Below, piece by piece: positions 1 through 64,000 of a DNA stretch of 64,000 bases; the first letter of the stretch is position 1, and the number at the start of each line of letters is the position of its first letter. The stretch comes from Roseovarius sp. ZX-A-9 (GTDB lineage Bacteria; Pseudomonadota; Alphaproteobacteria; Rhodobacterales; Rhodobacteraceae): positions 310,001-374,000 of the forward strand of contig NZ_JAPWHW010000001.1 of assembly GCF_028369135.1 (NCBI RefSeq), written 5' to 3'. Made by a program: the position numbers and the translations under genes. The notes below the pieces were generated by a model that worked only from the letters and a program-made list of their open reading frames with translations, had not been told where the DNA came from and made no database searches.

Positions 1-807
1 ATGACATGGTTCAACGCAACCTCTCTCACACTCGGCTTTGCGTTTCTCTACCTGCCAATGGTGATCCTGATCATCTACAGCTTCAACGAAAGCAAGCTGG
101 TGACGGTCTGGGCAGGCTTTTCGACCAAGTGGTATGGCGAGTTGTTCCGCAACGAAGCGTTCCTGGATGCGGCGTGGGTCACGCTCAGGGTGGCGGTGGT
201 GTCGTCGACCATCGCGACGGTTCTGGGCACGATGGCCGCGCTGGTGCTGGTGCGGGCCGGGCGGTTTCCCGGGCGAACACTGTTTTCGGGGATGATCTAT
301 GCGCCGCTGGTCATGCCCGAGGTGATCACCGGCCTGTCCTTGCTTCTGCTGTTCATTGGGATCGGACTCGACCGGGGCGTGTTCACGATCATCCTGGCGC
401 ATACGACGTTCTCGATGTGCTATGTATCGGTCGTCGTTTCCTCGCGGCTGGTCAGTTTTGACCGATCACTGGAAGAGGCGGCACTCGACCTCGGCTGTTC
501 ACCGGCGCAGGCCTTTCGGCTTGTCACCCTGCCGATCATCGCGCCGGCAGTGATCTCGGGCTGGCTGCTGGCCTTTACGCTCAGCCTTGATGATCTGGTG
601 ATTGCCAGCTTTGCCGCCGGACCTTCGGCCACCACATTGCCGATCAAGATCTGGAGTTCGATCCGCCTTGGCCTCAGCCCCGAGATCAACGCGCTGTCCA
701 CGATCCTGATTTCCTTTGTAACCGTGGGCGTCATCAGTGCCTCGCTCGCCAGCAAGAGGGCCAGCCTGCGAAGGCAAGCAGAGGAGAGGGCTGCTGTGCA
801 CGCATGA
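1..807 (+). CDS. Polyamine-type ABC transporter permease (PotC/PotI-like)
   Basis: Inner-membrane permease of a spermidine/putrescine-type ABC importer, 268 aa. Hydrophobic segments lie near residues 8-28, 62-84, 97-120, 127-150, 180-200 and 232-250. The cytoplasmic EAA loop that docks on the ATPase is visible as LEEAALDLGCSPAQAF at about 157-172. The ATG is the first base of the window and the N-terminus matches the family, so the gene is probably complete, but its upstream signals and partner subunits are outside the window. Its stop overlaps the start of the next gene (ATGA), so the two are co-translated. The adjoining PuuB-like oxidase suggests a putrescine-like substrate. The true substrate is unknown. 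Confidence 0.9.
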   Translation: MTWFNATSLTLGFAFLYLPMVILIIYSFNESKLVTVWAGFSTKWYGELFRNEAFLDAAWVTLRVAVVSSTIATVLGTMAALVLVRAGRFPGRTLFSGMIYAPLVMPEVITGLSLLLLFIGIGLDRGVFTIILAHTTFSMCYVSVVVSSRLVSFDRSLEEAALDLGCSPAQAFRLVTLPIIAPAVISGWLLAFTLSLDDLVIASFAAGPSATTLPIKIWSSIRLGLSPEINALSTILISFVTVGVISASLASKRASLRRQAEERAAVHA

Positions 808-2129
808 AGCGCATCTATCCTGCCCACGCCTATGGCGAAGTCCCGCGTGAGCATTGCTATTGGCCGACGACCGAAGCCGCACCGCCCAGCCAGCCTGCGC
901 GCGGCACGCTGACCGCCGATGTGGCGGTTATCGGCGCAGGCTTCACCGGGCTGAGCGCGGCACTGCACCTGGCGCAGGACGGTGCCGACGTGATCGTGCT
1001 CGAAGCGCACGAGGTCGGCTGGGGTGCGTCAGGGCGCAATGGCGGTTTCTGCTGTCTGGGCGGTTCGGCGGCGTCAGACGGTGTTCTGAAGCGGATGTTC
1101 GGCGAAGAGGCGCGGCGCGAATATCGCGAGACCGAACGCGCGGCGGTCGATCTGGCCACGGGGCTGATCGACACGCACGGGCTGCAGGTCGATCGCCATT
1201 CGGAGGGCGAGACGCTGATGGCCCATACCGAGGCGGCGGCCCGAAGTTTCGAGGCACGCGCCCGCGATGTCGAGCGCGACTGGGGTGTGACGCCTGAGAT
1301 CCTCGACAAGAACGAGCTGGCCGCCAATGGTCTTGCTGGCCCCTTTTTCGGCGCGATGACGACGCCGATCGGCTTCGCCCTCAATCCGATGAAATACGTG
1401 CTGGGTCTGGCGGGTGCAGCCCGGAAGGCCGGTGTGCGCATTTTCGGGCAAAGCCCTGTCCTGCGGATCGACCATGGCAGCGGTTTCACGCTTCAGACGC
1501 CGCAGGGACGGGTGAACGCGCGGCGTCTGATCGTGGCCACCAACGGCTATTCGTCAGACGACCTGCCGGGCTGGATGGCTGGACGCTATCTGCCGACGCA
1601 ATCCAACGTTCTGGTGACACGCGAACTGAGCGAGGATGAAATCGCGGCGCAGGGCTGGTCCAGTCATCAGGCTTGCTATGATGATCGGTTTTTCGTCCAC
1701 TATTTTCGCCTCATGCCGAACCGGCGGATGCTCTTTGGCATGCGCGGCGGGTTGTTCTCGGGCCCCTGGGCCGACAGACGAATGCACGGCAACATCCGCA
1801 GCCATTTCGAGACGATGTTCCCCGCCTGGTCACATGTGGAGACACCGCATAGCTGGCATGGCCTGCTGAGCATCGCGCGTGACCTCACGCCCTATGTCGG
1901 CCCCATAGACACGATGCCGGGGGCCTACACGGCGATTTCATATCACGGCAACGGGGTGGCGATGGCCAGCTACGCAGGCGCGTTGCTGGCCGATCTGGCG
2001 CAGGACCGCAAACCGACGCGGCCATACCCCGAAATCATGCGGAGCACGCCGAAGAAATGGCCGCTGGGGCGTTTTCGGCGTGCGTGGTTCTGGCCGGTCT
2101 ACGGCGCAGCGTGGGCGACGGGACAATAA
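804..2129 (+). CDS. FAD-dependent amine oxidoreductase, PuuB/OrdL-like (DAO family)
   Basis: 441-aa flavoprotein of the D-amino-acid-oxidase superfamily, resembling gamma-glutamylputrescine oxidase. The Rossmann dinucleotide motif VIGAGFTGLSAALHL lies at about 42-56, followed by GASGRNGGF at about 74-82, typical of the PuuB/OrdL branch. A second FAD-contact region with SYHGNGVAMASYAG lies near the C-terminus. The ATG overlaps the stop of the permease gene, so oxidation of the imported amine is the likely role. A related protein lies at 51976-53364. The substrate could also be an N-methylated amino acid; that is not resolvable from sequence alone. Confidence 0.85.
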   Translation: MKRIYPAHAYGEVPREHCYWPTTEAAPPSQPARGTLTADVAVIGAGFTGLSAALHLAQDGADVIVLEAHEVGWGASGRNGGFCCLGGSAASDGVLKRMFGEEARREYRETERAAVDLATGLIDTHGLQVDRHSEGETLMAHTEAAARSFEARARDVERDWGVTPEILDKNELAANGLAGPFFGAMTTPIGFALNPMKYVLGLAGAARKAGVRIFGQSPVLRIDHGSGFTLQTPQGRVNARRLIVATNGYSSDDLPGWMAGRYLPTQSNVLVTRELSEDEIAAQGWSSHQACYDDRFFVHYFRLMPNRRMLFGMRGGLFSGPWADRRMHGNIRSHFETMFPAWSHVETPHSWHGLLSIARDLTPYVGPIDTMPGAYTAISYHGNGVAMASYAGALLADLAQDRKPTRPYPEIMRSTPKKWPLGRFRRAWFWPVYGAAWATGQ

Positions 2130-2153
2130 CAAGCACCAGCCCCGTCGATTGGC

Positions 2154-3077
2154 TCATCCCTCGGGCGTCTTCACCGCCCGCGCAGCACCGCGTTTGAGGC
2201 CGAGGCGATGTTCGCGGATGATGATCACGATCCCCGCCGCAACGATCAGCGCCGCACCGGTCAGCATCGATTGCGTCGGTACTTCGGCGAAGAATACGTA
2301 GCCGATGACCAGCGCAAACAGGATCGACGCATAATCGAACGGCGCGATGACGCTGGCATCGGCAAAACGAAAGGCAGACGTCAGGAAAATCTGCGCAGTG
2401 CCGCCCAACAGGCCGGCAAGGATCAGCAACGTCGCCTCCTGGATGCCCGGCATCACCCAGCCGAACGGCAGCGTGATCAGCGACAGCACTGACGCCGTGA
2501 CTGAAAAGTAAAAGACGATTGCCGATGTCTGCTCGATCTGGACGAGCTTGCGAATATAGATCTGTGCCAGTGCGGCAAAGACAGCCCCCGTCAGCACCAG
2601 CATTGCACCTACGGCCTCGACAGTCCCCATGGTCGGCTCGTCAAGCATGGTAAGGCGCGGGGCCAGCACGATCAAAACGCCGACGAGGCCCAGAACGACG
2701 GCGCTGATGCGGAATATGCCAACAGGTTCGCCCAGGAACATCGCAGCAAAAATCACCACCAGCAGCGGCGTGGCGTAGCCCAGTGCAGTCACTTCAGGCA
2801 GTGGCAGCATGCCCAACCCCGCAAAGCTGAGCCCCATGGCCATGGTGCCTGCGAACCCGCGCCAGACATGGCCCATCAGCGAATGCGCCTTGAGCCCCGT
2901 GCGCAGGTCGCCACGCGCAGCCAGCCAGAGCAGAATGACCGGGATCGCGAACATCGAGCGAAAGAAGACCGCCTGCCCGGGCGGCACCGTTTCGGACGCA
3001 GCCTTGATCAGTGCGGACATGACGATGAAGAGCATCACGGCACAGAGTTTCAGCGTGATCCCTTTGATCGGCTGCAT
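2154..3077 (-). CDS. EamA/DMT-family transporter
   Basis: 307-aa integral membrane protein with about ten hydrophobic helices in two homologous halves, as in drug/metabolite transporters of the EamA family. A conserved glycine-proline-rich helix (LPEVTALGYATPLLVVIFAA) lies in the first half. The ATG is preceded by AAGGAG at good spacing. It is transcribed alone and convergent to the FAD oxidase. Roles in this family include metabolite or amino-acid export; the substrate is unknown. The C-terminal 20 residues are polar and basic. Confidence 0.85.
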   Translation of the reverse strand: MQPIKGITLKLCAVMLFIVMSALIKAASETVPPGQAVFFRSMFAIPVILLWLAARGDLRTGLKAHSLMGHVWRGFAGTMAMGLSFAGLGMLPLPEVTALGYATPLLVVIFAAMFLGEPVGIFRISAVVLGLVGVLIVLAPRLTMLDEPTMGTVEAVGAMLVLTGAVFAALAQIYIRKLVQIEQTSAIVFYFSVTASVLSLITLPFGWVMPGIQEATLLILAGLLGGTAQIFLTSAFRFADASVIAPFDYASILFALVIGYVFFAEVPTQSMLTGAALIVAAGIVIIIREHRLGLKRGAARAVKTPEG

Positions 3078-3167
3078 GGCGGGGTGCTCCTTTGCCCTCT
3101 TGCTTGCGCTCCTGCGCCATTCAGGTCAAGCGCCCCGGAACACCGCCAAGTGCCCGGGGGCCTGATT

Positions 3168-3674
3168 TCAAGCCGGTGTCTTGGTGCGCGGCAGCACCCA
3201 ATCGGCGCGTGGGAAATGGCATGTATAGCCGTTCGGCACACGCTGCAGATAGTCCTGGTGTTCCGGCTCGGCCTCCCAGAAATCGCCCGCAGGCTCCACT
3301 TCGGTCACGACCTTGCCTGGCCACCGGCCGCTTTTCTCCACCTCACTGATGGTGCGCAGCGCGGTCAGTTTCTGGTCGGCGTCAACATAGTAGATCGCAG
3401 ACCGGTAGCTCATCCCGATATCATTGCCCTGCCGGTTCGGCGTGGTCGGATCATGTATCTGAAAGAAGAATTCCAGAATATCGCGATAGCTGAGCGTCGC
3501 GGGATCGAATTCGATCTCGATGGCTTCGGCATGGGTACCGTGATCGCGGTAGGTGGCGTTGGGCACGTCGCCGCCGGTATAGCCCACGCGGGTCGAGATC
3601 ACGCCGGGTATGCGGCGGATGAGATCCTGCATGCCCCAGAAACATCCCCCCGCCAGAACAGCACGTTCGGTCAT
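3168..3674 (-). CDS. msrA: Peptide methionine-S-sulfoxide reductase
   Basis: 168-aa MsrA that reduces the S epimer of methionine sulfoxide. The catalytic GCFWG motif is at residues 9-13 with Cys11 as nucleophile, and the conserved [14 protein letters not shown] block follows in mid-protein. The resolving region has no obvious C-terminal Cys pair; the only later Cys is near residue 152 (GYTCHFP). The start overlaps the stop of msrB by ATGA, so the two epimer-specific reductases form a two-gene operon. This is probably a cytoplasmic oxidative-damage repair unit. Confidence 0.95.
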
Positions 3675-4120
3675 TGTCTATCCTCCACTTGGTTCAGGTA
3701 TTCGCCATAGCCTTCGGCTTCCATGTCGTCCTTGTGGATGAAGCGCAGGCTGGCGGAATTGATGCAATAGCGCAAACCACCACGGTCGCGCGGCCCATCC
3801 GGAAAGACATGGCCGAGATGGCTGTCACCATGGGTGCTGCGAACTTCGATGCGCACCATGCCAAGGCTGTCATCGCGCAATTCGCTCACATAAGCAGGCT
3901 CGATCGGCTTGGTGAAGCTGGGCCAGCCGCAGCCGCTCTCGAACTTGTCAGACGAGGCAAAGAGCGGCTCGCCCGAAACGATATCGACATAAATGCCCGG
4001 CTCATTGTTGTTCAACAGCTCGCCGGTGCCGGGGCGCTCTGTCCCATTCTGCTGGGTGACGTGGAACGCCTCGGGCGAAAGGCGGGCGATGGCATCTGGG
4101 TCTTTGGTGTATCTGGTCAC
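3671..4120 (-). CDS. msrB: Peptide methionine-R-sulfoxide reductase
   Basis: MsrB reducing methionine-R-sulfoxide. I place the start at a GTG at 4120, giving 149 aa, because AAAGGAT lies about 8-10 bases upstream and residue 1 matches the usual MsrB N-terminus. A further upstream ATG at 4231 would add about 37 unrelated residues. The conserved CGWPSF motif and the catalytic [11 protein letters not shown] motif are both present. The N-terminal CxxC that normally binds zinc in other MsrBs is replaced ([10 protein letters not shown]), so this looks like a zinc-free form. The gene overlaps msrA by ATGA. Confidence 0.92.
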
Positions 4121-4140
4121 GTCTGGCGATCCTTTGCTCA

Positions 4141-4155
4141 CTAGTAATATACTAG
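4141..4155. promoter_or_regulatory. Short palindrome between divergent msrB and glutathione peroxidase genes
   Basis: CTAGTA, a 3-nt spacer and TACTAG form a perfect 6-bp dyad 20 bp upstream of the msrB GTG and about 110 bp from the gpx ATG. CTAG is usually rare in such genomes, and two copies flank this AT-rich promoter segment. It could be an operator for an oxidative-stress regulator. That role is inference. Confidence 0.3.
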
Positions 4156-4262
4156 ATGGGATAAATGCGCTAAGTTCAAAACGATATTTCAGGCCGATCA
4201 CTGTCGGGTGATCCAACGGCGATACACGCACCTATCACCTCCAAATCAAAAGGAAGGACAGT

Positions 4263-4781
4263 ATGCGCCTTATTCTCGTGATCCTCGCCGCAATCTGGAC
4301 GCTGCCTGCCGCCGCTCTGGACCTAAACGCACCGTTCACGAATATCGACGGTGGCACACTGAAACTGTCGGATTGGGCCGGTCAACCGGTGCTCGTGGTG
4401 AACACCGCCTCGCGCTGCGGCTTTACCGATCAGTACGAAGGCCTTCAGGCGCTCTATGACCGCTACCAAAGCCGCGGCCTGATCGTTCTGGCGGTCCCGT
4501 CAGGTGACTTCCGGCAGGAACTGGCCAGCAATGAAGAGGTCAAGGATTTCTGCACCCTGACTTACGGAATCGACCTGCCGATGACCGGCATCACGTCGGT
4601 GCGCGGCGCGCATGCGCACCCGTTCTACGTATCCGTCGCCAAAGATGTCGGCTTCACGCCGGCGTGGAACTTCAACAAGATCCTGATCGCCCCAGACGGC
4701 ACCGTAGCCGCAACCTTTGGCAGCACCGTCCGGCCGCTGTCATCGATCCTGACTGACGAGATCGAGCCGCTTTTGAACTGA
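4263..4781 (+). CDS. Exported glutathione peroxidase-like protein
   Basis: 172-aa thioredoxin-fold peroxidase of the GPx family with an N-terminal signal peptide (hydrophobic residues 2-16, likely cut after the AAA at 16-18), so it should act in the periplasm. The peroxidatic Cys52 sits in NTASRCGFT, and the WNFNK motif with Trp and Asn is present near 135. The usual FPCNQF motif carrying the catalytic Gln is replaced by VPSGDF in my alignment by eye. AGGAAGG precedes the ATG. Divergent from msrBA, consistent with a shared oxidative-stress function. Confidence 0.85.
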   Translation: MRLILVILAAIWTLPAAALDLNAPFTNIDGGTLKLSDWAGQPVLVVNTASRCGFTDQYEGLQALYDRYQSRGLIVLAVPSGDFRQELASNEEVKDFCTLTYGIDLPMTGITSVRGAHAHPFYVSVAKDVGFTPAWNFNKILIAPDGTVAATFGSTVRPLSSILTDEIEPLLN

Positions 4782-4822
4782 GACCAGCCAATATCTGCTT
4801 ACTTGATAAACTGCTTATGAAG

Positions 4823-5803
4823 CTACCGGCGCGATACCAACAGGTTCGCCCCGCCGGTATCGCGGCTGGGCGGCACGCCGTAAGCTTTGCGGTAGGCCTT
4901 GGAGAAATGCGACGGCGCCTTGAACCCGCAGAGCAGGCTGATCTCGGTCAGCGGCAGGTCGGTCTGGGCCAGCAGGCTGCGGGCCTTTTCCAGCCGCAGC
5001 CGCATGTAGTAGCGGTTCGGAGAGGTGGCGAGATAGCGCGCAAAGAGCCGCTCCAACTGGCGGGTAGACATGCCCGCGGCACGGGAGAGTTCGGTTGGGG
5101 ATAGCGGATCTTCAAGATTTGATTGCATGATGTCGATGGCCAGTACCAGAGAGCGGTGCCGGATGCCCAATTGCCCCGCCAGAAACCCGCGTTGCGCCTG
5201 GCTGTCGGGGCGCGGCGCCGGATAGACCATCTGATCGGCCACCCAGGTGGCAAGTTCTGTACCGTAATCGGCACCGATGCGCTCCAGGATCAGGTCGATT
5301 GAGGCTGCACTGCCGGCACAGGTGAAAACCCGCCCATCGACGGTATAGATCACATCCTGCAGATCGATATCGGGGAACAGTTCAGCCATCGCACTGGCAT
5401 ATTCCCAGTGCGTGGTGGCCCGCCGACCGTTCAGCAGCCCGGCCAGCGCCAGCGTGTAGCTGCCGCTGCTGATCGAGCCGAAATCCATGCCTTTGCGGGT
5501 CTCGCGCCGCAACCAGCCCAGCACCTTGCGTGTGCTGCCTGCCCCCGCATCGACCCCGGCGCAGACGATCAGCGTATCGCGGTGATCCAGATCGATCAGC
5601 CCGGCCTGCACGCTGACCTGTAGCCCGTTCCACGCCGTCACCGGCCCGCCATCCTCGCTGAGCAGCAGCCAGTCGTAATACTGCCGCCCTTGCGCGTATC
5701 GGTTCGCCAGTGCCAGCGCTTCCTGCGCGCAGGTCATGCCCAGCGGTGAAAAGCCCGGCAGGAGCAGAAACACGTATCGTTTAGGTCTGTGATCTGCGTC
5801 CAC
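4823..5803 (-). CDS. GlxA-family AraC-type transcriptional regulator
   Basis: 326-aa regulator with an N-terminal DJ-1/PfpI (class I glutamine amidotransferase-like) domain at about 8-180 and a C-terminal AraC double helix-turn-helix at about 220-315 (LSRAAGMSTRQLERLFARYL and the LTEISLLCGFKAPSHFSKAY segment). I start it at the GTG at 5803, preceded by AGGAAGG; an upstream ATG at 6064 lies inside the neighbouring gene. The family includes GbdR and related activators of glycine betaine/dimethylglycine catabolism, and the gene is 16 bases downstream of a dimethylglycine dehydrogenase-like gene. Regulation of that gene is a reasonable inference. Confidence 0.85.
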   Translation of the reverse strand: MDADHRPKRYVFLLLPGFSPLGMTCAQEALALANRYAQGRQYYDWLLLSEDGGPVTAWNGLQVSVQAGLIDLDHRDTLIVCAGVDAGAGSTRKVLGWLRRETRKGMDFGSISSGSYTLALAGLLNGRRATTHWEYASAMAELFPDIDLQDVIYTVDGRVFTCAGSAASIDLILERIGADYGTELATWVADQMVYPAPRPDSQAQRGFLAGQLGIRHRSLVLAIDIMQSNLEDPLSPTELSRAAGMSTRQLERLFARYLATSPNRYYMRLRLEKARSLLAQTDLPLTEISLLCGFKAPSHFSKAYRKAYGVPPSRDTGGANLLVSRR

Positions 5804-5819
5804 ACCGGGCCCTTCCTGT

Positions 5820-8270
5820 TCAGGCGCGCATATTCGCGCCGTTCGCGTCATAAAGCGGTGCGACCTGTACTCGAGCCGGATACATCTGGCCCAGAATTTC
5901 AACCTCCAGCACGGTGCCGTCCGCGGCTTGTGCGGTCGTGACATAACCCATCGCGACGGATTTGCCGACGTGATGCGCATAGCCACCCGAACTGACATAG
6001 CCCACCGCGCGACCGTCCTGCAGGATCGCTTCGTCACCTGATACGTCGATGCCGTCCACGTCAATCACCAGCGAGACCAGTTTGCGCGAAGGTCCGGCCT
6101 CGCGCTGGGCAAGCGCCGCGTTCTTGCCGATGAAATCCTTCTTCCAGTTGATGAAAGCGTCCATGCCGGATTCCACCGCGTCAAAATCGGGGCGGAAATC
6201 TAGTGTCCAGGCGCCCCAACCCTTTTCCAGACGCATCGACATGAGCGCCCGCGCGCCGTACCAGCGCAGGCCCAGATCGGCACCCGCCTCTTCTACCGCC
6301 TCGTAGAGACGCAGCAGGTATTGCGGGCGGCAATAGATCTCGTAACCCAGCTCACCAGAGAAGCTGATCCGGTTCAGGATCACCGGCACCCCGCCAACAT
6401 AGGTCTGGTCCAGATCGCGGAACCTGAACGCCTCGGCGCTGACATCCTTGCGGGTGATCGCCTGCAACAACGCGCGTGATTTCGGCCCGCTCAACGCGAT
6501 CCCGTGCCAGTCGTCCGAGACGTTGCGATAGCTCACAGCCTCGGGCAGGCCTGCCTCGAACCAGCGGCGGTGCGCCTCTTGCATGGCGCCCGAGCCAAAG
6601 AGCATGAAATGCTCGTCTCCCAGACAGGCCACCGTCAGATCGCCGTATAGCTTGCCCTTTTCCGTCAGCATCGGTGTGAGGGTCAATCGCCCTGGCTTTG
6701 GGACATATCCGGCCAGAATAGTATCTAAAAACGCGCGCGCGCCGGGGCCTTTGACCTCGTGCTTGGCAAAGTTGGCAATCTCGATTGCGCCCACCGCCTC
6801 GCGCACTGCTTTCACCTCTCGCGCGACGTAGTCGAACGAGCGGTTGCGCTCGAATGTCGGTGCCTCATGAGCGTCGTCGGGGCCATCCGCAAACCACAGC
6901 GCATTCTCAAGGCCAAACCCCTGATCCATCACCGCGCCCTTGGCGATCAGCCGGTCATACAGTGCCGTGGTTTTCTGCAATCTGCCCTTTGGCAGAGTCT
7001 CATTCGGGAAGGTCATCACGAAGCGACGCTCGTAATTCTCGGTCGATTTCACCGTGCCCCAGTCGGGGCTGGCCCAATCGCCAAACCGCGCCACGTCCAT
7101 TGCCCAGACGTCGATGCTGGGCTCGCCGTCGATCATCCATTCGGCCATCGTCAGGCCGACACCGCCACCCTGGCAGAACCCGGCCATGACGCCCACGGCG
7201 CACCAGTAGTTTTTCACCCCCGGCACCGGGCCGATCATCGGGTTGCCGTCCGGGCCAAAGGTGAACGGCCCGTTGATCGCGTCCTTGATGCCGACATTGG
7301 CCAGCGCGGGGATTCGCTCGAACCCCAGTTCCAGCCGGTCGGCGATACGCTCAAGATCGGGCTGCAGCAACTCATGGCCGAAATCCCATGGTGTGCCCTC
7401 GACCTTCCATGGCGTACCCTTTGGCTCGTAGGTGCCCAGCAGCATGCCCTGCCGTTCCTGCCGGAAATAGATATTCGCCTCGTAATCGATGCCGCAGGGC
7501 AGACGCTCCTTGCGCTCGGCGATTTCGGGGATCGCCTCGGTGATCAGGTAATGATGCTCCATCGGCTGCACGGGGATGTTGATCCCCTGCATATGACCCA
7601 CTTCGCGCGCCCATAGACCACCGCAGTTGACGATATGCTCGGCGTTGATCACGCCCTTGGGCGTCGTCACGTCCCAGCTGCCATCCGCGCGCTGCGTTGT
7701 CGCGGTCGCCGCGCAATGGGTGAAATACTGCGCGCCATGAACCTTGGCTGCCTTGGCAAAGGCATAGGTCGCGCCCGACGGATCAAGATCACCGTCCTGA
7801 TCATCCCAGAGCGCGGCAAGATAGTGTTTCGGGTCGATCAACGGATGGCGCTCGGCCACCTCGGCGGGGCTGATGAACTCCTGATGCAGGCCCATATAGC
7901 GGGCCTTTGACCGCTCGCGCTTGAGATAGTCGTACCAGGTCTTGTTCGAGGCAAGGTAGAAGCCGCCGGTGATGTGAAGGCCGACCGAATGGCCGCTGAG
8001 TTCCTCGATCTCCTTGTAGAGGTCGATGGTATAGCTTTGCAGACGGCTGATATTGGGGTCAGAGCTGATCGTGTGGATCTGACCCGCTGCGTGCCAACTG
8101 CTGCCGCTGGTCAATTCGTCGCGTTCCAGCAGGACGACGTCCTTCCAGCCGAATTTGGCCAGATGAAACAGGATCGAACACCCCACGACGCCGCCGCCGA
8201 TGATCACGGCCTTGGCATGGGAGGGAAGTTTTTTGCCGCCAGTGTCGGCGTTGTTTTGGATCTCGGGCAT
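5820..8270 (-). CDS. Dimethylglycine/sarcosine dehydrogenase-like FAD enzyme fused to a GcvT-type folate domain
   Basis: 816-aa enzyme of the DMGDH/SarDH family. The N-terminal FAD domain has IIGGGVVGCS at about 23-32 and SSWHAAGQIH, whose His60 corresponds to the covalent flavin-linking His of the family. The C-terminal half (about 440-810) is a GcvT/aminomethyltransferase domain that would pass the released methyl group to tetrahydrofolate as 5,10-methylene-THF. Expected role: oxidative N-demethylation of a methylated glycine or betaine derivative in the cytoplasm. Flanked by a GlxA regulator and, upstream, an exported protein. The exact substrate is uncertain because this family has many paralogs in roseobacters. 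Confidence 0.88.
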   Translation of the reverse strand: MPEIQNNADTGGKKLPSHAKAVIIGGGVVGCSILFHLAKFGWKDVVLLERDELTSGSSWHAAGQIHTISSDPNISRLQSYTIDLYKEIEELSGHSVGLHITGGFYLASNKTWYDYLKRERSKARYMGLHQEFISPAEVAERHPLIDPKHYLAALWDDQDGDLDPSGATYAFAKAAKVHGAQYFTHCAATATTQRADGSWDVTTPKGVINAEHIVNCGGLWAREVGHMQGINIPVQPMEHHYLITEAIPEIAERKERLPCGIDYEANIYFRQERQGMLLGTYEPKGTPWKVEGTPWDFGHELLQPDLERIADRLELGFERIPALANVGIKDAINGPFTFGPDGNPMIGPVPGVKNYWCAVGVMAGFCQGGGVGLTMAEWMIDGEPSIDVWAMDVARFGDWASPDWGTVKSTENYERRFVMTFPNETLPKGRLQKTTALYDRLIAKGAVMDQGFGLENALWFADGPDDAHEAPTFERNRSFDYVAREVKAVREAVGAIEIANFAKHEVKGPGARAFLDTILAGYVPKPGRLTLTPMLTEKGKLYGDLTVACLGDEHFMLFGSGAMQEAHRRWFEAGLPEAVSYRNVSDDWHGIALSGPKSRALLQAITRKDVSAEAFRFRDLDQTYVGGVPVILNRISFSGELGYEIYCRPQYLLRLYEAVEEAGADLGLRWYGARALMSMRLEKGWGAWTLDFRPDFDAVESGMDAFINWKKDFIGKNAALAQREAGPSRKLVSLVIDVDGIDVSGDEAILQDGRAVGYVSSGGYAHHVGKSVAMGYVTTAQAADGTVLEVEILGQMYPARVQVAPLYDANGANMRA

Positions 8271-8288
8271 TAGTCGCGGTTTCCTAGG

Positions 8289-9047
8289 TTAAAGATCGTC
8301 GTGAATGAGAAAGTGAAAGGACCACACGCCGCTCAGATCGGCATCCTCGCAGCGCAGTTTTGCTGCGGTCACACGGTCTGTTTGGCGGTAGATCGAATGG
8401 CGCGCCGGCAGCAGCTGGCATTCCCAGTCGCCGGGCGCATAGAGGTCGTAGAAGTCGATCCTATCCAGATCGGGAAAGCCTGTTTCCGTTTCATTCGGTG
8501 GATAGGCGTCTCGGAGGATAGCAAGCTGTGCGCGTGCCGCCTTGCGCAATCCGAAGGGCGTCGCCATTTGCACGCCGTCACGCATGAGCGCCCCGCCCTC
8601 TAGCGACAGCGGTTTATCTTCCCAGATGTTGCTCCAGATCGGCTCTGCGCCGACCTCGCGCAGCACCTCCATCATGCCATGCGTCTGGCCCGCGCGCTCT
8701 GTCACCACACCGGGTACAAGGAAATCGTTGTCAGGCAGGTGGTTCACCGCCATGCGGCGCAACGGCCAATGGCGGGTGGCCTCTCCCGTATCCAGATCAA
8801 TCTCGATCAGGTGCTGATCGTGCAGCCCTGCAAAATGCGAGCCCAAATTATCCGTAATCTCGCGCAGCACATACAGATGCGTCTGAGTGGCCGCCATGAC
8901 GCGATCCTCTGACTGGGTCATGCGGGGCGGCGTTGCGGTAGCAGGGCTGGCAATCCAGAGCGCGCAGATCAGGCAAAGAGCTGCGTTGATCACCGCCTTG
9001 GCTCGACACAGTGGCTTTTTGGCTTGAACAGTCTCTTTGGCGCTCAT
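8289..9047 (-). CDS. Exported protein of unknown function
   Basis: 252-aa protein with an N-terminal signal sequence (hydrophobic core about residues 18-36, cleavage likely after ASPATA). I do not recognise a family. The mature part is acidic and has regularly spaced Trp and His residues (IDLDTGEATRHWPLRRM, DLYAPGDWECQLLP). It reads like a small beta-propeller-type or substrate-sensing periplasmic protein, but nothing confirms this. Start chosen at 9047, with GGCAGGA upstream; an in-frame ATG at 9056 would overlap the previous gene more. Its stop lies 18 bases upstream of the DMGDH-like start, so it may be part of that operon. Confidence 0.7.
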   Translation of the reverse strand: MSAKETVQAKKPLCRAKAVINAALCLICALWIASPATATPPRMTQSEDRVMAATQTHLYVLREITDNLGSHFAGLHDQHLIEIDLDTGEATRHWPLRRMAVNHLPDNDFLVPGVVTERAGQTHGMMEVLREVGAEPIWSNIWEDKPLSLEGGALMRDGVQMATPFGLRKAARAQLAILRDAYPPNETETGFPDLDRIDFYDLYAPGDWECQLLPARHSIYRQTDRVTAAKLRCEDADLSGVWSFHFLIHDDL

Positions 9048-9048
9048 T

Positions 9049-9882
9049 TCAAACATCCTGCCCTGTGACTTTTGCGGTCAGCAAAGTGTCGATGTCTTGT
9101 TGCCCAGCGGCGCACGCGAGCCCCGAGAAATCGCCATTCAGCATGCCCTGCGCCGCATTGATCGCTGCACCATAGGCAACCCGCGCCAGCGCCCCGCCAA
9201 CCGACAGGCGCGCCGCGCCCAATTCGGCAAATTCGGCCCGTGTCAGAGACGCATATCGGCCCGAAGCCAGCACGTTTACCGGCACGGAAACACTGGCGAT
9301 GATCCGACGCAGCGCATCCACGTCAGGCGGGGCGGGAACATAGACGCAATCGGCACCTGCGGCCTCGTAGGCCTGAATACGGCGGATCGCCTCATCCGTA
9401 TTGTAATTGCCCAACATGACTCCATCAGCGCGAGCCACCAGCACGAAATCATGCGGCAGGGCGCGGGCCGCGCTCGCGGCGGCACGGATGCGCTCCACCG
9501 CCAGTTCGAAATCGTAAGGTGCAAAGGCGGGCAGCGCCGTATCCTCGATGGAACATCCGGCAAGGCCGATCTCTGCCGCCAGACGGATCGTTTCGGCGAC
9601 GTGATCAGGGGCATCGCCAAACCCGTTCTCAAAATCGCCGGAAACAGGCACTGTTACAGCCGAAATCAGCTCTTGTGCGTGCTCCAGCGCCTCGTCGCGG
9701 GTTAGTGTTCCGCCATCAACGCGGCCCATGCTGAAGGCATGCCCCGCAGAGGTGGTGGCAATGGCGGGCGCCCCCAGCGCCTGCATCATGCGCGCCGATC
9801 CCTTGTCCCAGGCATTGACCAGCAGAAAAGGGTCGCCCTTACGGTGCAAGGCGCGGAATTGAGCTCCGATATCGCCCCTCAT
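9049..9882 (-). CDS. Isocitrate lyase/PEP mutase-family enzyme
   Basis: 277-aa TIM-barrel enzyme of the ICL/PEPM superfamily. Mg-binding/phosphonate-type motifs GDFENGFG (about 86-93) and SIEDT (about 115-119) are visible, while the KKCGH lyase motif of true isocitrate lyases is absent. The family includes 2-methylisocitrate lyase, oxaloacetase and dimethylmalate lyase; a C-C or P-C lyase acting on a small oxo-acid is likely. The ATG at 9882 overlaps the tdh stop by ATGA, so it belongs to the kbl-tdh operon. Confidence 0.75.
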
Positions 9883-10922
9883 GACGCGTCCCAATCCATC
9901 ACGACCTTGCCGGAATTGCCCGAGATCATCGCGGCAAAGCCTTCCTCGAAATCATCAATGCCGATCCGGTGCGTAATTAGCCCCGTAACGTCGAGACCGG
10001 ATTGCACCAGCGCGATCATCTTGTACCAGGTCTCGAACATCTCGCGGCCATAGATGCCTTTGACATGCAGCATCTTGAAAATGATCTTGTTCCAATCGAC
10101 CGCGAACTCGGTCGGTGCAATGCCCAGCAAGGCGATCTTGCCGCCGTTGTTCATGCGATTGATCATCTGTTGCATGGCCGCCGCCGCACCGGACATCTCC
10201 AGCCCCACGTCGAAGCCTTCTTGCATGCCGATCCGGCTCATCACGTCCTCAAGCTTCTCGGCCGAGACATCGACCACATGCTGCACGCCCATCTCTCGCG
10301 CCAGGTTCAGGCGGTAGGGGTTGATGTCGGTGATCACCGTCTTGCGCGCACCGACCTTCTGCGCGACCAGCGCGCCCATGATCCCGATTGGCCCCGCGCC
10401 TGTCACCAGCACATCCTCGCCCACCAGATCAAAGCTGAGCGCGGTGTGAACCGCATTGCCGAACGGATCGAATATGGCCGCAATCTCGTCAGGAATATCC
10501 TCAGGGATCGGCACTACGTTGGCCTCGGGGATGCACAGATACTCGGCAAAGCTGCCGGGACGGTTCACCCCGACGCCCTTGGTGTTGCGGCAGAGCTGTC
10601 CGCGCCCCGCGCGGCAATTGCGGCAGGTGCCACAGACAATGTGCCCCTCGCCACTGACCCGCTGTCCGATCTTGTATTTCACCGCCGCCGCGCCGGTATC
10701 GACGATCTCGCCCACAAACTCGTGACCGACGACCATCGGAACCGGCACCACCTTGGCGCTGAACTCGTCCCATTTCCAGATATGCACATCGGTGCCGCAG
10801 ATCGCCGATTTCCTGACCTTGATCAGCACATCGCTTGGCCCCGGTTCGGGCACGGGGACATATTCCATCCACAATCCCGGCTCGGGCTTTGACTTTACCA
10901 GTGCTTTCATTTCGTTTTTCAT
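9879..10922 (-). CDS. tdh: L-threonine 3-dehydrogenase
   Basis: 347-aa zinc-dependent medium-chain dehydrogenase converting L-threonine to 2-amino-3-ketobutyrate with NAD. Visible features: catalytic-zinc motif [10 protein letters not shown] near 41-50, GHEFVGE, structural-zinc cysteines in [15 protein letters not shown] at about 100-114, and the Rossmann motif [11 protein letters not shown] at about 173-183. GGGGGA lies just upstream of the ATG. It is downstream of kbl, with a cysteine-synthase-like gene in between, all linked by ATGA overlaps. The pair feeds threonine into glycine and acetyl-CoA. Confidence 0.93.
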
Positions 10923-11842
10923 GTCGTCCCCCAGAGGTCCGTCGAAAAGTATTTCAACCCGCTGTCACAGATCACGATGGCAATGGTGCCGCCCTGCTCG
11001 TGAGTCTTCAGAAGGTGGATCGCGGCGGCCAGATTGGCGCCGGCGGAATAGCCGCCGAAAATGCCCTCGCGGCGCGCCAGCAGCCTTGCACCATCTCGTG
11101 CCTGATCCCCTGAAACAGTCTCTGTTCCAGCCAACTCCACGCCGCTCAGATGCACCAGATCGGGCATCGAATAGCCACCACCCTGAATGGGATGCTGTGC
11201 CTGATCGGGCTCCACCGCGTAGCAATTCACACCCCTGGGCGCGAAGAACCGGGCGCAGCCGCCCAGTGTCCCACCAGATCCCACAAAATCGCAGAACGCC
11301 GTGATGCTGCCGCCCGTCTGTTGCCAGATCTCGGGTGCGGTGCCGCCCTCATGTGCTGCCGTATTCGCAGGCATCCGGAACTGATCGGCGCGGAATGCCG
11401 CCCGCTCGACCGTCAATGCCTGCGCGACCTCTTCGACCAACGCCAGGTCCGCACCGGACACCTCGCCCGGTCGCGCACCGGCCGCCTGTGGGACCAGCAC
11501 CACCTCGGCACCCAGCGCGCGCATCATCCGGGCCCGCTCGGGCGAGTTGCCTTCGCTCATCACCGCCACAAAGGGATGGCCCATGACGCCGCAAACAATG
11601 GCAAGGCCCGTGCCCATGTTGCCCGAAGTCAGCTCGACCACTGTTTGCCCATCCGACAGCGCGCCGCTGGCCCGCGCGGCCTCGATCGTGTGCCGCGCCG
11701 CCCGATCCTTCTTGGAAAAGCCCGGCAGCAGGTAATCGAGCTTGGCCAATATGCGCCCGTCATAGCCGATCTCGTCTCTGATACGGCTCAACTCCACCAA
11801 TGGTGTCGAATCCATCGCCTCTATGACCGAGGACAGGATCAC
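10919..11842 (-). CDS. PLP-dependent cysteine synthase-family enzyme
   Basis: 307-aa fold-type II PLP enzyme. The PLP lysine is likely in [11 protein letters not shown] (about 40-50) and the phosphate-cradle/asparagine loop is [10 protein letters not shown] at about 71-80. The second phosphate loop is GSGGTLGG at about 194-201. Overall layout matches CysK/CysM-like beta-replacement enzymes, but the usual PGGSVKDR motif is altered, so it may be a lyase or a 2,3-diaminopropionate synthase-like enzyme rather than an O-acetylserine sulfhydrylase. It lies exactly between kbl and tdh with ATGA overlaps on both sides, implying a role on threonine-derived intermediates or aminoacrylate-type compounds. 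Confidence 0.78.
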
Positions 11843-13035
11843 TTGATCACGCCCAATTCGCGCCCGACGACGGCAAAGGCATCAATCGCACTATCCAGTT
11901 GCTCGCGTGTAAGGGCCGCACTCATCTGGGTGCGAATGCGGTCCTGATCCTTCGGCACGACCGGGAAACTGAACGCCGTGACAAACACGCCATGCTCGCC
12001 CAGACGTGCCGCCATCTGCTGCGCCAGTTTCGGATCGCGCAGCATAACCGGAATGATCGCGTGACTGCCCGGCAACAGCTCGAAGCCCAGCGCCGTCATG
12101 CGGTCGCGGAAATGTTCGGCATTCTCCCACAGGCGGGCGCGCAGATCGGCCCCGTCCTCGACCAGGTCGAACATCCTGAGCGACGCGGCGGCGATCACCG
12201 GGGCCAGCGTGTTGGAGAAAAGATAAGGCCGCGAGCGTTGCCGCAGCCAGTCGACCACCCGCGCCGAGGCCGCGGTATAGCCACCCGAGGCACCGCCCAG
12301 CGCCTTGCCCAACGTACCGGTCAGGATATCGACCCGCCCCATCACGCCACAATGCTCGGGCGTGCCGCGTCCGGTGGCGCCGACAAAGCCAGTGGCATGG
12401 CAATCATCGACCATGACCATCGCGTCGTACCTGTCCGCCAGATCGCAGATCTCGTCCAGCCGCGCATAGTAGCCATCCATCGAGAACACGCCATCGGTGG
12501 CGATCAGCCGGTGCCGCGCGCCCTGCGCCTCTTTCAGACAGCGCTCCAGATCGGCCATGTCGCTGTTGGCATAACGGTACCGCTGCGCCTTGCACAGGCG
12601 CACCCCGTCGATGATGCTGGCATGGTTCAGCGCATCCGAGATGATCGCATCTTCGGGGCCTAAAATAGTCTCGAACAAACCAGCATTTGCGTCAAAGCAA
12701 CTAGGATAGAGTATGCAATCCTCCATCCCCAGAAACGCCGCAATACGTGCCTCCAGCGCCTTGTGGTCCTCTTGGGTGCCGCAGATGAACCGTACCGAGG
12801 CCATGCCGAACCCGTAGCGGTCCAGCGCATCCTTGGCCGCGGCGATGATCTGCGCATTGTCCGCCAGGCCAAGGTAGTTGTTGGCACATAGGTTGATCAC
12901 CTGCGCCCCGCCCGCCAGCGTCACCTCTCCCGATTGCGGCGAGGTGATCACGCGCTCCGTCTTGTAGAGCCCGTCCACGCGTAACCCGTCCAGCCGCCCG
13001 CCGATATCCTCGTCAAACTTTTCCGACGCTCGCAT
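11839..13035 (-). CDS. kbl: 2-amino-3-ketobutyrate coenzyme A ligase (glycine C-acetyltransferase)
   Basis: 398-aa alpha-oxoamine synthase cleaving 2-amino-3-ketobutyrate with CoA to glycine and acetyl-CoA. The PLP lysine motif is [14 protein letters not shown] in mid-protein; [22 protein letters not shown] and DDCHATG motifs are all present. GGAGGG precedes the ATG. First gene of a kbl / PLP enzyme / tdh / ICL-like operon, downstream of the MttB-family gene. Length and motifs are typical for Kbl. Confidence 0.95.
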
Positions 13036-13094
13036 TTTCTACCCTCCAATTGGCCCTGACCTGTTCATCTTCTGGTCATAGATATCCCGTGGGC

Positions 13095-13132
13095 GTCGAA
13101 TTCTCCAAATTCGACATGGGGGGCTGACCCCC
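13095..13132 (-). terminator. Two adjacent hairpins downstream of the MttB-family gene
   Basis: In the 113-bp gap after the mttB-like stop, GGGGG/CCCCC (13119-13123 and 13128-13132, 4-nt loop) is followed by a second dyad GTCGAATT/AATTCGAC (13095-13102 and 13108-13115, 5-nt loop). There is no T run, so strict intrinsic termination is uncertain; attenuation before kbl is possible. Confidence 0.4.
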
Positions 13133-13148
13133 GATCCACCGTATCAAT

Positions 13149-14666
13149 TCAATACCATGCCTCAGGAATTTCGGATTTACGACGCGCAATGTAATCGCGC
13201 AGCTCTTCGTCTATGGCGACGTCGATCTCCGGTTGCTCGTAGCGTTCCAGCATCCCGGTCCAGCGGGCATGCGCGCGCATGCGCATGTCCAGCGACCCGC
13301 CATCTTCCCAGCTTTCGACGTTCTCGGAATCACTCAGCGCGGGCTCGTAGAACGCAGTCTGGTAGTTGCGCATCGTGTGGCTGCAACCCAGGAAATGCCC
13401 CGCCGCAGCCACCTCGGCATAGGCGTCGCGCGCCAGCCCCTCGTCGCTGACATCAAGGCCCGCCAGCACCTTTTGATAGCCACCCAGACGATCGGCATCC
13501 ATCACCAGCTTCTCGAACCCGGTACATAGCCCGCCCTCCAGCCAGCCAGCGGCATGCAGCACGAAATGCGCGCCAGCCAGCATCGTGGAATGCATCGAAT
13601 CCGCGCTCTCGTAGGCGGCTTGCGCATCTTCGATCTTGCTCGCCGTCAGTGACCCGCCACAGCGCAAGGGCAGGCCGACACGGCGCGCCATCTGGCCAAT
13701 CGCATAGTTGCTCAGCACCGGTTCGGGCATGCCAAAGGTGGGGGCACCGGATTTCAGGCTCATCGAACTGAGGAAATTGCCCAGCACAAAGGGCGCGCCG
13801 GGCCGGACAAGCTGGGCAAAAGCGCAGCACATCATCGCCTCGGCCATTGCCTGTGTCACGCTGGCGGCGGTGCTGACCGGTCCCATCGCGCCGGACAGAA
13901 TGAAAGGCACCACGACGATCCCCTGACCGCGCCCGCAATAGGTCTGGATCGCCTGCGTCACCACCTTGTCCACCAGAAGGGGCGAGTTGGTATTGACGTT
14001 GCCCATGATGACACAGTTTTCGTCCATGAAATCGCGGCCATGCAGGATCTCGGCCATATCGACGCTGTCCTGAGCGCGGCTTTGTTCGGTGATCGCGCCC
14101 AGATGCGGTTTGTCGCTGCGGGTCATGTGCATGTAGACCATGTCGAGATGCCGATGGCTGACCGGCACATCACAAGGCTCGCAAATCACCAACCCGGTAT
14201 GATGCAGGTTCGGGTGCATATAGGCCAGCTTCACCAGTTTTTCGAAACTCTCCATATCGCCGTAGCGCCGCCCACCGGCCATATCGCGCACGAAGGGTGC
14301 TCCGTAAATTGGCGCAAAAACCTGATTGTTGCCGCCGATAGTCACGCTGCGCGACGGGTTGCGGGCGATCTGGGTGAACTCGCCGGGTGCCTTGCGGCAC
14401 AGGTCACGAATCCAGTCGGCAGGGGCACGCACACGGGTGCCATCCACTTTCGCGCCGGCCTCGGTCCAGATACGCAGCGCCTCGGGATCGTCGCGGAACT
14501 CCAGCCCGAGGTCCTGCATGATCCAGTCCACCTGCGCTTCCAGTCGCTCGATGCCGTCCTCATTAACGGGATCGAAAAACGGCAATTGCCGCTGCACATG
14601 AGGCGAGGCCAGGTTCGAAGCCCTACCTGCATCCACATCACGTCTCGTCCGCGCACGTCTGGCCAT
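13149..14666 (-). CDS. MttB-family (trimethylamine methyltransferase-like) corrinoid methyltransferase
   Basis: 505-aa member of the MttB superfamily. It has the Gly-rich TIM-barrel segments typical of the family (for example VPFILSGAMGPVSTAAS near 265-281 and PTFGMPEPVLSNYAIG near 320-335). There is no in-frame UAG, so it lacks the pyrrolysine of methanogen MttB and belongs to the non-Pyl branch, whose characterised members demethylate betaines such as glycine betaine or proline betaine. GGAGGA precedes the ATG. No corrinoid protein or MtgA-type methyl acceptor is visible in the window, so partners must be elsewhere. Divergent from a LysR regulator. Confidence 0.9.
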   Translation of the reverse strand: MARRARTRRDVDAGRASNLASPHVQRQLPFFDPVNEDGIERLEAQVDWIMQDLGLEFRDDPEALRIWTEAGAKVDGTRVRAPADWIRDLCRKAPGEFTQIARNPSRSVTIGGNNQVFAPIYGAPFVRDMAGGRRYGDMESFEKLVKLAYMHPNLHHTGLVICEPCDVPVSHRHLDMVYMHMTRSDKPHLGAITEQSRAQDSVDMAEILHGRDFMDENCVIMGNVNTNSPLLVDKVVTQAIQTYCGRGQGIVVVPFILSGAMGPVSTAASVTQAMAEAMMCCAFAQLVRPGAPFVLGNFLSSMSLKSGAPTFGMPEPVLSNYAIGQMARRVGLPLRCGGSLTASKIEDAQAAYESADSMHSTMLAGAHFVLHAAGWLEGGLCTGFEKLVMDADRLGGYQKVLAGLDVSDEGLARDAYAEVAAAGHFLGCSHTMRNYQTAFYEPALSDSENVESWEDGGSLDMRMRAHARWTGMLERYEQPEIDVAIDEELRDYIARRKSEIPEAWY

Positions 14667-14748
14667 GGCCCCGGTCCTCCCCTGATCTTCCGGCCTAGCC
14701 TAGCGCGCAAAAAGCGGTGCGTGATCCTTGTAAAATTTGGGGCTTTGG

Positions 14749-14763
14749 ATAATCTCAGATTAT
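14749..14763. promoter_or_regulatory. LysR-type operator candidate overlapping the regulator start codon
   Basis: ATAATCT, C, AGATTAT is a perfect 15-bp dyad containing a T-N11-A LysR box. It ends on the second base of the LysR ATG (14762) and sits about 83 bp upstream of the divergent mttB-like start. This suits autorepression plus control of the methyltransferase; the role is inferred from position and family. Confidence 0.45.
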
Positions 14764-15676
14764 GCAAGAGCTATGGAAACTCGTCGAATCGCCGCGACAC
14801 CTTCTGGTCTTCGAGGCCGCTGCACGGCATGGGTCCTTCACCCGCGCGGCGCGCGAATTGAATGTGCAACAGCCCGCCGTCAGCGCGGCGATCAAACAAT
14901 TGGAGGACGCGCTGGGGGCACGGCTATTTCACCGCGCGCACCGTTCCGTCACCCTGACATCCACGGGCGAGCGGCTATATACGGACGTTTTCGGGGCCTT
15001 TGCGCGCATACTCGACAGTGTGCGCAGCCTTGCGGCCCGCAGCGCCGGGGATCGGGTCACGCTCACAGCCTCGACCGCATTTGCCCATTACTGGATGGTG
15101 CCGCGTCTGGCAGAGTTTCACGCCACGCATCCGGATGTCGACCTGCGCCTGCAGACCTCGGACCGCGAGCCGGACATCGACGCCGAAGGTATCAGCCTTG
15201 CCATAAGGCGAGGCAATGGAAACTGGCCCGGCTGCCAGAGCCACCTGATCGCGGCGGAAGTGATCACCCCGATCGCCTCGCCGCGTGTAATGGCCGCTGC
15301 GATCAACCTGCGTTCGATCGGCAATCTGGGCAGCCAACCGCTCATCCACCTTGAAGAGCCGGTGCGCGACCGCCCGACCTGGGCGGATTTTTTCCGCCAC
15401 TGGCGCGTCCCCTACGCCGAGCCGCGCGGCGGTCTGCGATTGAACGACTATGCGTTGGTGCTGCAGGCAACGATGGCGGGCGAAGGCTTTACGCTGGGTT
15501 GGCGGCACACGACCACCGGGCTGGTGCAACAGGGGTTGCTGGCGGAACGGGCCGACTGGGCCTGGGAAACCGGCGCGGGTTTCTACCTGGTGTGGTCCAC
15601 CAGCACGCCACTCTCCAGACAGGCTCAGGCGACGCGCGACTGGCTTATCGGTCAGGCGGTGGGCGTGGCGGGCTGA
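14762..15676 (+). CDS. LysR-family transcriptional regulator (GcvA-like)
   Basis: 304-aa LTTR. N-terminal winged HTH at about 10-70 (FEAAARHGSFTRAARELNV, then QPAVSAAIKQLEDALGARLF) followed by a periplasmic-binding-protein-like effector domain. The ligand domain resembles the GcvA/AmpR-type branch. No clear Shine-Dalgarno sequence precedes the ATG, and a palindrome covers it, so translation may be weak or leaderless. Divergent to the MttB-family gene, which is the likely target. Confidence 0.9.
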   Translation: MQELWKLVESPRHLLVFEAAARHGSFTRAARELNVQQPAVSAAIKQLEDALGARLFHRAHRSVTLTSTGERLYTDVFGAFARILDSVRSLAARSAGDRVTLTASTAFAHYWMVPRLAEFHATHPDVDLRLQTSDREPDIDAEGISLAIRRGNGNWPGCQSHLIAAEVITPIASPRVMAAAINLRSIGNLGSQPLIHLEEPVRDRPTWADFFRHWRVPYAEPRGGLRLNDYALVLQATMAGEGFTLGWRHTTTGLVQQGLLAERADWAWETGAGFYLVWSTSTPLSRQAQATRDWLIGQAVGVAG

Positions 15677-15697
15677 CGCCCGGCACATTCGCCCACC

Positions 15698-17698
15698 CTA
15701 CACCGCGATTCGGGGCCGCCCCGATACCTCGACCGTGATCTCGCCTTCCAGAAACACCACGCGTGCCTCTGCCTGCGCTGTGCGCAGATCCCGAGTGGCG
15801 CTTACCTGCAAATCTTCGGCACCTGCCGCCTGCGCTTCCGCGCGCGCCTCGGCCTCCAACAAGGATTGCAACATATCCAGCGCCTCTTCGGCACTGGTGA
15901 AGTCGTGAGGGTCAGAGCCCAGATGCACGCGGTAGAGCCCTTCAGAGGGGCTGGTGACCGTACCGCTGCGCCGGATCGTAACGCGACCCACCACCGCCCC
16001 GATGGCGTTGGCGACATCTGCGTGTTCGGGCAGGATCATGTCACACCCCAAACGCTCACCGACCGCCGGGTAATAGGTGCCGACAGAGGCCCCAAGCCCC
16101 ACAACCGGCACGTTTAGCCCGGCATCCAGCCGCACGAGCCCGCGATACCCGTCCATTCCCCGCGCGGTCAGCACATGACGCGCCAGTTGTTCGGGCGATG
16201 GGCCAAAGGGGTGGTCCTCTTCGGCAAAGGCCGTTTCCAACAGAACCAACACCGTCTGATAGGTCAAACGGTTCACGATCATCTCGGCCAGTTCCTGCGC
16301 CCCACCGGCCAGCTGGTTTCCCGATCCGGTCCGCTTGCGGCTCATCAGCGTCAGCGCCTTTTCGGCAGCTTCGGTGTCCCACGCGTCCACCCGCCCCAGA
16401 ACATGGCTGGCATCCGACGGCGTCACGCCCGAAACCTGCACCAGTCCGCGAGTGACCAGACGGCGCAGCGCCTGCTGCTCCATCCGGGTGCGCAGGATCG
16501 CCCCGACCGGGTGCACCGCATCACCGATTCGCGCCAGAAAACCCGCGTCTCGCTCTGTCAGACCAGCGGCGTCAATGCCCGGCACCGCCCGGACAAACAC
16601 GCCATCATGTTCCCCCGGCGTGGTGTTGCGCAGTTGCGCATCCAGCGTGCGGTGCACTATCTCGGGCGCCTCATGGCCAATCAGGCTGACCGGCAACACC
16701 CGGCGCGGCCCAAGCGTGACCCCGCCCGTCAACCCTTCGTCGATCACCTGCACTTCGCTGTCGCCGCCCAGCCCGGTGGTTCGCATCGCGACCGCCTCGA
16801 CCATGGTGCGCCACGGGCCGACCTGCGCACCGCCCGGATCGATCATCGGGCGGCCATCGCGCAGCACCGCCACATCGGTCGTGGTCCCACCGATATCCGA
16901 CACCAGCGCCTGCGTGACATTCGTCAGCCAACTGGCCCCGACGATCGACGCCGCCGGGCCGCTTAGAATCGTCTCGATTGGGCGCATCCGGGCCTGTTCC
17001 GCACTTATCAGCGCGCCGTCGCCGCGAACCACCATCAGCGGCGCGGTGATCCCAAGCTGTGCCAGTTTACCTTCCGCATCGTTGATCAACCGCGCGATCA
17101 TGCCGATCAGCCGCGCGTTCAACAGCGCCGTCAGCGCCCGTTTCGGGCCGTTCAGCTTGGCCGACAGGTGGTGCGAACAAGAGACAGGCCGCCCGGTGAT
17201 CTCGGCGATCATCTCGGCGGCGGCCAGCTCGTGCGCGGGGTTGCGCGTGGCGAACTGCGCCGCGACCGCATAGGCGGAAACGCCATGATCGCTCTGCAAC
17301 CAGGCCAACAGCGCGTCACGGTCCAACGCTTGTGCCTCGCCGCCTGCGTGGTTGTGTCCGCCGTTCAGGAAAATCGCCGGATCGCCGCCCAGCGCATCGC
17401 GCAGCCCGTGCGCGTCAAGGTCCTGCTCGCGAAAGCCGATATAGACGAGGCCAACACGCCCGCCCTGCCCTTCAACCAGCGCATTGGTGGCCAGCGTCGT
17501 CGACAGCGATGCCAGGGCGATGTCGCCCGGTGTGGTACCGCTGGCCTCCAGCACATTCGCCACCGCAGCACCAATCCCGATGGCCAGATCGTGCCGCGTG
17601 GTCAATGCCTTGGCGCTGGCGATCACTTCCGTTTCGTCACGTAACAGCACCGCATCCGTATAGGTACCGCCCGTATCCACCCCCAACAAGATCGCCAT
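15698..17698 (-). CDS. Hydantoinase/oxoprolinase-family protein (HyuA-like)
   Basis: 666-aa protein with an N-terminal ASKHA-type hydantoinase/oxoprolinase domain. The phosphate-binding motif GVDTGGTYTDAV is at about 6-17 and a second DIGGTTTDVAVL motif is in mid-protein. Family members hydrolyse N-carbamoyl/hydantoin or 5-oxoproline rings with ATP, usually with a HyuB partner, which is missing here. I chose ATG 17698 (GGAG about 7 bases upstream) over a TTG at 17710. The stop is 21 bp from the convergent LysR stop; it follows queG closely and may be co-transcribed with it. Confidence 0.82.
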   Translation of the reverse strand: MAILLGVDTGGTYTDAVLLRDETEVIASAKALTTRHDLAIGIGAAVANVLEASGTTPGDIALASLSTTLATNALVEGQGGRVGLVYIGFREQDLDAHGLRDALGGDPAIFLNGGHNHAGGEAQALDRDALLAWLQSDHGVSAYAVAAQFATRNPAHELAAAEMIAEITGRPVSCSHHLSAKLNGPKRALTALLNARLIGMIARLINDAEGKLAQLGITAPLMVVRGDGALISAEQARMRPIETILSGPAASIVGASWLTNVTQALVSDIGGTTTDVAVLRDGRPMIDPGGAQVGPWRTMVEAVAMRTTGLGGDSEVQVIDEGLTGGVTLGPRRVLPVSLIGHEAPEIVHRTLDAQLRNTTPGEHDGVFVRAVPGIDAAGLTERDAGFLARIGDAVHPVGAILRTRMEQQALRRLVTRGLVQVSGVTPSDASHVLGRVDAWDTEAAEKALTLMSRKRTGSGNQLAGGAQELAEMIVNRLTYQTVLVLLETAFAEEDHPFGPSPEQLARHVLTARGMDGYRGLVRLDAGLNVPVVGLGASVGTYYPAVGERLGCDMILPEHADVANAIGAVVGRVTIRRSGTVTSPSEGLYRVHLGSDPHDFTSAEEALDMLQSLLEAEARAEAQAAGAEDLQVSATRDLRTAQAEARVVFLEGEITVEVSGRPRIAV

Positions 17699-17715
17699 AT
17701 CCGTCTCCAATTACC

Positions 17716-18819
17716 CTATTTACGGGATTTAGCGATTTCGCCGCCCCGTGCCTGTCCATTTGCGTCAGTTCTGAGACGCAAGAGCGCCCAACGCGCCGCA
17801 TCTGCGACCTCGGGTGCGGAGGCGTTTACATGCGCCTCGGCCGACGGGATCAGATCTACACGGCCCGAATTGCCGATGGCATAGAGCACGTTGCGCAAGA
17901 ACCGGTCGATGCCGATCCGCTTGATCGGGCTGCCCGAGAATTTGGCACGAAACGCGGCGTCGTCCAGTTGCGCCAGTTCCGCCAGCGGCGGCGCGTTCAG
18001 ATCCTCGCGCGCATGATAACGGGTCTCGCGTGCGGTTTGCGCGAACTTGTTCCAGGGACAGACCGCCAGACAGTCATCGCAGCCATAAATATGATTGCCC
18101 AAAAGCGCGCGCAGATCAGGATCGACAGGGCCTTTGTGCTCGATCGTCAGGTAGGAAATGCAGCGCCGCGCATCGAGCTGGTAAGGGGCCGGAAAGGCAT
18201 CGGTCGGGCAGATATCGAGACAGGCGCGGCACGAGCCACAATGATCGGTTTCCGCAGGATCAGTGTCTAATTCCAGCGATGTAAAGATCGAGCCGATAAA
18301 GAACCAGCTGCCCAGTTCGCGGCTGACCAGATTGCTGTGCTTGCCCTGCCAGCCAAGGCCCGCCGCCTGCCCCAGCGGCTTTTCCGGGACGGGGGCCGTA
18401 TCGACGAAAACCTTGACCTGCGCGGGCGCTTCGTCAGGCCCCTGCGGGCCCGCCTCGGAGATGAGCCACCGCGCGAGTCGTTTGAGACGTTTCTTGACCA
18501 GATCGTGATAATCACGGTTTCGGGCATAGACCGAGATTGTGCCGACCTCTGGCTGTGCCAATGTCGCCATCGGGTCGGTGTCAGGCGTATAGCTTTCGCC
18601 CAGCATGATGACCGAGCGCGCTTCGGGCCAGAGCGCCGACGGATCGCCCCGCCAATGGCTGCGCTCGGCCAGCCAGTTCATCTGCCCGTGATATCCCGCC
18701 TCAAGAAACGCCCCAAGCCGTGCCGGAACCTGCGGCACGTCCCAGGGTCGGCAGATGCGCGCCATGTCGAACCCCTCTTCGAGCGCGCGCGCAACAAGGG
18801 CTTCTTTCAAACCGGACAT
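17716..18819 (-). CDS. queG: Epoxyqueuosine reductase
   Basis: 367-aa cobalamin- and iron-sulfur-dependent enzyme for the last step of queuosine tRNA modification. Two 4Fe-4S motifs are visible: [16 protein letters not shown] and [14 protein letters not shown], separated by about 50 residues as in QueG. YTPDTDPM and GWQGKHSN match the cobalamin-binding core. Length is usual for the family. No other que gene is in the window. Upstream is a GST gene in the same direction. Confidence 0.95.
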
Positions 18820-18867
18820 GCTTTTTCTGTGTAGAGATATTCAACGATGCCAGAACCCGGCACCATG

Positions 18868-19533
18868 TCAGAAATCCAGGTCCGCATAATGCGGAGGCGG
18901 CGTGAAACCAGGGATCTGATCCGTCAGGATATTGCGGAAGGCCGGCCGCGACTTGATCTTGGCATACCAGTCCTTGACCACTTCGCTGCGGTTCCAATCC
19001 ACATCCGAGATGTAGTCGAGAGCGCTGAGATGCGAGGCAGCCGCGAAATCGGCCAGCGTCATCACGTCGCCTGCCAGCCAGCGGCGATGATCCAGCAGCC
19101 AGGCCATGTAATCGAGATGGTACTTGATCGCCCGGGCACCGGATTTCACGTTGCCACTGTCGGGAAAGCCCCGGCCCATCACCTTCTTGTTGACCCGCTC
19201 ATAAAGCAGTTTCGACGTGACCTCGTGATGAAACTTGTCATCGAACCAGGCCACCAGACGGCGCACCTCGTAGCGGGCGTCGGTGCCGCGCGGCATCAAC
19301 GGTGGCTCGGGGTATTTTTCCTCGAGATATTCGCAGATCGGCGCGCTTTCAGAGAGCGTCTTGCCGTCGATGCGCAGCACCGGAACCTTGCCCGCCGGGT
19401 TGCGGCGGAGGAACTCGGCGCTTTGTTCCCAATAGCGTTCCTCGACCAGTTCGCATTCAATCCGCTTTTCGGCGAGGCTCAGCCGCACCTTGCGGCAGAA
19501 AGGAGAGAGTGGGACGTGATAGAGTTTGGCCAT
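18868..19533 (-). CDS. Glutathione S-transferase family protein
   Basis: 221-aa cytosolic-type GST. Thioredoxin-fold N-terminal domain begins YHVPLSPFCRKVRLSLAEK and has the cis-Pro/GSH-binding segment GKVPVLRI and SESAPICEYLEEKYP at about 50-75. An all-helical C-terminal domain follows. SPFC at 9-12 may provide a catalytic Ser or Cys. Probably a conjugation or reductive dehalogenation-type activity; the substrate is unknown. Transcribed in the direction of queG, 48 bp upstream of it. Confidence 0.88.
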   Translation of the reverse strand: MAKLYHVPLSPFCRKVRLSLAEKRIECELVEERYWEQSAEFLRRNPAGKVPVLRIDGKTLSESAPICEYLEEKYPEPPLMPRGTDARYEVRRLVAWFDDKFHHEVTSKLLYERVNKKVMGRGFPDSGNVKSGARAIKYHLDYMAWLLDHRRWLAGDVMTLADFAAASHLSALDYISDVDWNRSEVVKDWYAKIKSRPAFRNILTDQIPGFTPPPHYADLDF

Positions 19534-19591
19534 GAGTGGCAGTTACCTTTGACAGATCGCTGCTCTTCCATGCCTGCTCTGGCAGCGATTT

Positions 19592-20326
19592 TCAATCCTC
19601 GAAACAGGCGGCGCGGCCATCGCGGCGGATGGTGGCCGCCCCGTCCATGATCGCGGCCGTGCGTTTGCGCATCCAATTCGTCGGCTTGCTGGCAGAGCGA
19701 CCCTTGGGGTCCGGAAGCACCGCCGCCAGCCGCGCCGCCTGCAGCGCACTCAGCGCCTCGGGGCCAACCCCGAAATAGTGGCGCGCAGCGGCATCGACGC
19801 CAAATATGCCTTCGTCAAACTCCGCGATGTTGAGGTAGACCTCGACAATCCGCCGCTTCGGCCAGATCGATTCGACCAGAGGTGTCATAAGCGCCTCCAG
19901 CGCCTTGCGAACCCAACTGCGGCCGTGCCACAGATAGACGTTCTTGACCGTTTGCTGACTGAGCGTAGAGGCACCGCGCCCGCCGCCTTCTTCGATCACG
20001 CTGCGAATCGCCCCCATATCGAAACCCCAGTGGGTACAGAAATTGGCATCCTCCGCCGCCACCACGGCGCGCGCCATCACCGGTGCAACCTTGTCCAGCG
20101 CCACCCATTCACGGTCCACACCGCCAAGGCGCTGCGCTTCTTGCCGCATGTAGTAGGTCGGGCCGGGCGCGAGATAGCGATGCACCAGTGCCGCGATCCC
20201 TGCCGAGACGACCGCGACCAGCACACACCACAGCACGAAACGCCGCAGCGCCCGCATGATACGCAGCGGCCCGGGCAGGCTTGGCGCCTTGGCGGCAGTT
20301 TTACGGGATCTGGGTTTCTTGGCCAT
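19592..20326 (-). CDS. mtgA: Monofunctional peptidoglycan glycosyltransferase
   Basis: 244-aa GT51-family transglycosylase that polymerises lipid II into glycan strands. One N-terminal membrane helix lies at about 25-50 after a Lys/Arg-rich start. Conserved GT51 motifs are AAEDANFCTHWGFD (catalytic Glu), RGASTLSQQTVKN, and KRRIVEVYLNIAEF. There is no transpeptidase domain, as expected for MtgA. The gene is preceded by an unusual AT-rich intergenic segment described separately. Confidence 0.95.
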   Translation of the reverse strand: MAKKPRSRKTAAKAPSLPGPLRIMRALRRFVLWCVLVAVVSAGIAALVHRYLAPGPTYYMRQEAQRLGGVDREWVALDKVAPVMARAVVAAEDANFCTHWGFDMGAIRSVIEEGGGRGASTLSQQTVKNVYLWHGRSWVRKALEALMTPLVESIWPKRRIVEVYLNIAEFDEGIFGVDAAARHYFGVGPEALSALQAARLAAVLPDPKGRSASKPTNWMRKRTAAIMDGAATIRRDGRAACFED

Positions 20327-20338
20327 ATTGGCTCTTTG

Positions 20339-20585
20339 CTAAAGCCTTTTGTATGTTTTCTGAATTGGAAAGTGCGAAAGCGGCCCACACCTTCCTGATG
20401 TTTCGCGCGTTTTCACGCCCGCGCGCTGAAGCGGCAACGCTTGAGTGTTCAAGTGTCACGCTTCTACGCTACCGCTGATAAGGTATTTGTAGAAAGATGA
20501 AACAAGTAGGCCCCTGCTTTCATCTTTCTTTAAATACCTAAAGCCTTCAACGTCTTTCCTGAATCGCGAAAAGTGCAAAACGCGC
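20339..20585. repeat. Imperfect direct repeat flanking a long inverted repeat
   Basis: Copies at 20339-20384 and 20538-20585 share CTAAAGCCTT, TTTNCTGAAT and a GAAA(A)GTGC(A/G)AAA core, with a divergent middle. They bound about 150 bp that includes the hairpin at 20481-20539. The 278-bp gap between mtgA and the saccharopine dehydrogenase gene contains no convincing gene. I cannot assign the unit to a known element. Confidence 0.4.
20481..20539. repeat. Long inverted repeat (59 bp hairpin)
   Basis: Left arm 20481-20502 and right arm 20518-20539 pair at 20 of 22 positions (AGGTATTT, two mismatches, AGAAAGATGAAA), with a 15-nt loop that can itself pair further. It is AT-rich compared with its surroundings. 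It lies downstream of the minus-strand gene ending at 20605, so it may act as a terminator, but there is no T run. A small mobile or RNA element is the alternative. Confidence 0.65.
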
Positions 20586-20604
20586 TAATGAAAGACATGC
20601 CGCA

Positions 20605-21753
20605 TCAGTCTGCCTTGAGGTGATCCACAACGGTGAGGTGCTGTGCCAGTTTATCGATCTCTCCAAGATAGCGATCCACCAGGGCCAGATCGGTGGGCGC
20701 GGCGCTGACGCCCGGGGCGATCTCGCCGTTCGCCACGGACGTGATGGCAAGTGAGACAGGAATCGACACCAGCCGGGCCATCGCCGTGCCACGCGCATCC
20801 CCCCAGGCGTCCATCACGAAGGTCTTGTGCCAGACCGGCTCGCCATCACGTTCAGCCTTGAGCGCGACACAGAGCACGACGCGGTCCGGCTCGCCTTCGG
20901 CATAGGCATTTTCGCCCCAGAACGTATCGGACATCTCCTTGAGCCGGGCCTCGCCTGCGGGGCCTTCGAGGGTTTCGATCTCGGCAAAGACATCCTTCCA
21001 CGCCTCGGCCCAGCCATTCAGACGCAATGTGCCGCGCACGAATTCCTTTACCCGCCAATCCGGAGAGAATTCGTACTGCTCGATGAAAGGCAGGCTGTCG
21101 CGGTTGGGGTAGACCTCGAACGTCTCTGGCGTGGCCAGCGGGGCGGTGTAACTGCTGATCGCATCCCAGGGACGGGCGACATTACGCTCGGCGTGATCCT
21201 GAATGGAACGCGAAGGCGAGCGCAGCGCCTTGAGCACGCCCAGCGGTGACCAGCTGAACTTGTAGCGAAACGGGTTCGGGTGTTTCGGAATGCCGCCGCA
21301 ATACGAGGTGAACGACAGGTCGTTGCGTGGGTCGCATGCAGCGCTGTCACGGTAATCGGCGATCAGGGCATGGGCCATCAGGTGGTCGATGCCGGGATCA
21401 AGCCCAACCTCGTTTACCGCGCAGACGCCCGCCGCCTCGGCCTGGGCATGCAGGCTGCGCATTTCGGGAGAGATATACGAAGAACTGACAAAATGCGCGC
21501 CCTTGGAGATGCACATCTCGGCCAATGGTACGTGCCAGTCGCCAGGCAGCATGCTGACCACGATATCGCCGGGTTGCACTTCGGCCGTCAGCACGTCGAT
21601 GTCGAAGGTCTGGATGCGCTGGGTCAGATCACCCACCGCTTCTTCGGCCTTCTGAGCGGTCCGGTTCCAGACGCTGACCTCGTGGCCCGCCTGAATCAGT
21701 CGCCGCAGACCGGGAATGGCCGAAAGGCCCGTACCGCACCAGTGGATTGTCAT
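20605..21753 (-). CDS. Saccharopine dehydrogenase-family protein (glutamate-forming, LYS9-like)
   Basis: 382-aa protein with an N-terminal Rossmann domain (HWCGTGLSAIPGLRRLI) and the central saccharopine-dehydrogenase fold (NEVGLDPGIDHLMAH, CGGIPKHPNPFRYKFSWSP). These are hallmarks of enzymes splitting saccharopine to glutamate and 2-aminoadipate semialdehyde. Only one base separates it from the next upstream gene, a LYS1-like dehydrogenase. Together they would form the two-step saccharopine route for lysine breakdown. The usual fused LKR/SDH is split here. Carboxynorspermidine dehydrogenase is a related alternative. Confidence 0.85.
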   Translation of the reverse strand: MTIHWCGTGLSAIPGLRRLIQAGHEVSVWNRTAQKAEEAVGDLTQRIQTFDIDVLTAEVQPGDIVVSMLPGDWHVPLAEMCISKGAHFVSSSYISPEMRSLHAQAEAAGVCAVNEVGLDPGIDHLMAHALIADYRDSAACDPRNDLSFTSYCGGIPKHPNPFRYKFSWSPLGVLKALRSPSRSIQDHAERNVARPWDAISSYTAPLATPETFEVYPNRDSLPFIEQYEFSPDWRVKEFVRGTLRLNGWAEAWKDVFAEIETLEGPAGEARLKEMSDTFWGENAYAEGEPDRVVLCVALKAERDGEPVWHKTFVMDAWGDARGTAMARLVSIPVSLAITSVANGEIAPGVSAAPTDLALVDRYLGEIDKLAQHLTVVDHLKAD

Positions 21754-21754
21754 G

Positions 21755-22804
21755 TCAGAGGCCTTTCATTGCGTCAGTGAATGTAATTTTTGCCCGTTGC
21801 CAAACGCCAGCATCCAGGTTGCCCAGTGTTTTCAGCGAGGGCAAGAGTTGCGCTGCATAGTCCATCGAAGACTCCACCGGCAAGAGCGATGGCAGGTTGT
21901 CGATCGCCATCACGTCCATCGGCGGGCTGGCATGCACACGCAGTGCAGGCGCGGCCCAATCGGTGGCTTCGGCATAGATCGGAACCGGGTTGTAGTCACT
22001 GTCAGGGTCGCAGGCGACATCGCCGACGACACTCAGGCGGCGCGGTGCGTCCAGCGCCGATTGCGGCACAAAGACCGGCGTTCCCGGCCGCGCAAAAATA
22101 CAGTTGAGAAAAATGTCATGGCCCAGGATCTCCGGGAAGGGGCCGCCGCTTGCGGTTTCTGCCATATCCCAGCGGGTCGGATTGACCCCCATCGCCGTAC
22201 ACAGATCCGCCGCACCGGCACCAACGCGGCCCAGCGCGCCGATGATGATGGCCGAGGGTGGGCTGCGCCCGTCCAGATCGCGCGCCAGATCAGCCAGCAG
22301 CGCGTGTTTGCCCGAATAGGTGGCAACCGGCGGGCAGATCCCGCCTGATTGCTGCGCCGCCCAACTCTTGAACGCCAATGCGGCCCCTGCATAGCCAGCC
22401 CAATAGCCAAAGGCAGCGACGCGGCGACCGTCCGTATCGACGAGGTATTCCAGATCGTAAAGCGTACCGCCGCCAGTTCGGAAGCGTTCCAGGAGGGCGC
22501 GGCCTGAGTGCTGCCCTTTGAAGGCATGGCCAAACATGATGTGGCGGTGCGGCAGCGGCGTGCCGTCATCGGGCAGTTCCTTGAGGCCGAAGATGATCGC
22601 ATCCTGCGGCGCATCGGGCCAACTGTTTTCGGGTGCAATGGTGCAACCGGCCCTCTCATATCCCTCCAGCGGGATCGCGCGCACGCTGCTCTGCTCCACG
22701 GTCACGTCGATGCCCGCAGCGCGCAGGTCTGCGGCACCTTCGGGCGTCAAGCCGACGCGTTCCTCGAATGGGCGCTGTTCGGCCCGGACCCAGAGATGTG
22801 TCAT
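21755..22804 (-). CDS. Saccharopine dehydrogenase, lysine-side (LYS1/LKR-like)
   Basis: 349-aa AlaDH/PNT-fold enzyme. RPFEERVGLTPEGAADL at the N-terminus, FGHAFKGQ and AAFGYWAGYAGAALAF are diagnostic of lysine:2-oxoglutarate-linked saccharopine dehydrogenases. Start at 22804 has GAAGGAG immediately upstream; an in-frame ATG at 22876 would extend into the preceding GST gene. Expected reaction: lysine plus 2-oxoglutarate to or from saccharopine. In bacteria without fungal AAA lysine biosynthesis this is normally catabolic. An aminoadipate-semialdehyde dehydrogenase is not adjacent. Confidence 0.87.
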   Translation of the reverse strand: MTHLWVRAEQRPFEERVGLTPEGAADLRAAGIDVTVEQSSVRAIPLEGYERAGCTIAPENSWPDAPQDAIIFGLKELPDDGTPLPHRHIMFGHAFKGQHSGRALLERFRTGGGTLYDLEYLVDTDGRRVAAFGYWAGYAGAALAFKSWAAQQSGGICPPVATYSGKHALLADLARDLDGRSPPSAIIIGALGRVGAGAADLCTAMGVNPTRWDMAETASGGPFPEILGHDIFLNCIFARPGTPVFVPQSALDAPRRLSVVGDVACDPDSDYNPVPIYAEATDWAAPALRVHASPPMDVMAIDNLPSLLPVESSMDYAAQLLPSLKTLGNLDAGVWQRAKITFTDAMKGL

Positions 22805-22815
22805 ATGTGGCTCCT

Positions 22816-23430
22816 TCAGAGCATGCCTGCGGCACTTACGGTTCTGACCGACGCCCGCTCTTCCATTGCGGCGCAAAACGCGCGGATTTTGGGGAAAGCG
22901 CCGAGATCGACGCCATCACCCTCAAGCCAGGAGCAGACGACAAAGAGGTAAGGATCGGCGATGCTTATTGTGGCGCCATTCACCAGCGGGCCACGCAGGC
23001 AGTGATCCTCGACATATTGCGCGGAGGCGGTCATCGTCTCGGGCACTTTGGCGGTCATGTCGGCGAGGCTGGCGGCCTCGTTCGCCCAACGGTGGCCGCG
23101 CATCTTGTGCGCGTGGTTGGGATGCATGGTGCTGGCGAGGTAGTACATAACCGCGCGCACATGCGCGGCGTCCAGCGTGGCCTCGGGCATCAGGCCCGCC
23201 TCCGGCGCGACCGTGGCGATATATTCCAGGATTGCGCCGGTTTCGGTCAGCAACGTGCCGTCAATATCCAGCACCGGAACGCGACCCTTTGGATTGATCG
23301 CGAGATAGGCCGGCCTGGTCTGTTCACCGGCCGCGAAATCCACGGCGCGCGAGGTGAATTCCAGGCCCGCTTCATGCAGTGCAATGGCAGAAGCGATCGA
23401 GATTGTACCCGGTGCGTAGTAGAGTTTCAT
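22816..23430 (-). CDS. Glutathione S-transferase family protein
   Basis: 204-aa GST of the beta/theta-like group. Starts LYYAPGTISIASAIALHEAGL (Ser about residue 10 as the likely GSH-activating residue), with GRVPVLDIDG and LTETGAILEYIA forming the GSH site. I use ATG 23430; a TTG codon at 23433 is in frame. It lies 11 bp upstream of the saccharopine dehydrogenase pair in the same direction and is probably co-transcribed. Confidence 0.88.
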   Translation of the reverse strand: MKLYYAPGTISIASAIALHEAGLEFTSRAVDFAAGEQTRPAYLAINPKGRVPVLDIDGTLLTETGAILEYIATVAPEAGLMPEATLDAAHVRAVMYYLASTMHPNHAHKMRGHRWANEAASLADMTAKVPETMTASAQYVEDHCLRGPLVNGATISIADPYLFVVCSWLEGDGVDLGAFPKIRAFCAAMEERASVRTVSAAGML

Positions 23431-23447
23431 CAAGGTGGCCTTTCGGG

Positions 23448-24098
23448 TCAGATGAATGTGCGCGCGTGGGCGCGGTCCGGCGTATCGAGATGCGGCGTGG
23501 CATTGAACGTCGCGAGCATGAGCTGATCATGCACATAGCTGAGCCGGTGCAGAGAGCTGTTCATGGTCTGCAACATGACCCGCGCCATGCCCGCGTTGTC
23601 CAGCGCCAGAACGTGTCGCAGAACCATGCCGATCACGCCACCCGAAGTGACCACCAGAACGCGGCCATGTTGGTGGCACAACTCATCGACAAGGCCGGTC
23701 ACGCGGGCATGAAACCCTGCAAATGTCTCTGGCACGGCCTCCAGCTTGTCATCAGCCCAATGGTCGATCACTTCTGGCAGGTGACGGGCGAATTCGGCGG
23801 CAGAGGTGGGCGCGGGAATGCCGTATTGCTGCTGCATCGCATTAGCGAGATCGAAGTAGGTCAGTTCGTTCAGGCGGGCATCCTGCACATGCGGCGTATA
23901 GCCCATTGCGCGGGCGGTGCCGACCTGCCGGTGCAGCGTGCCGGTGATCACGTGGTCAAAATGGGGATCGGTGCCGATCAGGTGCTGCCCCAGCCATTCG
24001 GCCTGCATCCGGCCCAGATCGGACAACCGGTCGTATCCGGCCTCGTCGGTGGCTGCGCTGTTGGCCTGCCCGTGCCGCACCAGAACGATCTCTGCCAA
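23448..24098 (-). CDS. Histidine phosphatase family protein
   Basis: 216-aa phosphoglycerate-mutase-like protein. The phosphohistidine motif is LVRHGQAN at residues 6-13 and the partner Glu/His region with VVTSGGVIGMVLRH is at about 150-165. This covers acid phosphatases, sugar-phosphate phosphatases and SixA-like proteins; the substrate is not predictable. The stop is 17 bp from the GST start, so it may head the GST/saccharopine operon. Confidence 0.88.
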   Translation of the reverse strand: MAEIVLVRHGQANSAATDEAGYDRLSDLGRMQAEWLGQHLIGTDPHFDHVITGTLHRQVGTARAMGYTPHVQDARLNELTYFDLANAMQQQYGIPAPTSAAEFARHLPEVIDHWADDKLEAVPETFAGFHARVTGLVDELCHQHGRVLVVTSGGVIGMVLRHVLALDNAGMARVMLQTMNSSLHRLSYVHDQLMLATFNATPHLDTPDRAHARTFI

Positions 24099-24231
24099 TG
24101 CCTTGCTCTCCGTTCCACTGCAATCGCCGGCAAAGTAGCGAAGCCGCGTGGGAGGTTAAAGGCAGAGGTTGAAATAATTCGACGGGTATCCCCGACCGGG
24201 TTCCGCCCACCCCGACGCGCGTGAACGCGGA

Positions 24232-24261
24232 GCGCCGACGGCGCCCCGGCTCGATTTTTTT
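24232..24261 (+). terminator. GC hairpin followed by seven T residues in an intergenic region
   Basis: GCGCC (24232-24236), a 3-nt loop and GGCGC (24240-24244), extendable by two G:C pairs across one mismatch, are followed 10 nt later by a T7 run (24255-24261). No + strand gene precedes it within 8 kb, so it could be the 3' end of a small RNA, or an attenuator in the leader of the formate dehydrogenase mRNA. The rest of 24099-24375 shows no gene. Confidence 0.35.
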
Positions 24262-24375
24262 GCCACGACGGTCTGACTCATGGCGCAAAGCCGCAGACAG
24301 GTGTCGGGATTGGCGGCCTTTCGAATTGTCAGGCATGGTCTAATCCGAAGTAACATCTACGGGAGAGGCGCGCGC

Positions 24376-27138
24376 ATGTCCGATACCATCCGATTCACGC
24401 TCGACGGCAAAGAGGTCGAAGCGGCGGCAGGTCTGACCATCTGGGAGGTCGCCAATGGTCGCGGTCTGGTAATTCCGCATCTGTGCCACAAGCCCGCCCC
24501 GGGGTATCGCCCCGACGGCAATTGCCGTGCCTGCATGGTCGAGATCGAGGGCGAGCGTGTGCTGGCCGCGTCGTGCATCCGCGAACCCGTCGAAGGCATG
24601 GTGGTGAAGACCGACAGCGCCCGCGCAACCGCCGCGCGCAAGATGGTTATGGAAATGCTCGTCGCCGATCAGCCGGAGCAGGAATTCGCCCACGACAAAT
24701 CCAGCCACTTGTGGGACATGGCCGCGCTGAACGGCATCGACAGCAGCCGCTTTCCCAAACTGGAAGAGGGGCGCATCCCGCTGCTGGACGACAGCCATGT
24801 AGCGATGTCCGTGAACCTTGATGCCTGCATTCAGTGCGGTCTGTGCGTGCGCGCCTGCCGCGAGGTTCAGGTCAATGATGTGATCGGCATGGCCGGGCGT
24901 GGGCATGACGCCTATCCGACCTTCGATTTTGCCGATCCGATGGGCGACAGCACCTGCGTGGCCTGCGGCGAATGTGTGCAGGCCTGCCCCACCGGCGCGC
25001 TGATGCCCGCCTCTGTCGTCGATGAACAACAGGTCGGTGACAGCGCTGACTACGACAGCGAGGTCGAGAGTGTCTGCCCGTTCTGCGGTGTTGGCTGCCA
25101 GATCTCGGTCAAGGTCAAGGACGGCCGCATAAAGTATGTCGAGGGGATCAACGGCCCCGCGAACGAAGGCCGCCTCTGCGTCAAGGGGCGCTTTGGCTTT
25201 GACTATATCCACCACCCGCATCGCCTGACCAAGCCGCTGATCCGGCGCGACGACGCACCTGCGAAGGCGCTGAACGTCAACCCCGACAACTGGCAGGAGT
25301 TTTTCCGCGAGGCAACTTGGGAAGAGGCGCTCGACTTTGCCGCCGATGGCCTGAAGGGGCGCGGTCGCGAGGTTGCGGGCTTTGGCAGTGCCAAATGCAC
25401 AAACGAAGAGGCGTATCTCTTTCAGAAATTCATCCGGCAGGGCTTTGGCCACAACAACGTCGATCACTGCACGCGTCTGTGCCACGCGTCCTCGGTCTTT
25501 GCCTTGGTCGAAAACGTCGGATCAGGCGGCGTGACGGCAACGTTCAATGAAATCGAAAATGCCGATGTGGCCATCATCATCGGCGCCAACCCGATCGAGA
25601 ACCACCCGGTCGCCGCGACTTTTTTCAAACAGTTCACCAAGCGCGGCGGAAAGCTCATCGTGATGGATCCACGCGGCGTTGGCATGCGTCGGTTTGCAAC
25701 TCATATGCTGCAATTCCGGCCCGGCGCAGATGTCAGCATGTTGAACGCGATCATGCACACGATCGTCGAGGAAGGTCTGTACGACCAGCAATATATTGAC
25801 GCCTACACAGAGAACTGGGAGGCCGAGAAGGCCCACCTGAAGGATTTCAGCCCAGAGAAGATGGAAGGTATCTGCGGCATCCCAGCCGAGACACTGCGCG
25901 AAGTGGCACGAGAGTTTGCCACAGCCAAAGCCGGCATGATCTTTTGGGGGATGGGCGTCAGCCAGCACATCCACGGCACCGACAACTCGCGCTGCCTGAT
26001 CTCGCTGGCATTGATGTGCGGCCATGTCGGGCGCCCCGGCACCGGTCTGCATCCGCTGCGCGGCCAGAACAACGTTCAAGGTGCCAGCGACGCGGGCCTG
26101 ATGCCGATGTTCCTGCCCGACTACCAGACCGTGACCGATGACAACGTTCGCGCGGCCTTTACCGGGGTGTGGGGATCAGATGACTTCAGCGCTGAAAAGG
26201 GCCTGACCGTCACCGAGATCATGGATGCGGTCCATGATGGGGATATCAAGGCGATGTATATCCTCGGCGAAAACCCGGCCATGTCCGACCCCGATGTGGA
26301 GCATGCCCGTGACGCGCTGGCCAAGCTCGACCATCTGGTGGTGCAGGACATCTTTATCACCGAAACGGCCAACTATGCCGATGTGATCCTGCCCGCCTCC
26401 ACGCTCTTCGAAAAATCCGGGACCGTCTCGAACACCAACCGGCAGGTGCAAATGGTGCGCCCCGCCGTGCCGCTGCCGGGCGAGGCGCGCGAAGACTGGT
26501 GGATCGAGGTCGAACTGGCCAAACGCTGCGGTCTGGATTGGCGTTATACGCACCCGTCCGAGGTCTTTGCCGAAATGACGATCAACATGCGGTCGCTCGA
26601 TAACATCACATGGGAGCGACTGGAGAAAACCGCCGTGACCTATCCCAGCCTCAGCCCCGAAGATCCCGGGCAAGCGGTGGTGTTCGGCGACGGCTTCCCG
26701 CGCCCCGAGGGCCGCGCGCGCTTCACGCCCGCAAACGTGATCGCACCGGACGACACGCCGGACGCCGAATACCCGATGATCCTGACCACGGGGCGGCAGC
26801 TGGAACATTGGCACACCGGGTCGATGACCCGCCGGGCCAGCGTTCTGGACGCGGTAGAGCCAGAGGCGAACTGTTCGATGCATCCCGGCACATTGCGCCA
26901 GTTGGGGGTGGAGCCGGGCGGCATGGTACGGCTGACGACCAAGCGTGGCTCGATTACCGTCATGGCCCGCGCTGACCGGACGGTTTCGCCAGACATGGTC
27001 TTCCTGCCTTTTGCCTATGTCGAGGCAGCGGCCAACATTCTGACCAACCCGGCCATCGACCCCTATGGCAAGATCCCCGAGTTCAAGTTTTCGGCGGTGA
27101 AGGTCGAAAAGGCCGATGCGAAGGTGGCCGCAGAATAA
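24376..27138 (+). CDS. fdhA: Formate dehydrogenase alpha subunit (Mo/W-bisMGD)
   Basis: 920-aa cytoplasmic molybdopterin oxidoreductase oxidising formate to CO2. Domain order: 2Fe-2S domain with Cys37, 50, 53 and 67; two 4Fe-4S motifs CIQCGLCVRAC (151-161) and CVACGECVQAC (194-204); the MGD-domain cluster CPFCGVGC (234-241); and the catalytic Cys369-His370 in DHCTRLCHASS, with Cys rather than selenocysteine (codon TGC). The C-terminal dinucleotide-binding domain is complete. GGGAGAGG precedes the ATG at 24376; an upstream ATG at 24280 has no ribosome site. No fdsB/fdsG/fdsD partner is adjacent, so the electron acceptor partner is encoded elsewhere or the enzyme works alone. Confidence 0.93.
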   Translation: MSDTIRFTLDGKEVEAAAGLTIWEVANGRGLVIPHLCHKPAPGYRPDGNCRACMVEIEGERVLAASCIREPVEGMVVKTDSARATAARKMVMEMLVADQPEQEFAHDKSSHLWDMAALNGIDSSRFPKLEEGRIPLLDDSHVAMSVNLDACIQCGLCVRACREVQVNDVIGMAGRGHDAYPTFDFADPMGDSTCVACGECVQACPTGALMPASVVDEQQVGDSADYDSEVESVCPFCGVGCQISVKVKDGRIKYVEGINGPANEGRLCVKGRFGFDYIHHPHRLTKPLIRRDDAPAKALNVNPDNWQEFFREATWEEALDFAADGLKGRGREVAGFGSAKCTNEEAYLFQKFIRQGFGHNNVDHCTRLCHASSVFALVENVGSGGVTATFNEIENADVAIIIGANPIENHPVAATFFKQFTKRGGKLIVMDPRGVGMRRFATHMLQFRPGADVSMLNAIMHTIVEEGLYDQQYIDAYTENWEAEKAHLKDFSPEKMEGICGIPAETLREVAREFATAKAGMIFWGMGVSQHIHGTDNSRCLISLALMCGHVGRPGTGLHPLRGQNNVQGASDAGLMPMFLPDYQTVTDDNVRAAFTGVWGSDDFSAEKGLTVTEIMDAVHDGDIKAMYILGENPAMSDPDVEHARDALAKLDHLVVQDIFITETANYADVILPASTLFEKSGTVSNTNRQVQMVRPAVPLPGEAREDWWIEVELAKRCGLDWRYTHPSEVFAEMTINMRSLDNITWERLEKTAVTYPSLSPEDPGQAVVFGDGFPRPEGRARFTPANVIAPDDTPDAEYPMILTTGRQLEHWHTGSMTRRASVLDAVEPEANCSMHPGTLRQLGVEPGGMVRLTTKRGSITVMARADRTVSPDMVFLPFAYVEAAANILTNPAIDPYGKIPEFKFSAVKVEKADAKVAAE

Positions 27139-27173
27139 CGCCGCCAATCCGCAGCCCCTGCGCCTGATACGAA

Positions 27174-27205
27174 AAACCCCCGGAGATTTGCGTCTCCGGG
27201 GGTTT
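27174..27205. terminator. Bidirectional intrinsic terminator
   Basis: A perfect 13-bp stem, AAACCCCCGGAGA (27174-27186) and TCTCCGGGGGTTT (27193-27205), with a 6-nt loop. A and T tracts flank the GC stem on both sides. It sits between the convergent fdhA and OmpA-family stops and serves both. Confidence 0.9.
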
Positions 27206-27228
27206 CTGCGTCATTCAGGCAGGTATTG

Positions 27229-29025
27229 TCAGTTCAGCAAAGAGGTGATGTTGCGCACCGCGGCGCGACGGTTTGCGCGTTCGGCCGTGAGCGAGCGTAT
27301 TTTCAGATCGCTCTCACCATAGCCCTGGGTGATCAGGTTCTGCGGCGGCACGTCAAAATACTCGGTTAGCGCCAGCGCCACTGTCTCTGCACGCCGATCC
27401 GAGAGCGCAAGATTGTATCCGGCAGCACCAACCGCGTCCGTGTGGCCCTCGATCAGGAACATCGCACTTGGGTTCTCCTCGATGATCCGCCGCATTGACC
27501 CGCCCAGATCGGCCAGCGCCTGTGCCTGGCTCGGTTGGATCGCGGCAGAGCCGGTGGCGAAGGTGATCGCATCAAGTTCGACCTGTGGCGCCAGCGCGCG
27601 GACGCGTTTGTAGTCGCGCACCTGCCGCAGCGAAAACCGGCGATCGACATCGGCAAACATCACCTCTTGCAGCGCCTTTTGCAGCGCGGCCTCATCATTC
27701 ATCGCGACCTCGGCTTGCCGTGCAGCGATGGCTTCAAGCGATGGCAGGCGGTCGAAATCAACCGGCTCGGCCTCTTGGGTGTCGTCGAACAGCACAAATT
27801 CCTTGCCGTCAGAGGCGCGGATGCGCGTGCGCCGCAGTACGGTGCCGTCGCTGGCGCGGACCGTCACGATCTGGCTGCCGTCGTTGTAGGCAACCGTGGT
27901 CCGGGTTGATCCGTCGCGAAAGGTCTGCGTGCTGACCTCGGCGCCAGGGCGGTTCAGGATCTGGTCATCGTTCTTGAGCACACGCAATTCGCCATCGCGC
28001 TCGACCACGACACGATCGCCCGAGTTCGATACCACGCGGTCGCCGTTGGCCAGTATCGTGCCGACGACAGCGGCGCCCAGACCAAGAAGCAGGGCTTTTT
28101 CAAAATTCGACAGCCCCTTGTCCTTGCCGGGGGTGGCGGCAGCGGTGGTGGCAGCCTGCGCATCGCCGGTCACGCCGGTGGCAAAATCCTCGTCGCTACT
28201 ACGCACATCATCTTCGGTGACGGTCTGGGTTTCAACTTCTGCCGCAGCCTCGCCTTCGGCAGTCGCCTCCGCTGCCGAGGTCGATTGCGCCTCGCGTTGT
28301 TGCGCGCGTTCCTGACGCTCGGTATCGGTCAGTTGCGCGGCGCTCGCCTCTCCGGCGCCTTCGGATTCCGCGCTGCTGGCCACATCGGCTTGGGGATCGC
28401 TCTGCGCGGCTGCTTCGGCCTGAACTTCGGCGGCCTCAGCCGGTTCATCGTCATTTTCTCCGGTATTCGGCTCAGTCTCGGCCTGCGTTTCTGCGGCTTG
28501 CTCGGTCGCGGCCTGAACATCAGTTTCGGTTGCAGCACCGGCAGGCTCCGCTGGCTCTGCCTGCGTAGCAACGGCGGCAGCGTCGTCGGCAGCAGCATTG
28601 TCGGCGGCTGCCTGAGCTTCTGCGGCAGCAGCAGCTTGTGCCTCGACGGCAGCAGCCTCATCAGCGGCCGTCTTGTCGGCTACAGCCTTTGCTTCCGCAG
28701 CAGCGGCGGCCTCATCTGCAGCAGCTTGCGCTTCGGCGGCGGCGGCCTGATCGGCGGCGGCTTGTGCCTCGGCTGCGGCGGCCTCATCAGCGGCGTTCTT
28801 TGCTTCATCAGCGGCGGCCTGTTCGGCGGCCTCTACTTCTGCGGCAACCTTTTCTGCCGCGTTCTCGGCCTCTTGCGCCAGTTCGGCGGCGGTCTGCGCC
28901 AGATCGTCCGCACCGGTCGCCTCGACCGCGCCATCAATGGTGACCTGCGCGAGGCCGGGTAGCGGCTGCATCAGGCTCAGGCACAAGACCGCTGCGGTGG
29001 ATGATTTCAAGCCGGAGATGTTCAT
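27229..29025 (-). CDS. OmpA-domain outer-membrane/periplasmic protein with long Ala/Glu-rich region
   Basis: 598-aa exported protein. Signal peptide about 1-26 (cut after GLAQ). Residues about 40-290 are an Ala/Glu/Gln-rich, probably helical or disordered spacer with repeats built on EAQAAAD and ADEAAAA. A hydrophobic glycine-rich segment lies at about 305-325 (LLLGLGAAVVGTILANG). Beta-rich repeats follow, and a C-terminal OmpA/MotB peptidoglycan-binding domain occupies about 480-590 (ITFATGSAAIQPSQ, IEGHTDAVGAAGYN, LSDRRAETVA). It probably tethers or spans the periplasm to the cell wall. Separated from fdhA by a bidirectional terminator. Confidence 0.9.
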   Translation of the reverse strand: MNISGLKSSTAAVLCLSLMQPLPGLAQVTIDGAVEATGADDLAQTAAELAQEAENAAEKVAAEVEAAEQAAADEAKNAADEAAAAEAQAAADQAAAAEAQAAADEAAAAAEAKAVADKTAADEAAAVEAQAAAAAEAQAAADNAAADDAAAVATQAEPAEPAGAATETDVQAATEQAAETQAETEPNTGENDDEPAEAAEVQAEAAAQSDPQADVASSAESEGAGEASAAQLTDTERQERAQQREAQSTSAAEATAEGEAAAEVETQTVTEDDVRSSDEDFATGVTGDAQAATTAAATPGKDKGLSNFEKALLLGLGAAVVGTILANGDRVVSNSGDRVVVERDGELRVLKNDDQILNRPGAEVSTQTFRDGSTRTTVAYNDGSQIVTVRASDGTVLRRTRIRASDGKEFVLFDDTQEAEPVDFDRLPSLEAIAARQAEVAMNDEAALQKALQEVMFADVDRRFSLRQVRDYKRVRALAPQVELDAITFATGSAAIQPSQAQALADLGGSMRRIIEENPSAMFLIEGHTDAVGAAGYNLALSDRRAETVALALTEYFDVPPQNLITQGYGESDLKIRSLTAERANRRAAVRNITSLLN

Positions 29026-29051
29026 GCAAACCCCTGTTCATGACTGTGGCC

Positions 29052-29066
29052 CTGACGGACCGTCAG
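29052..29066. promoter_or_regulatory. Perfect odd palindrome in a divergent promoter region
   Basis: CTGACGG, A, CCGTCAG lies 26 bp upstream of the OmpA-family ATG and 166 bp upstream of the SGNH gene. It has the size of a dimer-bound operator. The regulator is unknown. The rest of 29026-29231 shows no gene. Confidence 0.35.
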
Positions 29067-29231
29067 CAATACGACGCGAAAGCCCCGCCATTTGTTCCGC
29101 CGCATTCGCGAATGTCGACCCGGGTGGCGGCCTTTCGCCGACCCAACGCCGATATTGCCCGGCGGCGGTGTTTCTACCATCATGTATAGCACAGACGCCC
29201 GGCGTGCGGGCGCGGCACGTCGAGGGGCGCT

Positions 29232-30485
29232 ATGGACAGACCCGGCACAAGATACCGCCGCATCGCCATCGCCGTTGCGGTCCTGCTGGCAGCGGGCAGC
29301 ATTGCCGTGCTCATCGTCTCTGCGTCCGAAATTGCCTCCGAGGATATGCTCTTTGGCCTCTGGCGGCTGCGGCACATGATTGTCGCGGCGGGGCTGATGC
29401 TCATCGCTGTTGCGCTGCTTTGCCTCTCGGCCGGGCGCGGCGCATGGCTGGGGTTCTGGGTCAGCGTGATCCCCGTGGGCCTTTTGCTGGTGGTGATGGA
29501 ACTCGCCGGGCGCGCAGGGCTGGTGGATTGGGCAGCATTGCTCAGCCCGCAACCCGCAGAAGGCCAAACAGTGGGTTGGACCCTGCGCCCGGAGATCAAC
29601 GTGCAGGGCCAGACAGGGCAGGATATTGCCGCGCGCCTGGGTCTGCCGCATGATCCGATCCCGTTCGAATTTCAGACCGACTCTTACGGGTTCCGCAACG
29701 GCGATGAAGCGACCGGAGACATCATCTTTCTGGGCGATTCCATCGTTCTGGGTGCCGCTGTGCCGATGGCCGAAACCATCACCGAAGTGGTCGAAGACGC
29801 GCTGGGCCGGCCTGTGATGCAGGCGGCGCTTCTGGGGCTGTCGATCCAGGGTCAGCACGACATGCTGCGCGAGTCTGGCCTGCCTCTGGCGGGCAAGACG
29901 GTGGTGCAATTCTTGTTCGAGGGGAATGACCTGCACGATTCCCACGCCTATCGCAATCAGAGCGCAAAATCCGCGCCCGATGCTGCGGGCCGGGCGTCGC
30001 TCGGCCGGTTGGTCTGGGACAGGCTGGTCACGCTGTCCAACCCGCCCGCGCCCTTTTACACCTGCCGCATCGGCGATCAGACCGTTGCGTTTCTCTGGAC
30101 CCGGCGCTCTTTCGTCGGGGTCGAAGGTGAAGTGGCGGAAATCACCAAGGCAATCAGCACGTTCCGCGAGGAGTTACGCCGCGAGGGCGCAGATTACGCG
30201 CTGGTCCTTGTGCCAACCAAATACCGCGTGCTGGAGCAGCAATGCGCCTTTCCGCCCGGCAGCCCGATTGCCGATCCCACCGCCAACCTCTCGGCGCTGC
30301 CCGCCGAGCTAAGCCGGTTCGCCGAGGCGGAGTCTGTCAGGTTCATCGACCTGACACCGCCGCTGATAGCGGCGGCGCAGCAGGGCAAGCTGCCTTGGTT
30401 CTGGGGCGACACGCACTGGAACAGCACCGGCCACGCGGTGGCCGGGAAACGGATCGCGGACTGGCTGTCAGATTGGGACGGATAA
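29232..30485 (+). CDS. Membrane-anchored SGNH/GDSL hydrolase-like protein (AlgX-like fold)
   Basis: 417-aa protein with three N-terminal membrane helices (about 11-30, 48-66, 73-92) and a C-terminal SGNH domain outside the membrane. Block I is FLGDSIVLG (about 175-183, Ser nucleophile), and block V is GDTHWNSTGH (about 393-402), the DxxH pair seen in AlgX/AlgJ-type O-acetyltransferases. Possible role in acylation or deacylation of a cell-surface glycan. GAGGGGC precedes the ATG. No polysaccharide operon surrounds it. Confidence 0.75.
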   Translation: MDRPGTRYRRIAIAVAVLLAAGSIAVLIVSASEIASEDMLFGLWRLRHMIVAAGLMLIAVALLCLSAGRGAWLGFWVSVIPVGLLLVVMELAGRAGLVDWAALLSPQPAEGQTVGWTLRPEINVQGQTGQDIAARLGLPHDPIPFEFQTDSYGFRNGDEATGDIIFLGDSIVLGAAVPMAETITEVVEDALGRPVMQAALLGLSIQGQHDMLRESGLPLAGKTVVQFLFEGNDLHDSHAYRNQSAKSAPDAAGRASLGRLVWDRLVTLSNPPAPFYTCRIGDQTVAFLWTRRSFVGVEGEVAEITKAISTFREELRREGADYALVLVPTKYRVLEQQCAFPPGSPIADPTANLSALPAELSRFAEAESVRFIDLTPPLIAAAQQGKLPWFWGDTHWNSTGHAVAGKRIADWLSDWDG

Positions 30486-30995
30486 GGCGATATTTGGCCA
30501 TCACGGCGGCGCGCAACGCGGTCATGCCGAAATGTGCCAGGAGATCATGGACCGTTTCGATGCCGCCATGCCCCGCGCGCGGGAGCTGCTGAAAGCCGGG
30601 AAGCCCGCCGCATGAGCGAGCGGATCGCGCCCAAATCGCTACTGGCCGTTCCCGGCGGCACCTACGCCATGAGCAAACACCGCCGGGGCATTTTACCCTA
30701 GCGGAACGGACAAAGATTGCGCGCGGACTGTCGCAGCATTTGCCGCCAGCCACAGGCAACGGAATGATCAAAAATCGTTTCGGGATGTGAGTATTCTTGC
30801 CGCCGGGATTGAGTGACGCGGTTCAGCCTCAGACATAAGGTGAATATCTCTGCATAAAATGTTAACGCCCTAAATTAGCGGATAAATTATTGCATTTACT
30901 TCTTGGCCCTACCCATTAGATTATTGCTCGGACAGTGCGCCAAACCCGTGCACGCGGGTTTGAGACTCAGAAAATGATCATAGGATGGGGCCGAC
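30486..30995. other. Gene-poor 510-bp gap with possible coding remnants and the liv leader
   Basis: Directly after the SGNH stop, an open + frame without start reads about 43 codons to a TGA at about 30615 (ending DRFDAAMPRARELLKAGKPAA or similar), overlapped by an ATGA-linked 29-codon frame ending at about 30701. The ATGA linkage looks like the degraded ends of two former operon genes, but I cannot name them. From about 30790 the DNA becomes AT-rich and probably holds the promoter of the liv operon. Confidence 0.3.
30941..30962. promoter_or_regulatory. Inverted repeat in the liv operon leader
   Basis: CAAACCCG and CGGGTTTG flank a 6-nt loop (TGCACG) and end 33 bp before the first ATG. The centre CGTGCACG is itself palindromic. 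It could be an operator or a leader hairpin controlling the transporter operon. Confidence 0.4.
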
Positions 30996-31745
30996 ATGAG
31001 TATTGCGTTGGAGGCACGCGGACTCACCAAAGAGTTTAAAGGCTTCGTTGCCGTCAAGGACGTCAACTTGTCGGTGGAGCAAGGCACGATTCACGCCCTG
31101 ATCGGCCCCAACGGCGCTGGCAAGACAACGTGTTTCAACCTGCTGACAAAGTTTCTGCAACCCACACGCGGCTCGATCGTTTACGACGGCCGCGACATTA
31201 CCGGAATGTCGCCAGCCGGGATCGCTCGACTGGGCATGGTGCGCTCTTTCCAGATCTCAGCGGTGTTTCCCGATCTCAGCGTATTGCAGAACGTGCGCGT
31301 GGCGCTACAGCGCAGGCGCGGTGACAGCTATGATTTCTGGCGTTCGGAAAAGACCCTGCGCCGCTTTGATGAAGATGCGCGCGCGCATATCGACGAGGTC
31401 GGATTGTCGGAATTCGTCGATCATCGCGCCGCAGAACTGTCCTATGGCCGCAAACGCGCGCTGGAGATTGCGGCGACGCTGGCGCTTGACCCCAAGATGC
31501 TGTTGCTGGATGAGCCGATGGCGGGCATGGCTCAGGAAGACGTCGAGCGGATTTCGGCATTGATCCTGAAGGTGGCCAAGGGCCGGACAATCCTGATGGT
31601 GGAACACAACCTTTCCGTTGTTGCCAACCTTTCCGACCGGATCACGGTTCTGGCACGAGGGGAAATCCTGGCCGAGGGGGATTATGAAACAGTTTCGAAG
31701 GCCCCGGAGGTGATCGAGGCGTATATCGGAGCCACAGATGAGTGA
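30996..31745 (+). CDS. Branched-chain amino-acid-type ABC transporter ATPase (LivG-like)
   Basis: 249-aa ABC ATPase. Walker A GPNGAGKTT at about 36-44, signature ELSYGRKRALEIA (modified LSGG) at about 148-160, Walker B MLLLDEPMAGM at about 168-178, and H-loop VEHNLSVV. The LSYG signature and length are typical of LivG. AGGATGGGG precedes the ATG. First gene of a livGFKHM-type operon; the last 8 bases overlap the LivF gene. Confidence 0.92.
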   Translation: MSIALEARGLTKEFKGFVAVKDVNLSVEQGTIHALIGPNGAGKTTCFNLLTKFLQPTRGSIVYDGRDITGMSPAGIARLGMVRSFQISAVFPDLSVLQNVRVALQRRRGDSYDFWRSEKTLRRFDEDARAHIDEVGLSEFVDHRAAELSYGRKRALEIAATLALDPKMLLLDEPMAGMAQEDVERISALILKVAKGRTILMVEHNLSVVANLSDRITVLARGEILAEGDYETVSKAPEVIEAYIGATDE

Positions 31746-32457
31746 TGTCGATAACAACAAGGCGTTGCTGCGCGTCGCGGATTTGCACGGCTGGTATGGC
31801 GAGAGCCATGTCCTGCACGGTGTCAATTTCCATGTGAATGAGGGCGAGGTCGTCACCTTGCTGGGGCGCAATGGCGCTGGCAAGACATCGACGCTGCTGG
31901 CGATCATGGGAATGCTGCCCAAGCGCCGCGGCTCCATCATCTTCAACGGCACCGACGTCATCGCGATGCAGTCGCGCCACATCGCGCGCCTGGGGATTGC
32001 GATCTGCCCCGAGGAACGCGGCATTTTCGCGTCTCTTAACGTGGATGAAAACCTGATGTTGCCGCCACGCATCCAGAAGGGCGGCATGGAGGTCGAGCGG
32101 ATCTACGATCTGTTCCCCAACCTCAAGGAACGGCGGCGCAGCCAGGGCACGAAACTGTCGGGCGGTGAGCAGCAGATGCTGGCGATTGCGCGGATCTTGC
32201 GCACAGGTGCCAAGTTCCTGCTGCTCGATGAACCGACCGAGGGTTTGGCCCCTGTCATCGTTCAGCAGATTGGCCGCACGATCGGCGAGCTGAAAAAGGA
32301 AGGCTTCACGATCATTCTGGTCGAGCAGAATTTCCGCTTCGCGGCCTCTGTGGCGGATCGTCACTACGTCGTCGAACAGGGTCGGGTGATCGACATGATC
32401 CCTAACGCCGACCTGCAAGACAACATGGATAAACTGCACGGCTATCTGGGCGTGTAA
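31738..32457 (+). CDS. Branched-chain amino-acid-type ABC transporter ATPase (LivF-like)
   Basis: 239-aa ABC ATPase. Walker A GRNGAGKTS at about 42-50, signature KLSGGEQQMLAIARIL at about 138-153, Walker B FLLLDEPTEGLAP at about 160-172, and H-loop VEQNF. Matches LivF in length and in the EGLAP switch. It overlaps the LivG stop by 8 bases. With LivG it would form the ATPase heterodimer. Confidence 0.92.
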   Translation: MSDVDNNKALLRVADLHGWYGESHVLHGVNFHVNEGEVVTLLGRNGAGKTSTLLAIMGMLPKRRGSIIFNGTDVIAMQSRHIARLGIAICPEERGIFASLNVDENLMLPPRIQKGGMEVERIYDLFPNLKERRRSQGTKLSGGEQQMLAIARILRTGAKFLLLDEPTEGLAPVIVQQIGRTIGELKKEGFTIILVEQNFRFAASVADRHYVVEQGRVIDMIPNADLQDNMDKLHGYLGV

Positions 32458-32505
32458 TGATCGGTAACCGGCGCAAACTGTGCCAATTTGAAGAGGAGAA
32501 GCGAA

Positions 32506-33705
32506 ATGATGAAGAAACTTTCCATGGCGACTGCGCTGTGTGCGCTGACCGCCGGGGCAGGCTTTGCCCAAGGGATCGACGTCAAACTGGGCGTTCTCAA
32601 TGACCGTTCGGGCACCTATGCTGACCTGTCCGGCGAGGGGTCTGCCGTGGCCACGCGCATGGCAGTCGAGGATTTCGGCGCTGCCGAAAAGGGAATAAAC
32701 GTCGAAGTGATCTCGGCTGACCACCAGAACAAGCCCGATGTCGGATCGAACATCGCGCGCCAGTGGTATGACGTGGACGGGGTGAATGCCATCATCGACG
32801 TGCCGACCTCTTCGGTGGCACTGGCCGTGGCCGACATCACCGCAGAAGCCAATGGTGTGCTGTTGGATTCGGGCGCCGGATCGACCAGCCTGACTCGCGA
32901 CCAATGCCAGCCGACGACCGTACACTGGACCTATGACACCGCCGCACTCGCCAATGGCACCGGCGGCGCGGTAACCAAGGCCGGCGGCAAGAAATGGTTC
33001 TTTCTGACTGCGGATTACGCCTTTGGCCACTCGCTGGAAGAAAACACGATGGCCGTGGTCAAGGATAACGGCGGCGAAGTCGTGGGCAATGTGCGCCACC
33101 CGTTCCCATCGCAGGATTTCTCGTCCTACCTGCTGCAGGCACAGGGCAGTGGCGCTGACGTCATCGGTCTGGCCAATGCTGGCGGCGACACCGTCAACGC
33201 GATCAAGCAGGCATCCGAGTTCGGCATCACCCAAGCGGGGCAATCATTGGCCGCGCTCCTGATGTTCGTCACCGATGTGCACTCGCTGGGTGCCGAAACG
33301 GCGCAGGGGCTGAACCTGACCGAAGCCTTCTACTGGGATCAGAACGACGCCACGCGCGAATGGTCGGCCCGGTTCGAGGAACAGATGGGCGCAAAACCCA
33401 CCATGGTGCATGCCGGTGCCTATTCGGCCACGATGGCCTACCTGGCCGCAGTCGAAGCGCTGGGTAGCGCCGAGGATGGCCGCGCCATCGTCGCCAAGAT
33501 GAAAGAGATGGAATTCGATGATCCGCTCTTTGGCAAAGTCACGGTGCGCGGTGACGGTCGTGCGATCCACGACATGTACCTGTTCGAAGTCAAGTCGCCC
33601 GACCAGTCGGAAGGCGAATGGGACCTCTACAACCAGATCTCCTCGATCAGTGGCGACGATGCGTTCCTGCCGATGCTGGAAGAGTGTGACTTCACCAAGA
33701 AGTAA
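32506..33705 (+). CDS. ABC transporter periplasmic substrate-binding protein (LivK-type)
   Basis: 399-aa type I periplasmic binding protein with signal peptide MKKLSMATALCALTAGAGFA. I use ATG 32506, with AGAGGAG 7 bases upstream; an earlier in-frame ATG at 32488 lacks a site. The sequence KLGVLNDRSGTYADLSGEG matches the LivJ/UrtA-like superfamily, which binds amino acids, amides, urea or aromatic acids. Cys residues near 132 and at the C-terminus could form a disulfide. The substrate is unknown; the neighbouring beta-oxidation genes leave a carboxylic acid as one option. Confidence 0.9.
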   Translation: MMKKLSMATALCALTAGAGFAQGIDVKLGVLNDRSGTYADLSGEGSAVATRMAVEDFGAAEKGINVEVISADHQNKPDVGSNIARQWYDVDGVNAIIDVPTSSVALAVADITAEANGVLLDSGAGSTSLTRDQCQPTTVHWTYDTAALANGTGGAVTKAGGKKWFFLTADYAFGHSLEENTMAVVKDNGGEVVGNVRHPFPSQDFSSYLLQAQGSGADVIGLANAGGDTVNAIKQASEFGITQAGQSLAALLMFVTDVHSLGAETAQGLNLTEAFYWDQNDATREWSARFEEQMGAKPTMVHAGAYSATMAYLAAVEALGSAEDGRAIVAKMKEMEFDDPLFGKVTVRGDGRAIHDMYLFEVKSPDQSEGEWDLYNQISSISGDDAFLPMLEECDFTKK

Positions 33706-33718
33706 CAGCGAAAACGCC

Positions 33719-33750
33719 GCCGCTTCCCGGGCATTGCCCCGGGAAGCGGC
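33719..33750 (+). terminator. Intra-operon hairpin after the binding-protein gene
   Basis: GCCGCTTCCCGGG (33719-33731) and CCCGGGAAGCGGC (33738-33750) form a perfect 13-bp stem without a following T run. Such hairpins protect the binding-protein mRNA and reduce permease expression in ABC operons. Confidence 0.7.
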
Positions 33751-33774
33751 ACTTAAACTCAACGGGGCAGTATC

Positions 33775-34665
33775 ATGTTCGAGCTTCTGGGAATTTCACC
33801 GCAGGTACTGATGGGCCAGCTCCTTTTGGGCCTCATCAACGGTGCATTCTATGCGATCCTTTCGCTGGGCCTGGCGGTGATCTTTGGCCTGCTCAACATC
33901 ATCAACTTTGCCCATGGCGCGCTCTACATGGCGGGTGCCTTCGTGGCGTGGATGCTGTTGAACTATGTCGGCATAGGCTATTGGCCCGCGCTGATCCTGT
34001 CGCCTCTGATCGTGGGGGCCTTCGGCATCCTGCTTGAGCGTACAATGATGTCGCGCCTCTACAAGCTGGATCACCTCTACGGGCTCTTGCTGACATTTGG
34101 TCTGGCACTGATCATTCAGGGCCTGTTTCGCAATTACTACGGCATCTCGGGCCTGCCCTATCAGATTCCGTCGCAGCTTTCGGGCGGGCAGAACCTCGGC
34201 TTCATGTTCCTACCCAATTATCGCGGCTGGGTTGTCGTGGCTTCCGTCGTGGTCTGCTTTGGCACATGGTTCATGATCGAGAAGACCCGGCTGGGCGCCT
34301 ATCTGCGCGCCGCCACCGAAAACCCCGCGCTTGTCGGGGCATTCGGGGTCAACGTGCCGCTGCTGATCACCCTGACCTACGGGTTCGGCGTCGGGCTGGC
34401 GGGATTTGCAGGCGTACTGGCCGCGCCGATCTACTCGGTCAACCCCAACATGGGGGCCGACCTTATCATCGTCGTCTTCGCTGTCGTGGTGATTGGCGGC
34501 ATGGGGTCGATACTGGGGGCGATCGTCACCGGCTACATGCTTGGCATCGTCGAAGGGCTGACGCGGGTGTTCTACCCCGAAGGATCCGCCGTGGTGATTT
34601 TCGTGATCATGGCGATCGTGTTGCTAATCAAGCCTGAGGGATTGTTCGGAAAGGAAGCTCGATGA
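33775..34665 (+). CDS. ABC transporter permease (LivH-like)
   Basis: 296-aa membrane protein with about eight helices. NGAFYAILSLGLAVIFGLLN near the N-terminus and the conserved cytoplasmic TRLGAYLRAATENPALVGAF loop, followed by GGMGSILGAIVTGY, are hallmarks of LivH. Stop overlaps the LivM ATG (ATGA). Confidence 0.93.
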   Translation: MFELLGISPQVLMGQLLLGLINGAFYAILSLGLAVIFGLLNIINFAHGALYMAGAFVAWMLLNYVGIGYWPALILSPLIVGAFGILLERTMMSRLYKLDHLYGLLLTFGLALIIQGLFRNYYGISGLPYQIPSQLSGGQNLGFMFLPNYRGWVVVASVVVCFGTWFMIEKTRLGAYLRAATENPALVGAFGVNVPLLITLTYGFGVGLAGFAGVLAAPIYSVNPNMGADLIIVVFAVVVIGGMGSILGAIVTGYMLGIVEGLTRVFYPEGSAVVIFVIMAIVLLIKPEGLFGKEAR

Positions 34666-35642
34666 GTATGCAGCAAACCGAGATTGCGGCCGCCTCACCC
34701 GCCGTGAACGATGCGGGAATGTCGCCGTTGCACAAGATGATCTTTCTTGTCCTGCTCGCCTTTCTGCTGGTCCTGCCATTCGTGGTCTATCCCGTCTTCG
34801 CGATGAAGATCATGTGCTTTGCCCTGTTCGCGGCGGCGTTCAACCTGCTGCTGGGCTTCGGTGGCTTGCTGTCGTTCGGCCATGCTGCCTATTTCGGCGG
34901 AGCCAGCTATGTGGCCGCCCACGCCGCCAAGGTCTGGGGCCTGACGCCCGAGCTTTCGGTCCTTTGTGGTGCCGCCGCAGCAGCATTTCTGGGGCTGGTC
35001 ATCGGGGCATTGTCGATCCGTCGGCAAGGCATCTATTTCGCGATGGTGACGCTGGCATTCGCCCAGATGGTCTATTTCTTTGCCTTGCAGGTTCCCTTTA
35101 CCGGCGGCGAGGACGGCATCCAGTCGGTGCCGCGCGGCAAGCTGTTCGGTCTGATCTCGCTCGAGAACAACATATCGCTCTACTTCTTCGTTCTGGCGCT
35201 GACCTTCGCCGGCATCCTGTTTCTCTATCGTGTCGTGCATTCGCCTTTCGGCCAGGTGCTCAAGGCGATCCGAGAGAATGAACCGCGCGCAATCTCGCTT
35301 GGGTACAACGTCAATCGCTACAAGCTGATTGTCTTTGTCCTGTCCGCGACTTTTGCGGGCCTCGCCGGAGCGATCAAAAGCCAGGTGTTCCAACTGGCGT
35401 CGCTCACAGACGTGCACTGGGCCATGTCTGGTGAGGTCGTGCTGATGACCCTGCTTGGCGGGATGGGTACGGTTTTTGGCCCACTGCTGGGGGCCGCGAT
35501 CATCGTGACGATGCAGAACTATCTTGCAACCTTCGGCGCGTGGGTGACCATCATCCAAGGGGTGATTTTCGTCATCGGCGTCCTGTTGTTCCGCGAAGGC
35601 ATCATTGGTGTGATCTCCCGTTGGCTGAAGCGCCCTCTCTGA
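34662..35642 (+). CDS. ABC transporter permease (LivM-like)
   Basis: 326-aa membrane protein with about nine helices. FNLLLGFGGLLSFGHAAYFG and the SPFGQVLKAIRENEPRAISL loop followed by GGMGTVFGPLLGA are typical of LivM. It starts inside the LivH stop. Last gene of the transporter operon; the 71-bp gap to the convergent patatin gene is GC-rich, with no clear terminator. Confidence 0.93.
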   Translation: MSMQQTEIAAASPAVNDAGMSPLHKMIFLVLLAFLLVLPFVVYPVFAMKIMCFALFAAAFNLLLGFGGLLSFGHAAYFGGASYVAAHAAKVWGLTPELSVLCGAAAAAFLGLVIGALSIRRQGIYFAMVTLAFAQMVYFFALQVPFTGGEDGIQSVPRGKLFGLISLENNISLYFFVLALTFAGILFLYRVVHSPFGQVLKAIRENEPRAISLGYNVNRYKLIVFVLSATFAGLAGAIKSQVFQLASLTDVHWAMSGEVVLMTLLGGMGTVFGPLLGAAIIVTMQNYLATFGAWVTIIQGVIFVIGVLLFREGIIGVISRWLKRPL

Positions 35643-35713
35643 GGCGCGGCGCCGGGGGATCATGACTTGGCCGGCAATCCGTCAGGCTGAGGGCAGCGTG
35701 CAATGGGAGCCGG

Positions 35714-36853
35714 CTATTTCAACAGGAAATCCCGGACATCGTTTTCCTTTTCCATCGTGTCGGCATAGCCCAAGTCGATCAGCGCACTGATGTAGCTGGA
35801 TTCGAACAGCAGGTAACTGATCAGGCGCCCGTCGCTGCCCCAAGACCCCAGCGTTCGCATCAGCAGGCGGATCGCAAACGGCATTTCACCCGCATATCGT
35901 CCGGCGATCCTGCGCAGATCCTTCGAGGGTGAGAGCATCACGGTATCGATCACCCGCAACGGCGTTTGCCTGCGCCGTTCCTCCGGCAGCAGTGACAGGG
36001 TTTGGTTAACCCTCGACATGCGTTCGTGATCGGCATCCAGATTGTCGTTGAACATGATATCGAGCGCATGGCCCGCCATCTCGCCGATGGACGGGCTTTT
36101 CGTTTGCTTGGGCATTTGCGGCTCGTCCGCGATGTTGTCGCGGGCGGCGATGACCAGAACCCGGTCCGCACCGGTACGAATGGCCGGGGACAGCGGCGCA
36201 GTCAGCCGCAGCGAGCCATCGCCGTAGAACTCGCCGTCAATCCGCACGGGTGCAAAGACGAAGGGCAGCGACGACGATGCCAACAGATGGTCGGGGCCGA
36301 TCTCGGTGCGCACGCCCCGCCGCCGCGCGCGTGCCCAATTCGTGATGTCATCATGCCCCGTGACAAAGGTCACGGCCTTGCCTTCATCATAGCTTGATGC
36401 TGTGATGCAGAGCGCATGCAATGTCCCGGCGCTGATCGCGCGGCTGATATCCCGCTGGTCGAATTCGCGCTCCAGCAGCGCACCCAAAGGCGCGTTGTTC
36501 AGAAACGAACAGGGTGCCCCCACCCCGAAATGCCCGAACAACAGTGTCCAAGCCCAGCGCAAAGCAGTTGCGACCAGAGGCAATGTGCGCGTGTCATAAA
36601 CCGAACTGCAACGCAGCGACCGCCAGAGGGTTTCCAGCTCGCGCATTCCACACTGGAAATCGCTGGACGCCGCGGCAAGCGGTGCCGCGTTGATCGCCCC
36701 GACAGATGCACCACACACGATCTGAAAGGGCGAGCGGCGGCAATTCGTGATCTCGGCAATCGCCTTGAGGACACCCACCTGGTAGGCACCGCGCGCGCCG
36801 CCGCCCTGTAGAACCAATGCAGTCTTTGATGCGGATGAGAGGGAACTAGGCAT
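35714..36853 (-). CDS. Patatin-like phospholipase
   Basis: 379-aa protein with an N-terminal patatin domain. The oxyanion-hole motif QGGGARGAYQVG is at about 16-27, the nucleophile elbow is GASVG (Ser about 50), and the Asp of the Ser-Asp dyad is in YGDGSLR in mid-protein. It probably releases fatty acids from lipids. It lies beside the beta-oxidation operon, 65 bp from its end, and is transcribed in the same direction, which fits lipid turnover. Confidence 0.88.
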   Translation of the reverse strand: MPSSLSSASKTALVLQGGGARGAYQVGVLKAIAEITNCRRSPFQIVCGASVGAINAAPLAAASSDFQCGMRELETLWRSLRCSSVYDTRTLPLVATALRWAWTLLFGHFGVGAPCSFLNNAPLGALLEREFDQRDISRAISAGTLHALCITASSYDEGKAVTFVTGHDDITNWARARRRGVRTEIGPDHLLASSSLPFVFAPVRIDGEFYGDGSLRLTAPLSPAIRTGADRVLVIAARDNIADEPQMPKQTKSPSIGEMAGHALDIMFNDNLDADHERMSRVNQTLSLLPEERRRQTPLRVIDTVMLSPSKDLRRIAGRYAGEMPFAIRLLMRTLGSWGSDGRLISYLLFESSYISALIDLGYADTMEKENDVRDFLLK

Positions 36854-36918
36854 TCGGGCAGAACTTTATCCTTGAAAATTATACCCTAGGCCACCGCTGT
36901 CGAAGATCAACGCCTTCG

Positions 36919-38991
36919 TCATTCGAATGTCGACCATCCCTCATCCGGCTCGAACCGCGGGCCGTAGGTCTTGGCGAACGCGTCGAGACGAGCACATATA
37001 TCCTTGGCGCCACGCGTGCGGGCATAGTGCATGGGTCCACCCCGGAACGGCGCAAAACCTGTGGCAAAAATCATCGCGGCGTCCACATCGTCGGCGTTAC
37101 GCGCAACGCCCTCGCGCAGGCATACCACGCAGGCGTCCAGAATTGGCAGGATCAGCCGGTCGGTCATGTCATCGGGTCCGGGCTCGTCGGTATCAAGGCG
37201 CGGCTTGCCCTCCCACCAATCGTAAAATCCCTGTCCGGCTTTCTTGCCGGTCTCGCCCTTCTCAACCTTCTTGCGCAGCGCCTCCGAGATTTCCGCCATT
37301 GGTTTGTCGAGCGTGCCTTTCAGGCTTTCGGCGGTGTGCAGCGCGATATCGAGCCCTATCTGATCGGCGAGCGCTACCGGCCCCATTGGCATCCCGAAGC
37401 GGATCGCAGCGGAATCGATCACTTCCTTGTCGATCCCCTCATCCATCAGGACCATTGCTTCCATCAGATAGGGAGTGAGCGCGCGGTTGACGAGAAAACC
37501 GGGGTAGTCTGTGACCTGAACGGGCAGCTTGCCTATGGCGCCACAGAACGATGCAAGCCGCCGGATCACCTTTGCGTCCGTTGCCTCGTGGGCCACAACT
37601 TCGACCAACTCCATCTTTTCGACCGGGTTGAAAAAATGCAGGCCCGCGAACTTCCCAGGGTGTTTCACGCTTCCCACCAATTGCTTCAGTTGCAGGCTGG
37701 AGGTGTTGGTGGCCAGAATCGCGCCCGACTTCATCCGCTTGCCGAGATCGGCATAGATCTGTTCCTTCAGCTCTGCGTTTTCGGGAGCGGCTTCGATCAC
37801 CAGATCGGCGCGGGCGATGCCGTAGCCTCTCGGGTCGGGCATCATCCGGTCGAGCGTGTCGCGCGTCTGGATTGCGCTCAGATGCGCCTGTTTGCAAATG
37901 CTTTCCGCCTGCGCCACTGCCTTGCCCAGCGCGTCGGTCGCGATGTCGCCAAGCGTCACAGTCTTGCCTTTCAGCGCAGCCCAGGCAGCGATGCTGCCAC
38001 CCATTGCGCCCGCGCCCACGACGTGGACATGGGCGATTCCGTCCTCACCTTTTTCTGTGTCTTTCAGTGACTGGCGCAGGAAAAAGGCCCGCCGGAGATT
38101 CTTGGAGGTTTCGGTTTTCAGCAAGGCGGCAAAGGAGGCTATTTCAGCCTTTTGCATCGCCTCCGGGTCATCCCCATGCGTCTCCCACATGTCGATCAGG
38201 GCATAAGGGGCGGGGTAATGCTCTTTCAGGGCGTGTTTCGCTGCCTCACGGCGCATCTGACCTGCCGCCAAGCTGCGCGCCGGCTTGAGCAGCAGGACAC
38301 CGGCCTTCACGCCGCCGCCTTCGCGCTCCTTGATCTTGCCCGTCGCGGCGGCAAGGACTGCGGCGGCGACATGGCGTTCCTGCACAACCACATCGGCGAT
38401 GCCCAGAGATTTTGCCTCCGCCGTATGCGCCGTCTTGCCGGTCAGCATCAATGTCAGCGCCTCTGTCGCGTCGATCAGTGCGGGCAACCGGAATGTGCCG
38501 CCGAGGCCCGGATGCAGGCCCAGTTTCACCTCTGGAAAACCGAAACTGGCCCCCTCGACTGCGATCCTGATATCGCAGGCCAGCGCCAGTTCGAACCCAG
38601 CCCCCAGCGCCGCTCCATGCACGACGCAGATCGTGGGAAACGGCAGGGCGGCGATCCGATCCATCACCGCATGGCCCTGCTTCAACAGGTCAGCGGCGCC
38701 ATTGTCGGTCATCGCGTCGAAACTGCCGATATCGGCCCCGGCAGCAAAGCCGCCGGGCTTTGCAGACCGGATCACCAGCGCCTTTGGCGGGTTCGCCTCT
38801 GCCTGCGCGATCAGGTCCGACAGCTCGCGGATCACATCCTGGGAAATGGTGTTGGTCCCAGTGCCGTCCCTATCGAGCACCAGCCACAGGATGCCATTTG
38901 TATCAGTCGTATACTGCCAGTTTCCCCGGCCGGGCGAGACCGGGCCAAGCTCCAGCTTCATGTCGCCGAGATGCTCAAGTACCTTGTCCAT
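36919..38991 (-). CDS. fadJ: Fatty-acid oxidation multifunctional enzyme (enoyl-CoA hydratase / 3-hydroxyacyl-CoA dehydrogenase)
   Basis: 690-aa beta-oxidation protein. The N-terminal crotonase domain (about 20-200) contains HGAALGAGFELALACD. A 3-hydroxyacyl-CoA dehydrogenase domain follows, with VVGAGAMGGSIAAWAALKG at about 317-335 and HFFNPVEKMELVEVV. The start at 38991 overlaps the thiolase stop by one base (TGATG); an in-frame start at 39039 would extend into the thiolase gene. It forms a two-gene fad unit with the upstream thiolase. FadB versus FadJ cannot be separated with certainty; the order thiolase-first matches fadIJ. Confidence 0.92.
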   Translation of the reverse strand: MDKVLEHLGDMKLELGPVSPGRGNWQYTTDTNGILWLVLDRDGTGTNTISQDVIRELSDLIAQAEANPPKALVIRSAKPGGFAAGADIGSFDAMTDNGAADLLKQGHAVMDRIAALPFPTICVVHGAALGAGFELALACDIRIAVEGASFGFPEVKLGLHPGLGGTFRLPALIDATEALTLMLTGKTAHTAEAKSLGIADVVVQERHVAAAVLAAATGKIKEREGGGVKAGVLLLKPARSLAAGQMRREAAKHALKEHYPAPYALIDMWETHGDDPEAMQKAEIASFAALLKTETSKNLRRAFFLRQSLKDTEKGEDGIAHVHVVGAGAMGGSIAAWAALKGKTVTLGDIATDALGKAVAQAESICKQAHLSAIQTRDTLDRMMPDPRGYGIARADLVIEAAPENAELKEQIYADLGKRMKSGAILATNTSSLQLKQLVGSVKHPGKFAGLHFFNPVEKMELVEVVAHEATDAKVIRRLASFCGAIGKLPVQVTDYPGFLVNRALTPYLMEAMVLMDEGIDKEVIDSAAIRFGMPMGPVALADQIGLDIALHTAESLKGTLDKPMAEISEALRKKVEKGETGKKAGQGFYDWWEGKPRLDTDEPGPDDMTDRLILPILDACVVCLREGVARNADDVDAAMIFATGFAPFRGGPMHYARTRGAKDICARLDAFAKTYGPRFEPDEGWSTFE

Positions 38992-40274
38992 CAAACTGCC
39001 TCCAGCAACATCGCACCGCCAAGTCCGCCGCCGATACATTCGGTCGCGATGCCGGTCCTGACCTTCTTGCGTTTCATCGCATTGGCCAGATGCAGCACGA
39101 TCCTGTTACCGCTGGTGCCTACCGGATGCCCCATCGAGATCGCGCCGCCGTCGATATTGAGCCTGTCACGATCGATCAGCCCGAAAGCCCTGTCGTAGCC
39201 CAGAACCTCGCGGCAGAATTCCTCGTCGTGCCATGCCGCAAGACAAGCCAGCACCTGCGCGGCAAAAGCTTCGTTCAGCTCCCACAGGTCCACATCATCA
39301 ATGCCCAGCGCGTGGCGTTGCAAGATGGGCGTGGAGGCCATTACTGACCCCAGCCCCATGATCGACGGATCAAGGCCCGCCCATTCACTGTCAACGATCC
39401 GCGCCAACGGCTTCAGCTTGTGCGCCTTGACCGCCTGCTCGGAGGCAAGGATGACCCAGCTTGCGCCATCGGTGATCTGGCTGGAATTTCCCGGCGTGAC
39501 ACTGCCGTAAGGTTTCTCGAAGGCCGGGTTCAGCTTGGCCAGGCTTTGCATATCGCTGTCAGGGCGCACGCCGTCGTCGGCCTCATGCGCGTGACCTTGG
39601 CGGTCAAAGACGGGCAGCATTTCGTCCGAGAGGTAGCCTGCCTTCGTGGCCCGTGCCAGCCGGTGATGTGATTCCATTGCATAGGCGTCTGCCGCCTTGC
39701 GGTCGATGTTGAACCGATAGGCCAGCACCTCGGCGGTCTGGCCCATGTTCAGGTTTGTGATCGGGTCGGTCAGCCCCTGTTCGAGGCCGATGATTGGCTT
39801 GAAGAAATCGGGCCGCAGCCCGGTCATCTGCCTTGCCTGCGCCATCGGCCCCTTGGCACGGGCCATGCCAGCGTACCACTCCACCGCCTCCTGACGCAGA
39901 ACCAATGGCGCGTGGCTGAGCGCCTCGGCCCCACCTGCAAGGATGATCTCGTGGCTGCCCTGCTGGATGTAGCGGTAGGCGGTGTCGATCGACTGCATCC
40001 CCGAACCACAGTTGATCTGGACGGAAAACCCGACCGTGCGCTCCGGCAACCCCAGCCTTAGGGCCGCTACGCGAGCTGGGTTCATTTCATCCGCGATGAC
40101 ATTGACGCAACCGAGGATCACCAGATCCACGGCCTCCTTGCCAAATGGCTGGCGCATCAACAGTGGCCGCCCACATTGCACGGCCAGATCAACCGGCGTG
40201 AACGGCCCCGGCCCACCACGGGCCTTCAGAAACGGGGTGCGCGCACCATCGACGATGTAAACTGCACGGCTCAT
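38991..40274 (-). CDS. fadI: Acetyl-CoA C-acyltransferase (thiolase)
   Basis: 427-aa thiolase catalysing the last step of beta-oxidation. The acylated Cys is in QINCGSGMQSID (about residue 88), the active-site His in GHPVGTSG, and the second Cys in ECIGGGLGGA. Length around 427 fits FadI. Its start overlaps the preceding small gene by ATGA and its stop overlaps the fadJ start. Confidence 0.93.
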   Translation of the reverse strand: MSRAVYIVDGARTPFLKARGGPGPFTPVDLAVQCGRPLLMRQPFGKEAVDLVILGCVNVIADEMNPARVAALRLGLPERTVGFSVQINCGSGMQSIDTAYRYIQQGSHEIILAGGAEALSHAPLVLRQEAVEWYAGMARAKGPMAQARQMTGLRPDFFKPIIGLEQGLTDPITNLNMGQTAEVLAYRFNIDRKAADAYAMESHHRLARATKAGYLSDEMLPVFDRQGHAHEADDGVRPDSDMQSLAKLNPAFEKPYGSVTPGNSSQITDGASWVILASEQAVKAHKLKPLARIVDSEWAGLDPSIMGLGSVMASTPILQRHALGIDDVDLWELNEAFAAQVLACLAAWHDEEFCREVLGYDRAFGLIDRDRLNIDGGAISMGHPVGTSGNRIVLHLANAMKRKKVRTGIATECIGGGLGGAMLLEAV

Positions 40275-40525
40275 TCAGCGGCCTCCCGGCGTTTCGGTTT
40301 CTGTTGCGGTGCTGCTGCGAGGAAATATCGCCCAAGCTCTTGGGGGCTGAAATCATCCACCGCGACGACCTGATCCACCAGCCCCTGCAAATCGGCAAGG
40401 CGGGCGTGCTCAGCGTCGCTGAGGTGTTCCGCCTCGCACGCCTTGTCAGGAGTGATCTTTATATCGCGCAGACATTTCATGACCGGCGCCATTTCGTTGA
40501 TCATATCATGACAGGCATTCAGCAC
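40271..40525 (-). CDS. Small protein of unknown function, upstream of thiolase
   Basis: 84 aa if started at GTG 40525, whose first bases overlap the stop of the preceding 37-codon frame (GTGCTGA). The C-terminal part is acidic and helical (CLRDIKITPDKACEAEHL, then DDFSPQELGRYFLAAA). The frame remains open upstream to 40654 but without a ribosome site. A single -1 shift would join it to the 37-codon frame into a protein of about 120 aa, so this could be a frameshifted gene, a sequencing slip, or two translationally coupled small proteins. The function is unknown. Confidence 0.5.
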   Translation of the reverse strand: MLNACHDMINEMAPVMKCLRDIKITPDKACEAEHLSDAEHARLADLQGLVDQVVAVDDFSPQELGRYFLAAAPQQKPKRREAAE

Positions 40526-40632
40526 GCCAACACCGTCGCGGTCGCGCCTGCCGGCAGCGTGAGGAAGCGCAAGAGCCTCGCGGCCCGGCGGTGTATCGGC
40601 TTGGTCAGGTAGGTCTTGCGAAAGTCTTTCAT
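40519..40632 (-). CDS. 37-aa basic peptide frame, possible N-terminal half of the next gene
   Basis: ATG at 40632 is preceded by a good ribosome site (AAAGGGGA, 8 bases upstream). It encodes a basic peptide beginning MKDFRKTYLTKPIHRRAARL and ends at a TGA shared with the candidate GTG of the following 84-aa frame. The strong start makes it likely that translation of this transcript begins here. Confidence 0.45.
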   Translation of the reverse strand: MKDFRKTYLTKPIHRRAARLLRFLTLPAGATATVLAC

Positions 40633-40767
40633 GACATTCCCCTTTCACCCCCAACGCGGGTCAGGCCAGCCGGTTCCGCGCGGTCTGGCCCGCGACGGCC
40701 TTGGATACCGACCCTAGCGGGCCGCACAAATCATGCCAGCCGGATTCGACCGTGCAGGTCGTGACGC

Positions 40768-41106
40768 CTATCCGCCTGAACCGACCCAGCTGACATTGAT
40801 CACAAAGCTTCCAAGCAGAATGAAGAGCGCGAGAATCAGCAACAGCAGGAACAGTTCGGCCGCTGTGGAATCATCGGGCAGGCGCTCGGGATTGTCGATC
40901 CGTCGTCGAACATGCCGCATACGAATCCACGCAAGAACGATGACGATCGCTCCGGCAGTGAACATCAGTATTTCGGACCAGAGCGGGGTCGGATGATCGC
41001 CCAGACGGGCCGCCGCCAGGCCGAACCCGACGATTGCCACTGCGGTGCGAACCCAGGCCAGAAAGGTCCGCTCGTTTGACGCGTGGTTCTGGAAATTGAC
41101 GATCAT
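40768..41106 (-). CDS. DUF202-family inner-membrane protein (YidH-like)
   Basis: 112-aa membrane protein. The DUF202 signature NERTFLAWVRTAVAIVGFGL is at about 11-30, followed by two more helices at about 42-62 and 84-106. GGAGCAGGA precedes the ATG. The function of the family is unknown. It is in line with the ferredoxin-reductase-like gene and may share its transcript. Confidence 0.88.
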   Translation of the reverse strand: MIVNFQNHASNERTFLAWVRTAVAIVGFGLAAARLGDHPTPLWSEILMFTAGAIVIVLAWIRMRHVRRRIDNPERLPDDSTAAELFLLLLILALFILLGSFVINVSWVGSGG

Positions 41107-41157
41107 GCTGCAATCCTGCTCCGGCCCTCTGCATCGCTTTCAGGACGATGCTGGGCT

Positions 41158-41226
41158 TCAATTGTAACTGGTGGCCTTGAGGCGCGGAAACAGACCATTG
41201 TTCTCCTGCTGGATGTGCTCGGTTGT
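41158..41226 (-). pseudogene. C-terminal fragment resembling a hemerythrin-type NO/iron-centre repair protein (Ric/YtfE-like)
   Basis: The minus-strand frame ending at a TGA (41158-41160) reads TTEHIQQENNGLFPRLKATS. This resembles the C-terminal end of Ric/YtfE/hemerythrin proteins (HIHLENN-LFPRA type, from memory), where His and Glu ligate the di-iron centre. No start or upstream domain is found in frame; the preceding 100 bases show no family similarity. It sits between two genes of the NO-associated locus, which supports a decayed ric-type gene. It is short, so similarity could be chance. Confidence 0.4.
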
Positions 41227-41333
41227 CGCTTCTGGCCGGGCTTTCCGGCCTCGGAAACCGAATGCCCGCTGCACCTCGGCCAGATCGATATTGCGACGAC
41301 TCGCGGCACCTGACAACCAGACTTGGCTCGTGC

Positions 41334-41999
41334 TCAGAATTCCTCCTCGACGATATGTGCATCCGTGACGCCCAGATCATGCAGCGCATCGCGAACTGCA
41401 TCCATCATTGGCGGCGGGCCGCACAGATAGCAACGGCTGTCAGGTGTCACGAACCGGTTCAGATATTCGCGGTCGGGCCGCTGCTGCGGCACGCTGGCGC
41501 CCGCCTCGTCAACGATGAACGCGGTGGTCAGCCCCTCCATCGCTTCGAACTTGTCACGCCAGATGATGTCGCCTTCGGTCTTGTTGGCGAAAACCAATGT
41601 CGAGCCCGCCAGCGTCCCGTGATCCTTCAAGCGCTTGCGCAGTAGTGCGATCATCGGTGTAACGCCCGCGCCCCCGGCGATGAACACGCCCGACCCTTGA
41701 TCAGAGATCGCGCCGAACGGCCCGTCCATCGTCATCTTGTCGCCGGGTTTCATCGCGGCGATCTGCTCGGTCACACCGTGGTGGGCAGGGTAGGTCTTGA
41801 TGACAAAATCCAGCGTTGGTTCTTCTGGCAGCGTGACGGGGGTAAATGCCCGCCCCTTGTCGCCCCACCCATCCTTGAGCAAGGCCAGCTCCACCCCCTG
41901 ACCCGCAGCAAAATCAAAGCCTTCGGGGCGGTCGAAAACCAGATGATATGTGTCATGCGTGACGCGCTCAATTTGCTTCAACGCCAGTTGATATTTCAT
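41334..41999 (-). CDS. Flavodoxin/ferredoxin-NADP+ reductase-like FAD oxidoreductase
   Basis: 221-aa FNR-fold protein with an N-terminal FAD barrel and C-terminal NAD(P) domain. GGAGVTPMIALLR at about 109-121 is the pyridine-binding motif and CYLCGPPPMMDAVRDAL is at the C-terminus. There is no 2Fe-2S or globin domain, so it resembles a stand-alone reductase module of flavohemoglobin type. Start at 41999 (AGAGG nearby); an ATG at 42056 would lie within the operator. Divergent from an NsrR-like gene with a strong inverted repeat between them, so NO-responsive control is likely. Confidence 0.85.
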   Translation of the reverse strand: MKYQLALKQIERVTHDTYHLVFDRPEGFDFAAGQGVELALLKDGWGDKGRAFTPVTLPEEPTLDFVIKTYPAHHGVTEQIAAMKPGDKMTMDGPFGAISDQGSGVFIAGGAGVTPMIALLRKRLKDHGTLAGSTLVFANKTEGDIIWRDKFEAMEGLTTAFIVDEAGASVPQQRPDREYLNRFVTPDSRCYLCGPPPMMDAVRDALHDLGVTDAHIVEEEF

Positions 42000-42031
42000 C
42001 GGAAGCCTCTTTTGTTGTTCGAAGTCGTTGC

Positions 42032-42062
42032 AGATAATTGGTATTTGCAATGCCAATTATCT
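42032..42062. promoter_or_regulatory. Rrf2/NsrR-type operator between reductase gene and regulator
   Basis: Left half AGATAATTGGTATT (42032-42045), TGC spacer, right half AATGCCAATTATCT (42049-42062), 13 of 14 positions symmetric. The outer arms pair perfectly for 11 bp from 42031 to 42063. Same design as the dyad at 51292-51320 in front of the second Rrf2 gene (shared TAAT-N-GGTATT, 3-nt spacer, AATRCC-N-ATTA). Located 33 bp from the reductase ATG and 44 bp from the regulator ATG. Confidence 0.75.
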
Positions 42063-42105
42063 GGCGGTAAACTAGTTTTCGCCAATCCCAAGTCAAGGAA
42101 CACGC

Positions 42106-42543
42106 ATGCGTCTCGCTTCTTTCACAGATTACGGCCTGCGGGTTTTAATGCGGCTGGCTGGAACGCCCGAGGCCGCCTTTTCCACCGGCCAGATCGCCGA
42201 CGAGTTCGAAATCTCGCGGCATCATCTGGCAAAGGTCGTGCAGGACTTGGGTCGCGGGGGCTTCGTCGGCAGTCAGCGCGGGCGGAATGGCGGGATACGG
42301 CTGGCGCGGCCTGCACATGCCATCACCCTGGGCGAAGTCGTGCGTCATCTCGAAAAGCGCTTCGCGATCGTCGAATGTTTCCGCCCCGATGGCGGCACTT
42401 GCACGCTCAAGCCGCAATGCCGCCTGAAACCCAGACTGGCCGCCGCAAGAGAAGCGTTCATGTCCGAGCTTGATCGAACAACGCTTGCGGACTGCGCGCT
42501 GCCAGATGACGGGCTACACGGGTCGGTGCCTGCTCTCGGATGA
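42106..42543 (+). CDS. Rrf2-family regulator, NsrR-like, iron-sulfur type
   Basis: 145-aa Rrf2 protein. Winged HTH at about 9-62 (FSTGQIADEFEISRHHLAKV). Cys91, Cys99 and Cys105 (VECFRPDGGTC, then QC) match the 2Fe-2S/4Fe-4S ligands of NsrR, which senses nitric oxide by cluster nitrosylation. The spacing is identical in the second Rrf2 protein at 50855-51277. An operator-like dyad lies 44 bp upstream, indicating autoregulation. It is named NsrR-like rather than nsrR because two copies exist. Confidence 0.88.
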   Translation: MRLASFTDYGLRVLMRLAGTPEAAFSTGQIADEFEISRHHLAKVVQDLGRGGFVGSQRGRNGGIRLARPAHAITLGEVVRHLEKRFAIVECFRPDGGTCTLKPQCRLKPRLAAAREAFMSELDRTTLADCALPDDGLHGSVPALG

Positions 42544-42553
42544 GGAACACAGC

Positions 42554-42730
42554 ATGTCAGAAAACTCAGACATTCGGCCCAATCAGGGCATGTATTCTCA
42601 GCCGGGCGGCCCGCATCGGCCCGGGCCCGCAGATCTTATCTTCATTGCGCCGCGCCATGGATCACTGGTATCCGAGGTATTAGTCATGCCGGAATTCGTT
42701 TGGATTGCGTCAAATGCCCATATCGGATGA
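42554..42730 (+). CDS. Possible 58-aa small protein
   Basis: An ATG at 42554 with GAGGA 7 bases upstream opens a 58-codon frame (MSENSDIRPNQGMYSQPGG at its start) that overlaps the next gene by 17 bases. Pro/Gly-rich start, hydrophobic end. No family recognised. The good ribosome site is the main argument; it may equally be non-coding leader. Confidence 0.35.
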   Translation: MSENSDIRPNQGMYSQPGGPHRPGPADLIFIAPRHGSLVSEVLVMPEFVWIASNAHIG

Positions 42731-43124
42731 AAGCCCGGCCCTACGGAGCGGTCGGATTGCACGGCTCGGATGGCTGCTGGTTGGCTTTTCGGCACTGGTC
42801 TGTGGTGCGGTCGGGGTGGTGTTACCATTGCTGCCGACGACGCCTTTTGTCCTGCTCGCAGCTTTCGCCTTCGCCAGATCTTCTCCAACGCTCCGGCGCT
42901 GGCTGGTCGAGCATCGCACCTTTGGTCCGATGATTGCAGACTGGGAATTACACGGTGCGATCGCCCGCCGATACAAGGTGCTGGCCTGCGGCGTCATGCT
43001 TGCATCTCTGATTGGCAGCTTTCTGGCTTCGGTCTCGACATACATCTTTTTCATTCAACTGATCGTGATGGCCGGCGCGGCATCATTCGTGCTGACGCGC
43101 CCGGACGTGGCCAGGGATCCATGA
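42714..43124 (+). CDS. DUF454-family inner-membrane protein (YbaN-like)
   Basis: 136-aa membrane protein with three or four helices. GVVLPLLPTTPFVLLAAFAF at about 36-55 followed by FARSSPTLRRWLVEH is the DUF454 signature. Start ATG 42714 preferred over a TTG at 42705. Downstream of the NsrR-like gene in the same direction. DUF454 proteins often occur near haem, denitrification or cbb3 genes; the function is not established. Confidence 0.87.
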   Translation: MPISDESPALRSGRIARLGWLLVGFSALVCGAVGVVLPLLPTTPFVLLAAFAFARSSPTLRRWLVEHRTFGPMIADWELHGAIARRYKVLACGVMLASLIGSFLASVSTYIFFIQLIVMAGAASFVLTRPDVARDP

Positions 43125-43138
43125 GAGGAGCGTGGTAG

Positions 43139-44155
43139 ATGCCCGCAGAAGAAGTACGCAAAATCCAGACACCGCTATGTTCATTACTTGGCTGCGATGT
43201 TCCGATCCTGCTGGCCGGAATGGGCGGCGTCGCGCATTGGGAACTGGCGGCAGCCGTCGCAGAGGCGGGTGGCTATCCGACATTGGGCATGGTCCGCGAA
43301 AGCCCCGAGCTGATCGCTTCCGAAGTCACGGCATTGCGGGCGGCGACGGATCGCCCCTTTGCGGTCAACCTGATACCCGCCGCGACCGATCCGGCATTGC
43401 TGGATGCACAGATCAGGCAATGCCTGACGCTGGGAGTCACTGCCTTTTCGTTCTTTTGGGATGTGCTGCCGGATGTGATCGGACGGGTCAAGGATGCAGG
43501 GGCGCAGGTATTGCATCAGGTTGGATCAACCGACCAGGCCCGCAAGGCCGAGAATGCCGGGGCCGACGTCATCATCGCGCAAGGGATCGAGGCCGGCGGG
43601 CATGTTCATGGCCGCACCGGATCGTTTGCCTTGGCCGAGGAAATCCTGCAGCAGACCTCGCTGCCTGTTGCTGTGTCGGGCGGCATCTCGACCGGCCGGG
43701 GATTGACGGCTGCCCTGTCCATCGGGGCGCAGGGGGTGCAATGCGGCACGGCCTTCTTGGCCACGGAGGAATCATTTGCGCACCCCTATCACAAGCAGCG
43801 CGTGGTCGAAGCCACCGGTGCCGATACCGTGCTGACAGATATTTTCGTGCTGAATTGGCCCAAGGGCGCGGCTGTGCGCGTGATCGGCAACAGCATCACG
43901 GATGCATTGCAAGGGGAACTGTTGGGGCATGATCCGGACGCGCTGCCACGAGATGCGATTGCCTGGGACGGTGAAGAGGAACGCTATCGCTTCAGCACGG
44001 ATTCGCCGCTGCGGACGACTACCGGCGATCTGGAAGCGATGCCGATCTACGCCGGGCAAGGGGCCGGGCTGATCGGGGATGTTGTCCCGGTCGGTGCCCG
44101 CATCAAAGAGATGGTCAACGATGCCGTTGCTTGCCTTGATGGCAGACAGGCCTAA
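43139..44155 (+). CDS. Nitronate monooxygenase-family FMN enzyme
   Basis: 338-aa TIM-barrel flavoprotein. Motifs IQTPLCSLLGCDVPILLAGM at the N-terminus, QGIEAGGHVHG (catalytic His region), AVSGGISTGRG and GAQGVQCGTAFLATEES (FMN phosphate site) define the NMO/2-nitropropane dioxygenase family. It would oxidise nitronates, or act as an enoyl reductase-type relative. In this NO-linked locus it may deal with nitro by-products. Its stop overlaps the convergent nnrU stop by four bases. Confidence 0.87.
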   Translation: MPAEEVRKIQTPLCSLLGCDVPILLAGMGGVAHWELAAAVAEAGGYPTLGMVRESPELIASEVTALRAATDRPFAVNLIPAATDPALLDAQIRQCLTLGVTAFSFFWDVLPDVIGRVKDAGAQVLHQVGSTDQARKAENAGADVIIAQGIEAGGHVHGRTGSFALAEEILQQTSLPVAVSGGISTGRGLTAALSIGAQGVQCGTAFLATEESFAHPYHKQRVVEATGADTVLTDIFVLNWPKGAAVRVIGNSITDALQGELLGHDPDALPRDAIAWDGEEERYRFSTDSPLRTTTGDLEAMPIYAGQGAGLIGDVVPVGARIKEMVNDAVACLDGRQA

Positions 44156-44820
44156 AGAAAGACCGGCAGACCGATCACGATCGGATGCAGGACGACCAGC
44201 AGGATATAGACGCCCCCGCCAATGCAGGCGCGGATGATGAAGCCCCGCGAGGGAAGGCTTAGTCTGCGCCCCTTTCGGGTCTTCGCCCAAAGCTGCGCCC
44301 AGTTTTCTGGCCCCAGAACACGCTTCTTGCGCTTGTCGACGATACGGTGCCCCATGATGGCGAAGAACGCCAATGTGCCGAACAGCAGCACATGCGCCAG
44401 ATCACCGTTCATGACCATATGCAGGATCGCCCATAGCGCCATAGCGCTGAGGAGGGGGTGGCGCAGGTACGCAACCACACCCGGCGCGGAAGGGTCGAAA
44501 GCGTCATTGTTCGACCCGCCGAATGAGAACGGGTTCGGCCGACCGATAGCGACCGCGAAGATCACGCAGGCAGCAAACATGCCCAGCCAGATGACGGGCC
44601 GGTGCCACGGCGCCTCTGCCCAGAGCGAAACAAACGGCGCGCGCTGTGTTGCCCAGATCAGCAAGGCCAGCATCACAAGAGAGAGCAGGGCATAGGCCAG
44701 CGTAAATCCACGCGGCCCCAGATGTGCCACAAGGCGGCGTTTTACCGGCGGGCGCACGGGCACCGAATGGGTGACAAAGAACAGGGCAAAGACACAAGCG
44801 AATGCCAGCCATGACGTCAT
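44152..44820 (-). CDS. nnrU: NnrU-family membrane protein
   Basis: 222-aa membrane protein with about six helices. FALFFVTHSVPVRPPVKRRL and the conserved YLRHPLLSAMALWAILHMV segment are typical of NnrU/isoprenylcysteine methyltransferase-like proteins linked to nitrite and NO respiration. The start at 44820 overlaps the nnrS stop by ATGA; the longer upstream frame lies over nnrS and is rejected. Last gene of the ccoN-nnrU operon. Confidence 0.88.
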   Translation of the reverse strand: MTSWLAFACVFALFFVTHSVPVRPPVKRRLVAHLGPRGFTLAYALLSLVMLALLIWATQRAPFVSLWAEAPWHRPVIWLGMFAACVIFAVAIGRPNPFSFGGSNNDAFDPSAPGVVAYLRHPLLSAMALWAILHMVMNGDLAHVLLFGTLAFFAIMGHRIVDKRKKRVLGPENWAQLWAKTRKGRRLSLPSRGFIIRACIGGGVYILLVVLHPIVIGLPVFL

Positions 44821-46034
44821 TGGCGTACCGGCTTCGGCTGCATCAGCGCCGGCCCGTAGAAGACTGCGAAGCCGACAAAGGCTCCAATCCACAGAGCGCC
44901 CGACAGGGCATAGAGCGTGGCTGCCTGCCCCTCCCAGATCGCGGGGGCCAACCGGGCAAGGACCGATGCAACCAGACAGACATAAATCGCCAGGCTGCCT
45001 GCGCCCGCGTGCAAGGTTTGGCCGGTATGCCCCAAAGTGGCGCGGGTCATCATCGCCAAGGTCATAAGCCCGAATGCCCCAGCCATCCAAAGGTGCTGCG
45101 CAGAGGCCGCAGGCAACAGATCGGGCCGCAGGATCGCCGCCCCCTCGACCAGCGCACCGAGCGGGATGAACGCATAGGCGAGGTGCAGAACCCAAAGGAG
45201 CGGTTCTGACAATGTCTGCCCTCCCTGCCAACGGAAAAGGCGGCCAAGATGCAGCAGCCCGATCACCAGAAGCGCCGCACCCGTCAACGCGTGCTCGGGC
45301 CTTGCGATCCAGAGCAAAAGGGCAAACACCGTCGCCAGAATTACAACCTTGTCAAAGCGTTGCATTGGCGGGACCGGCAGTTGCTCGGATTTCCTGCTGA
45401 CCAGCCAATTGCGGGTAAACGACGGCACAACACGCCCACCGATGACAGCAATCAACAGGATCACGGCCGCGACGCCGATCCGCAGACCGACCCCTTGGGC
45501 GGCCAGATCTCCCCGCGCGGCTTCAATGTGAAACAGCAGGTTCGCCAGGGTGAAAACCGTCAGCAGTACCAGCACCACAAGGTTGCGCCAGTTTTTGCCC
45601 GCGATGATCTCGCGCAGGATGAAAGCGCCGAGAGCGACCAGGAAGGACAGATCGACCGCTTCTGCCACACCGACCGGCCACAGTTCGGAGGTTGCCACGG
45701 CAGCGCGCCCGCCAACCCATAGCCCGAACAACCCCGCCAGGTGCCAGCCGACGACCGGCAGGCGACCCGTCCAGTTCGGAACGGCAGTCAGCAGGAACCC
45801 CCCGATGATCGCCCCCAGATAGCCGAACAGGAACTCGTGAGCGTGCCATGAGACGGGATCGAGGCGCGTCGGCAACATGAAGCGCCCCGACAGCATCAGG
45901 ATCCACACCAGCATTGCCAGCGCCGCCCAAACGGCCCCGAACAGGAAGAACGGGCGGAAGCCAAAGGAAAAGATCGCCGGTCCTTTCCATGCGCGGCTTT
46001 GCTCGGAAGTCGTTTTTTTCATGATCGGTGCCAT
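44817..46034 (-). CDS. nnrS: NnrS-family haem-copper membrane protein
   Basis: 405-aa membrane protein with about twelve helices. FSFGFRPFFLFGAVWAALAM and WHAHEFLFGYLGAIIGGFLL near the N-terminus carry conserved His residues of NnrS, which relieves nitrosative stress. ATG 46034 is my choice; an ATG at 46022 is also possible and neither has a strong ribosome site. Directly linked to nnrU. NnrS is usually under NO control in alphaproteobacteria, consistent with the Rrf2 gene at the operon head. Confidence 0.9.
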   Translation of the reverse strand: MAPIMKKTTSEQSRAWKGPAIFSFGFRPFFLFGAVWAALAMLVWILMLSGRFMLPTRLDPVSWHAHEFLFGYLGAIIGGFLLTAVPNWTGRLPVVGWHLAGLFGLWVGGRAAVATSELWPVGVAEAVDLSFLVALGAFILREIIAGKNWRNLVVLVLLTVFTLANLLFHIEAARGDLAAQGVGLRIGVAAVILLIAVIGGRVVPSFTRNWLVSRKSEQLPVPPMQRFDKVVILATVFALLLWIARPEHALTGAALLVIGLLHLGRLFRWQGGQTLSEPLLWVLHLAYAFIPLGALVEGAAILRPDLLPAASAQHLWMAGAFGLMTLAMMTRATLGHTGQTLHAGAGSLAIYVCLVASVLARLAPAIWEGQAATLYALSGALWIGAFVGFAVFYGPALMQPKPVRQ

Positions 46035-46085
46035 TCTGTATCGCGGGGTCTCACAACATCTGCAATCGAGCAAAGCCCGGCTGCG

Positions 46086-46319
46086 TTATTCCGTATCGCG
46101 CCAATATCCATTGGCGGCAGCGACGGTTGCGAAATGGGTGGCAACCACTTGGCTTGACGCGATCAGCGCGTCAAAGTCATTGGCGTAGTCGGGGCGCAAT
46201 TTCTTGCGGATCTCCGCGTCGGGTTGCGTCATGCCAACCGCGACACGGGCAAGCTTGACGGCCAACTCATAGCCTTCTTCAGGTGTGTTTGTCTGCAGTG
46301 TTGGAAGCCAGTCTTTCAT
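46086..46319 (-). CDS. Small conserved-looking protein of unknown function in the cbb3/NO operon
   Basis: 77-aa soluble protein, mixed helix, containing YELAVKLARVAVGMTQPDA and FDALIASSQVVATHFATVAA. I do not recognise the family. Its start (AAAGGGCG upstream) lies inside ccoS, giving a 41-base overlap in another frame, which is long for this genome. The gene is followed by nnrS after 51 bp. Possibly a cofactor or assembly protein; no evidence for a specific function. Confidence 0.7.
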   Translation of the reverse strand: MKDWLPTLQTNTPEEGYELAVKLARVAVGMTQPDAEIRKKLRPDYANDFDALIASSQVVATHFATVAAANGYWRDTE

Positions 46320-46479
46320 GGGTTCGCCCTTTCATTGCGGGAGGTTTGTCATTCAGCAGAACACGCGACGCATTGCCTTTGGGATCGTCGAACTGGTCGT
46401 GGCGCAACGCCCAGATGAACGCCGCAAGGCCCAGCAGGCCCATGCCGATGGAAAGAGGGATGAGAACCACCAAGCTCAT
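46279..46479 (-). CDS. ccoS: cbb3-type oxidase assembly protein CcoS
   Basis: 66-aa protein. One N-terminal helix (LVVLIPLSIGMGLLGLAAFI) followed by the CcoS motif WALRHDQFDDPKGNASRVLL. CcoS is needed for haem/copper insertion into CcoN. ATG 46479 overlaps the preceding stop by ATGA. The C-terminal tail is longer than the core family and overlaps the next small gene by 41 bases. The usual partners ccoG, ccoH and ccoI are not here. Confidence 0.85.
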   Translation of the reverse strand: MSLVVLIPLSIGMGLLGLAAFIWALRHDQFDDPKGNASRVLLNDKPPAMKGRTHERLASNTADKHT

Positions 46480-47273
46480 TCTGCGTCCCCCCGAAGGGCC
46501 TTGTACGCGTGCCATGTGCCGTGGCCGAGCACCGGAAACACGATGGCCAGTCCAACAAGGCCAGTCGCGACACTCAACGCGATGCCCCCGGCGACGATAC
46601 CGCCCCAGACCAGTGCCACCGGCAGGTTCTGCATCGTCATGGCAAAGCTGATCCCCATCGCGGTCAGCGCGTCACGCCGCTCTGCCAGCATCATCGGGAT
46701 CGAGAAGAGGCTGAGCGCGAATGCGAAACCTGCGAAAAGCGCGCCAACCGCGCAACCGACCAGGATCAAGGCCCAGCCCCGCGCGGTTGTCAGCACGTTG
46801 ACAAACGCATCTTCTGCGCCCGGAAACGGGGTATGCCCGAAAAACAGCGCATACAGCAGATCAGCCGCCCGCAGCCAGAACAGCACCAACAGGCCGAGCA
46901 GCAACCCGGCATAGGCGAACTGCCCCAGCGAGGCGGGGCGCACCAACAACATGCGATGCAGCGAGACAGGCTCGCCCTGCTCCAATGCGCGGCTCTTCTC
47001 GTAGAGGCCCAACGCCAGAAAAGGACCCACGATCAGGAAACCCGCAATCGCAGGCAACGCAAGATAGAGCAGCCCGGCCTCTGCCAGAGCCCAAAGCGCG
47101 CCATAGGAAACGAGGACCAGAAAGACACCGTAGACCAGGCTTGGCCCCGGATTGGTGCGCAGGTCTTTCCAACCGGCGGCGAGCCATCCGAATGCCGCCC
47201 GCGCCGGCAATCCACGGGCAAAGGCAGGTGCCGGCTTTTCGGGTTTGCGGAGCGTTGGCAGGGGTTCGAGCAT
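46476..47273 (-). CDS. DUF2189-family membrane protein
   Basis: 265-aa membrane protein with about six helices. WLAAGWKDLRTNPGPSLVYG at about 30-49 is characteristic of DUF2189 proteins, which are frequently found beside cbb3 oxidase and cytochrome genes in alphaproteobacteria. The function is unknown. Overlaps ccoS by ATGA. Hydrophobic segments near 48-68, 72-92, 118-140, 165-190 and 220-245. Confidence 0.85.
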   Translation of the reverse strand: MLEPLPTLRKPEKPAPAFARGLPARAAFGWLAAGWKDLRTNPGPSLVYGVFLVLVSYGALWALAEAGLLYLALPAIAGFLIVGPFLALGLYEKSRALEQGEPVSLHRMLLVRPASLGQFAYAGLLLGLLVLFWLRAADLLYALFFGHTPFPGAEDAFVNVLTTARGWALILVGCAVGALFAGFAFALSLFSIPMMLAERRDALTAMGISFAMTMQNLPVALVWGGIVAGGIALSVATGLVGLAIVFPVLGHGTWHAYKALRGDAE

Positions 47274-47283
47274 TTGAAACCTT

Positions 47284-47442
47284 TCAGCAGGCGGGCTTGG
47301 CGGCTGCGGCTGAGGCCACCAGCGTGCAATCAGGCTGCGACAGTACGGCGACGGTGATCAGATGCGCATTCGCGACGATGAACCCGCCGACAAGGACGAC
47401 GGCCACTAAAATCGCCAATCTGCGCTGCGCGAGCCGGCTCAT
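47284..47442 (-). CDS. 52-aa single-helix membrane protein
   Basis: One hydrophobic segment (about 9-33, LAILVAVVLVGGFIVANAHL) followed by a short tail with Cys38 and C-terminal Cys52. The ATG overlaps the ccoP stop by ATGA, indicating translational coupling. Such a small protein could be a subunit or an assembly factor of the oxidase. No family recognised. It would be missed by gene finders that use a long minimum length. Confidence 0.65.
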   Translation of the reverse strand: MSRLAQRRLAILVAVVLVGGFIVANAHLITVAVLSQPDCTLVASAAAAKPAC

Positions 47443-48320
47443 TTTCCCTCCTCCGCCGCGTTGCGGGACAATTCGGAAACATAGAGCGCCAGCAGGTTGA
47501 TCTCGGCTTCGGTAAGCCGGGTGCCCCAGGCAGGCATGACGCCCTGCCGTCCATGGCGCAGCGTCTGCAGGATCGTGGCGCGGTCCTGTCCGTAAATCAC
47601 CGAAGCATCGGTCAGTGATGGTGCGCCGTTCATCATCCCGCCGATGCCGCCGTCCCCATGGCAAGAGCTGCAATTGTCGGCAAATATCATGGCCCCGGCT
47701 GCGGTTTCATCCGCCTGACCGCCCGGCAGCGCCGCCACGTAGTCGGCAACCGCGAAGCGTTCGCTGCGTTCCATCCAGTCAAAGGCAGGCATTTGCGCCC
47801 ACCGGGTATCATCATTGCCCGCGTTGATCCCGAATTGAAGCGTCTCGGCTATCGTCTCGGGGTCGCCGCCCCAGAACCAGTAATTGTCATTAAGTGCCGG
47901 AAAGCCGGGACCACCTGCACCGTCACTGCCGTGACAGGCCGCGCAGTTGTCCTGAAACAACCGCTCCGCCGCAGGCATGGCACGCGCCATCAGCGCGTCG
48001 TCACTCTGTAGTGATGCGAAATCCTCTGCCCCGAACCGCGCCAGCCACTCATCACGCTTGGCATCCATCGCGCGGAAATCCTCGACCGCCATCTCGCCCT
48101 GGTTCAACCCCAGAAGGCCGGGCACATAGGTGCGGCCCACCGGCCATGACGGCAGAAGCACCCATGCAATGACGGAATAGACAAAGGTGAGGATCAGCGC
48201 CCAGATAACGATCTTGGGAAACGGTGTATTGAGTTCGCGAATACCGTTCCAGTCATGGCCCGTCGTATCATAGCCAGTGATCGGATCGACCTCTGTGTGG
48301 TCGGAATGGGGATCGCTCAT
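47439..48320 (-). CDS. ccoP: cbb3-type cytochrome c oxidase subunit III (dihaem)
   Basis: 293-aa membrane-anchored dihaem cytochrome c. One helix at about 37-58, then CAACH at 126-130 and CSSCH at 217-221. It delivers electrons from soluble cytochrome c to CcoO/CcoN. The start overlaps the ccoQ stop by ATGA. Confidence 0.94.
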   Translation of the reverse strand: MSDPHSDHTEVDPITGYDTTGHDWNGIRELNTPFPKIVIWALILTFVYSVIAWVLLPSWPVGRTYVPGLLGLNQGEMAVEDFRAMDAKRDEWLARFGAEDFASLQSDDALMARAMPAAERLFQDNCAACHGSDGAGGPGFPALNDNYWFWGGDPETIAETLQFGINAGNDDTRWAQMPAFDWMERSERFAVADYVAALPGGQADETAAGAMIFADNCSSCHGDGGIGGMMNGAPSLTDASVIYGQDRATILQTLRHGRQGVMPAWGTRLTEAEINLLALYVSELSRNAAEEGK

Positions 48321-48484
48321 TTCGGATCCTCCGGCGCCTGCTCCTTCAGGATGGACCGGGCGGCCCTCTCATGGGCGGCGCGTCTCTTGGGGCTATATGC
48401 GCGGATGACGACGATCAGGAAGAATCCCATCATCCAGATCGGCCCAAATGTCTTGGCGAGAAAGGCGAGTGTTTCGTAGGTCAT
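48317..48484 (-). CDS. ccoQ: cbb3-type oxidase subunit IV
   Basis: 55-aa small subunit with one helix (about 15-30, IWMMGFFLIVVIRAYSPKRR) and a polar tail. Position between ccoO and ccoP with ATGA overlaps at both ends is diagnostic of ccoQ/fixQ. It stabilises CcoP association with the core. Confidence 0.9.
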   Translation of the reverse strand: MTYETLAFLAKTFGPIWMMGFFLIVVIRAYSPKRRAAHERAARSILKEQAPEDPK

Positions 48485-49209
48485 TCTGTTTCCCCCGCAA
48501 GCAGATCATAGGCCGCATCGGTCAGCGCGCCGAGAGATTGCAGATAGGCCACCACTGCATCCATCTCGGTCAACTGCGACGGGTCGCCATCAAAGGCGCG
48601 CACGGCAATGCCGTCACCGTAGCGGTCGCGCACCGCGTCACCGGCATCCGAGTCAGGCTGGCTCTGACCGCGCGCATCGGCCACCGCCGCCGCCACCATT
48701 TCCGGATCGTAAGGCACGCCCAGACGGGCCAGTGTCGCAAGCTCATCCGACAAAAGCCGGGTATCGAGCGGCCGCATGAGCCAGGGATAGGCCGGCATGA
48801 TCGACGCGGGCACAACGCTGCGCGGATCGATCAGGTGCGCAACATGCCAGTCGTCGGAATACTTCCCGCCCAGCCGGGCGATATCCGGGCCTGTCCGTTT
48901 CGAGCCCCAAAGCATCGGATGGTCATAGGCACTCTCGGCGGCCAGGGAATACGGGCCGTAGCGGTCCAGCTCATCGGCCAGGCTGCGGATCATCTGACTG
49001 TGGCAGGCGTAACAGCCTTCGCGAATGTAGATTTCACGCCCAGCCAGCTCCAGCGGCGTATGAGGGCGCATGTCATCCGGCATCTCGATAGTTTCGTCGA
49101 TCACGAACAATGGTGCGATCTCGACGATCCCGCCAATGGAGGCAGCAACGATGATCCCTGCCACCAGACCCATCGAAAGTTTTTCGAGGTTATAATGCAG
49201 CTTCAGCAT
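48481..49209 (-). CDS. ccoO: cbb3-type cytochrome c oxidase subunit II (monohaem)
   Basis: 242-aa membrane-anchored monohaem cytochrome c. N-terminal helix at about 12-36, haem motif CYACH at 66-70 followed by SQMIRSLADE, and a methionine ligand region PASIMPAYPWL. Typical length and motif of CcoO. Overlaps ccoQ by ATGA and follows ccoN by three bases. Confidence 0.94.
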   Translation of the reverse strand: MLKLHYNLEKLSMGLVAGIIVAASIGGIVEIAPLFVIDETIEMPDDMRPHTPLELAGREIYIREGCYACHSQMIRSLADELDRYGPYSLAAESAYDHPMLWGSKRTGPDIARLGGKYSDDWHVAHLIDPRSVVPASIMPAYPWLMRPLDTRLLSDELATLARLGVPYDPEMVAAAVADARGQSQPDSDAGDAVRDRYGDGIAVRAFDGDPSQLTEMDAVVAYLQSLGALTDAAYDLLAGETE

Positions 49210-49212
49210 GAT

Positions 49213-50850
49213 TTACTCCGCCGGTTGCGGATTGAGAGGTCGGTCGCTGGCCTCGTGGAGTGGCGGCGTCGAGCGGAAGGTTGCCCGGCAATTGAGCGTG
49301 CAGATGATCGCACCGGAAAGGAACATCGCGCCGCCGATGGTGCGCAGCAGGTAATAAGGCGCCATCGCCTGCACCGATTCCACAAAGCTGTAGGACAGCG
49401 CACCATTCTCGTCATAGGCCCGCCACATCAGGCCCTGCGTGATGCCGGCGTTCCACAATGCGACGACGTAGATCAGCGTGCCACCCACAGCGAGCCAGAA
49501 GTGCCACTCGATCGCGCGCGGCCATGCCATCTCCTTGCAGCCCGAGATTTGCGGAACCAGCGTGTAGATCGCGCCAAAGATGATCATCGCGACCCACCCA
49601 AGCGTTCCGGAATGCACATGCCCGACGGTCCAGTCGGTATAGTGGCTGAGCGAATTGACCGGCCTGATGGCGAGGAACGATCCCTCGAATGTCGACAGCC
49701 CGTAGAACACCGCCGCGACAAACATGAACCGTAGCGTCGCATCATCGCGGACCTTGTGCCAGGCGCCGTTCAGGGTCGCGATCGCATTACCGGCAGAGGC
49801 CCAGGACGGCACCAGAAGCATCACCGAAAACGTCATGCCAAGCGTCTGAACCCAATAGGGCAAGGCGGTGTAATGCAGGTGGTGCGAGCCGACCCAGATG
49901 TAGAAGAAAACGATGCCCCAGAAGCTGACAATCGACAGCCGGTAAGACCAGATGGGGCGCCCTGACCGGACCGGCAGGAAATAGTAGAGCATCCCCAGAA
50001 AGCCCGCCGTCAGGAAAAACGCCACCGCATTGTGCCCATACCACCACTGGATCATGGCGTCCTGCACACCCGCCCAGATGGTAAAGCTCTTGGCCGCCCC
50101 AAAGCTGACCGGCAGCGCCAGGTTGTTGACGATATGTAGCATCGCCACGACCAGGATAAACGCCATGTAATACCAGTTGGCCACGTAGATATGCGGCTCG
50201 TGCCGGCGCGCCAACGTGCGGATATAAAGCGTGAAATAGACCAACCAGACCACGACCAGCCACAGATCGGCATACCATTCCGCTTCGGCATATTCCTTGG
50301 ATTGGGTGCTGCCCATCACGTAGCCGGTCACCGCCCATGCGCAGAACAGGTTGAAGCCGATGAGTATGAACCAGGGGCTTATCGAATCCGCCAGCCGCGT
50401 GCGGGACGTGCGTTGCAACACATATAACGACGTCGCGATCAGCGCGTTGCCGCCAAAGCCGAATATCACGCCGGTCGTGTGCACCGGGCGCAATCGGCCA
50501 AAGCTGGTCCATGGCACAGCGGGCGTCGCTTCGGGCCAGTACAGCAGCGCGGCGACCCAGACACCGACACCCATGCCGATGATGGCCCAGATCAACGTCA
50601 TCCAGATCCCGAAACGGGTCGGTGCATCGTAATACTGGTTGGCGCGATCCGGCGACGGTTCGGGCTCGTAGAATGCGCCGCCGATGCGAAAGACCAGGTA
50701 CAGCCCCAACACCAGCGCCATCGCGCCATGGACAGCCATGACACCGTGCCGTGCCGCTGCCGCCATGATGAAACCAAGCAGCGCCAGCGCAAAAGCCAGG
50801 CCAAAACCGATCTGGCGTTCAGAACGACTGAGTGTTGCTGCTGCGGTCAT
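49213..50850 (-). CDS. ccoN: cbb3-type cytochrome c oxidase catalytic subunit I
   Basis: 545-aa twelve-helix haem-copper oxidase subunit. QWWYGHNAVAFFLTAGFLG (catalytic Tyr/CuB His helix), VGSHHLHYTALPYWVQ (CuB His pair) and LSHYTDWTVGHVHSGTLGW (haem b/b3 ligands) are clear. These distinguish it from NorB. The oxidase reduces O2 at low concentrations, and family members have NO reductase side activity. Four bases separate it from the upstream Rrf2 stop. Confidence 0.95.
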   Translation of the reverse strand: MTAAATLSRSERQIGFGLAFALALLGFIMAAAARHGVMAVHGAMALVLGLYLVFRIGGAFYEPEPSPDRANQYYDAPTRFGIWMTLIWAIIGMGVGVWVAALLYWPEATPAVPWTSFGRLRPVHTTGVIFGFGGNALIATSLYVLQRTSRTRLADSISPWFILIGFNLFCAWAVTGYVMGSTQSKEYAEAEWYADLWLVVVWLVYFTLYIRTLARRHEPHIYVANWYYMAFILVVAMLHIVNNLALPVSFGAAKSFTIWAGVQDAMIQWWYGHNAVAFFLTAGFLGMLYYFLPVRSGRPIWSYRLSIVSFWGIVFFYIWVGSHHLHYTALPYWVQTLGMTFSVMLLVPSWASAGNAIATLNGAWHKVRDDATLRFMFVAAVFYGLSTFEGSFLAIRPVNSLSHYTDWTVGHVHSGTLGWVAMIIFGAIYTLVPQISGCKEMAWPRAIEWHFWLAVGGTLIYVVALWNAGITQGLMWRAYDENGALSYSFVESVQAMAPYYLLRTIGGAMFLSGAIICTLNCRATFRSTPPLHEASDRPLNPQPAE

Positions 50851-50854
50851 TCGG

Positions 50855-51277
50855 TCAATCCTTCAGGTCTGCAAGCGGCCTCAGGGCAATATCCGCGAGG
50901 GTCGCGTCATCAAGATCGGCCAGAAACGCGGCTTCGGCCGATTTCAACCTTGCCTTCAGCCTGCACTGGCCATCGATCACACATTCCCCACCATCAGGGC
51001 GGAGGCATTCCACGAGTTGCTGACCGTCTTCCAGCAAGCGCACGATCTGCCCAATGCGAATGTCGCTTGCCGGGCGCGCCAGACTCGCCCCGCCACCGCT
51101 GCCGCGGCGGGTCGCGACGATGTTGCCTGCGGCCAGGCGCTGCATGATCTTGGACAGGTGGTTGCGCGAAAGACCGAACTCTTCCGCCAACTCTGCGGTT
51201 GAAAACGCGCGTTCCGGCGCGCTGGCCATCCGCATGAGCATCCGAAGCCCGTAGTCTGTAAAGGTGGTGAGCCGCAT
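50855..51277 (-). CDS. Second Rrf2-family, NsrR-like regulator
   Basis: 140-aa Rrf2 protein with HTH FSTAELAEEFGLSRNHLSKI and Cys91, Cys99, Cys105 in the same spacing as the protein at 42106-42543. The two share the start MRL-x-x-FTDYGLR and most of the HTH. It heads the ccoN-nnrU operon, so it likely represses or activates the oxidase genes in response to NO or iron-sulfur status. A dyad lies 15-43 bases upstream of the ATG. Confidence 0.9.
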   Translation of the reverse strand: MRLTTFTDYGLRMLMRMASAPERAFSTAELAEEFGLSRNHLSKIMQRLAAGNIVATRRGSGGGASLARPASDIRIGQIVRLLEDGQQLVECLRPDGGECVIDGQCRLKARLKSAEAAFLADLDDATLADIALRPLADLKD

Positions 51278-51291
51278 CTATGTCTTTTTCC

Positions 51292-51320
51292 GCTAATAGG
51301 TATTTTTAATACCTATTAGC
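51292..51320. promoter_or_regulatory. Rrf2/NsrR-type operator upstream of the cbb3-NO operon
   Basis: Perfect 13-bp dyad GCTAATAGGTATT (51292-51304), TTT spacer, AATACCTATTAGC (51308-51320). On the minus strand a possible -35 TTGCAT (51335-51340) and -10 TAATAG (51313-51318, 16-nt spacer) place the -10 box inside the dyad, so binding would block RNA polymerase. Same core as the dyad at 42032-42062. Confidence 0.78.
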
Positions 51321-51600
51321 AAATCTGCACAGAAATGCAAGCCTAAACCAGAGGGAAAGTAGCGCCGCTGCCACCTCGGTAAGGACTGGAGTCGTGCGCC
51401 TTGCGGCCATGACTTCATAGCATGAATACGCGCGAGTCGCTATCAATCCGCAGGGGTGGCAGACTGGTTGATGAAACAATCCAGACCAAGCCATTGTACT
51501 GGGTAGCGAGGGCGCCGATGTTGCTGGCCTCTTCACCGGGCGCCGGCCCCCAGCGGTCCGCGACAGCCAGCCGCCTGCCTGACGTGGGCTGACGCAGGGG

Positions 51601-51957
51601 TCAGGACAGGATGAAGAACACCTTGCGCACGTCGGTCAGGTTTTCCCATGTGCCGTCGAATCCCGCTGCCACGACGAAACTGTCGCCCGGGCCAAAGACC
51701 CGCGACTGGCCGTGGCTGTCTGTCAGGCGCACTTCGCCCTCCAGGATGTGGCACAGCTCGTCATAATCGCATTTGCAGCGTTCCTTGTGCGGCTCGGCCT
51801 GCCAAATGCCTGCGATGGCGCCCTTGTCGGAATTCTCGAAATGGCGCCAGCTGCGGCTTTTATAGGGGGTATCGACCACGGCAGGATCGTCGGTCAGCGT
51901 ATCCCGCGGGGCAACGGCCGCAGCGTCGAAGCCGATGACATGTTCTGGGTTTTTCAT
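51601..51957 (-). CDS. Cupin-domain protein (DUF861/EutQ-like)
   Basis: 118-aa single cupin. CDYDELCHILEGEVRLTD carries the metal-ligand Glu/His region and the second motif is GPGDSFVVAAGFDGTWE. Strong ribosome site AAGGAG 7 bases upstream. It is the last gene of the polyamine/glycosyltransferase operon and resembles the two tandem cupins at 56695-57416 in the xDEfCHfLEG core. Family members bind small ligands or metals; a sensor, isomerase or ring-processing role is possible. The 51321-51600 stretch downstream shows no convincing gene. Confidence 0.82.
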   Translation of the reverse strand: MKNPEHVIGFDAAAVAPRDTLTDDPAVVDTPYKSRSWRHFENSDKGAIAGIWQAEPHKERCKCDYDELCHILEGEVRLTDSHGQSRVFGPGDSFVVAAGFDGTWENLTDVRKVFFILS

Positions 51958-51975
51958 TCTTATCTCCTTCGTGGG

Positions 51976-53361
51976 CTATGAACCAAACCCGATTCCGATC
52001 CGGTCCATCGTTCTGAGCAACAAGGACCGTCGGCCGGTCAGGTCTTCGCGCGCCAGATCGGCCTGCGCCCATTTCACCACCCAGCTGCGGATCGGTTCGG
52101 GCGGGAACGGCACGGCGGGGCTGCTCAGCATTTTCAGCCGCGTGCGCTCAGTCGTCTTGCCCTCCAGCAGATCGAGCATGGTCAGCCCCGCAAAGCGGCT
52201 GGCCGATACCCCCTGGCCAGTGAACCCCATCGCATAGGCCACGCGGCCACTCAGCGCGGTCCCGACAAAAGCAGTCAGTCGTGCGGATGTGTCGATGATC
52301 CCGCCCCAGCGATGAGTGAAACCGATGCCCTCCAACGCCGGAAACGCGTCAAAGAAATTTTGCTCGAGCCGCGCGTAAGAAGCCGCGCGGTCATGCAGAT
52401 GGGCATCGCGGCGGCCACCGTAATGGTAGATGGCATCATAGCCGCCCCAGAGGATCCGGTTGTCGTCTGTCTTGCGGAAATAGTGAAACTGGTTGCCGCT
52501 GTCGGCGATGCCGTAGCGCCCCTGCCAGCCGATTGCCGCCATTTGGTCATCCGTCAGCGGCGCGCTGAGCAGGGTGTAATCCCAGATCGGAATGATCGCC
52601 GGGCGCAGCCGCCAGAGCAGCGGCACCGCCGCATTGGTGGCAAGGATCACTTGCTTGGCACACACCGTGCCCTGCGCGGTGGTCAGGCGGACACCATCGC
52701 CATCAGACCGCAGCGCGGTCACGCGGCTGTCCTGATAAATCTCCACGCCGCGCGCCATGGCGGCGCGGGCCAGCCCGTTGACCAGTTTCGCGGGATTCAC
52801 CAGCGCATAATTGGGCTCAAAAAGGCCAGCAGTGTAGCGCGGCGAATTGAGCCGTGCATCCAGTGCCGCGCCTTCGAGAAGATCGGTCTCGATCCCAAAG
52901 CGCGCATAGCTGGCCTGCATCGCGCGCAGCCCGTCCACCTGCCACGGCGTCGCCGCCACGTTCAGCTTGCCTCTGCGCTCGAAGCCGCCGTCGATGGCGT
53001 ATTCCGTCAGGTCCGCCTCGAAAGCATCAAGGTTTTCGCGCCCCAGGCGCACCAGCGTATCCGCCTCACCCGGCCAGCGGGCCACGGCGTTCGAGACGCC
53101 ATGCGAAATGCTGGGCGCGCAGAACCCGCCATTGCGGCCACTGGCGGCATTCCCCAGCGTTTCGCCCTCCAACAGGGCGATGCGGGCACCAGCAAAGCGT
53201 TCCGTCGCCTTCAGCGCCGACCAAAGCCCGGTAAAGCCGCCACCGATGATCGCCAGATCGCAAGTGATATCGCCCTCCAGTACCGGCGGGGCGACCGGGG
53301 CCGCCACCGTTTCGGCCCAATAGGGGCGCGGCGTGGCCTCTGCATATCGGTGCGTCTGCAT
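51976..53361 (-). CDS. FAD-dependent amine oxidoreductase, PuuB/OrdL-like
   Basis: About 461-aa DAO-family flavoprotein. AIIGGGFTGLWSALKA (about 38-53), AASGRNGGFCAPS (about 73-85) and GYAMGFTGQGVSASRFAGL-type C-terminal FAD motif. Homologous to the protein at 804-2129. Likely oxidises an imported amine or its derivative to an aldehyde, which the nearby aldehyde dehydrogenase would take further. ATG 53361 overlaps the preceding stop; an in-frame ATG at 53364 is alternative. Confidence 0.87.
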   Translation of the reverse strand: MQTHRYAEATPRPYWAETVAAPVAPPVLEGDITCDLAIIGGGFTGLWSALKATERFAGARIALLEGETLGNAASGRNGGFCAPSISHGVSNAVARWPGEADTLVRLGRENLDAFEADLTEYAIDGGFERRGKLNVAATPWQVDGLRAMQASYARFGIETDLLEGAALDARLNSPRYTAGLFEPNYALVNPAKLVNGLARAAMARGVEIYQDSRVTALRSDGDGVRLTTAQGTVCAKQVILATNAAVPLLWRLRPAIIPIWDYTLLSAPLTDDQMAAIGWQGRYGIADSGNQFHYFRKTDDNRILWGGYDAIYHYGGRRDAHLHDRAASYARLEQNFFDAFPALEGIGFTHRWGGIIDTSARLTAFVGTALSGRVAYAMGFTGQGVSASRFAGLTMLDLLEGKTTERTRLKMLSSPAVPFPPEPIRSWVVKWAQADLAREDLTGRRSLLLRTMDRIGIGFGS

Positions 53362-54116
53362 CATGTATGTGCCCGTGCGCCGGGCAGGCCATCCGCGGCG
53401 ATCCGTTTGTTGATTTTTGCCAGTTCAGCCTGCGAGTTCACGCCGGTTACTTCAACCGGATCAGCCTCGAGCGTGGCCACATCCCAGCCCCGCTGCCGGG
53501 CCAGAGCGGCGATATCCGTCAGGTAATATTCACCCTTGGAATTGTCGTTCCCGACCTCCGCCAACAGATCGAACAGCACATCGTGGCGCACCGCCATGAT
53601 GCCGGAATTGCAAAAGCGCACCGCGCGCGTCTCTTCATCGGCTTCGGCATGTTCGACGATCCGGATCAGGTTGCCCGCTGCATCCGTGACCAACCGCCCG
53701 TAGCTGAGCGTGTCCTCGGGGCGAAAGCCCAGAACAGCCAGCGCGGCATTGCCGCGCACCTTGGCGCAAAGCGCGCGCATCGTTTCCGGCTGCACCAGCG
53801 GCACGTCGCCATAAAGCACCAGAACCGTGCCCTCGAAACCCGCCAGCGCGGCCTGCGCCATTTTCACCGCATGGGCGGTGCCCAACTGCTGCTCCTGTAC
53901 GGCGGTGGTTATATCCGGATAGGCGCGCAGGATCTGCTCCCGCCCGGCACCGACAACCACAACGCTGCGCGCGGCATCGAGCGCGGCGAGATTGTCCAGA
54001 ACATGGCTCAGCATTGGCTTGCCCGCGACCTCGTGCAGCACCTTGTGCAGGTCCGAGCCCATACGAGAGCCCTGACCCGCAGCCAAAATCACGGCGGCGA
54101 TATTCGTGTCGGTCAT
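53361..54116 (-). CDS. Stand-alone GlmU-type nucleotidyltransferase
   Basis: 251-aa nucleotidyltransferase equal to the N-terminal uridyltransferase domain of GlmU only. Motifs: LAAGQGSRMGSDLHKVLHEV (about 11-30, NTP-binding), QLGTAHAVKMAQ (about 78-89), LYGDVPLV (Mg-binding Asp) and NSGIMAVRHDVLF, GEYYLTDIAALARQ, EVTGVNSQAELA. The left-handed beta-helix acetyltransferase half is missing. Expected reaction: sugar-1-phosphate plus UTP to UDP-sugar. Sits in an operon with a sugar-kinase-like gene and GT1 glycosyltransferase. It is not the essential cell-wall GlmU by domain content. Confidence 0.83.
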   Translation of the reverse strand: MTDTNIAAVILAAGQGSRMGSDLHKVLHEVAGKPMLSHVLDNLAALDAARSVVVVGAGREQILRAYPDITTAVQEQQLGTAHAVKMAQAALAGFEGTVLVLYGDVPLVQPETMRALCAKVRGNAALAVLGFRPEDTLSYGRLVTDAAGNLIRIVEHAEADEETRAVRFCNSGIMAVRHDVLFDLLAEVGNDNSKGEYYLTDIAALARQRGWDVATLEADPVEVTGVNSQAELAKINKRIAADGLPGARAHT

Positions 54117-54143
54117 TGGCCTGCCTTCCGGGCCGGGGTGAGA

Positions 54144-55649
54144 TCAGACATGCTTGCGCCCGCCCGCGTCGAGAAACCATTCATCGTCATAGGGATACCA
54201 CCAGTCATGGCGCACCGGCTGATGATCCATGATCACCATCTTGGTGCGGCGGAACGTGTCCAGCCCCATGCGGCCCAATTCGCGCCCGATGCCCGAATTC
54301 TTCCACCCGCCAAAGGGCAATGCATCATTGTCGATCATCGGGTTGTTGACCCAGACCATACCGGCCTCCAACCGCTCGGTCGCTTCGTGCGCCTCGGCCA
54401 GATCGGTGGTGAAGATCGACGCACCAAGGCCGAATTCGCTGTCATTGGCCATGGCGATGGCGGTGTCGAAATCGGACACGCGAACGACGCTGACGACGGG
54501 GCCGAAAACCTCCTGCCGCTGGATCGCCATGTCGGGGGTACAATTGGTCAGGATCGTCGGCTCGTAGAACCAGCCCGTTTCCAGACCCTCGGGCACGCGT
54601 CCGCCGCATTCCACCTTGGCGCCAGCAGCCACGGCATCGTCGACCAGTTGCATCACCCGGGCGCGCGCCGCTTCACTGACCAGCGGGCCGATCTCGGATT
54701 TCTTCAAGCCGTTCCCGATGCGCAGGCGTTTGGTTTCCGCGACGAAAGCCTCGATGAAGGCATCATGCACCGAGTCCACGACATACATCCGCTCTGTCGA
54801 TGTGCAGACCTGACCCGACATGTGAAACGCCCCCGTCACCGCGCCGGCCGCGGCGATGGCGATGGGCGCATGAGCCGAGATCACCATCGGGTCCGAACCA
54901 CCCGCCTCGATCACCGCCGGTTTCAGACGGCGCGCTGCGGCCTCGGCCACGGCCTGTCCGGCCTTGACCGAACCGGTGAAGGCGACGGCGTGGGTTTTCG
55001 GGCTGTCGACCAGAGCCTTGCCCACCTCCACACCACCCGGCAGGCAGGCGATCAGATCGGCGGGCATGTCATCGAACACTTTCATGAATTCCAGCGTCGA
55101 CAATGTTGTTGCCTCCGCCGGCTTGATGATCGCACCATTGCCCGCAGCCAATGACGCGGCAACGGTCCAGCACATCAGCAGGATGGGAAAGTTGAACGGC
55201 ATGATATGCGCCGAGACGCCCAGCGGCTCGTAACGCGCGAATTGCAAAGAGCCGATTTGCGTCGTGCCGGCCACCTTGCCCGCCTCGTCGCGGGCCATTT
55301 CCGCATAATAGCGAAAGATCGGCGCGCAATTGGCGACCTCGCCGATGGCCTCGGGATAGGGCTTTCCCATCTCGCGGCTCATCAGGATGGCGCAGTCGGT
55401 CATGTCATGCGCCTCGATCCGGTTGGCCAGCCGGTGCAGCGTGGCGGCGCGCGTCTTGGCATCGGTTCTCGCCCATTTGCGCTGTGCCGCGTTCACGCGG
55501 TCTAGGACGCTGTCGCACTCGTCCGCAGTGACAGCCGCGCGCGCACCAACCGTTTCCAGCGTGGCGGGGTCGATGACGTCATGCGCAGCCCCCTGTGAGG
55601 CGTGAAAATCGGGGGCAAGATAGTAGCAGGGGCGAAGAATGTCGGTCAT
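54144..55649 (-). CDS. NAD(P)-dependent aldehyde dehydrogenase
   Basis: 501-aa ALDH. Catalytic Cys in MSGQVCTSTERMY, general-base Glu in VIEAGGSDPM, NAD-binding AFTGSVKAGQAVAEAAA and FGPVVSVVRV near the C-terminus. Comparable to succinate-semialdehyde/aminobutyraldehyde-type enzymes such as PuuC. The start overlaps the upstream kinase stop by ATGA. It would oxidise the aldehyde made by the FAD oxidase of the same operon. Confidence 0.9.
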   Translation of the reverse strand: MTDILRPCYYLAPDFHASQGAAHDVIDPATLETVGARAAVTADECDSVLDRVNAAQRKWARTDAKTRAATLHRLANRIEAHDMTDCAILMSREMGKPYPEAIGEVANCAPIFRYYAEMARDEAGKVAGTTQIGSLQFARYEPLGVSAHIMPFNFPILLMCWTVAASLAAGNGAIIKPAEATTLSTLEFMKVFDDMPADLIACLPGGVEVGKALVDSPKTHAVAFTGSVKAGQAVAEAAARRLKPAVIEAGGSDPMVISAHAPIAIAAAGAVTGAFHMSGQVCTSTERMYVVDSVHDAFIEAFVAETKRLRIGNGLKKSEIGPLVSEAARARVMQLVDDAVAAGAKVECGGRVPEGLETGWFYEPTILTNCTPDMAIQRQEVFGPVVSVVRVSDFDTAIAMANDSEFGLGASIFTTDLAEAHEATERLEAGMVWVNNPMIDNDALPFGGWKNSGIGRELGRMGLDTFRRTKMVIMDHQPVRHDWWYPYDDEWFLDAGGRKHV

Positions 55650-56698
55650 GCGGACACTCCTTTCAGGGGTTTGAGACGGGTATCAAGCGTGGCGGCCGTT
55701 GCCTGCCAGCCCGGCATGCGGGTATCGAGCAACGCCGAAATGTCAGTGAGCGCCGCGTCGACCAGCGCAGTCTGGAACTGGCGCAGCACTCGCGGCAGCC
55801 AATCGAGGTAACCCGGTTTGCCGTCGCGCAGGCAGAGCCGGACAAAAACGCCGAGGATGCGCGCATGGCGCTGCGCGGCCAGAAGGTGATAGCGGCGGCG
55901 GATCGCCTGCGCGCCGCCCAGATGCGCCGGCGCATTCTCCAGGTAGCGGGCCAACAGCGATGCCTCCAGCCCCGGCGACAGGTCGCGGCGCGCATCCTGC
56001 AACAGCGACATCAGATCGTATTCGCACGGCCCCAGCACACCATCCTGGAAATCCAGCAGACCACAGCGGGCCACGCCTTCGCGTCCGTCCAGCAACATCA
56101 GGTTATCGACATGGAAATCACGCATGATCAACGTGTCATAGTGCCCGTCGACCGGGGCCAGCGCGGCCTCCCACAGCGCGCGCCACTCTTGGGCGAACGC
56201 GGTGCGGTCCAGATCCGGCGCGACGGCGGGGGCGAACCATTCGGCAAAGACCTCCAGCTCGTCCAGCATCTTGCGCAGGTCATAGCGGGGCTGATCCACC
56301 TGTACGCCGCGCGGGTCGTGATGCAGATGCAAGAGGACATCCACCGCCAGTCGATACAGCGCGCCCTCATCCTCGCCCGCAGAGAGGCAGCGGGAATAGG
56401 TCGTGTCACCAAGATCCTCGATTAGCGCCACGCCTGCGGGCTTCGTCGCAGCGACAACGCGCGGCGCCGAAAGCCCCAGATCAGCCAGATGCGCCGACAG
56501 CCGCAGATAGGCATCGAACCCCACCGGATCGGTAGGGTCCTCCATCAGGATCAGCCCCTGCCCTTCCAGCCGGAAATACCGGCGTGGCGAGGCATCCGCG
56601 ACAAAGGCCGTCAGGCGGGCGCCCTCGTGACCCCGTGATGCCAAGAGCGCGGCAGAAGCAGGCAGGATTTGCCCATGTGTCGGCGCGGTTCCGGTCAT
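55646..56698 (-). CDS. Aminoglycoside-phosphotransferase-family kinase (AmgK-like)
   Basis: 350-aa APH-fold kinase. Catalytic loop MRDFHVDNLMLL at about 203-214 (HxDxxxxN variant) and Mg-binding LLDFQDGVLGPCEYDL at about 224-239. RRYFRLEG near 40 fits the nucleotide-binding strand. The fold covers choline kinase, aminoglycoside kinase and the anomeric sugar kinase AmgK, which works with a nucleotidyltransferase to make UDP-MurNAc/GlcNAc. The nucleotidyltransferase two genes downstream favours an AmgK-like sugar-1-kinase, but choline or amine kinase is possible. Overlaps both neighbours by ATGA. Confidence 0.82.
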   Translation of the reverse strand: MTGTAPTHGQILPASAALLASRGHEGARLTAFVADASPRRYFRLEGQGLILMEDPTDPVGFDAYLRLSAHLADLGLSAPRVVAATKPAGVALIEDLGDTTYSRCLSAGEDEGALYRLAVDVLLHLHHDPRGVQVDQPRYDLRKMLDELEVFAEWFAPAVAPDLDRTAFAQEWRALWEAALAPVDGHYDTLIMRDFHVDNLMLLDGREGVARCGLLDFQDGVLGPCEYDLMSLLQDARRDLSPGLEASLLARYLENAPAHLGGAQAIRRRYHLLAAQRHARILGVFVRLCLRDGKPGYLDWLPRVLRQFQTALVDAALTDISALLDTRMPGWQATAATLDTRLKPLKGVSA

Positions 56699-57048
56699 CG
56701 GATCATGTAGACCTTCTTGATGGTCTCGTGAACGGTGCAGACGCCTTTCCAGTCCTTGGGAAAGAACGCGGCGGTGTCGGGGGTGATCTCGATCACGTCG
56801 CCGGACTCGTGCACATAGGTGCAGCGGCCTTCAAGGAAATGGCAGAATTCGTCGCTGGTGACGTGGCAGTCCCACTTACCGGGGGTACAGATCCAGAGGC
56901 CGCATTCGCTTTGCCCGTCCGGACCCTTGTGCAGCACCTTGCCCGAGACGTGGCTTTCGCCCTCGATCATCGTCGGGATGATGCCCCAGTCATCGGTTTC
57001 GGTGACCTCGAGCGGTTTGTGCATTACGGGAGTTTTCAACTGTTTCAT
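56695..57048 (-). CDS. Cupin-domain protein (tandem copy 2)
   Basis: 117-aa single cupin. TSDEFCHFLEGRCTYVHESG and PDTAAFFPKDWKGVCTVHE show both cupin motifs. Clear paralog of the adjacent protein at 57054-57416 (shared MIEG-SH, LLHKGPD-like, TPG-W and DEFCHF segments). AGAAGG is immediately before ATG 57048; other starts within the frame have no better site. Function not known; may bind the amine or sugar ligand. Confidence 0.82.
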   Translation of the reverse strand: MKQLKTPVMHKPLEVTETDDWGIIPTMIEGESHVSGKVLHKGPDGQSECGLWICTPGKWDCHVTSDEFCHFLEGRCTYVHESGDVIEITPDTAAFFPKDWKGVCTVHETIKKVYMIR

Positions 57049-57053
57049 CCTTC

Positions 57054-57416
57054 TTAAACAAGCATGTAGATGTTGCGCAGGGTTTCGGTGATCTCGGCCG
57101 TGCCTTTCCAGCCCGCTGGAAACAGGACGCAGGTGCCGGGACCGGCCTCGATCACCTCTTGACCGTCGTCGCGGCGATAGCTGACGCGGCCGGCGACGAA
57201 ATGGCAGAATTCGTCGCGCGGCACCGAGATTTTCCAGGTGCCGGGGGTGCAGACCCAGATGCCGGTTTCCGGAGAATTGTCCGGCCCCTTGTGCAAAAGA
57301 CGCCCGGTGGAATGGGACTGCCCCTCGATCATGTCGGGCTGCGGGCCCCAATCGACCAGATCATCATATGTCGTCGCATTGTGGATATGCGGCGCGGAAG
57401 AAGCGAGATTGGTCAT
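57054..57416 (-). CDS. Cupin-domain protein (tandem copy 1)
   Basis: 120-aa single cupin. DMIEGQSHSTGRLLHKGPD, VPRDEFCHFVAGRVSYRRDD and CVLFPAGWKGTAEITE define the domain. The DUF861-type cupins include ethanolamine-utilization EutQ-like and (R)-specific hydrolase-like proteins. The start overlaps the glycosyltransferase stop by ATGA, and the stop is 5 bp from the second copy. Confidence 0.82.
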   Translation of the reverse strand: MTNLASSAPHIHNATTYDDLVDWGPQPDMIEGQSHSTGRLLHKGPDNSPETGIWVCTPGTWKISVPRDEFCHFVAGRVSYRRDDGQEVIEAGPGTCVLFPAGWKGTAEITETLRNIYMLV

Positions 57417-58699
57417 TTCTGCGCCTCGGCAAGGTTGACCAGCAGCTTCGCGGCCTTTTCCTGCCCGTTCTGGGACTGCATGTGGGCCGATGTCTTTTTC
57501 AGGCGTGCCGCGATGTCGCTATCGGTGAGGCAGGCCTCGATCTTTGCGATCAGTTCCTCGTCGGTCCAGTCGTAACGGTCCGAGCGGAAGCCGTGACCGG
57601 TTTCCTGCACGCGCATCGCGTTGTCATGCCCGTCCCAGACATAGGGCATGATGATCGCCGGCTTGCCGAAATAGAGGCACTCGGTAAACGAGTTGTTGCC
57701 GCCGTGATGGATCACGGCATCGACCTGTGGAATGACCGAAGGCTGCGGGAACCAGCTGCCGATGATCACATTGTCGGGCAGGTCGGAATATTCCGACTCG
57801 TAATCGCCCACATTGACCAGCGCCCGGTAGCGGGTGTTGCAGATCAGCTTGATCAGGCGTTTCAGCAGGTCGGTATCGCCTGCCCCGAGCGAGCCGAAAG
57901 AGACATAGAGCAGCGGGCCGTCGTTGTTTTTCTTGAAGGTCGGCACCTCATAATCTTTGTCCTGACGCACACAGCCTTCGAGATACTGGAACTGCTTGGG
58001 ATCAAGCGGCAACTTGCGCTCGTATTTCACCTGCTCGGGGTAAAGCAGCAGGTTCAGATAGGGCGATGCCTCGAAGAATTCGCCCAGCTTGTACGGGTCT
58101 TCGCCGCATTCCTTCAGGAATTCGTTGAAATCGTCGTGGATCGGCTTGATCACTTCGCTGAACTTCTTGCGGAAGGCGGCGTGGCCTTCGGTGTCGTTGA
58201 CCGACATGCCCGACAGGTGCGGCGGGATCGATTCATCCTCGATCTCGTTTTCCGAGCAAGAGATGATCCGCACCCACGGCACGCCATATTGCTTGATCGC
58301 CGGGAACAGGATCACGTTATCCACCGAGATGACGTCGGGCTTGATCTTGGCCAGCACCTGCGGCAGATCCTTTTGCGCCCATTTCGCGCTGTCCACGATC
58401 GCCTCCCAGCATTCCTTGACGTAGTTGTCGATTTGGTCGATCGGCGCCTTGCGGAAATTCGGGATGTGGGAGTTGATGAAATCCTCCCAGAACTTGGCCA
58501 TCTGCTCGGGCGGCATCGGCTCAGACAGGGCGACGGGATGCGCCTCGAAGCCATAGCCTTCGTAAACCTCGACAAAACCGGGATCCGACAGGAACACGGC
58601 CTTGTGCCCCATGCGCTCTACCGCCTGGGCGATACCAACAGAGTTGAGTGCGGGGCCAAAGGCGGCCTCGGGGAAGAAGGCAAAGGTTTTCTGGGTCAT
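57413..58699 (-). CDS. GT1-family (UDP-glycosyltransferase/MGT-like) glycosyltransferase
   Basis: 428-aa GT-B fold protein. The C-terminal nucleotide-sugar-binding signature is clear: GSWFPQPSVIPQVDAVIHHG, then GNNSFTECLYFGKPAIIMP and WDGHDNAMRVQETGHG (about 315-370). N-terminal acceptor domain begins FAFFPEAAFGPALNSVGIAQ. Such enzymes transfer a sugar from UDP/TDP to small acceptors (macrolides, phenols, amines). It is highly unusual in a polyamine operon. A related gene begins at 63742 with the same N-terminal pattern. Located between potA and the cupins. Confidence 0.87.
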   Translation of the reverse strand: MTQKTFAFFPEAAFGPALNSVGIAQAVERMGHKAVFLSDPGFVEVYEGYGFEAHPVALSEPMPPEQMAKFWEDFINSHIPNFRKAPIDQIDNYVKECWEAIVDSAKWAQKDLPQVLAKIKPDVISVDNVILFPAIKQYGVPWVRIISCSENEIEDESIPPHLSGMSVNDTEGHAAFRKKFSEVIKPIHDDFNEFLKECGEDPYKLGEFFEASPYLNLLLYPEQVKYERKLPLDPKQFQYLEGCVRQDKDYEVPTFKKNNDGPLLYVSFGSLGAGDTDLLKRLIKLICNTRYRALVNVGDYESEYSDLPDNVIIGSWFPQPSVIPQVDAVIHHGGNNSFTECLYFGKPAIIMPYVWDGHDNAMRVQETGHGFRSDRYDWTDEELIAKIEACLTDSDIAARLKKTSAHMQSQNGQEKAAKLLVNLAEAQK

Positions 58700-58753
58700 T
58701 GGATCGTCTCCTTGATTTCTTGGGTAGGGCCGCGCGCGGCACGGCGATCGAAT

Positions 58754-59812
58754 TCAGTGGGCGAAGGCCCGAGTGTCCCGGGCCGCCCAGTTGACGGTGA
58801 CGGTGTCACCAACACTGATCGGGCGCGCCTCGGCGATGTCGGCGGTCAGGCGTATCAGCACCGGCTCGGGCGCAGCGGCCGTCTTCAGGTGCACCTGAAG
58901 ATCCAGGCCGTGATAGGCGATGTCCGACACGGTGCCCGTCACGCTGTTTTCGCCTGCGTCACCGTTGAGATGCAGCCGTTCGGGCCGGACGGCGGCAACG
59001 CCTTCCTGACCGGCTTCCAACTTCTTGGCCGCGGCGATGACGCTGCCATCCTTTGCCACCAGCTTGCCACCCTGCTCGCGGACCGGAAAGAAGTTCATCA
59101 CCCCAATAAAATCAGCGGCAAAGCGGCTTTGGGGATGCTCGTAAATCTCGTGCGGCGTGCCCGACTGCAACAGTTTACCATCCTTCAGGATGGCCACCCG
59201 GTCAGCCATGACCAGCGCCTCTTCCTGATCGTGGGTGACGATGATGAAGGTGATGCCGAACTCATGCTGGATGCGTTTCAGCTCCAGCTGCATGTCGCCG
59301 CGCAGCTTCTTGTCCAGAGCGCCGAGCGGCTCGTCCAGCAACAGCAGTCGCGGGCGTTTGACCAAGGCCCGGGCCAACGCGACGCGCTGGCGTTGCCCGC
59401 CCGAGAGCTGATCGGGCTTGCGCCGCGCCAGTTGCCCCAGCTGGATCACGTCGAGGATATCGTCCACCCGCGATTTGATCTGCGCCTTGGGCAGTTTTTC
59501 CATCTCCAGCCCATAGGCGATGTTCTGCGCGACGCTCATGTGCGGGAACAGCGCGTAGGACTGGAACATCAGGTTGACCGGCCGGTGGTTTGGCGGCACC
59601 TGGCTGACGTCCTTGCCATCAAGGATGATCTCGCCACCATCGGGCATTTCGAACCCCGCCAGCATGCGCAAGAGCGTGGTCTTGCCGCTGCCGGAGGCCC
59701 CCAGAAGCGCGAAAAATTCGTTCTCCTGCACATCCAGATCGATGCCGTCGATGGCTTTGACATTGCCAAAGCGTTTCTGCGCATTGCGGATAGTCAGCAA
59801 AGGCTGGGTCAT
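58754..59812 (-). CDS. potA: Polyamine-type ABC transporter ATPase
   Basis: 352-aa ATPase. Walker A GASGSGKTT at 38-46, signature QLSGGQRQRVALARAL at about 135-150, Walker B LLLLDEPLGALDKKL, H-loop VTHDQEEAL, and a C-terminal TOBE/OB-type domain with GTPHEIYEHPQSRFAADFIG linker. Length and TOBE domain match PotA. Start overlaps the potC stop by ATGA. Confidence 0.93.
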   Translation of the reverse strand: MTQPLLTIRNAQKRFGNVKAIDGIDLDVQENEFFALLGASGSGKTTLLRMLAGFEMPDGGEIILDGKDVSQVPPNHRPVNLMFQSYALFPHMSVAQNIAYGLEMEKLPKAQIKSRVDDILDVIQLGQLARRKPDQLSGGQRQRVALARALVKRPRLLLLDEPLGALDKKLRGDMQLELKRIQHEFGITFIIVTHDQEEALVMADRVAILKDGKLLQSGTPHEIYEHPQSRFAADFIGVMNFFPVREQGGKLVAKDGSVIAAAKKLEAGQEGVAAVRPERLHLNGDAGENSVTGTVSDIAYHGLDLQVHLKTAAAPEPVLIRLTADIAEARPISVGDTVTVNWAARDTRAFAH

Positions 59813-60600
59813 TGTCCTGGGAGCCCTCCACGGTTCAGACGTTGCGACAGAGCCAGGATGACGACCGAGACGGTCATCACGATGGCAGCGAGCGCGTTGA
59901 TTTCAGGGGTGACGCCGAAACGGATCATCGCAAAAATCTGCATCGGCAAGGTGATGGAATCGCGTCCGGCTCCGGCGGTGAAGAACGCGATGATGAATTC
60001 ATCCAGCGACAGGGTAAACGCCAGCAGCGCCCCGGCAATCACGGCCGGCAGCATCACCGGCAGCACCACCCGCCAGAGCGTGATCGCCATGGGCGCACCC
60101 AGATCGGTCGAGGCTTCGACGATCGACCAGTCGAAAGTCTTGAGCCGCGCCCGCACAACAGAGCAGACAAAGGCAAGGTTGAAGACCACATGGCTCAGGA
60201 TCACGGTATGCAGCCCCATCGTCACGTTCAGCAGCGAAAAGAAGCTGAGCAGCGCGATGGCCAGCACGATGTCAGGGATGATCATCGGCGCAAAGATGAT
60301 GGTTTCAAGGAAGCGGCCATTGCGGCGGCGGATCTCGACCCCCACGGCCAGAAGCGTGCCAAGGATCGTCGCAAGGATGGTCGAGATCACCGCGACGATC
60401 AGGGTGTTCAGCGCAGCCCCCATGATATCGGCGTTGCGGAACAACTCGCCATACCACTTGACCGAGAACCCGGTCCAGGCCGTCGGCAACCCGCCCTCGT
60501 TGAAGGACAGTGCGAACAGCACCGAAATCGGGATGTAGAGAAAGGCAAACACCGCCGAGAGGATCATCAGCATCAGGCGGGGATTGGCAATGCTGCGCAT
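59809..60600 (-). CDS. potC: Polyamine-type ABC transporter permease (PotC-like)
   Basis: 263-aa membrane protein with about six helices. The EAA loop VEASTDLGAPMAITLWRVVL is near 160-179 and LSLDEFIIAFFTAGAG follows. Start at 60600 chosen because the longer frame overlaps potB. Two bases follow the potB stop. Similar to the permease at 1-807 (SxKWYGELFRN stretch in both), so the window holds two related polyamine systems. Confidence 0.92.
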   Translation of the reverse strand: MRSIANPRLMLMILSAVFAFLYIPISVLFALSFNEGGLPTAWTGFSVKWYGELFRNADIMGAALNTLIVAVISTILATILGTLLAVGVEIRRRNGRFLETIIFAPMIIPDIVLAIALLSFFSLLNVTMGLHTVILSHVVFNLAFVCSVVRARLKTFDWSIVEASTDLGAPMAITLWRVVLPVMLPAVIAGALLAFTLSLDEFIIAFFTAGAGRDSITLPMQIFAMIRFGVTPEINALAAIVMTVSVVILALSQRLNRGGLPGQ

Positions 60601-60602
60601 GG

Positions 60603-61454
60603 TCAGTCCTCCCGCCGGGCGCCCGAGGCGCGTTCGGTTGCAAATGTCTGCAAGGTCAGCAAACCCATCATGATGGCGATCAGGAACATCGACAGCGCCG
60701 CGCCAAAGGGCCAATCATTCGCGGTCAGGAACTGCGCATAGACAAGGTTGCCGATCATCTGGAAATTCCCACCGCCCAGCAGCGCGGGCGTCACGAAATT
60801 GCCGATCGACAGCACGAAGACAAAGACGAACCCCGTCGCGATCCCCGGCACCGTCATCGGCAGGATCACCCGGCGGAACGTCGTCCAGGCGCTGGCCCCC
60901 AGATCGCGCGACGCTTCGGCGATCTCAGGGTTGAGGCGCGACAAGGGCGCATAGCAGGCCAGGATCACGAAAGGCAGGTAATTATAGACCAGCCCGATCA
61001 CCACGGCGGTCTCGGTATAGAGCATCTTGGGCAACTCGCCGTCATAGCCCAACCAGGCCGCGATCCCCGCCACCAACCCTTCGCGGTTCAGCATGACGAT
61101 CCAGGCATAGGTGCGCACGAGGTAGTTGGACCAGAACGGCAGCACCGCAAAGAACAGCAGCGTCGGCTGGCGCCGGGTGGGTGCGGCGGCGATGGCAAAG
61201 GCGGCGGTGTAGCCGATCACCACTGCAATCAGCGCCGACAGCCCCGCAATGGCCGCCGATTTCAGAAAGATGCTGGCATAGAGCGGATCGAACACCAGCG
61301 CGACATTTTCCAGCGTGAACGTGTATTCGATGCCGCCATAGATCCCGCGCCGGAAGAATCCGAGCGCCAGGATCAGCAGGCATGGCACAACCATGAAGGC
61401 CGTCAACCAGGCCAGAGCTGGTGTCATCAGGTAGAGCGGTTTGCGGTCGGTCAT
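60603..61454 (-). CDS. potB: Polyamine-type ABC transporter permease (PotB-like)
   Basis: 283-aa membrane protein with six helices. EAA loop EASRDLGASAWTTFRRVILP near 185-204 and LLGGGNFQMIGNLV typical of PotB. The C-terminus is basic. Downstream of potD after a 115-bp gap with a hairpin. Confidence 0.92.
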   Translation of the reverse strand: MTDRKPLYLMTPALAWLTAFMVVPCLLILALGFFRRGIYGGIEYTFTLENVALVFDPLYASIFLKSAAIAGLSALIAVVIGYTAAFAIAAAPTRRQPTLLFFAVLPFWSNYLVRTYAWIVMLNREGLVAGIAAWLGYDGELPKMLYTETAVVIGLVYNYLPFVILACYAPLSRLNPEIAEASRDLGASAWTTFRRVILPMTVPGIATGFVFVFVLSIGNFVTPALLGGGNFQMIGNLVYAQFLTANDWPFGAALSMFLIAIMMGLLTLQTFATERASGARRED

Positions 61455-61528
61455 CAGGCACGCCCGGTTTGTTGCCAGTCCCGCGCACGGAAACGCGCAC
61501 CGCTGGCTCGTGAATGTTCAGAGAAGAC

Positions 61529-61551
61529 GCCCGGCGCATTACGCGCCGGGC
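61529..61551 (-). terminator. Intra-operon hairpin after potD
   Basis: GCCCGGCGC (61529-61537), 5-nt loop, GCGCCGGGC (61543-61551), perfect 9-bp stem, no T run. It lies just after potD on the minus strand and probably sets the higher level of the binding protein relative to the permeases. Confidence 0.7.
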
Positions 61552-61569
61552 GATCAGAGGCTCAAAGAC

Positions 61570-62619
61570 TCAGTTGGCAGCCTTGATCTCGGAAACGATG
61601 CGCGAATAGGCCCGTTGCGCCTGCCCCACATCGCGAAGCTGCTCATAGCTCATCAGCTGTTCGGGTGAGATTCCCATGTTGGGGAACTGCGCAATGAAAT
61701 CTTCCGAAAGGGCCTCCATCGCCGGTTTGTTCGGCACCTTGTAGAGGATGTTCTCGGCGGCCCAGCCGTGATTCTTGGGGTCGAGAATGAAATTCACGAA
61801 GTCGTAGGCGGCGTCCTTGTTCTCGGAGTTTTTCAGGATCACCATCGTATCGACCCACAGGTCGGAGCCCTCTTTGGGAATCGTGTATTTGATGTCGGCG
61901 TTTTCCGCGATGCCGTAGTTGCACCAGCCATCCCATGCATGCACCATCTCGGCCTCGCCCGAAACCAGCTTGGCGTAGAAGGTAGTGTCGTCATAGGCCA
62001 GCAGCGTCTTTTTGGTGGCGATCAGCTGGTCGCGCACTTCGGCCAGTTCGGCGTCATCGGTGGTGTTGACCGAATAGCCCTTGGCCAGCATCGCGGCCCC
62101 CAGCAGCCAGCGGTCGGTGGCCAGCATGGTCGTCTTGCCCGCCAGATCCTCGGATGGTTGCAGCAGATCCATCCAGCTGTCCGGCGTGCCTTCTACCAGG
62201 TCCGAGCGATAGCAGAGCCCGGTCGTGCCCCAGGCATAAGGCACCGAAAACACGTTGCCCTCGTCATGCTTGAGCTGGGTGGCTTCGGTATAGAGGTTGC
62301 TCAGGTTGGGGATCTTGTCGTGATCCAGCTCTTCCGCCAGGCCCAGATTGTGCAGAACCTCGGCAAAGGGCGAGGAGACAAAGACAACATCATAGCCCTT
62401 GCCCTTGGAGGCAATCAGCTTGCCCATGATCTCTTCGTTGGTCCCGTGCAGGACCAGTTCGGCCTCGTTGCCGGACGCCTCGCTAAAGGCGCTGATCGCA
62501 TCGGGAGCCATGTAACCGTCCCAGTTGGACACGACCAGCTTGTCCGCTGACGCCATGCCGGCGCCCAATGCCAGGCTCGCGCCGATGGCGGCACCGCATA
62601 TCTTGAATTGCATCGTCAT
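61570..62619 (-). CDS. potD: Periplasmic polyamine-type substrate-binding protein
   Basis: 349-aa exported protein with signal peptide (about 1-25, cut after GMASA). KLVVSNWDGYMAPDAISAFS is the conserved start of PotD/PotF mature proteins, and GTNEEIMGKLIASKGKGYDV follows. Trp and Asp residues that bind the amines are in YAWGTTGLCYRSDL. An in-frame ATG at 62613 is possible. First gene of the operon. The ligand may be a polyamine or a modified amine. Confidence 0.92.
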   Translation of the reverse strand: MTMQFKICGAAIGASLALGAGMASADKLVVSNWDGYMAPDAISAFSEASGNEAELVLHGTNEEIMGKLIASKGKGYDVVFVSSPFAEVLHNLGLAEELDHDKIPNLSNLYTEATQLKHDEGNVFSVPYAWGTTGLCYRSDLVEGTPDSWMDLLQPSEDLAGKTTMLATDRWLLGAAMLAKGYSVNTTDDAELAEVRDQLIATKKTLLAYDDTTFYAKLVSGEAEMVHAWDGWCNYGIAENADIKYTIPKEGSDLWVDTMVILKNSENKDAAYDFVNFILDPKNHGWAAENILYKVPNKPAMEALSEDFIAQFPNMGISPEQLMSYEQLRDVGQAQRAYSRIVSEIKAAN

Positions 62620-62711
62620 TTCACTCCTCCACTTTCGTTGCCACTTCCCGCCGCCCTTGGTGGCTGCGCGTGGCGTTTGTTGAACGCACTCATTGATGGT
62701 CAGCCTCGGTT

Positions 62712-62741
62712 ATAGTATTAACTTTGCGAAAAGTACGTCAA
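62712..62741 (-). promoter_or_regulatory. Predicted sigma70-type promoter of the potD operon
   Basis: On the minus strand TTGACG (62736-62741) and TACTAT (62712-62717) are spaced by 18 bases, about 95 bases upstream of the potD ATG. GTATTA occurs at 62715-62720 and again at 62745-62750, 30 bp apart (three helix turns), bracketing the promoter and suiting a GntR dimer-pair site. The rest of the 193-bp divergent region is AT-rich and has no gene. Confidence 0.5.
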
Positions 62742-62812
62742 ACTGTATTAGGTGTTCTTTTTGCCACCCGCCTGAGATTTCAAGGCTCGACAACAGACCA
62801 GGACTGCGCCAG

Positions 62813-63745
62813 ATGCCCGAAATCCGCAGAAACATTCGCCAGAACCACCTGACGCTCGCGCAGCGGATCCTGAGTGTTGCCCTTGATCGCGGGATGCGGC
62901 GTGGCGACCACCTGCCCGAGCAGGTTTTCTCAGACGCCTGCGGTGTATCGCGCACCCCAATACGATCAGCATTCAAGCTATTGGAAGAACGTAATATTTT
63001 GGAATGGCGCGCCGAAGAGGGTTATTTCCTGGCACTCGGGTCCGCTGAAGAATTGAGCGCAACCATTCGAGACCTTGCAGAATCCGAACATTCCATCGCC
63101 CATCAGATCCTGTCTGATCGGGCCGAGCGACGGCTTGGCGAGGTACAATCGGTCAGCGCCCTGTCCCGGCGGTATAAAGCACCGCGAGCGGCTGTACTAA
63201 ATGCGCTAAAAGTACTATCAAAGGATGGTTTGGTCCGGCAACTTCCGGGCCGGGCATGGGCCTTTCAACCGCTGATCGACTCGCCCGATGCCGCCGAGGA
63301 CAGCTTCGATTTCCGCATTCTCATGGAGCGACAAGCGATCCTGGCACCCGATTTCGCGCTGGATACCCAGCGCGCGGGGCTGATGCGAGAGCAGATGGCC
63401 CGATTTGTCAGCGCCGAAGAAGGCAGCGTCACGGCAGCCGGTTTCCGACAGATCGACATCGCCTTTCACACGCTGATCGCCGAATGTTCGGGCAATCGGT
63501 TTCTGCGCGGCAGCCTGATCGCGCATCACCGTCTGCGGCAAGCCTCGCAAAAGATCGCACCCAGCCCCGAATTTCGCCTGCGGCAGGCGATGGAAGAGCA
63601 TCTTGAAATCCTCGACAGCCTGGAGCACAGCCAGTTTCAACTGGCCGCCGACCAGATCGTCGTGCATCTGCGGCGCTCACGCATCCGCAAGCCGCAAGCT
63701 GCGAATCGTGGCATTCCCCCGCTGGCGAAAGGACCGCGCGCATGA
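62813..63745 (+). CDS. GntR/FadR-family regulator with two winged-helix domains
   Basis: 310-aa regulator. A first GntR wHTH lies at about 12-68 (EQVFSDACGVSRTPIRSAFK) and a second at about 103-150 (SVSALSRRYKAPRAAVLNAL), followed by an FCD-type effector domain with metal-ligand-like residues in DIAFHTLIAECSGN, EEHLEIL and VVHLRR. Start ATG 62813; the frame is open upstream, but CAGGA lies closer to this ATG. Divergent from potD, so it is the likely regulator of the whole operon. Its stop overlaps the next ATG (ATGA). Confidence 0.87.
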   Translation: MPEIRRNIRQNHLTLAQRILSVALDRGMRRGDHLPEQVFSDACGVSRTPIRSAFKLLEERNILEWRAEEGYFLALGSAEELSATIRDLAESEHSIAHQILSDRAERRLGEVQSVSALSRRYKAPRAAVLNALKVLSKDGLVRQLPGRAWAFQPLIDSPDAAEDSFDFRILMERQAILAPDFALDTQRAGLMREQMARFVSAEEGSVTAAGFRQIDIAFHTLIAECSGNRFLRGSLIAHHRLRQASQKIAPSPEFRLRQAMEEHLEILDSLEHSQFQLAADQIVVHLRRSRIRKPQAANRGIPPLAKGPRA

Positions 63746-64000
63746 CCCGACCTCTCGAGATCGCCTTCTTTCCCGAGGCCAGCTTTGGCGCCGCGCTGAA
63801 TTGTGTCGGCATCGCCCAGGAATTGCAGCGGCAAGGCGCCGTTCCGGTCTTTATCTGCCATCCGGGCTTTACCGGCGTCTTCGCCGAATACGGGTTCAAG
63901 GAATACCACCTGCCCGAAACTGCCGCCAGCAGTGCCGCCGCCATCGCGGATTACTGGCAGGAATTCACCAACACCCATGTGCCGCATTTCAACCTCGATC
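63742..64000 (+). CDS. GT1-family glycosyltransferase, second copy (5' part, runs off window)
   Basis: The first 86 codons of a gene cut by the window end. The N-terminus IAFFPEASFGAALNCVGIAQ matches that of the glycosyltransferase at 57413-58699 (FAFFPEAAFGPALNSVGIAQ), and GFTGVFAEYGF and the F-N-HVPHFN segment align with GFVEVYEGYGF and INSHIPNF. So it is a paralog, co-translated with the GntR gene. The catalytic signature should lie beyond the window. Confidence 0.8.
   Translation, partial: MTRPLEIAFFPEASFGAALNCVGIAQELQRQGAVPVFICHPGFTGVFAEYGFKEYHLPETAASSAAAIADYWQEFTNTHVPHFNLD

Follow-up and report, generated by a model that had tools for sequence, protein, structure and literature searches.

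The genes and inverted repeats of the locus

The window, i.e. the whole 64-kb stretch of the Roseovarius sp. ZX-A-9 genome that was analysed, carries two genes for Rrf2-family regulators and two long inverted repeats close to them, here called operators A and B according to the reading proposed below. The relevant features are the following:

41334..41999, minus strand: stand-alone FAD/NAD(P) oxidoreductase, transcribed away from nsrR-A; the operator core lies 36 nt upstream
42032..42062 (23-bp core 42036-42058), no strand: putative operator A, in the gap that separates nsrR-A from the divergent FAD/NAD oxidoreductase gene
42071..42093, no strand: possible decayed second operator, its centre exactly 35 bp from that of operator A
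42106..42543, plus strand: nsrR-A, Rrf2-family NsrR-type regulator, 145 aa
42705..43124, plus strand: DUF454 membrane protein, encoded downstream of nsrR-A (74 bits to PRK10527, below cut-off)
43139..44155, plus strand: nitronate monooxygenase/FabK-type flavoprotein (NMO; FabK model, below cut-off)
44152..44859, minus strand: nnrU
44817..46028, minus strand: nnrS (domain search)
46086..46319, minus strand: HTHP, hexameric tyrosine-coordinated haem protein (domain search)
46279..46515, minus strand: ccoS/fixS maturation protein (domain search)
46476..47273, minus strand: DUF2189 membrane protein (domain search)
47439..48320, minus strand: ccoP2 (profile search)
48481..49209, minus strand: ccoO2 (profile search)
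49213..50850, minus strand: ccoN2, subunit I of a second cbb3 oxidase, following nsrR-B after 4 nt (TIGR00780, 588 bits, cut-off 583)
50855..51277, minus strand: nsrR-B, Rrf2-family NsrR-type regulator, 140 aa
51292..51320, no strand: putative operator B, a 29-bp inverted repeat whose arms match perfectly and which overlaps the nsrR-B -10
51313..51340, minus strand: probable nsrR-B promoter, -35 TTGCAT (51340-51335), 16 nt, -10 TAATAG (51318-51313)

The first-pass annotation had described near-perfect symmetric repeats in front of both regulators, and both sequences are as it claimed. Operator A is a 31-bp dyad, AGATAATTGGTATT-TGC-AATGCCAATTATCT, in which a single pair of the arms (T/G) is mismatched, and operator B a 29-bp dyad, GCTAATAGGTATT-TTT-AATACCTATTAGC. 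With up to three mismatches to the full pattern allowed, these two are the sole matches in the window, and 100 dinucleotide shuffles produced none; the matrix score of operator A is 31.4, against a top score of 3.4 among 300 random 180-bp sequences.

A simple sigma-70 scan called no promoter at operator B, and the nsrR-B promoter is assigned from a conserved -35 spacing instead. Specifically, 58 of 80 relatives have a TTG exactly 16 nt ahead of the TAATNG hexamer, the same spacing as in this genome, compared with 0-8 relatives at the 15 alternative spacings examined, and therefore the operator covers the -10, as had been proposed. On the oxidoreductase strand at operator A, the scan found one weak promoter-like site, TTGGCG-18-GATAAT (shuffle mean 0.2).

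The oxidoreductase has matches in 117 of 149 genomes. The operator also lies upstream of its orthologues in genomes G087 (78% identity) and G110 (81%; this one was located by way of the operator), and none of the 28 loci fetched for relatives of 68% identity or less has a site, so this target appears confined to the close lineage. In G110, which belongs to the same genus, the DUF454 gene begins 183 nt behind the operator. The best solved relative of the NMO protein is a putative nitroalkane dioxygenase, and NMO relatives are found near nsrR or operators in other genomes.

A COX1 search of the genome returned four matches, two CtaD (76% identity) and two CcoN; norB would have matched the same family. 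As for possible sources of NO, no copper nitrite reductase scores above the cut-off in the genome (one match, 49 bits, cut-off 296), and cytochrome d1, the mark of cd1 nitrite reductase, has no match there.

Occurrence of the proposed operator in this and other genomes

The pattern AATNGGYATTNNNAATRCCNATT has five exact matches in the 4.69-Mb draft genome, none with one or two mismatches and three with three mismatches. Base composition predicts 2.5e-5 occurrences of the exact 23-bp pattern per genome and a reversed control motif has no match, so that a chance repeat can be rejected. Random occurrence throughout the genome, which the first-pass annotation had named as an argument against its motif, is thus not what the search revealed. 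The third site lies between dnrN/ytfE and a DUF6522-CMD-truncated globin cluster, and the fourth before a corrinoid activator. The fifth is uncertain: it is 238 nt from an H-NS-like gene, is not among the five sites of G110 and may be inert. Four of the G110 sites are on targets shared with this genome, and one stands between the oxidoreductase and DUF454 genes with no nsrR in between.

Conservation was surveyed upstream of the best 80 of 349 NsrR-B relatives in named genomes. The motif is present with at most two mismatches in 73 and in a weaker form in the other 7 (0 mismatches in 46, 1 in 18, 2 in 9, 3 in 5, 4 in 1 and 6 in 1), with the best match 12-31 nt ahead of the start codon. Within 8 kb of these 80 loci there are globin (56), HTHP (43), DnrN (41), CcoN (39) and NnrS (28) genes, counts that are lower bounds where contigs end. 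The candidate consensus drawn from the window is therefore supported as a likely lineage consensus for NsrR-type Rrf2 regulators, with five sites in the genome in place of the original two.

Co-occurrence was assessed in 39 of 100 genomes of the family, a sample from which those with only middling NsrR relatives were excluded. Sites with at most two mismatches are found in 17 of the 19 genomes that have a close NsrR but in just 3 of the 20 that lack one, where they number one or two each; the NsrR-carrying genomes G065 and G074 have none at this threshold. In the genomes with a close NsrR, 8 of the 9 sites that are not adjacent to nsrR lie near globin, DnrN, NnrS, NMO, DUF6522, HTHP, oxidoreductase or CtaD genes.

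The two regulators and their proposed regulon

Taken together, these observations suggest, with a probability of about 0.86, that both repeats are operators for NsrR-type Fe-S repressors and form part of a single regulon, with about five sites, under NO-relieved repression. Without NO, a repressor dimer would occupy GGYATT-N3-AATRCC, covering the -10 of a putative nsrR-B-ccoNOP2-DUF2189-ccoS-HTHP-nnrS-nnrU operon and also lying between the oxidoreductase gene and nsrR-A, in their divergent promoter region. NO would damage the Fe-S cluster and the repressor would leave the DNA, allowing both regulators, NO defence, Fe-S repair and the spare terminal oxidases to be made. Most likely, then, the switch would silence NO-defence genes and spare respiratory enzymes as long as NO is absent.

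An alternative is that the paralogues are insulated, each binding its own operators only, and that the likeness of the sites reflects common descent alone. Judged from their sequences, A and B are indeed separate old lineages (the smaller tree, which includes the A protein of the window, is compatible with a monophyletic A group without demonstrating it, p-AU 0.29; the larger tree is without it, identical rows having been removed). A and B differ at one position of the recognition helix (His39 and Asn39, respectively), and five relatives of the 42-kb regulator (NsrR-A type) have tandem operators 34-35 bp apart, whereas those of the 51-kb (NsrR-B) type have single operators, a distinction that is new here. 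However, the operator cores seem exchangeable, and A and B have the same residues at His40, Lys43 and Arg58, equivalent to His42, Lys45 and Arg60 of Streptomyces coelicolor NsrR as given in part of PMC9338935. Furthermore, G110 and G087 retain sites without a neighbouring nsrR. Insulation is thus the less likely case: with a common operator code, and with most base-reading residues the same, either paralogue probably also binds sites that belong to the other. The cross-regulation envisaged in the first-pass annotation may reasonably be supposed, short of being established, since some operators stand away from any nsrR.

It is far less probable that A and B sense iron, as RirA-type proteins, and that the operator is a variant iron-responsive box. 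The Rrf2 domain (PF02082) spans the whole of both proteins (A 121 bits, B 117 bits, cut-off 30), and RirA (NF008886; A 97, B 89 bits) is the second-best specific NCBIfam model for each. The best is the NsrR equivalog NF008240 (A 123, B 117 bits), 26-28 bits higher, and as its cut-off of 182 bits is not reached, both are filed as NsrR-type and not as certified NsrR; the IscR model TIGR02010 gives 37 (A) and 48 (B) bits. For the genome's own RirA-type protein the order is reversed (98 bits for NsrR, 123 for RirA); this protein is itself below the RirA cut-off, and its upstream region is without the operator.

The three cysteines of the two regulators have the identical spacing previously claimed, C-X7-C-X5-C, but as an argument for NO sensing this is weak and not diagnostic, because the RirA-type protein has the same spacing. 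Asp8 and the gene context are the better pointers to a probable NO sensor. D8, C91, C99 and C105 of the 51-kb protein are aligned and invariant in the 42-kb protein, while the RirA-type protein has Asn at the position aligned to Asp8, and both the neighbours and the trans sites are NO-response genes. On the strength of the profile scores, Asp8, the separate RirA-type protein and this context, iron sensing is rejected.

That the dyads function at the RNA level, as attenuator or terminator hairpins, which long, near-perfect dyads close upstream of start codons might suggest, is scarcely credible and is also rejected, since dyad B overlaps the -10 and much of it should not be transcribed, no terminator-like site was found at either operator, and the arms are kept as sequence, their complementarity being close to the independent-column expectation (slightly above it at the outermost positions).

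The NO-responsive regulon favoured here can be extended into a broader picture, put forward tentatively and at slightly worse than even odds. Two old NsrR paralogues with one operator code would form an NO-triggered respiratory switch, in which NO induces the spare copies of the two terminal oxidases (the cbb3 set with nsrR-B and aa3 subunit I with dnrN), the ordinary ccoN1 having an FNR-like box in place of the operator. The NO response would gain HTHP, DUF6522 and a corrinoid activator that lacks its N-terminal part, the stand-alone oxidoreductase might work together with the truncated globin as a split flavohaemoglobin, and tandem versus single operators might set different NO thresholds. 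A second copy of both the cbb3 oxidase and aa3 subunit I under apparent operator control would be new here. NsrR is said (Dunn, in 2010) to control the alternative oxidase (AOX) of Vibrio fischeri, reportedly upregulated by NO; there as here NsrR would govern a spare terminal oxidase, AOX in that case and a cbb3 oxidase plus aa3 subunit I in this one.

Relation to known NsrR systems

The 2005 reconstruction of the NsrR regulon (Rodionov et al., PMC1274295), in the parts considered, covers beta- and gamma-proteobacteria and Gram-positives, with the consensus gATGyAT-N5-ATrCATc. The present set resembles it in its Rrf2 regulator, its palindromic operator and sites ahead of NO-defence genes, including dnrN, nnrS and an NO-detoxifying globin (hmp there). 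The core G-y-A-T at -6 to -3 is shared, whereas T at -7 is G here and the conserved arms reach -11/+11; by this comparison, the operator matches the established NsrR core except that T at -7 is replaced by G. Unlike that regulon, the present one has two regulators and takes in HTHP, DUF6522 and genes of the cbb3 and aa3 oxidases, and no flavohaemoglobin (Hmp) in the genome exceeds the cut-off (six partial matches, best 63 bits, cut-off 432). The HTHP literature found consists mainly of sensor and materials papers, and no title listed mentions NO.

The closest solved structure for both proteins is S. coelicolor NsrR (5N07/7B0C), where, according to the same portion of PMC9338935, Asp8 is the non-Cys cluster ligand and the regulon comprises three genes. 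Asp8, the three cysteines and the equivalents of the three base-reading residues named above are shared, while the Cys loop is two residues longer here (C-X7-C versus C-X5-C).

Among alphaproteobacteria, the portions of PMC1274295 considered place NsrR in a single strain, Rhodobacter capsulatus E1F1. Like the present genome, Magnetospirillum gryphiswaldense has two NsrR-subfamily proteins (54% similar), and deletion of nsrR2 had no obvious phenotype in the relevant sections of PMC12774639; its introduction cites other work in which NsrR controls NO genes in Paracoccus denitrificans, and a term search of the available text found no mention of an NsrR consensus, palindrome or operator. In Sphingopyxis granuli, an NO donor induces nsrR and ytfE, as stated in part of PMC6472365. 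No description of the present operator was found in the literature searched, the scope of which lay outside RegPrecise, most subscription journals and the cited P. denitrificans work. The motif thus offers a specific, searchable operator for NsrR-type regulators of Rhodobacterales-type alphaproteobacteria, places a second cbb3 oxidase, aa3 subunit I, HTHP and DUF6522 under what is probably control by NO, and makes questions of NO-tolerant respiration directly testable.

Tandem sites are also predicted at Bacillus subtilis hmp in the portion of PMC1274295 considered. At operator A, the segment at 42071..42093 has a matrix score of -5.9, marginally over the random 95% point of -7.7, and may be a relic of the tandem pair known from A-type relatives, where the spacing is the same.

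Two regulator operators and three further sites

The first-pass annotation had placed an inverted repeat in front of each of two genes for NsrR-type regulators of the Rrf2 family, nsrR-A (42106..42543, plus strand) and nsrR-B (50855..51277, minus strand), whose products are called A and B here. Both repeats are present: site A is a 31-bp dyad with a single mismatched arm pair, and site B a 29-bp dyad with perfect arms. When the 64-kb window is searched for TAATNGGYATTNNNAATRCCNATTA with at most three mismatches, only these two sites are recovered, and 100 shuffles of the window yield no match. A slightly shorter pattern, AATNGGYATTNNNAATRCCNATT, was searched for in the genome of origin (4,687,609 bases in 62 contigs, 99.9% complete), where it has five exact matches, none with one or two mismatches and three with three, one of which lies 35 bp away from a perfect site; exact matches are expected by chance at 2.5e-5 per genome, and the reversed control has no match there. 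The inner core GGYATTNNNAATRCC alone is exact at seven places; the outer arms are missing from two of these (contigs 9 and 22), which were not counted as operator sites. The five exact matches, with the genes of the putative regulon behind them, are as follows (L156, L157 and L158 being loci of this genome).

Site A, 42032-42062: flanked by nsrR-A and a divergently oriented FAD/NAD(P) oxidoreductase gene, the former followed by DUF454 and then NMO (a nitronate-monooxygenase/FabK-type gene)
Site B, 51292-51320: ahead of a run of minus-strand genes (nsrR-B, ccoN, ccoO, ccoP, DUF2189, ccoS, HTHP, nnrS and nnrU) with intergenic gaps of -43 to 165 nt
Third site, contig 55: dnrN/ytfE-ctaD on one side; DUF6522, an AhpD/CMD-family gene and a truncated globin on the other
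Fourth site, contig 62 (L156 10723-10745, perfect): ahead of a RACo/AcsV-like corrinoid activator (L156 8853-10595)
Fifth site, contig 33 (L157 7209-7231, perfect): ahead of an H-NS-like gene, at a distance of 238 nt

At the third site, dnrN/ytfE scores 258 bits with the YtfE model (cut-off 254), while the truncated globin has no NCBIfam or Pfam match at E 0.001 but is closest, among solved structures, to a group III truncated haemoglobin (2ig3, E 1e-13). The match of the corrinoid activator begins at profile position 114 of 632, and thus the N-terminal part is missing; its operator site is kept in G110, a genome of the same genus (locus L234). The fifth site is the least certain member of the regulon. 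The H-NS-like gene and an L,D-transpeptidase-like gene border the gap of some 560 nt in which it sits, and its target is possibly an unannotated small gene.

Conservation and specificity of the operator

A scan of named genomes gave 349 confirmed relatives of nsrR-B, of which the best 80 (68-84% identity; two assemblies contributed a pair each, and some sequences nearly duplicate one another) were kept, and the best match within the upstream 250 nt of each was scored for mismatches on 18 fixed positions. This match lies 12-31 nt before the start in 80 of these best 80, with 0 mismatches in 46, 1 in 18, 2 in 9, 3 in 5, 4 in 1 and 6 in 1. Taking the best match biases such counts toward finding a site; chance is disfavoured because the position is fixed and the background sparse, the remaining 1.17 Mb of the 80 loci holding two exact sites and two with one mismatch. 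Four extra sites in those loci (at most two mismatches) lie by DUF454, between DUF454 and DUF6522, at globin-NnrS and by ctaD. The arms are invariant and do not covary, as expected of DNA recognition by a protein. A TTG stands exactly 16 nt upstream of the motif's TAATNG hexamer in 58/80, against 0-8 at 15 other spacings tested, so that the operator overlies the -10 of a conserved promoter; repression by occluding the -10 would be the natural reading.

Specificity was assessed by pattern search in 39 of 100 family genomes, namely 19 with a close NsrR (at least 53% identity) and 20 with weak matches only, those with middling relatives being left out. Sites with at most two mismatches occur in 17/19 of the former and 3/20 of the latter (Fisher p ~3e-6), sites with at most one in 13/19 and 0/20, and the reversed pattern in 1/39. 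The close-NsrR genomes have 28 sites in total, 19 of them adjoining nsrR; among the nine others, one has no assigned neighbour and eight are near globin-DnrN, oxidoreductase and CMD-globin-CcoN, globin and DUF6522, NMO (257 nt), NnrS, CtaD and DUF6522, DUF6522 and globin-NMO-CcoN, or HTHP (415 nt off). In the genome of origin, no such operator is found at the other two clear Rrf2 genes, one IscR-type and one RirA-type by best-scoring profile, each short of its model's cut-off; a fifth, partial Rrf2 match is likewise below cut-off. Within the genus, a site is present in 9 of 30 genomes drawn, the genome of origin counted, when up to one mismatch is allowed. That the operator is common to NsrR-type regulators is well supported.

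The published NsrR consensus gATGyAT-N5-ATrCATc (PMC1274295) shares the G, y, A and T at -6 to -3, counted from the centre, but has T at -7 where G is found here, and the AAT/ATT arms at 9-11 are extra here; the same paper gives the Neisseria motif a substitution of its own. With its shared core, changed -7 and added arms, the operator is therefore a lineage variant of the known NsrR operator and no new kind of element.

Regulators A and B and their promoters

A and B share 56% identity. Among specific NCBIfam models both match NsrR best (123 and 117 bits) and RirA next (97 and 89), and neither reaches the NsrR cut-off of 182 bits. The best solved relative of both is S. coelicolor NsrR, in which, according to PMC9338935, Asp8 is the non-cysteine cluster ligand and His42, Lys45 and Arg60 are located at bases. 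A and B both have Asp8 and three cysteines, together with His40, Lys43 and Arg58 as equivalents of the base-contacting residues, and differ at the Thr41 position (His in A, Asn in B). Asp8 is found in 121 of 124 alignment rows labelled A or B, and Asn aligns with it, as placed by profile start, in the genome's RirA-type protein. The first-pass annotation had also pointed to the cysteine spacing of the two regulators; it is indeed identical in A and B, but is a weak argument that does not discriminate, because the RirA-type protein has C-X7-C-X5-C too. In trees, A and B share one clade (100/99), B being monophyletic (99/98 in the smaller tree) and A an older, phylogenetically unresolved set, so that the pair did not arise by recent tandem copying; rows labelled A or B only by best query partly fall outside this clade.

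A matrix built from the 80 B sites was used to score the promoters. Two operators stand 34-35 bp apart, centre to centre, in 5/5 A-clade relatives examined, the weaker scoring 5.7 to 27.5 (top score in 300 random controls, 3.4). Paired operators also occur at 35 bp in the genome's dnrN promoter and in the oxidoreductase promoter of the related genome G087, and at 37 bp in a further group of NsrR-like genes (4 loci) that lies outside the clade; in the 80 B promoters, by contrast, no second site exceeds a score of -2.8. Site A is one strong operator, and 35 bp off lies a sequence scoring -5.9, which may be a decayed second operator; the G110 oxidoreductase promoter likewise has -6.7 at 35 bp.

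Judged from sequence, cross-regulation by A and B is likely. G110, chosen for having most sites after the genome of origin, has the following five.

nsrR-B-cco...nnrS-nnrU
Between oxidoreductase and DUF454-NMO, no regulator in between
Between nsrR-A-like and dnrN-ctaD
Corrinoid activator
Third NsrR-type gene, on a separate contig, with two operators 35 bp apart (locus L231, 3998-4055)

Four of the five are on the same targets as in the genome of origin, and the H-NS site does not recur. As the oxidoreductase operator has no adjacent nsrR in G110 and G087, it would have to be served in trans. The site is present at the oxidoreductase genes of these two genomes and the genome of origin (78-100% identity), the G110 gene having itself been located via the operator, and in 0/28 loci fetched for relatives of at most 68% identity (three mismatches allowed).

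Oxidases and other genes of the putative regulon

The haem-copper oxidase subunit I family has four matches in the genome, a pair of ctaD genes with 76% identity and a pair of ccoN genes with 52%, and one of each pair belongs to the putative regulon. The loci of the other two have no operator match with fewer than 6 mismatches, and the other ccoN has TTGATGCAGATCAA upstream, presumably an FNR-like box. Copper nitrite reductase, cytochrome d1 and flavohaemoglobin do not reach cut-off in this genome, nor was any fifth COX1-family gene seen as a norB candidate. The oxidases under putative NO control may keep respiration going in the presence of NO, and in V. fischeri AOX is reportedly under NsrR; however, NO is said to be a potent inhibitor of cbb3 oxidases, which would count against this hypothesis if it holds for this cbb3. 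The second, aa3-type ctaD (L158 7406-9070) lies behind the operator after dnrN, and none of its neighbours was recognised as a further oxidase subunit; in relatives, the operator is found between nsrR-A and ctaD (locus L188) or ahead of ctaD (locus L147).

HTHP (46086-46319), a haem protein not known for more than peroxidase-type activity, is near nsrR in 43/80 relatives of nsrR-B and is a candidate NO-response protein. The stand-alone oxidoreductase (41334-41999) and the truncated globin (L158 10725-11186) possibly form a split NO dioxygenase. To the reductase portion of the flavohaemoglobin model, the oxidoreductase has a further match of 40 bits (below cut-off), and G087 has a single operator region common to oxidoreductase, CMD and truncated globin. 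Outside the regulon, 56695-58699 holds a glycosyltransferase-like gene and then two small cupin-like genes, as labelled from ORF reading only.
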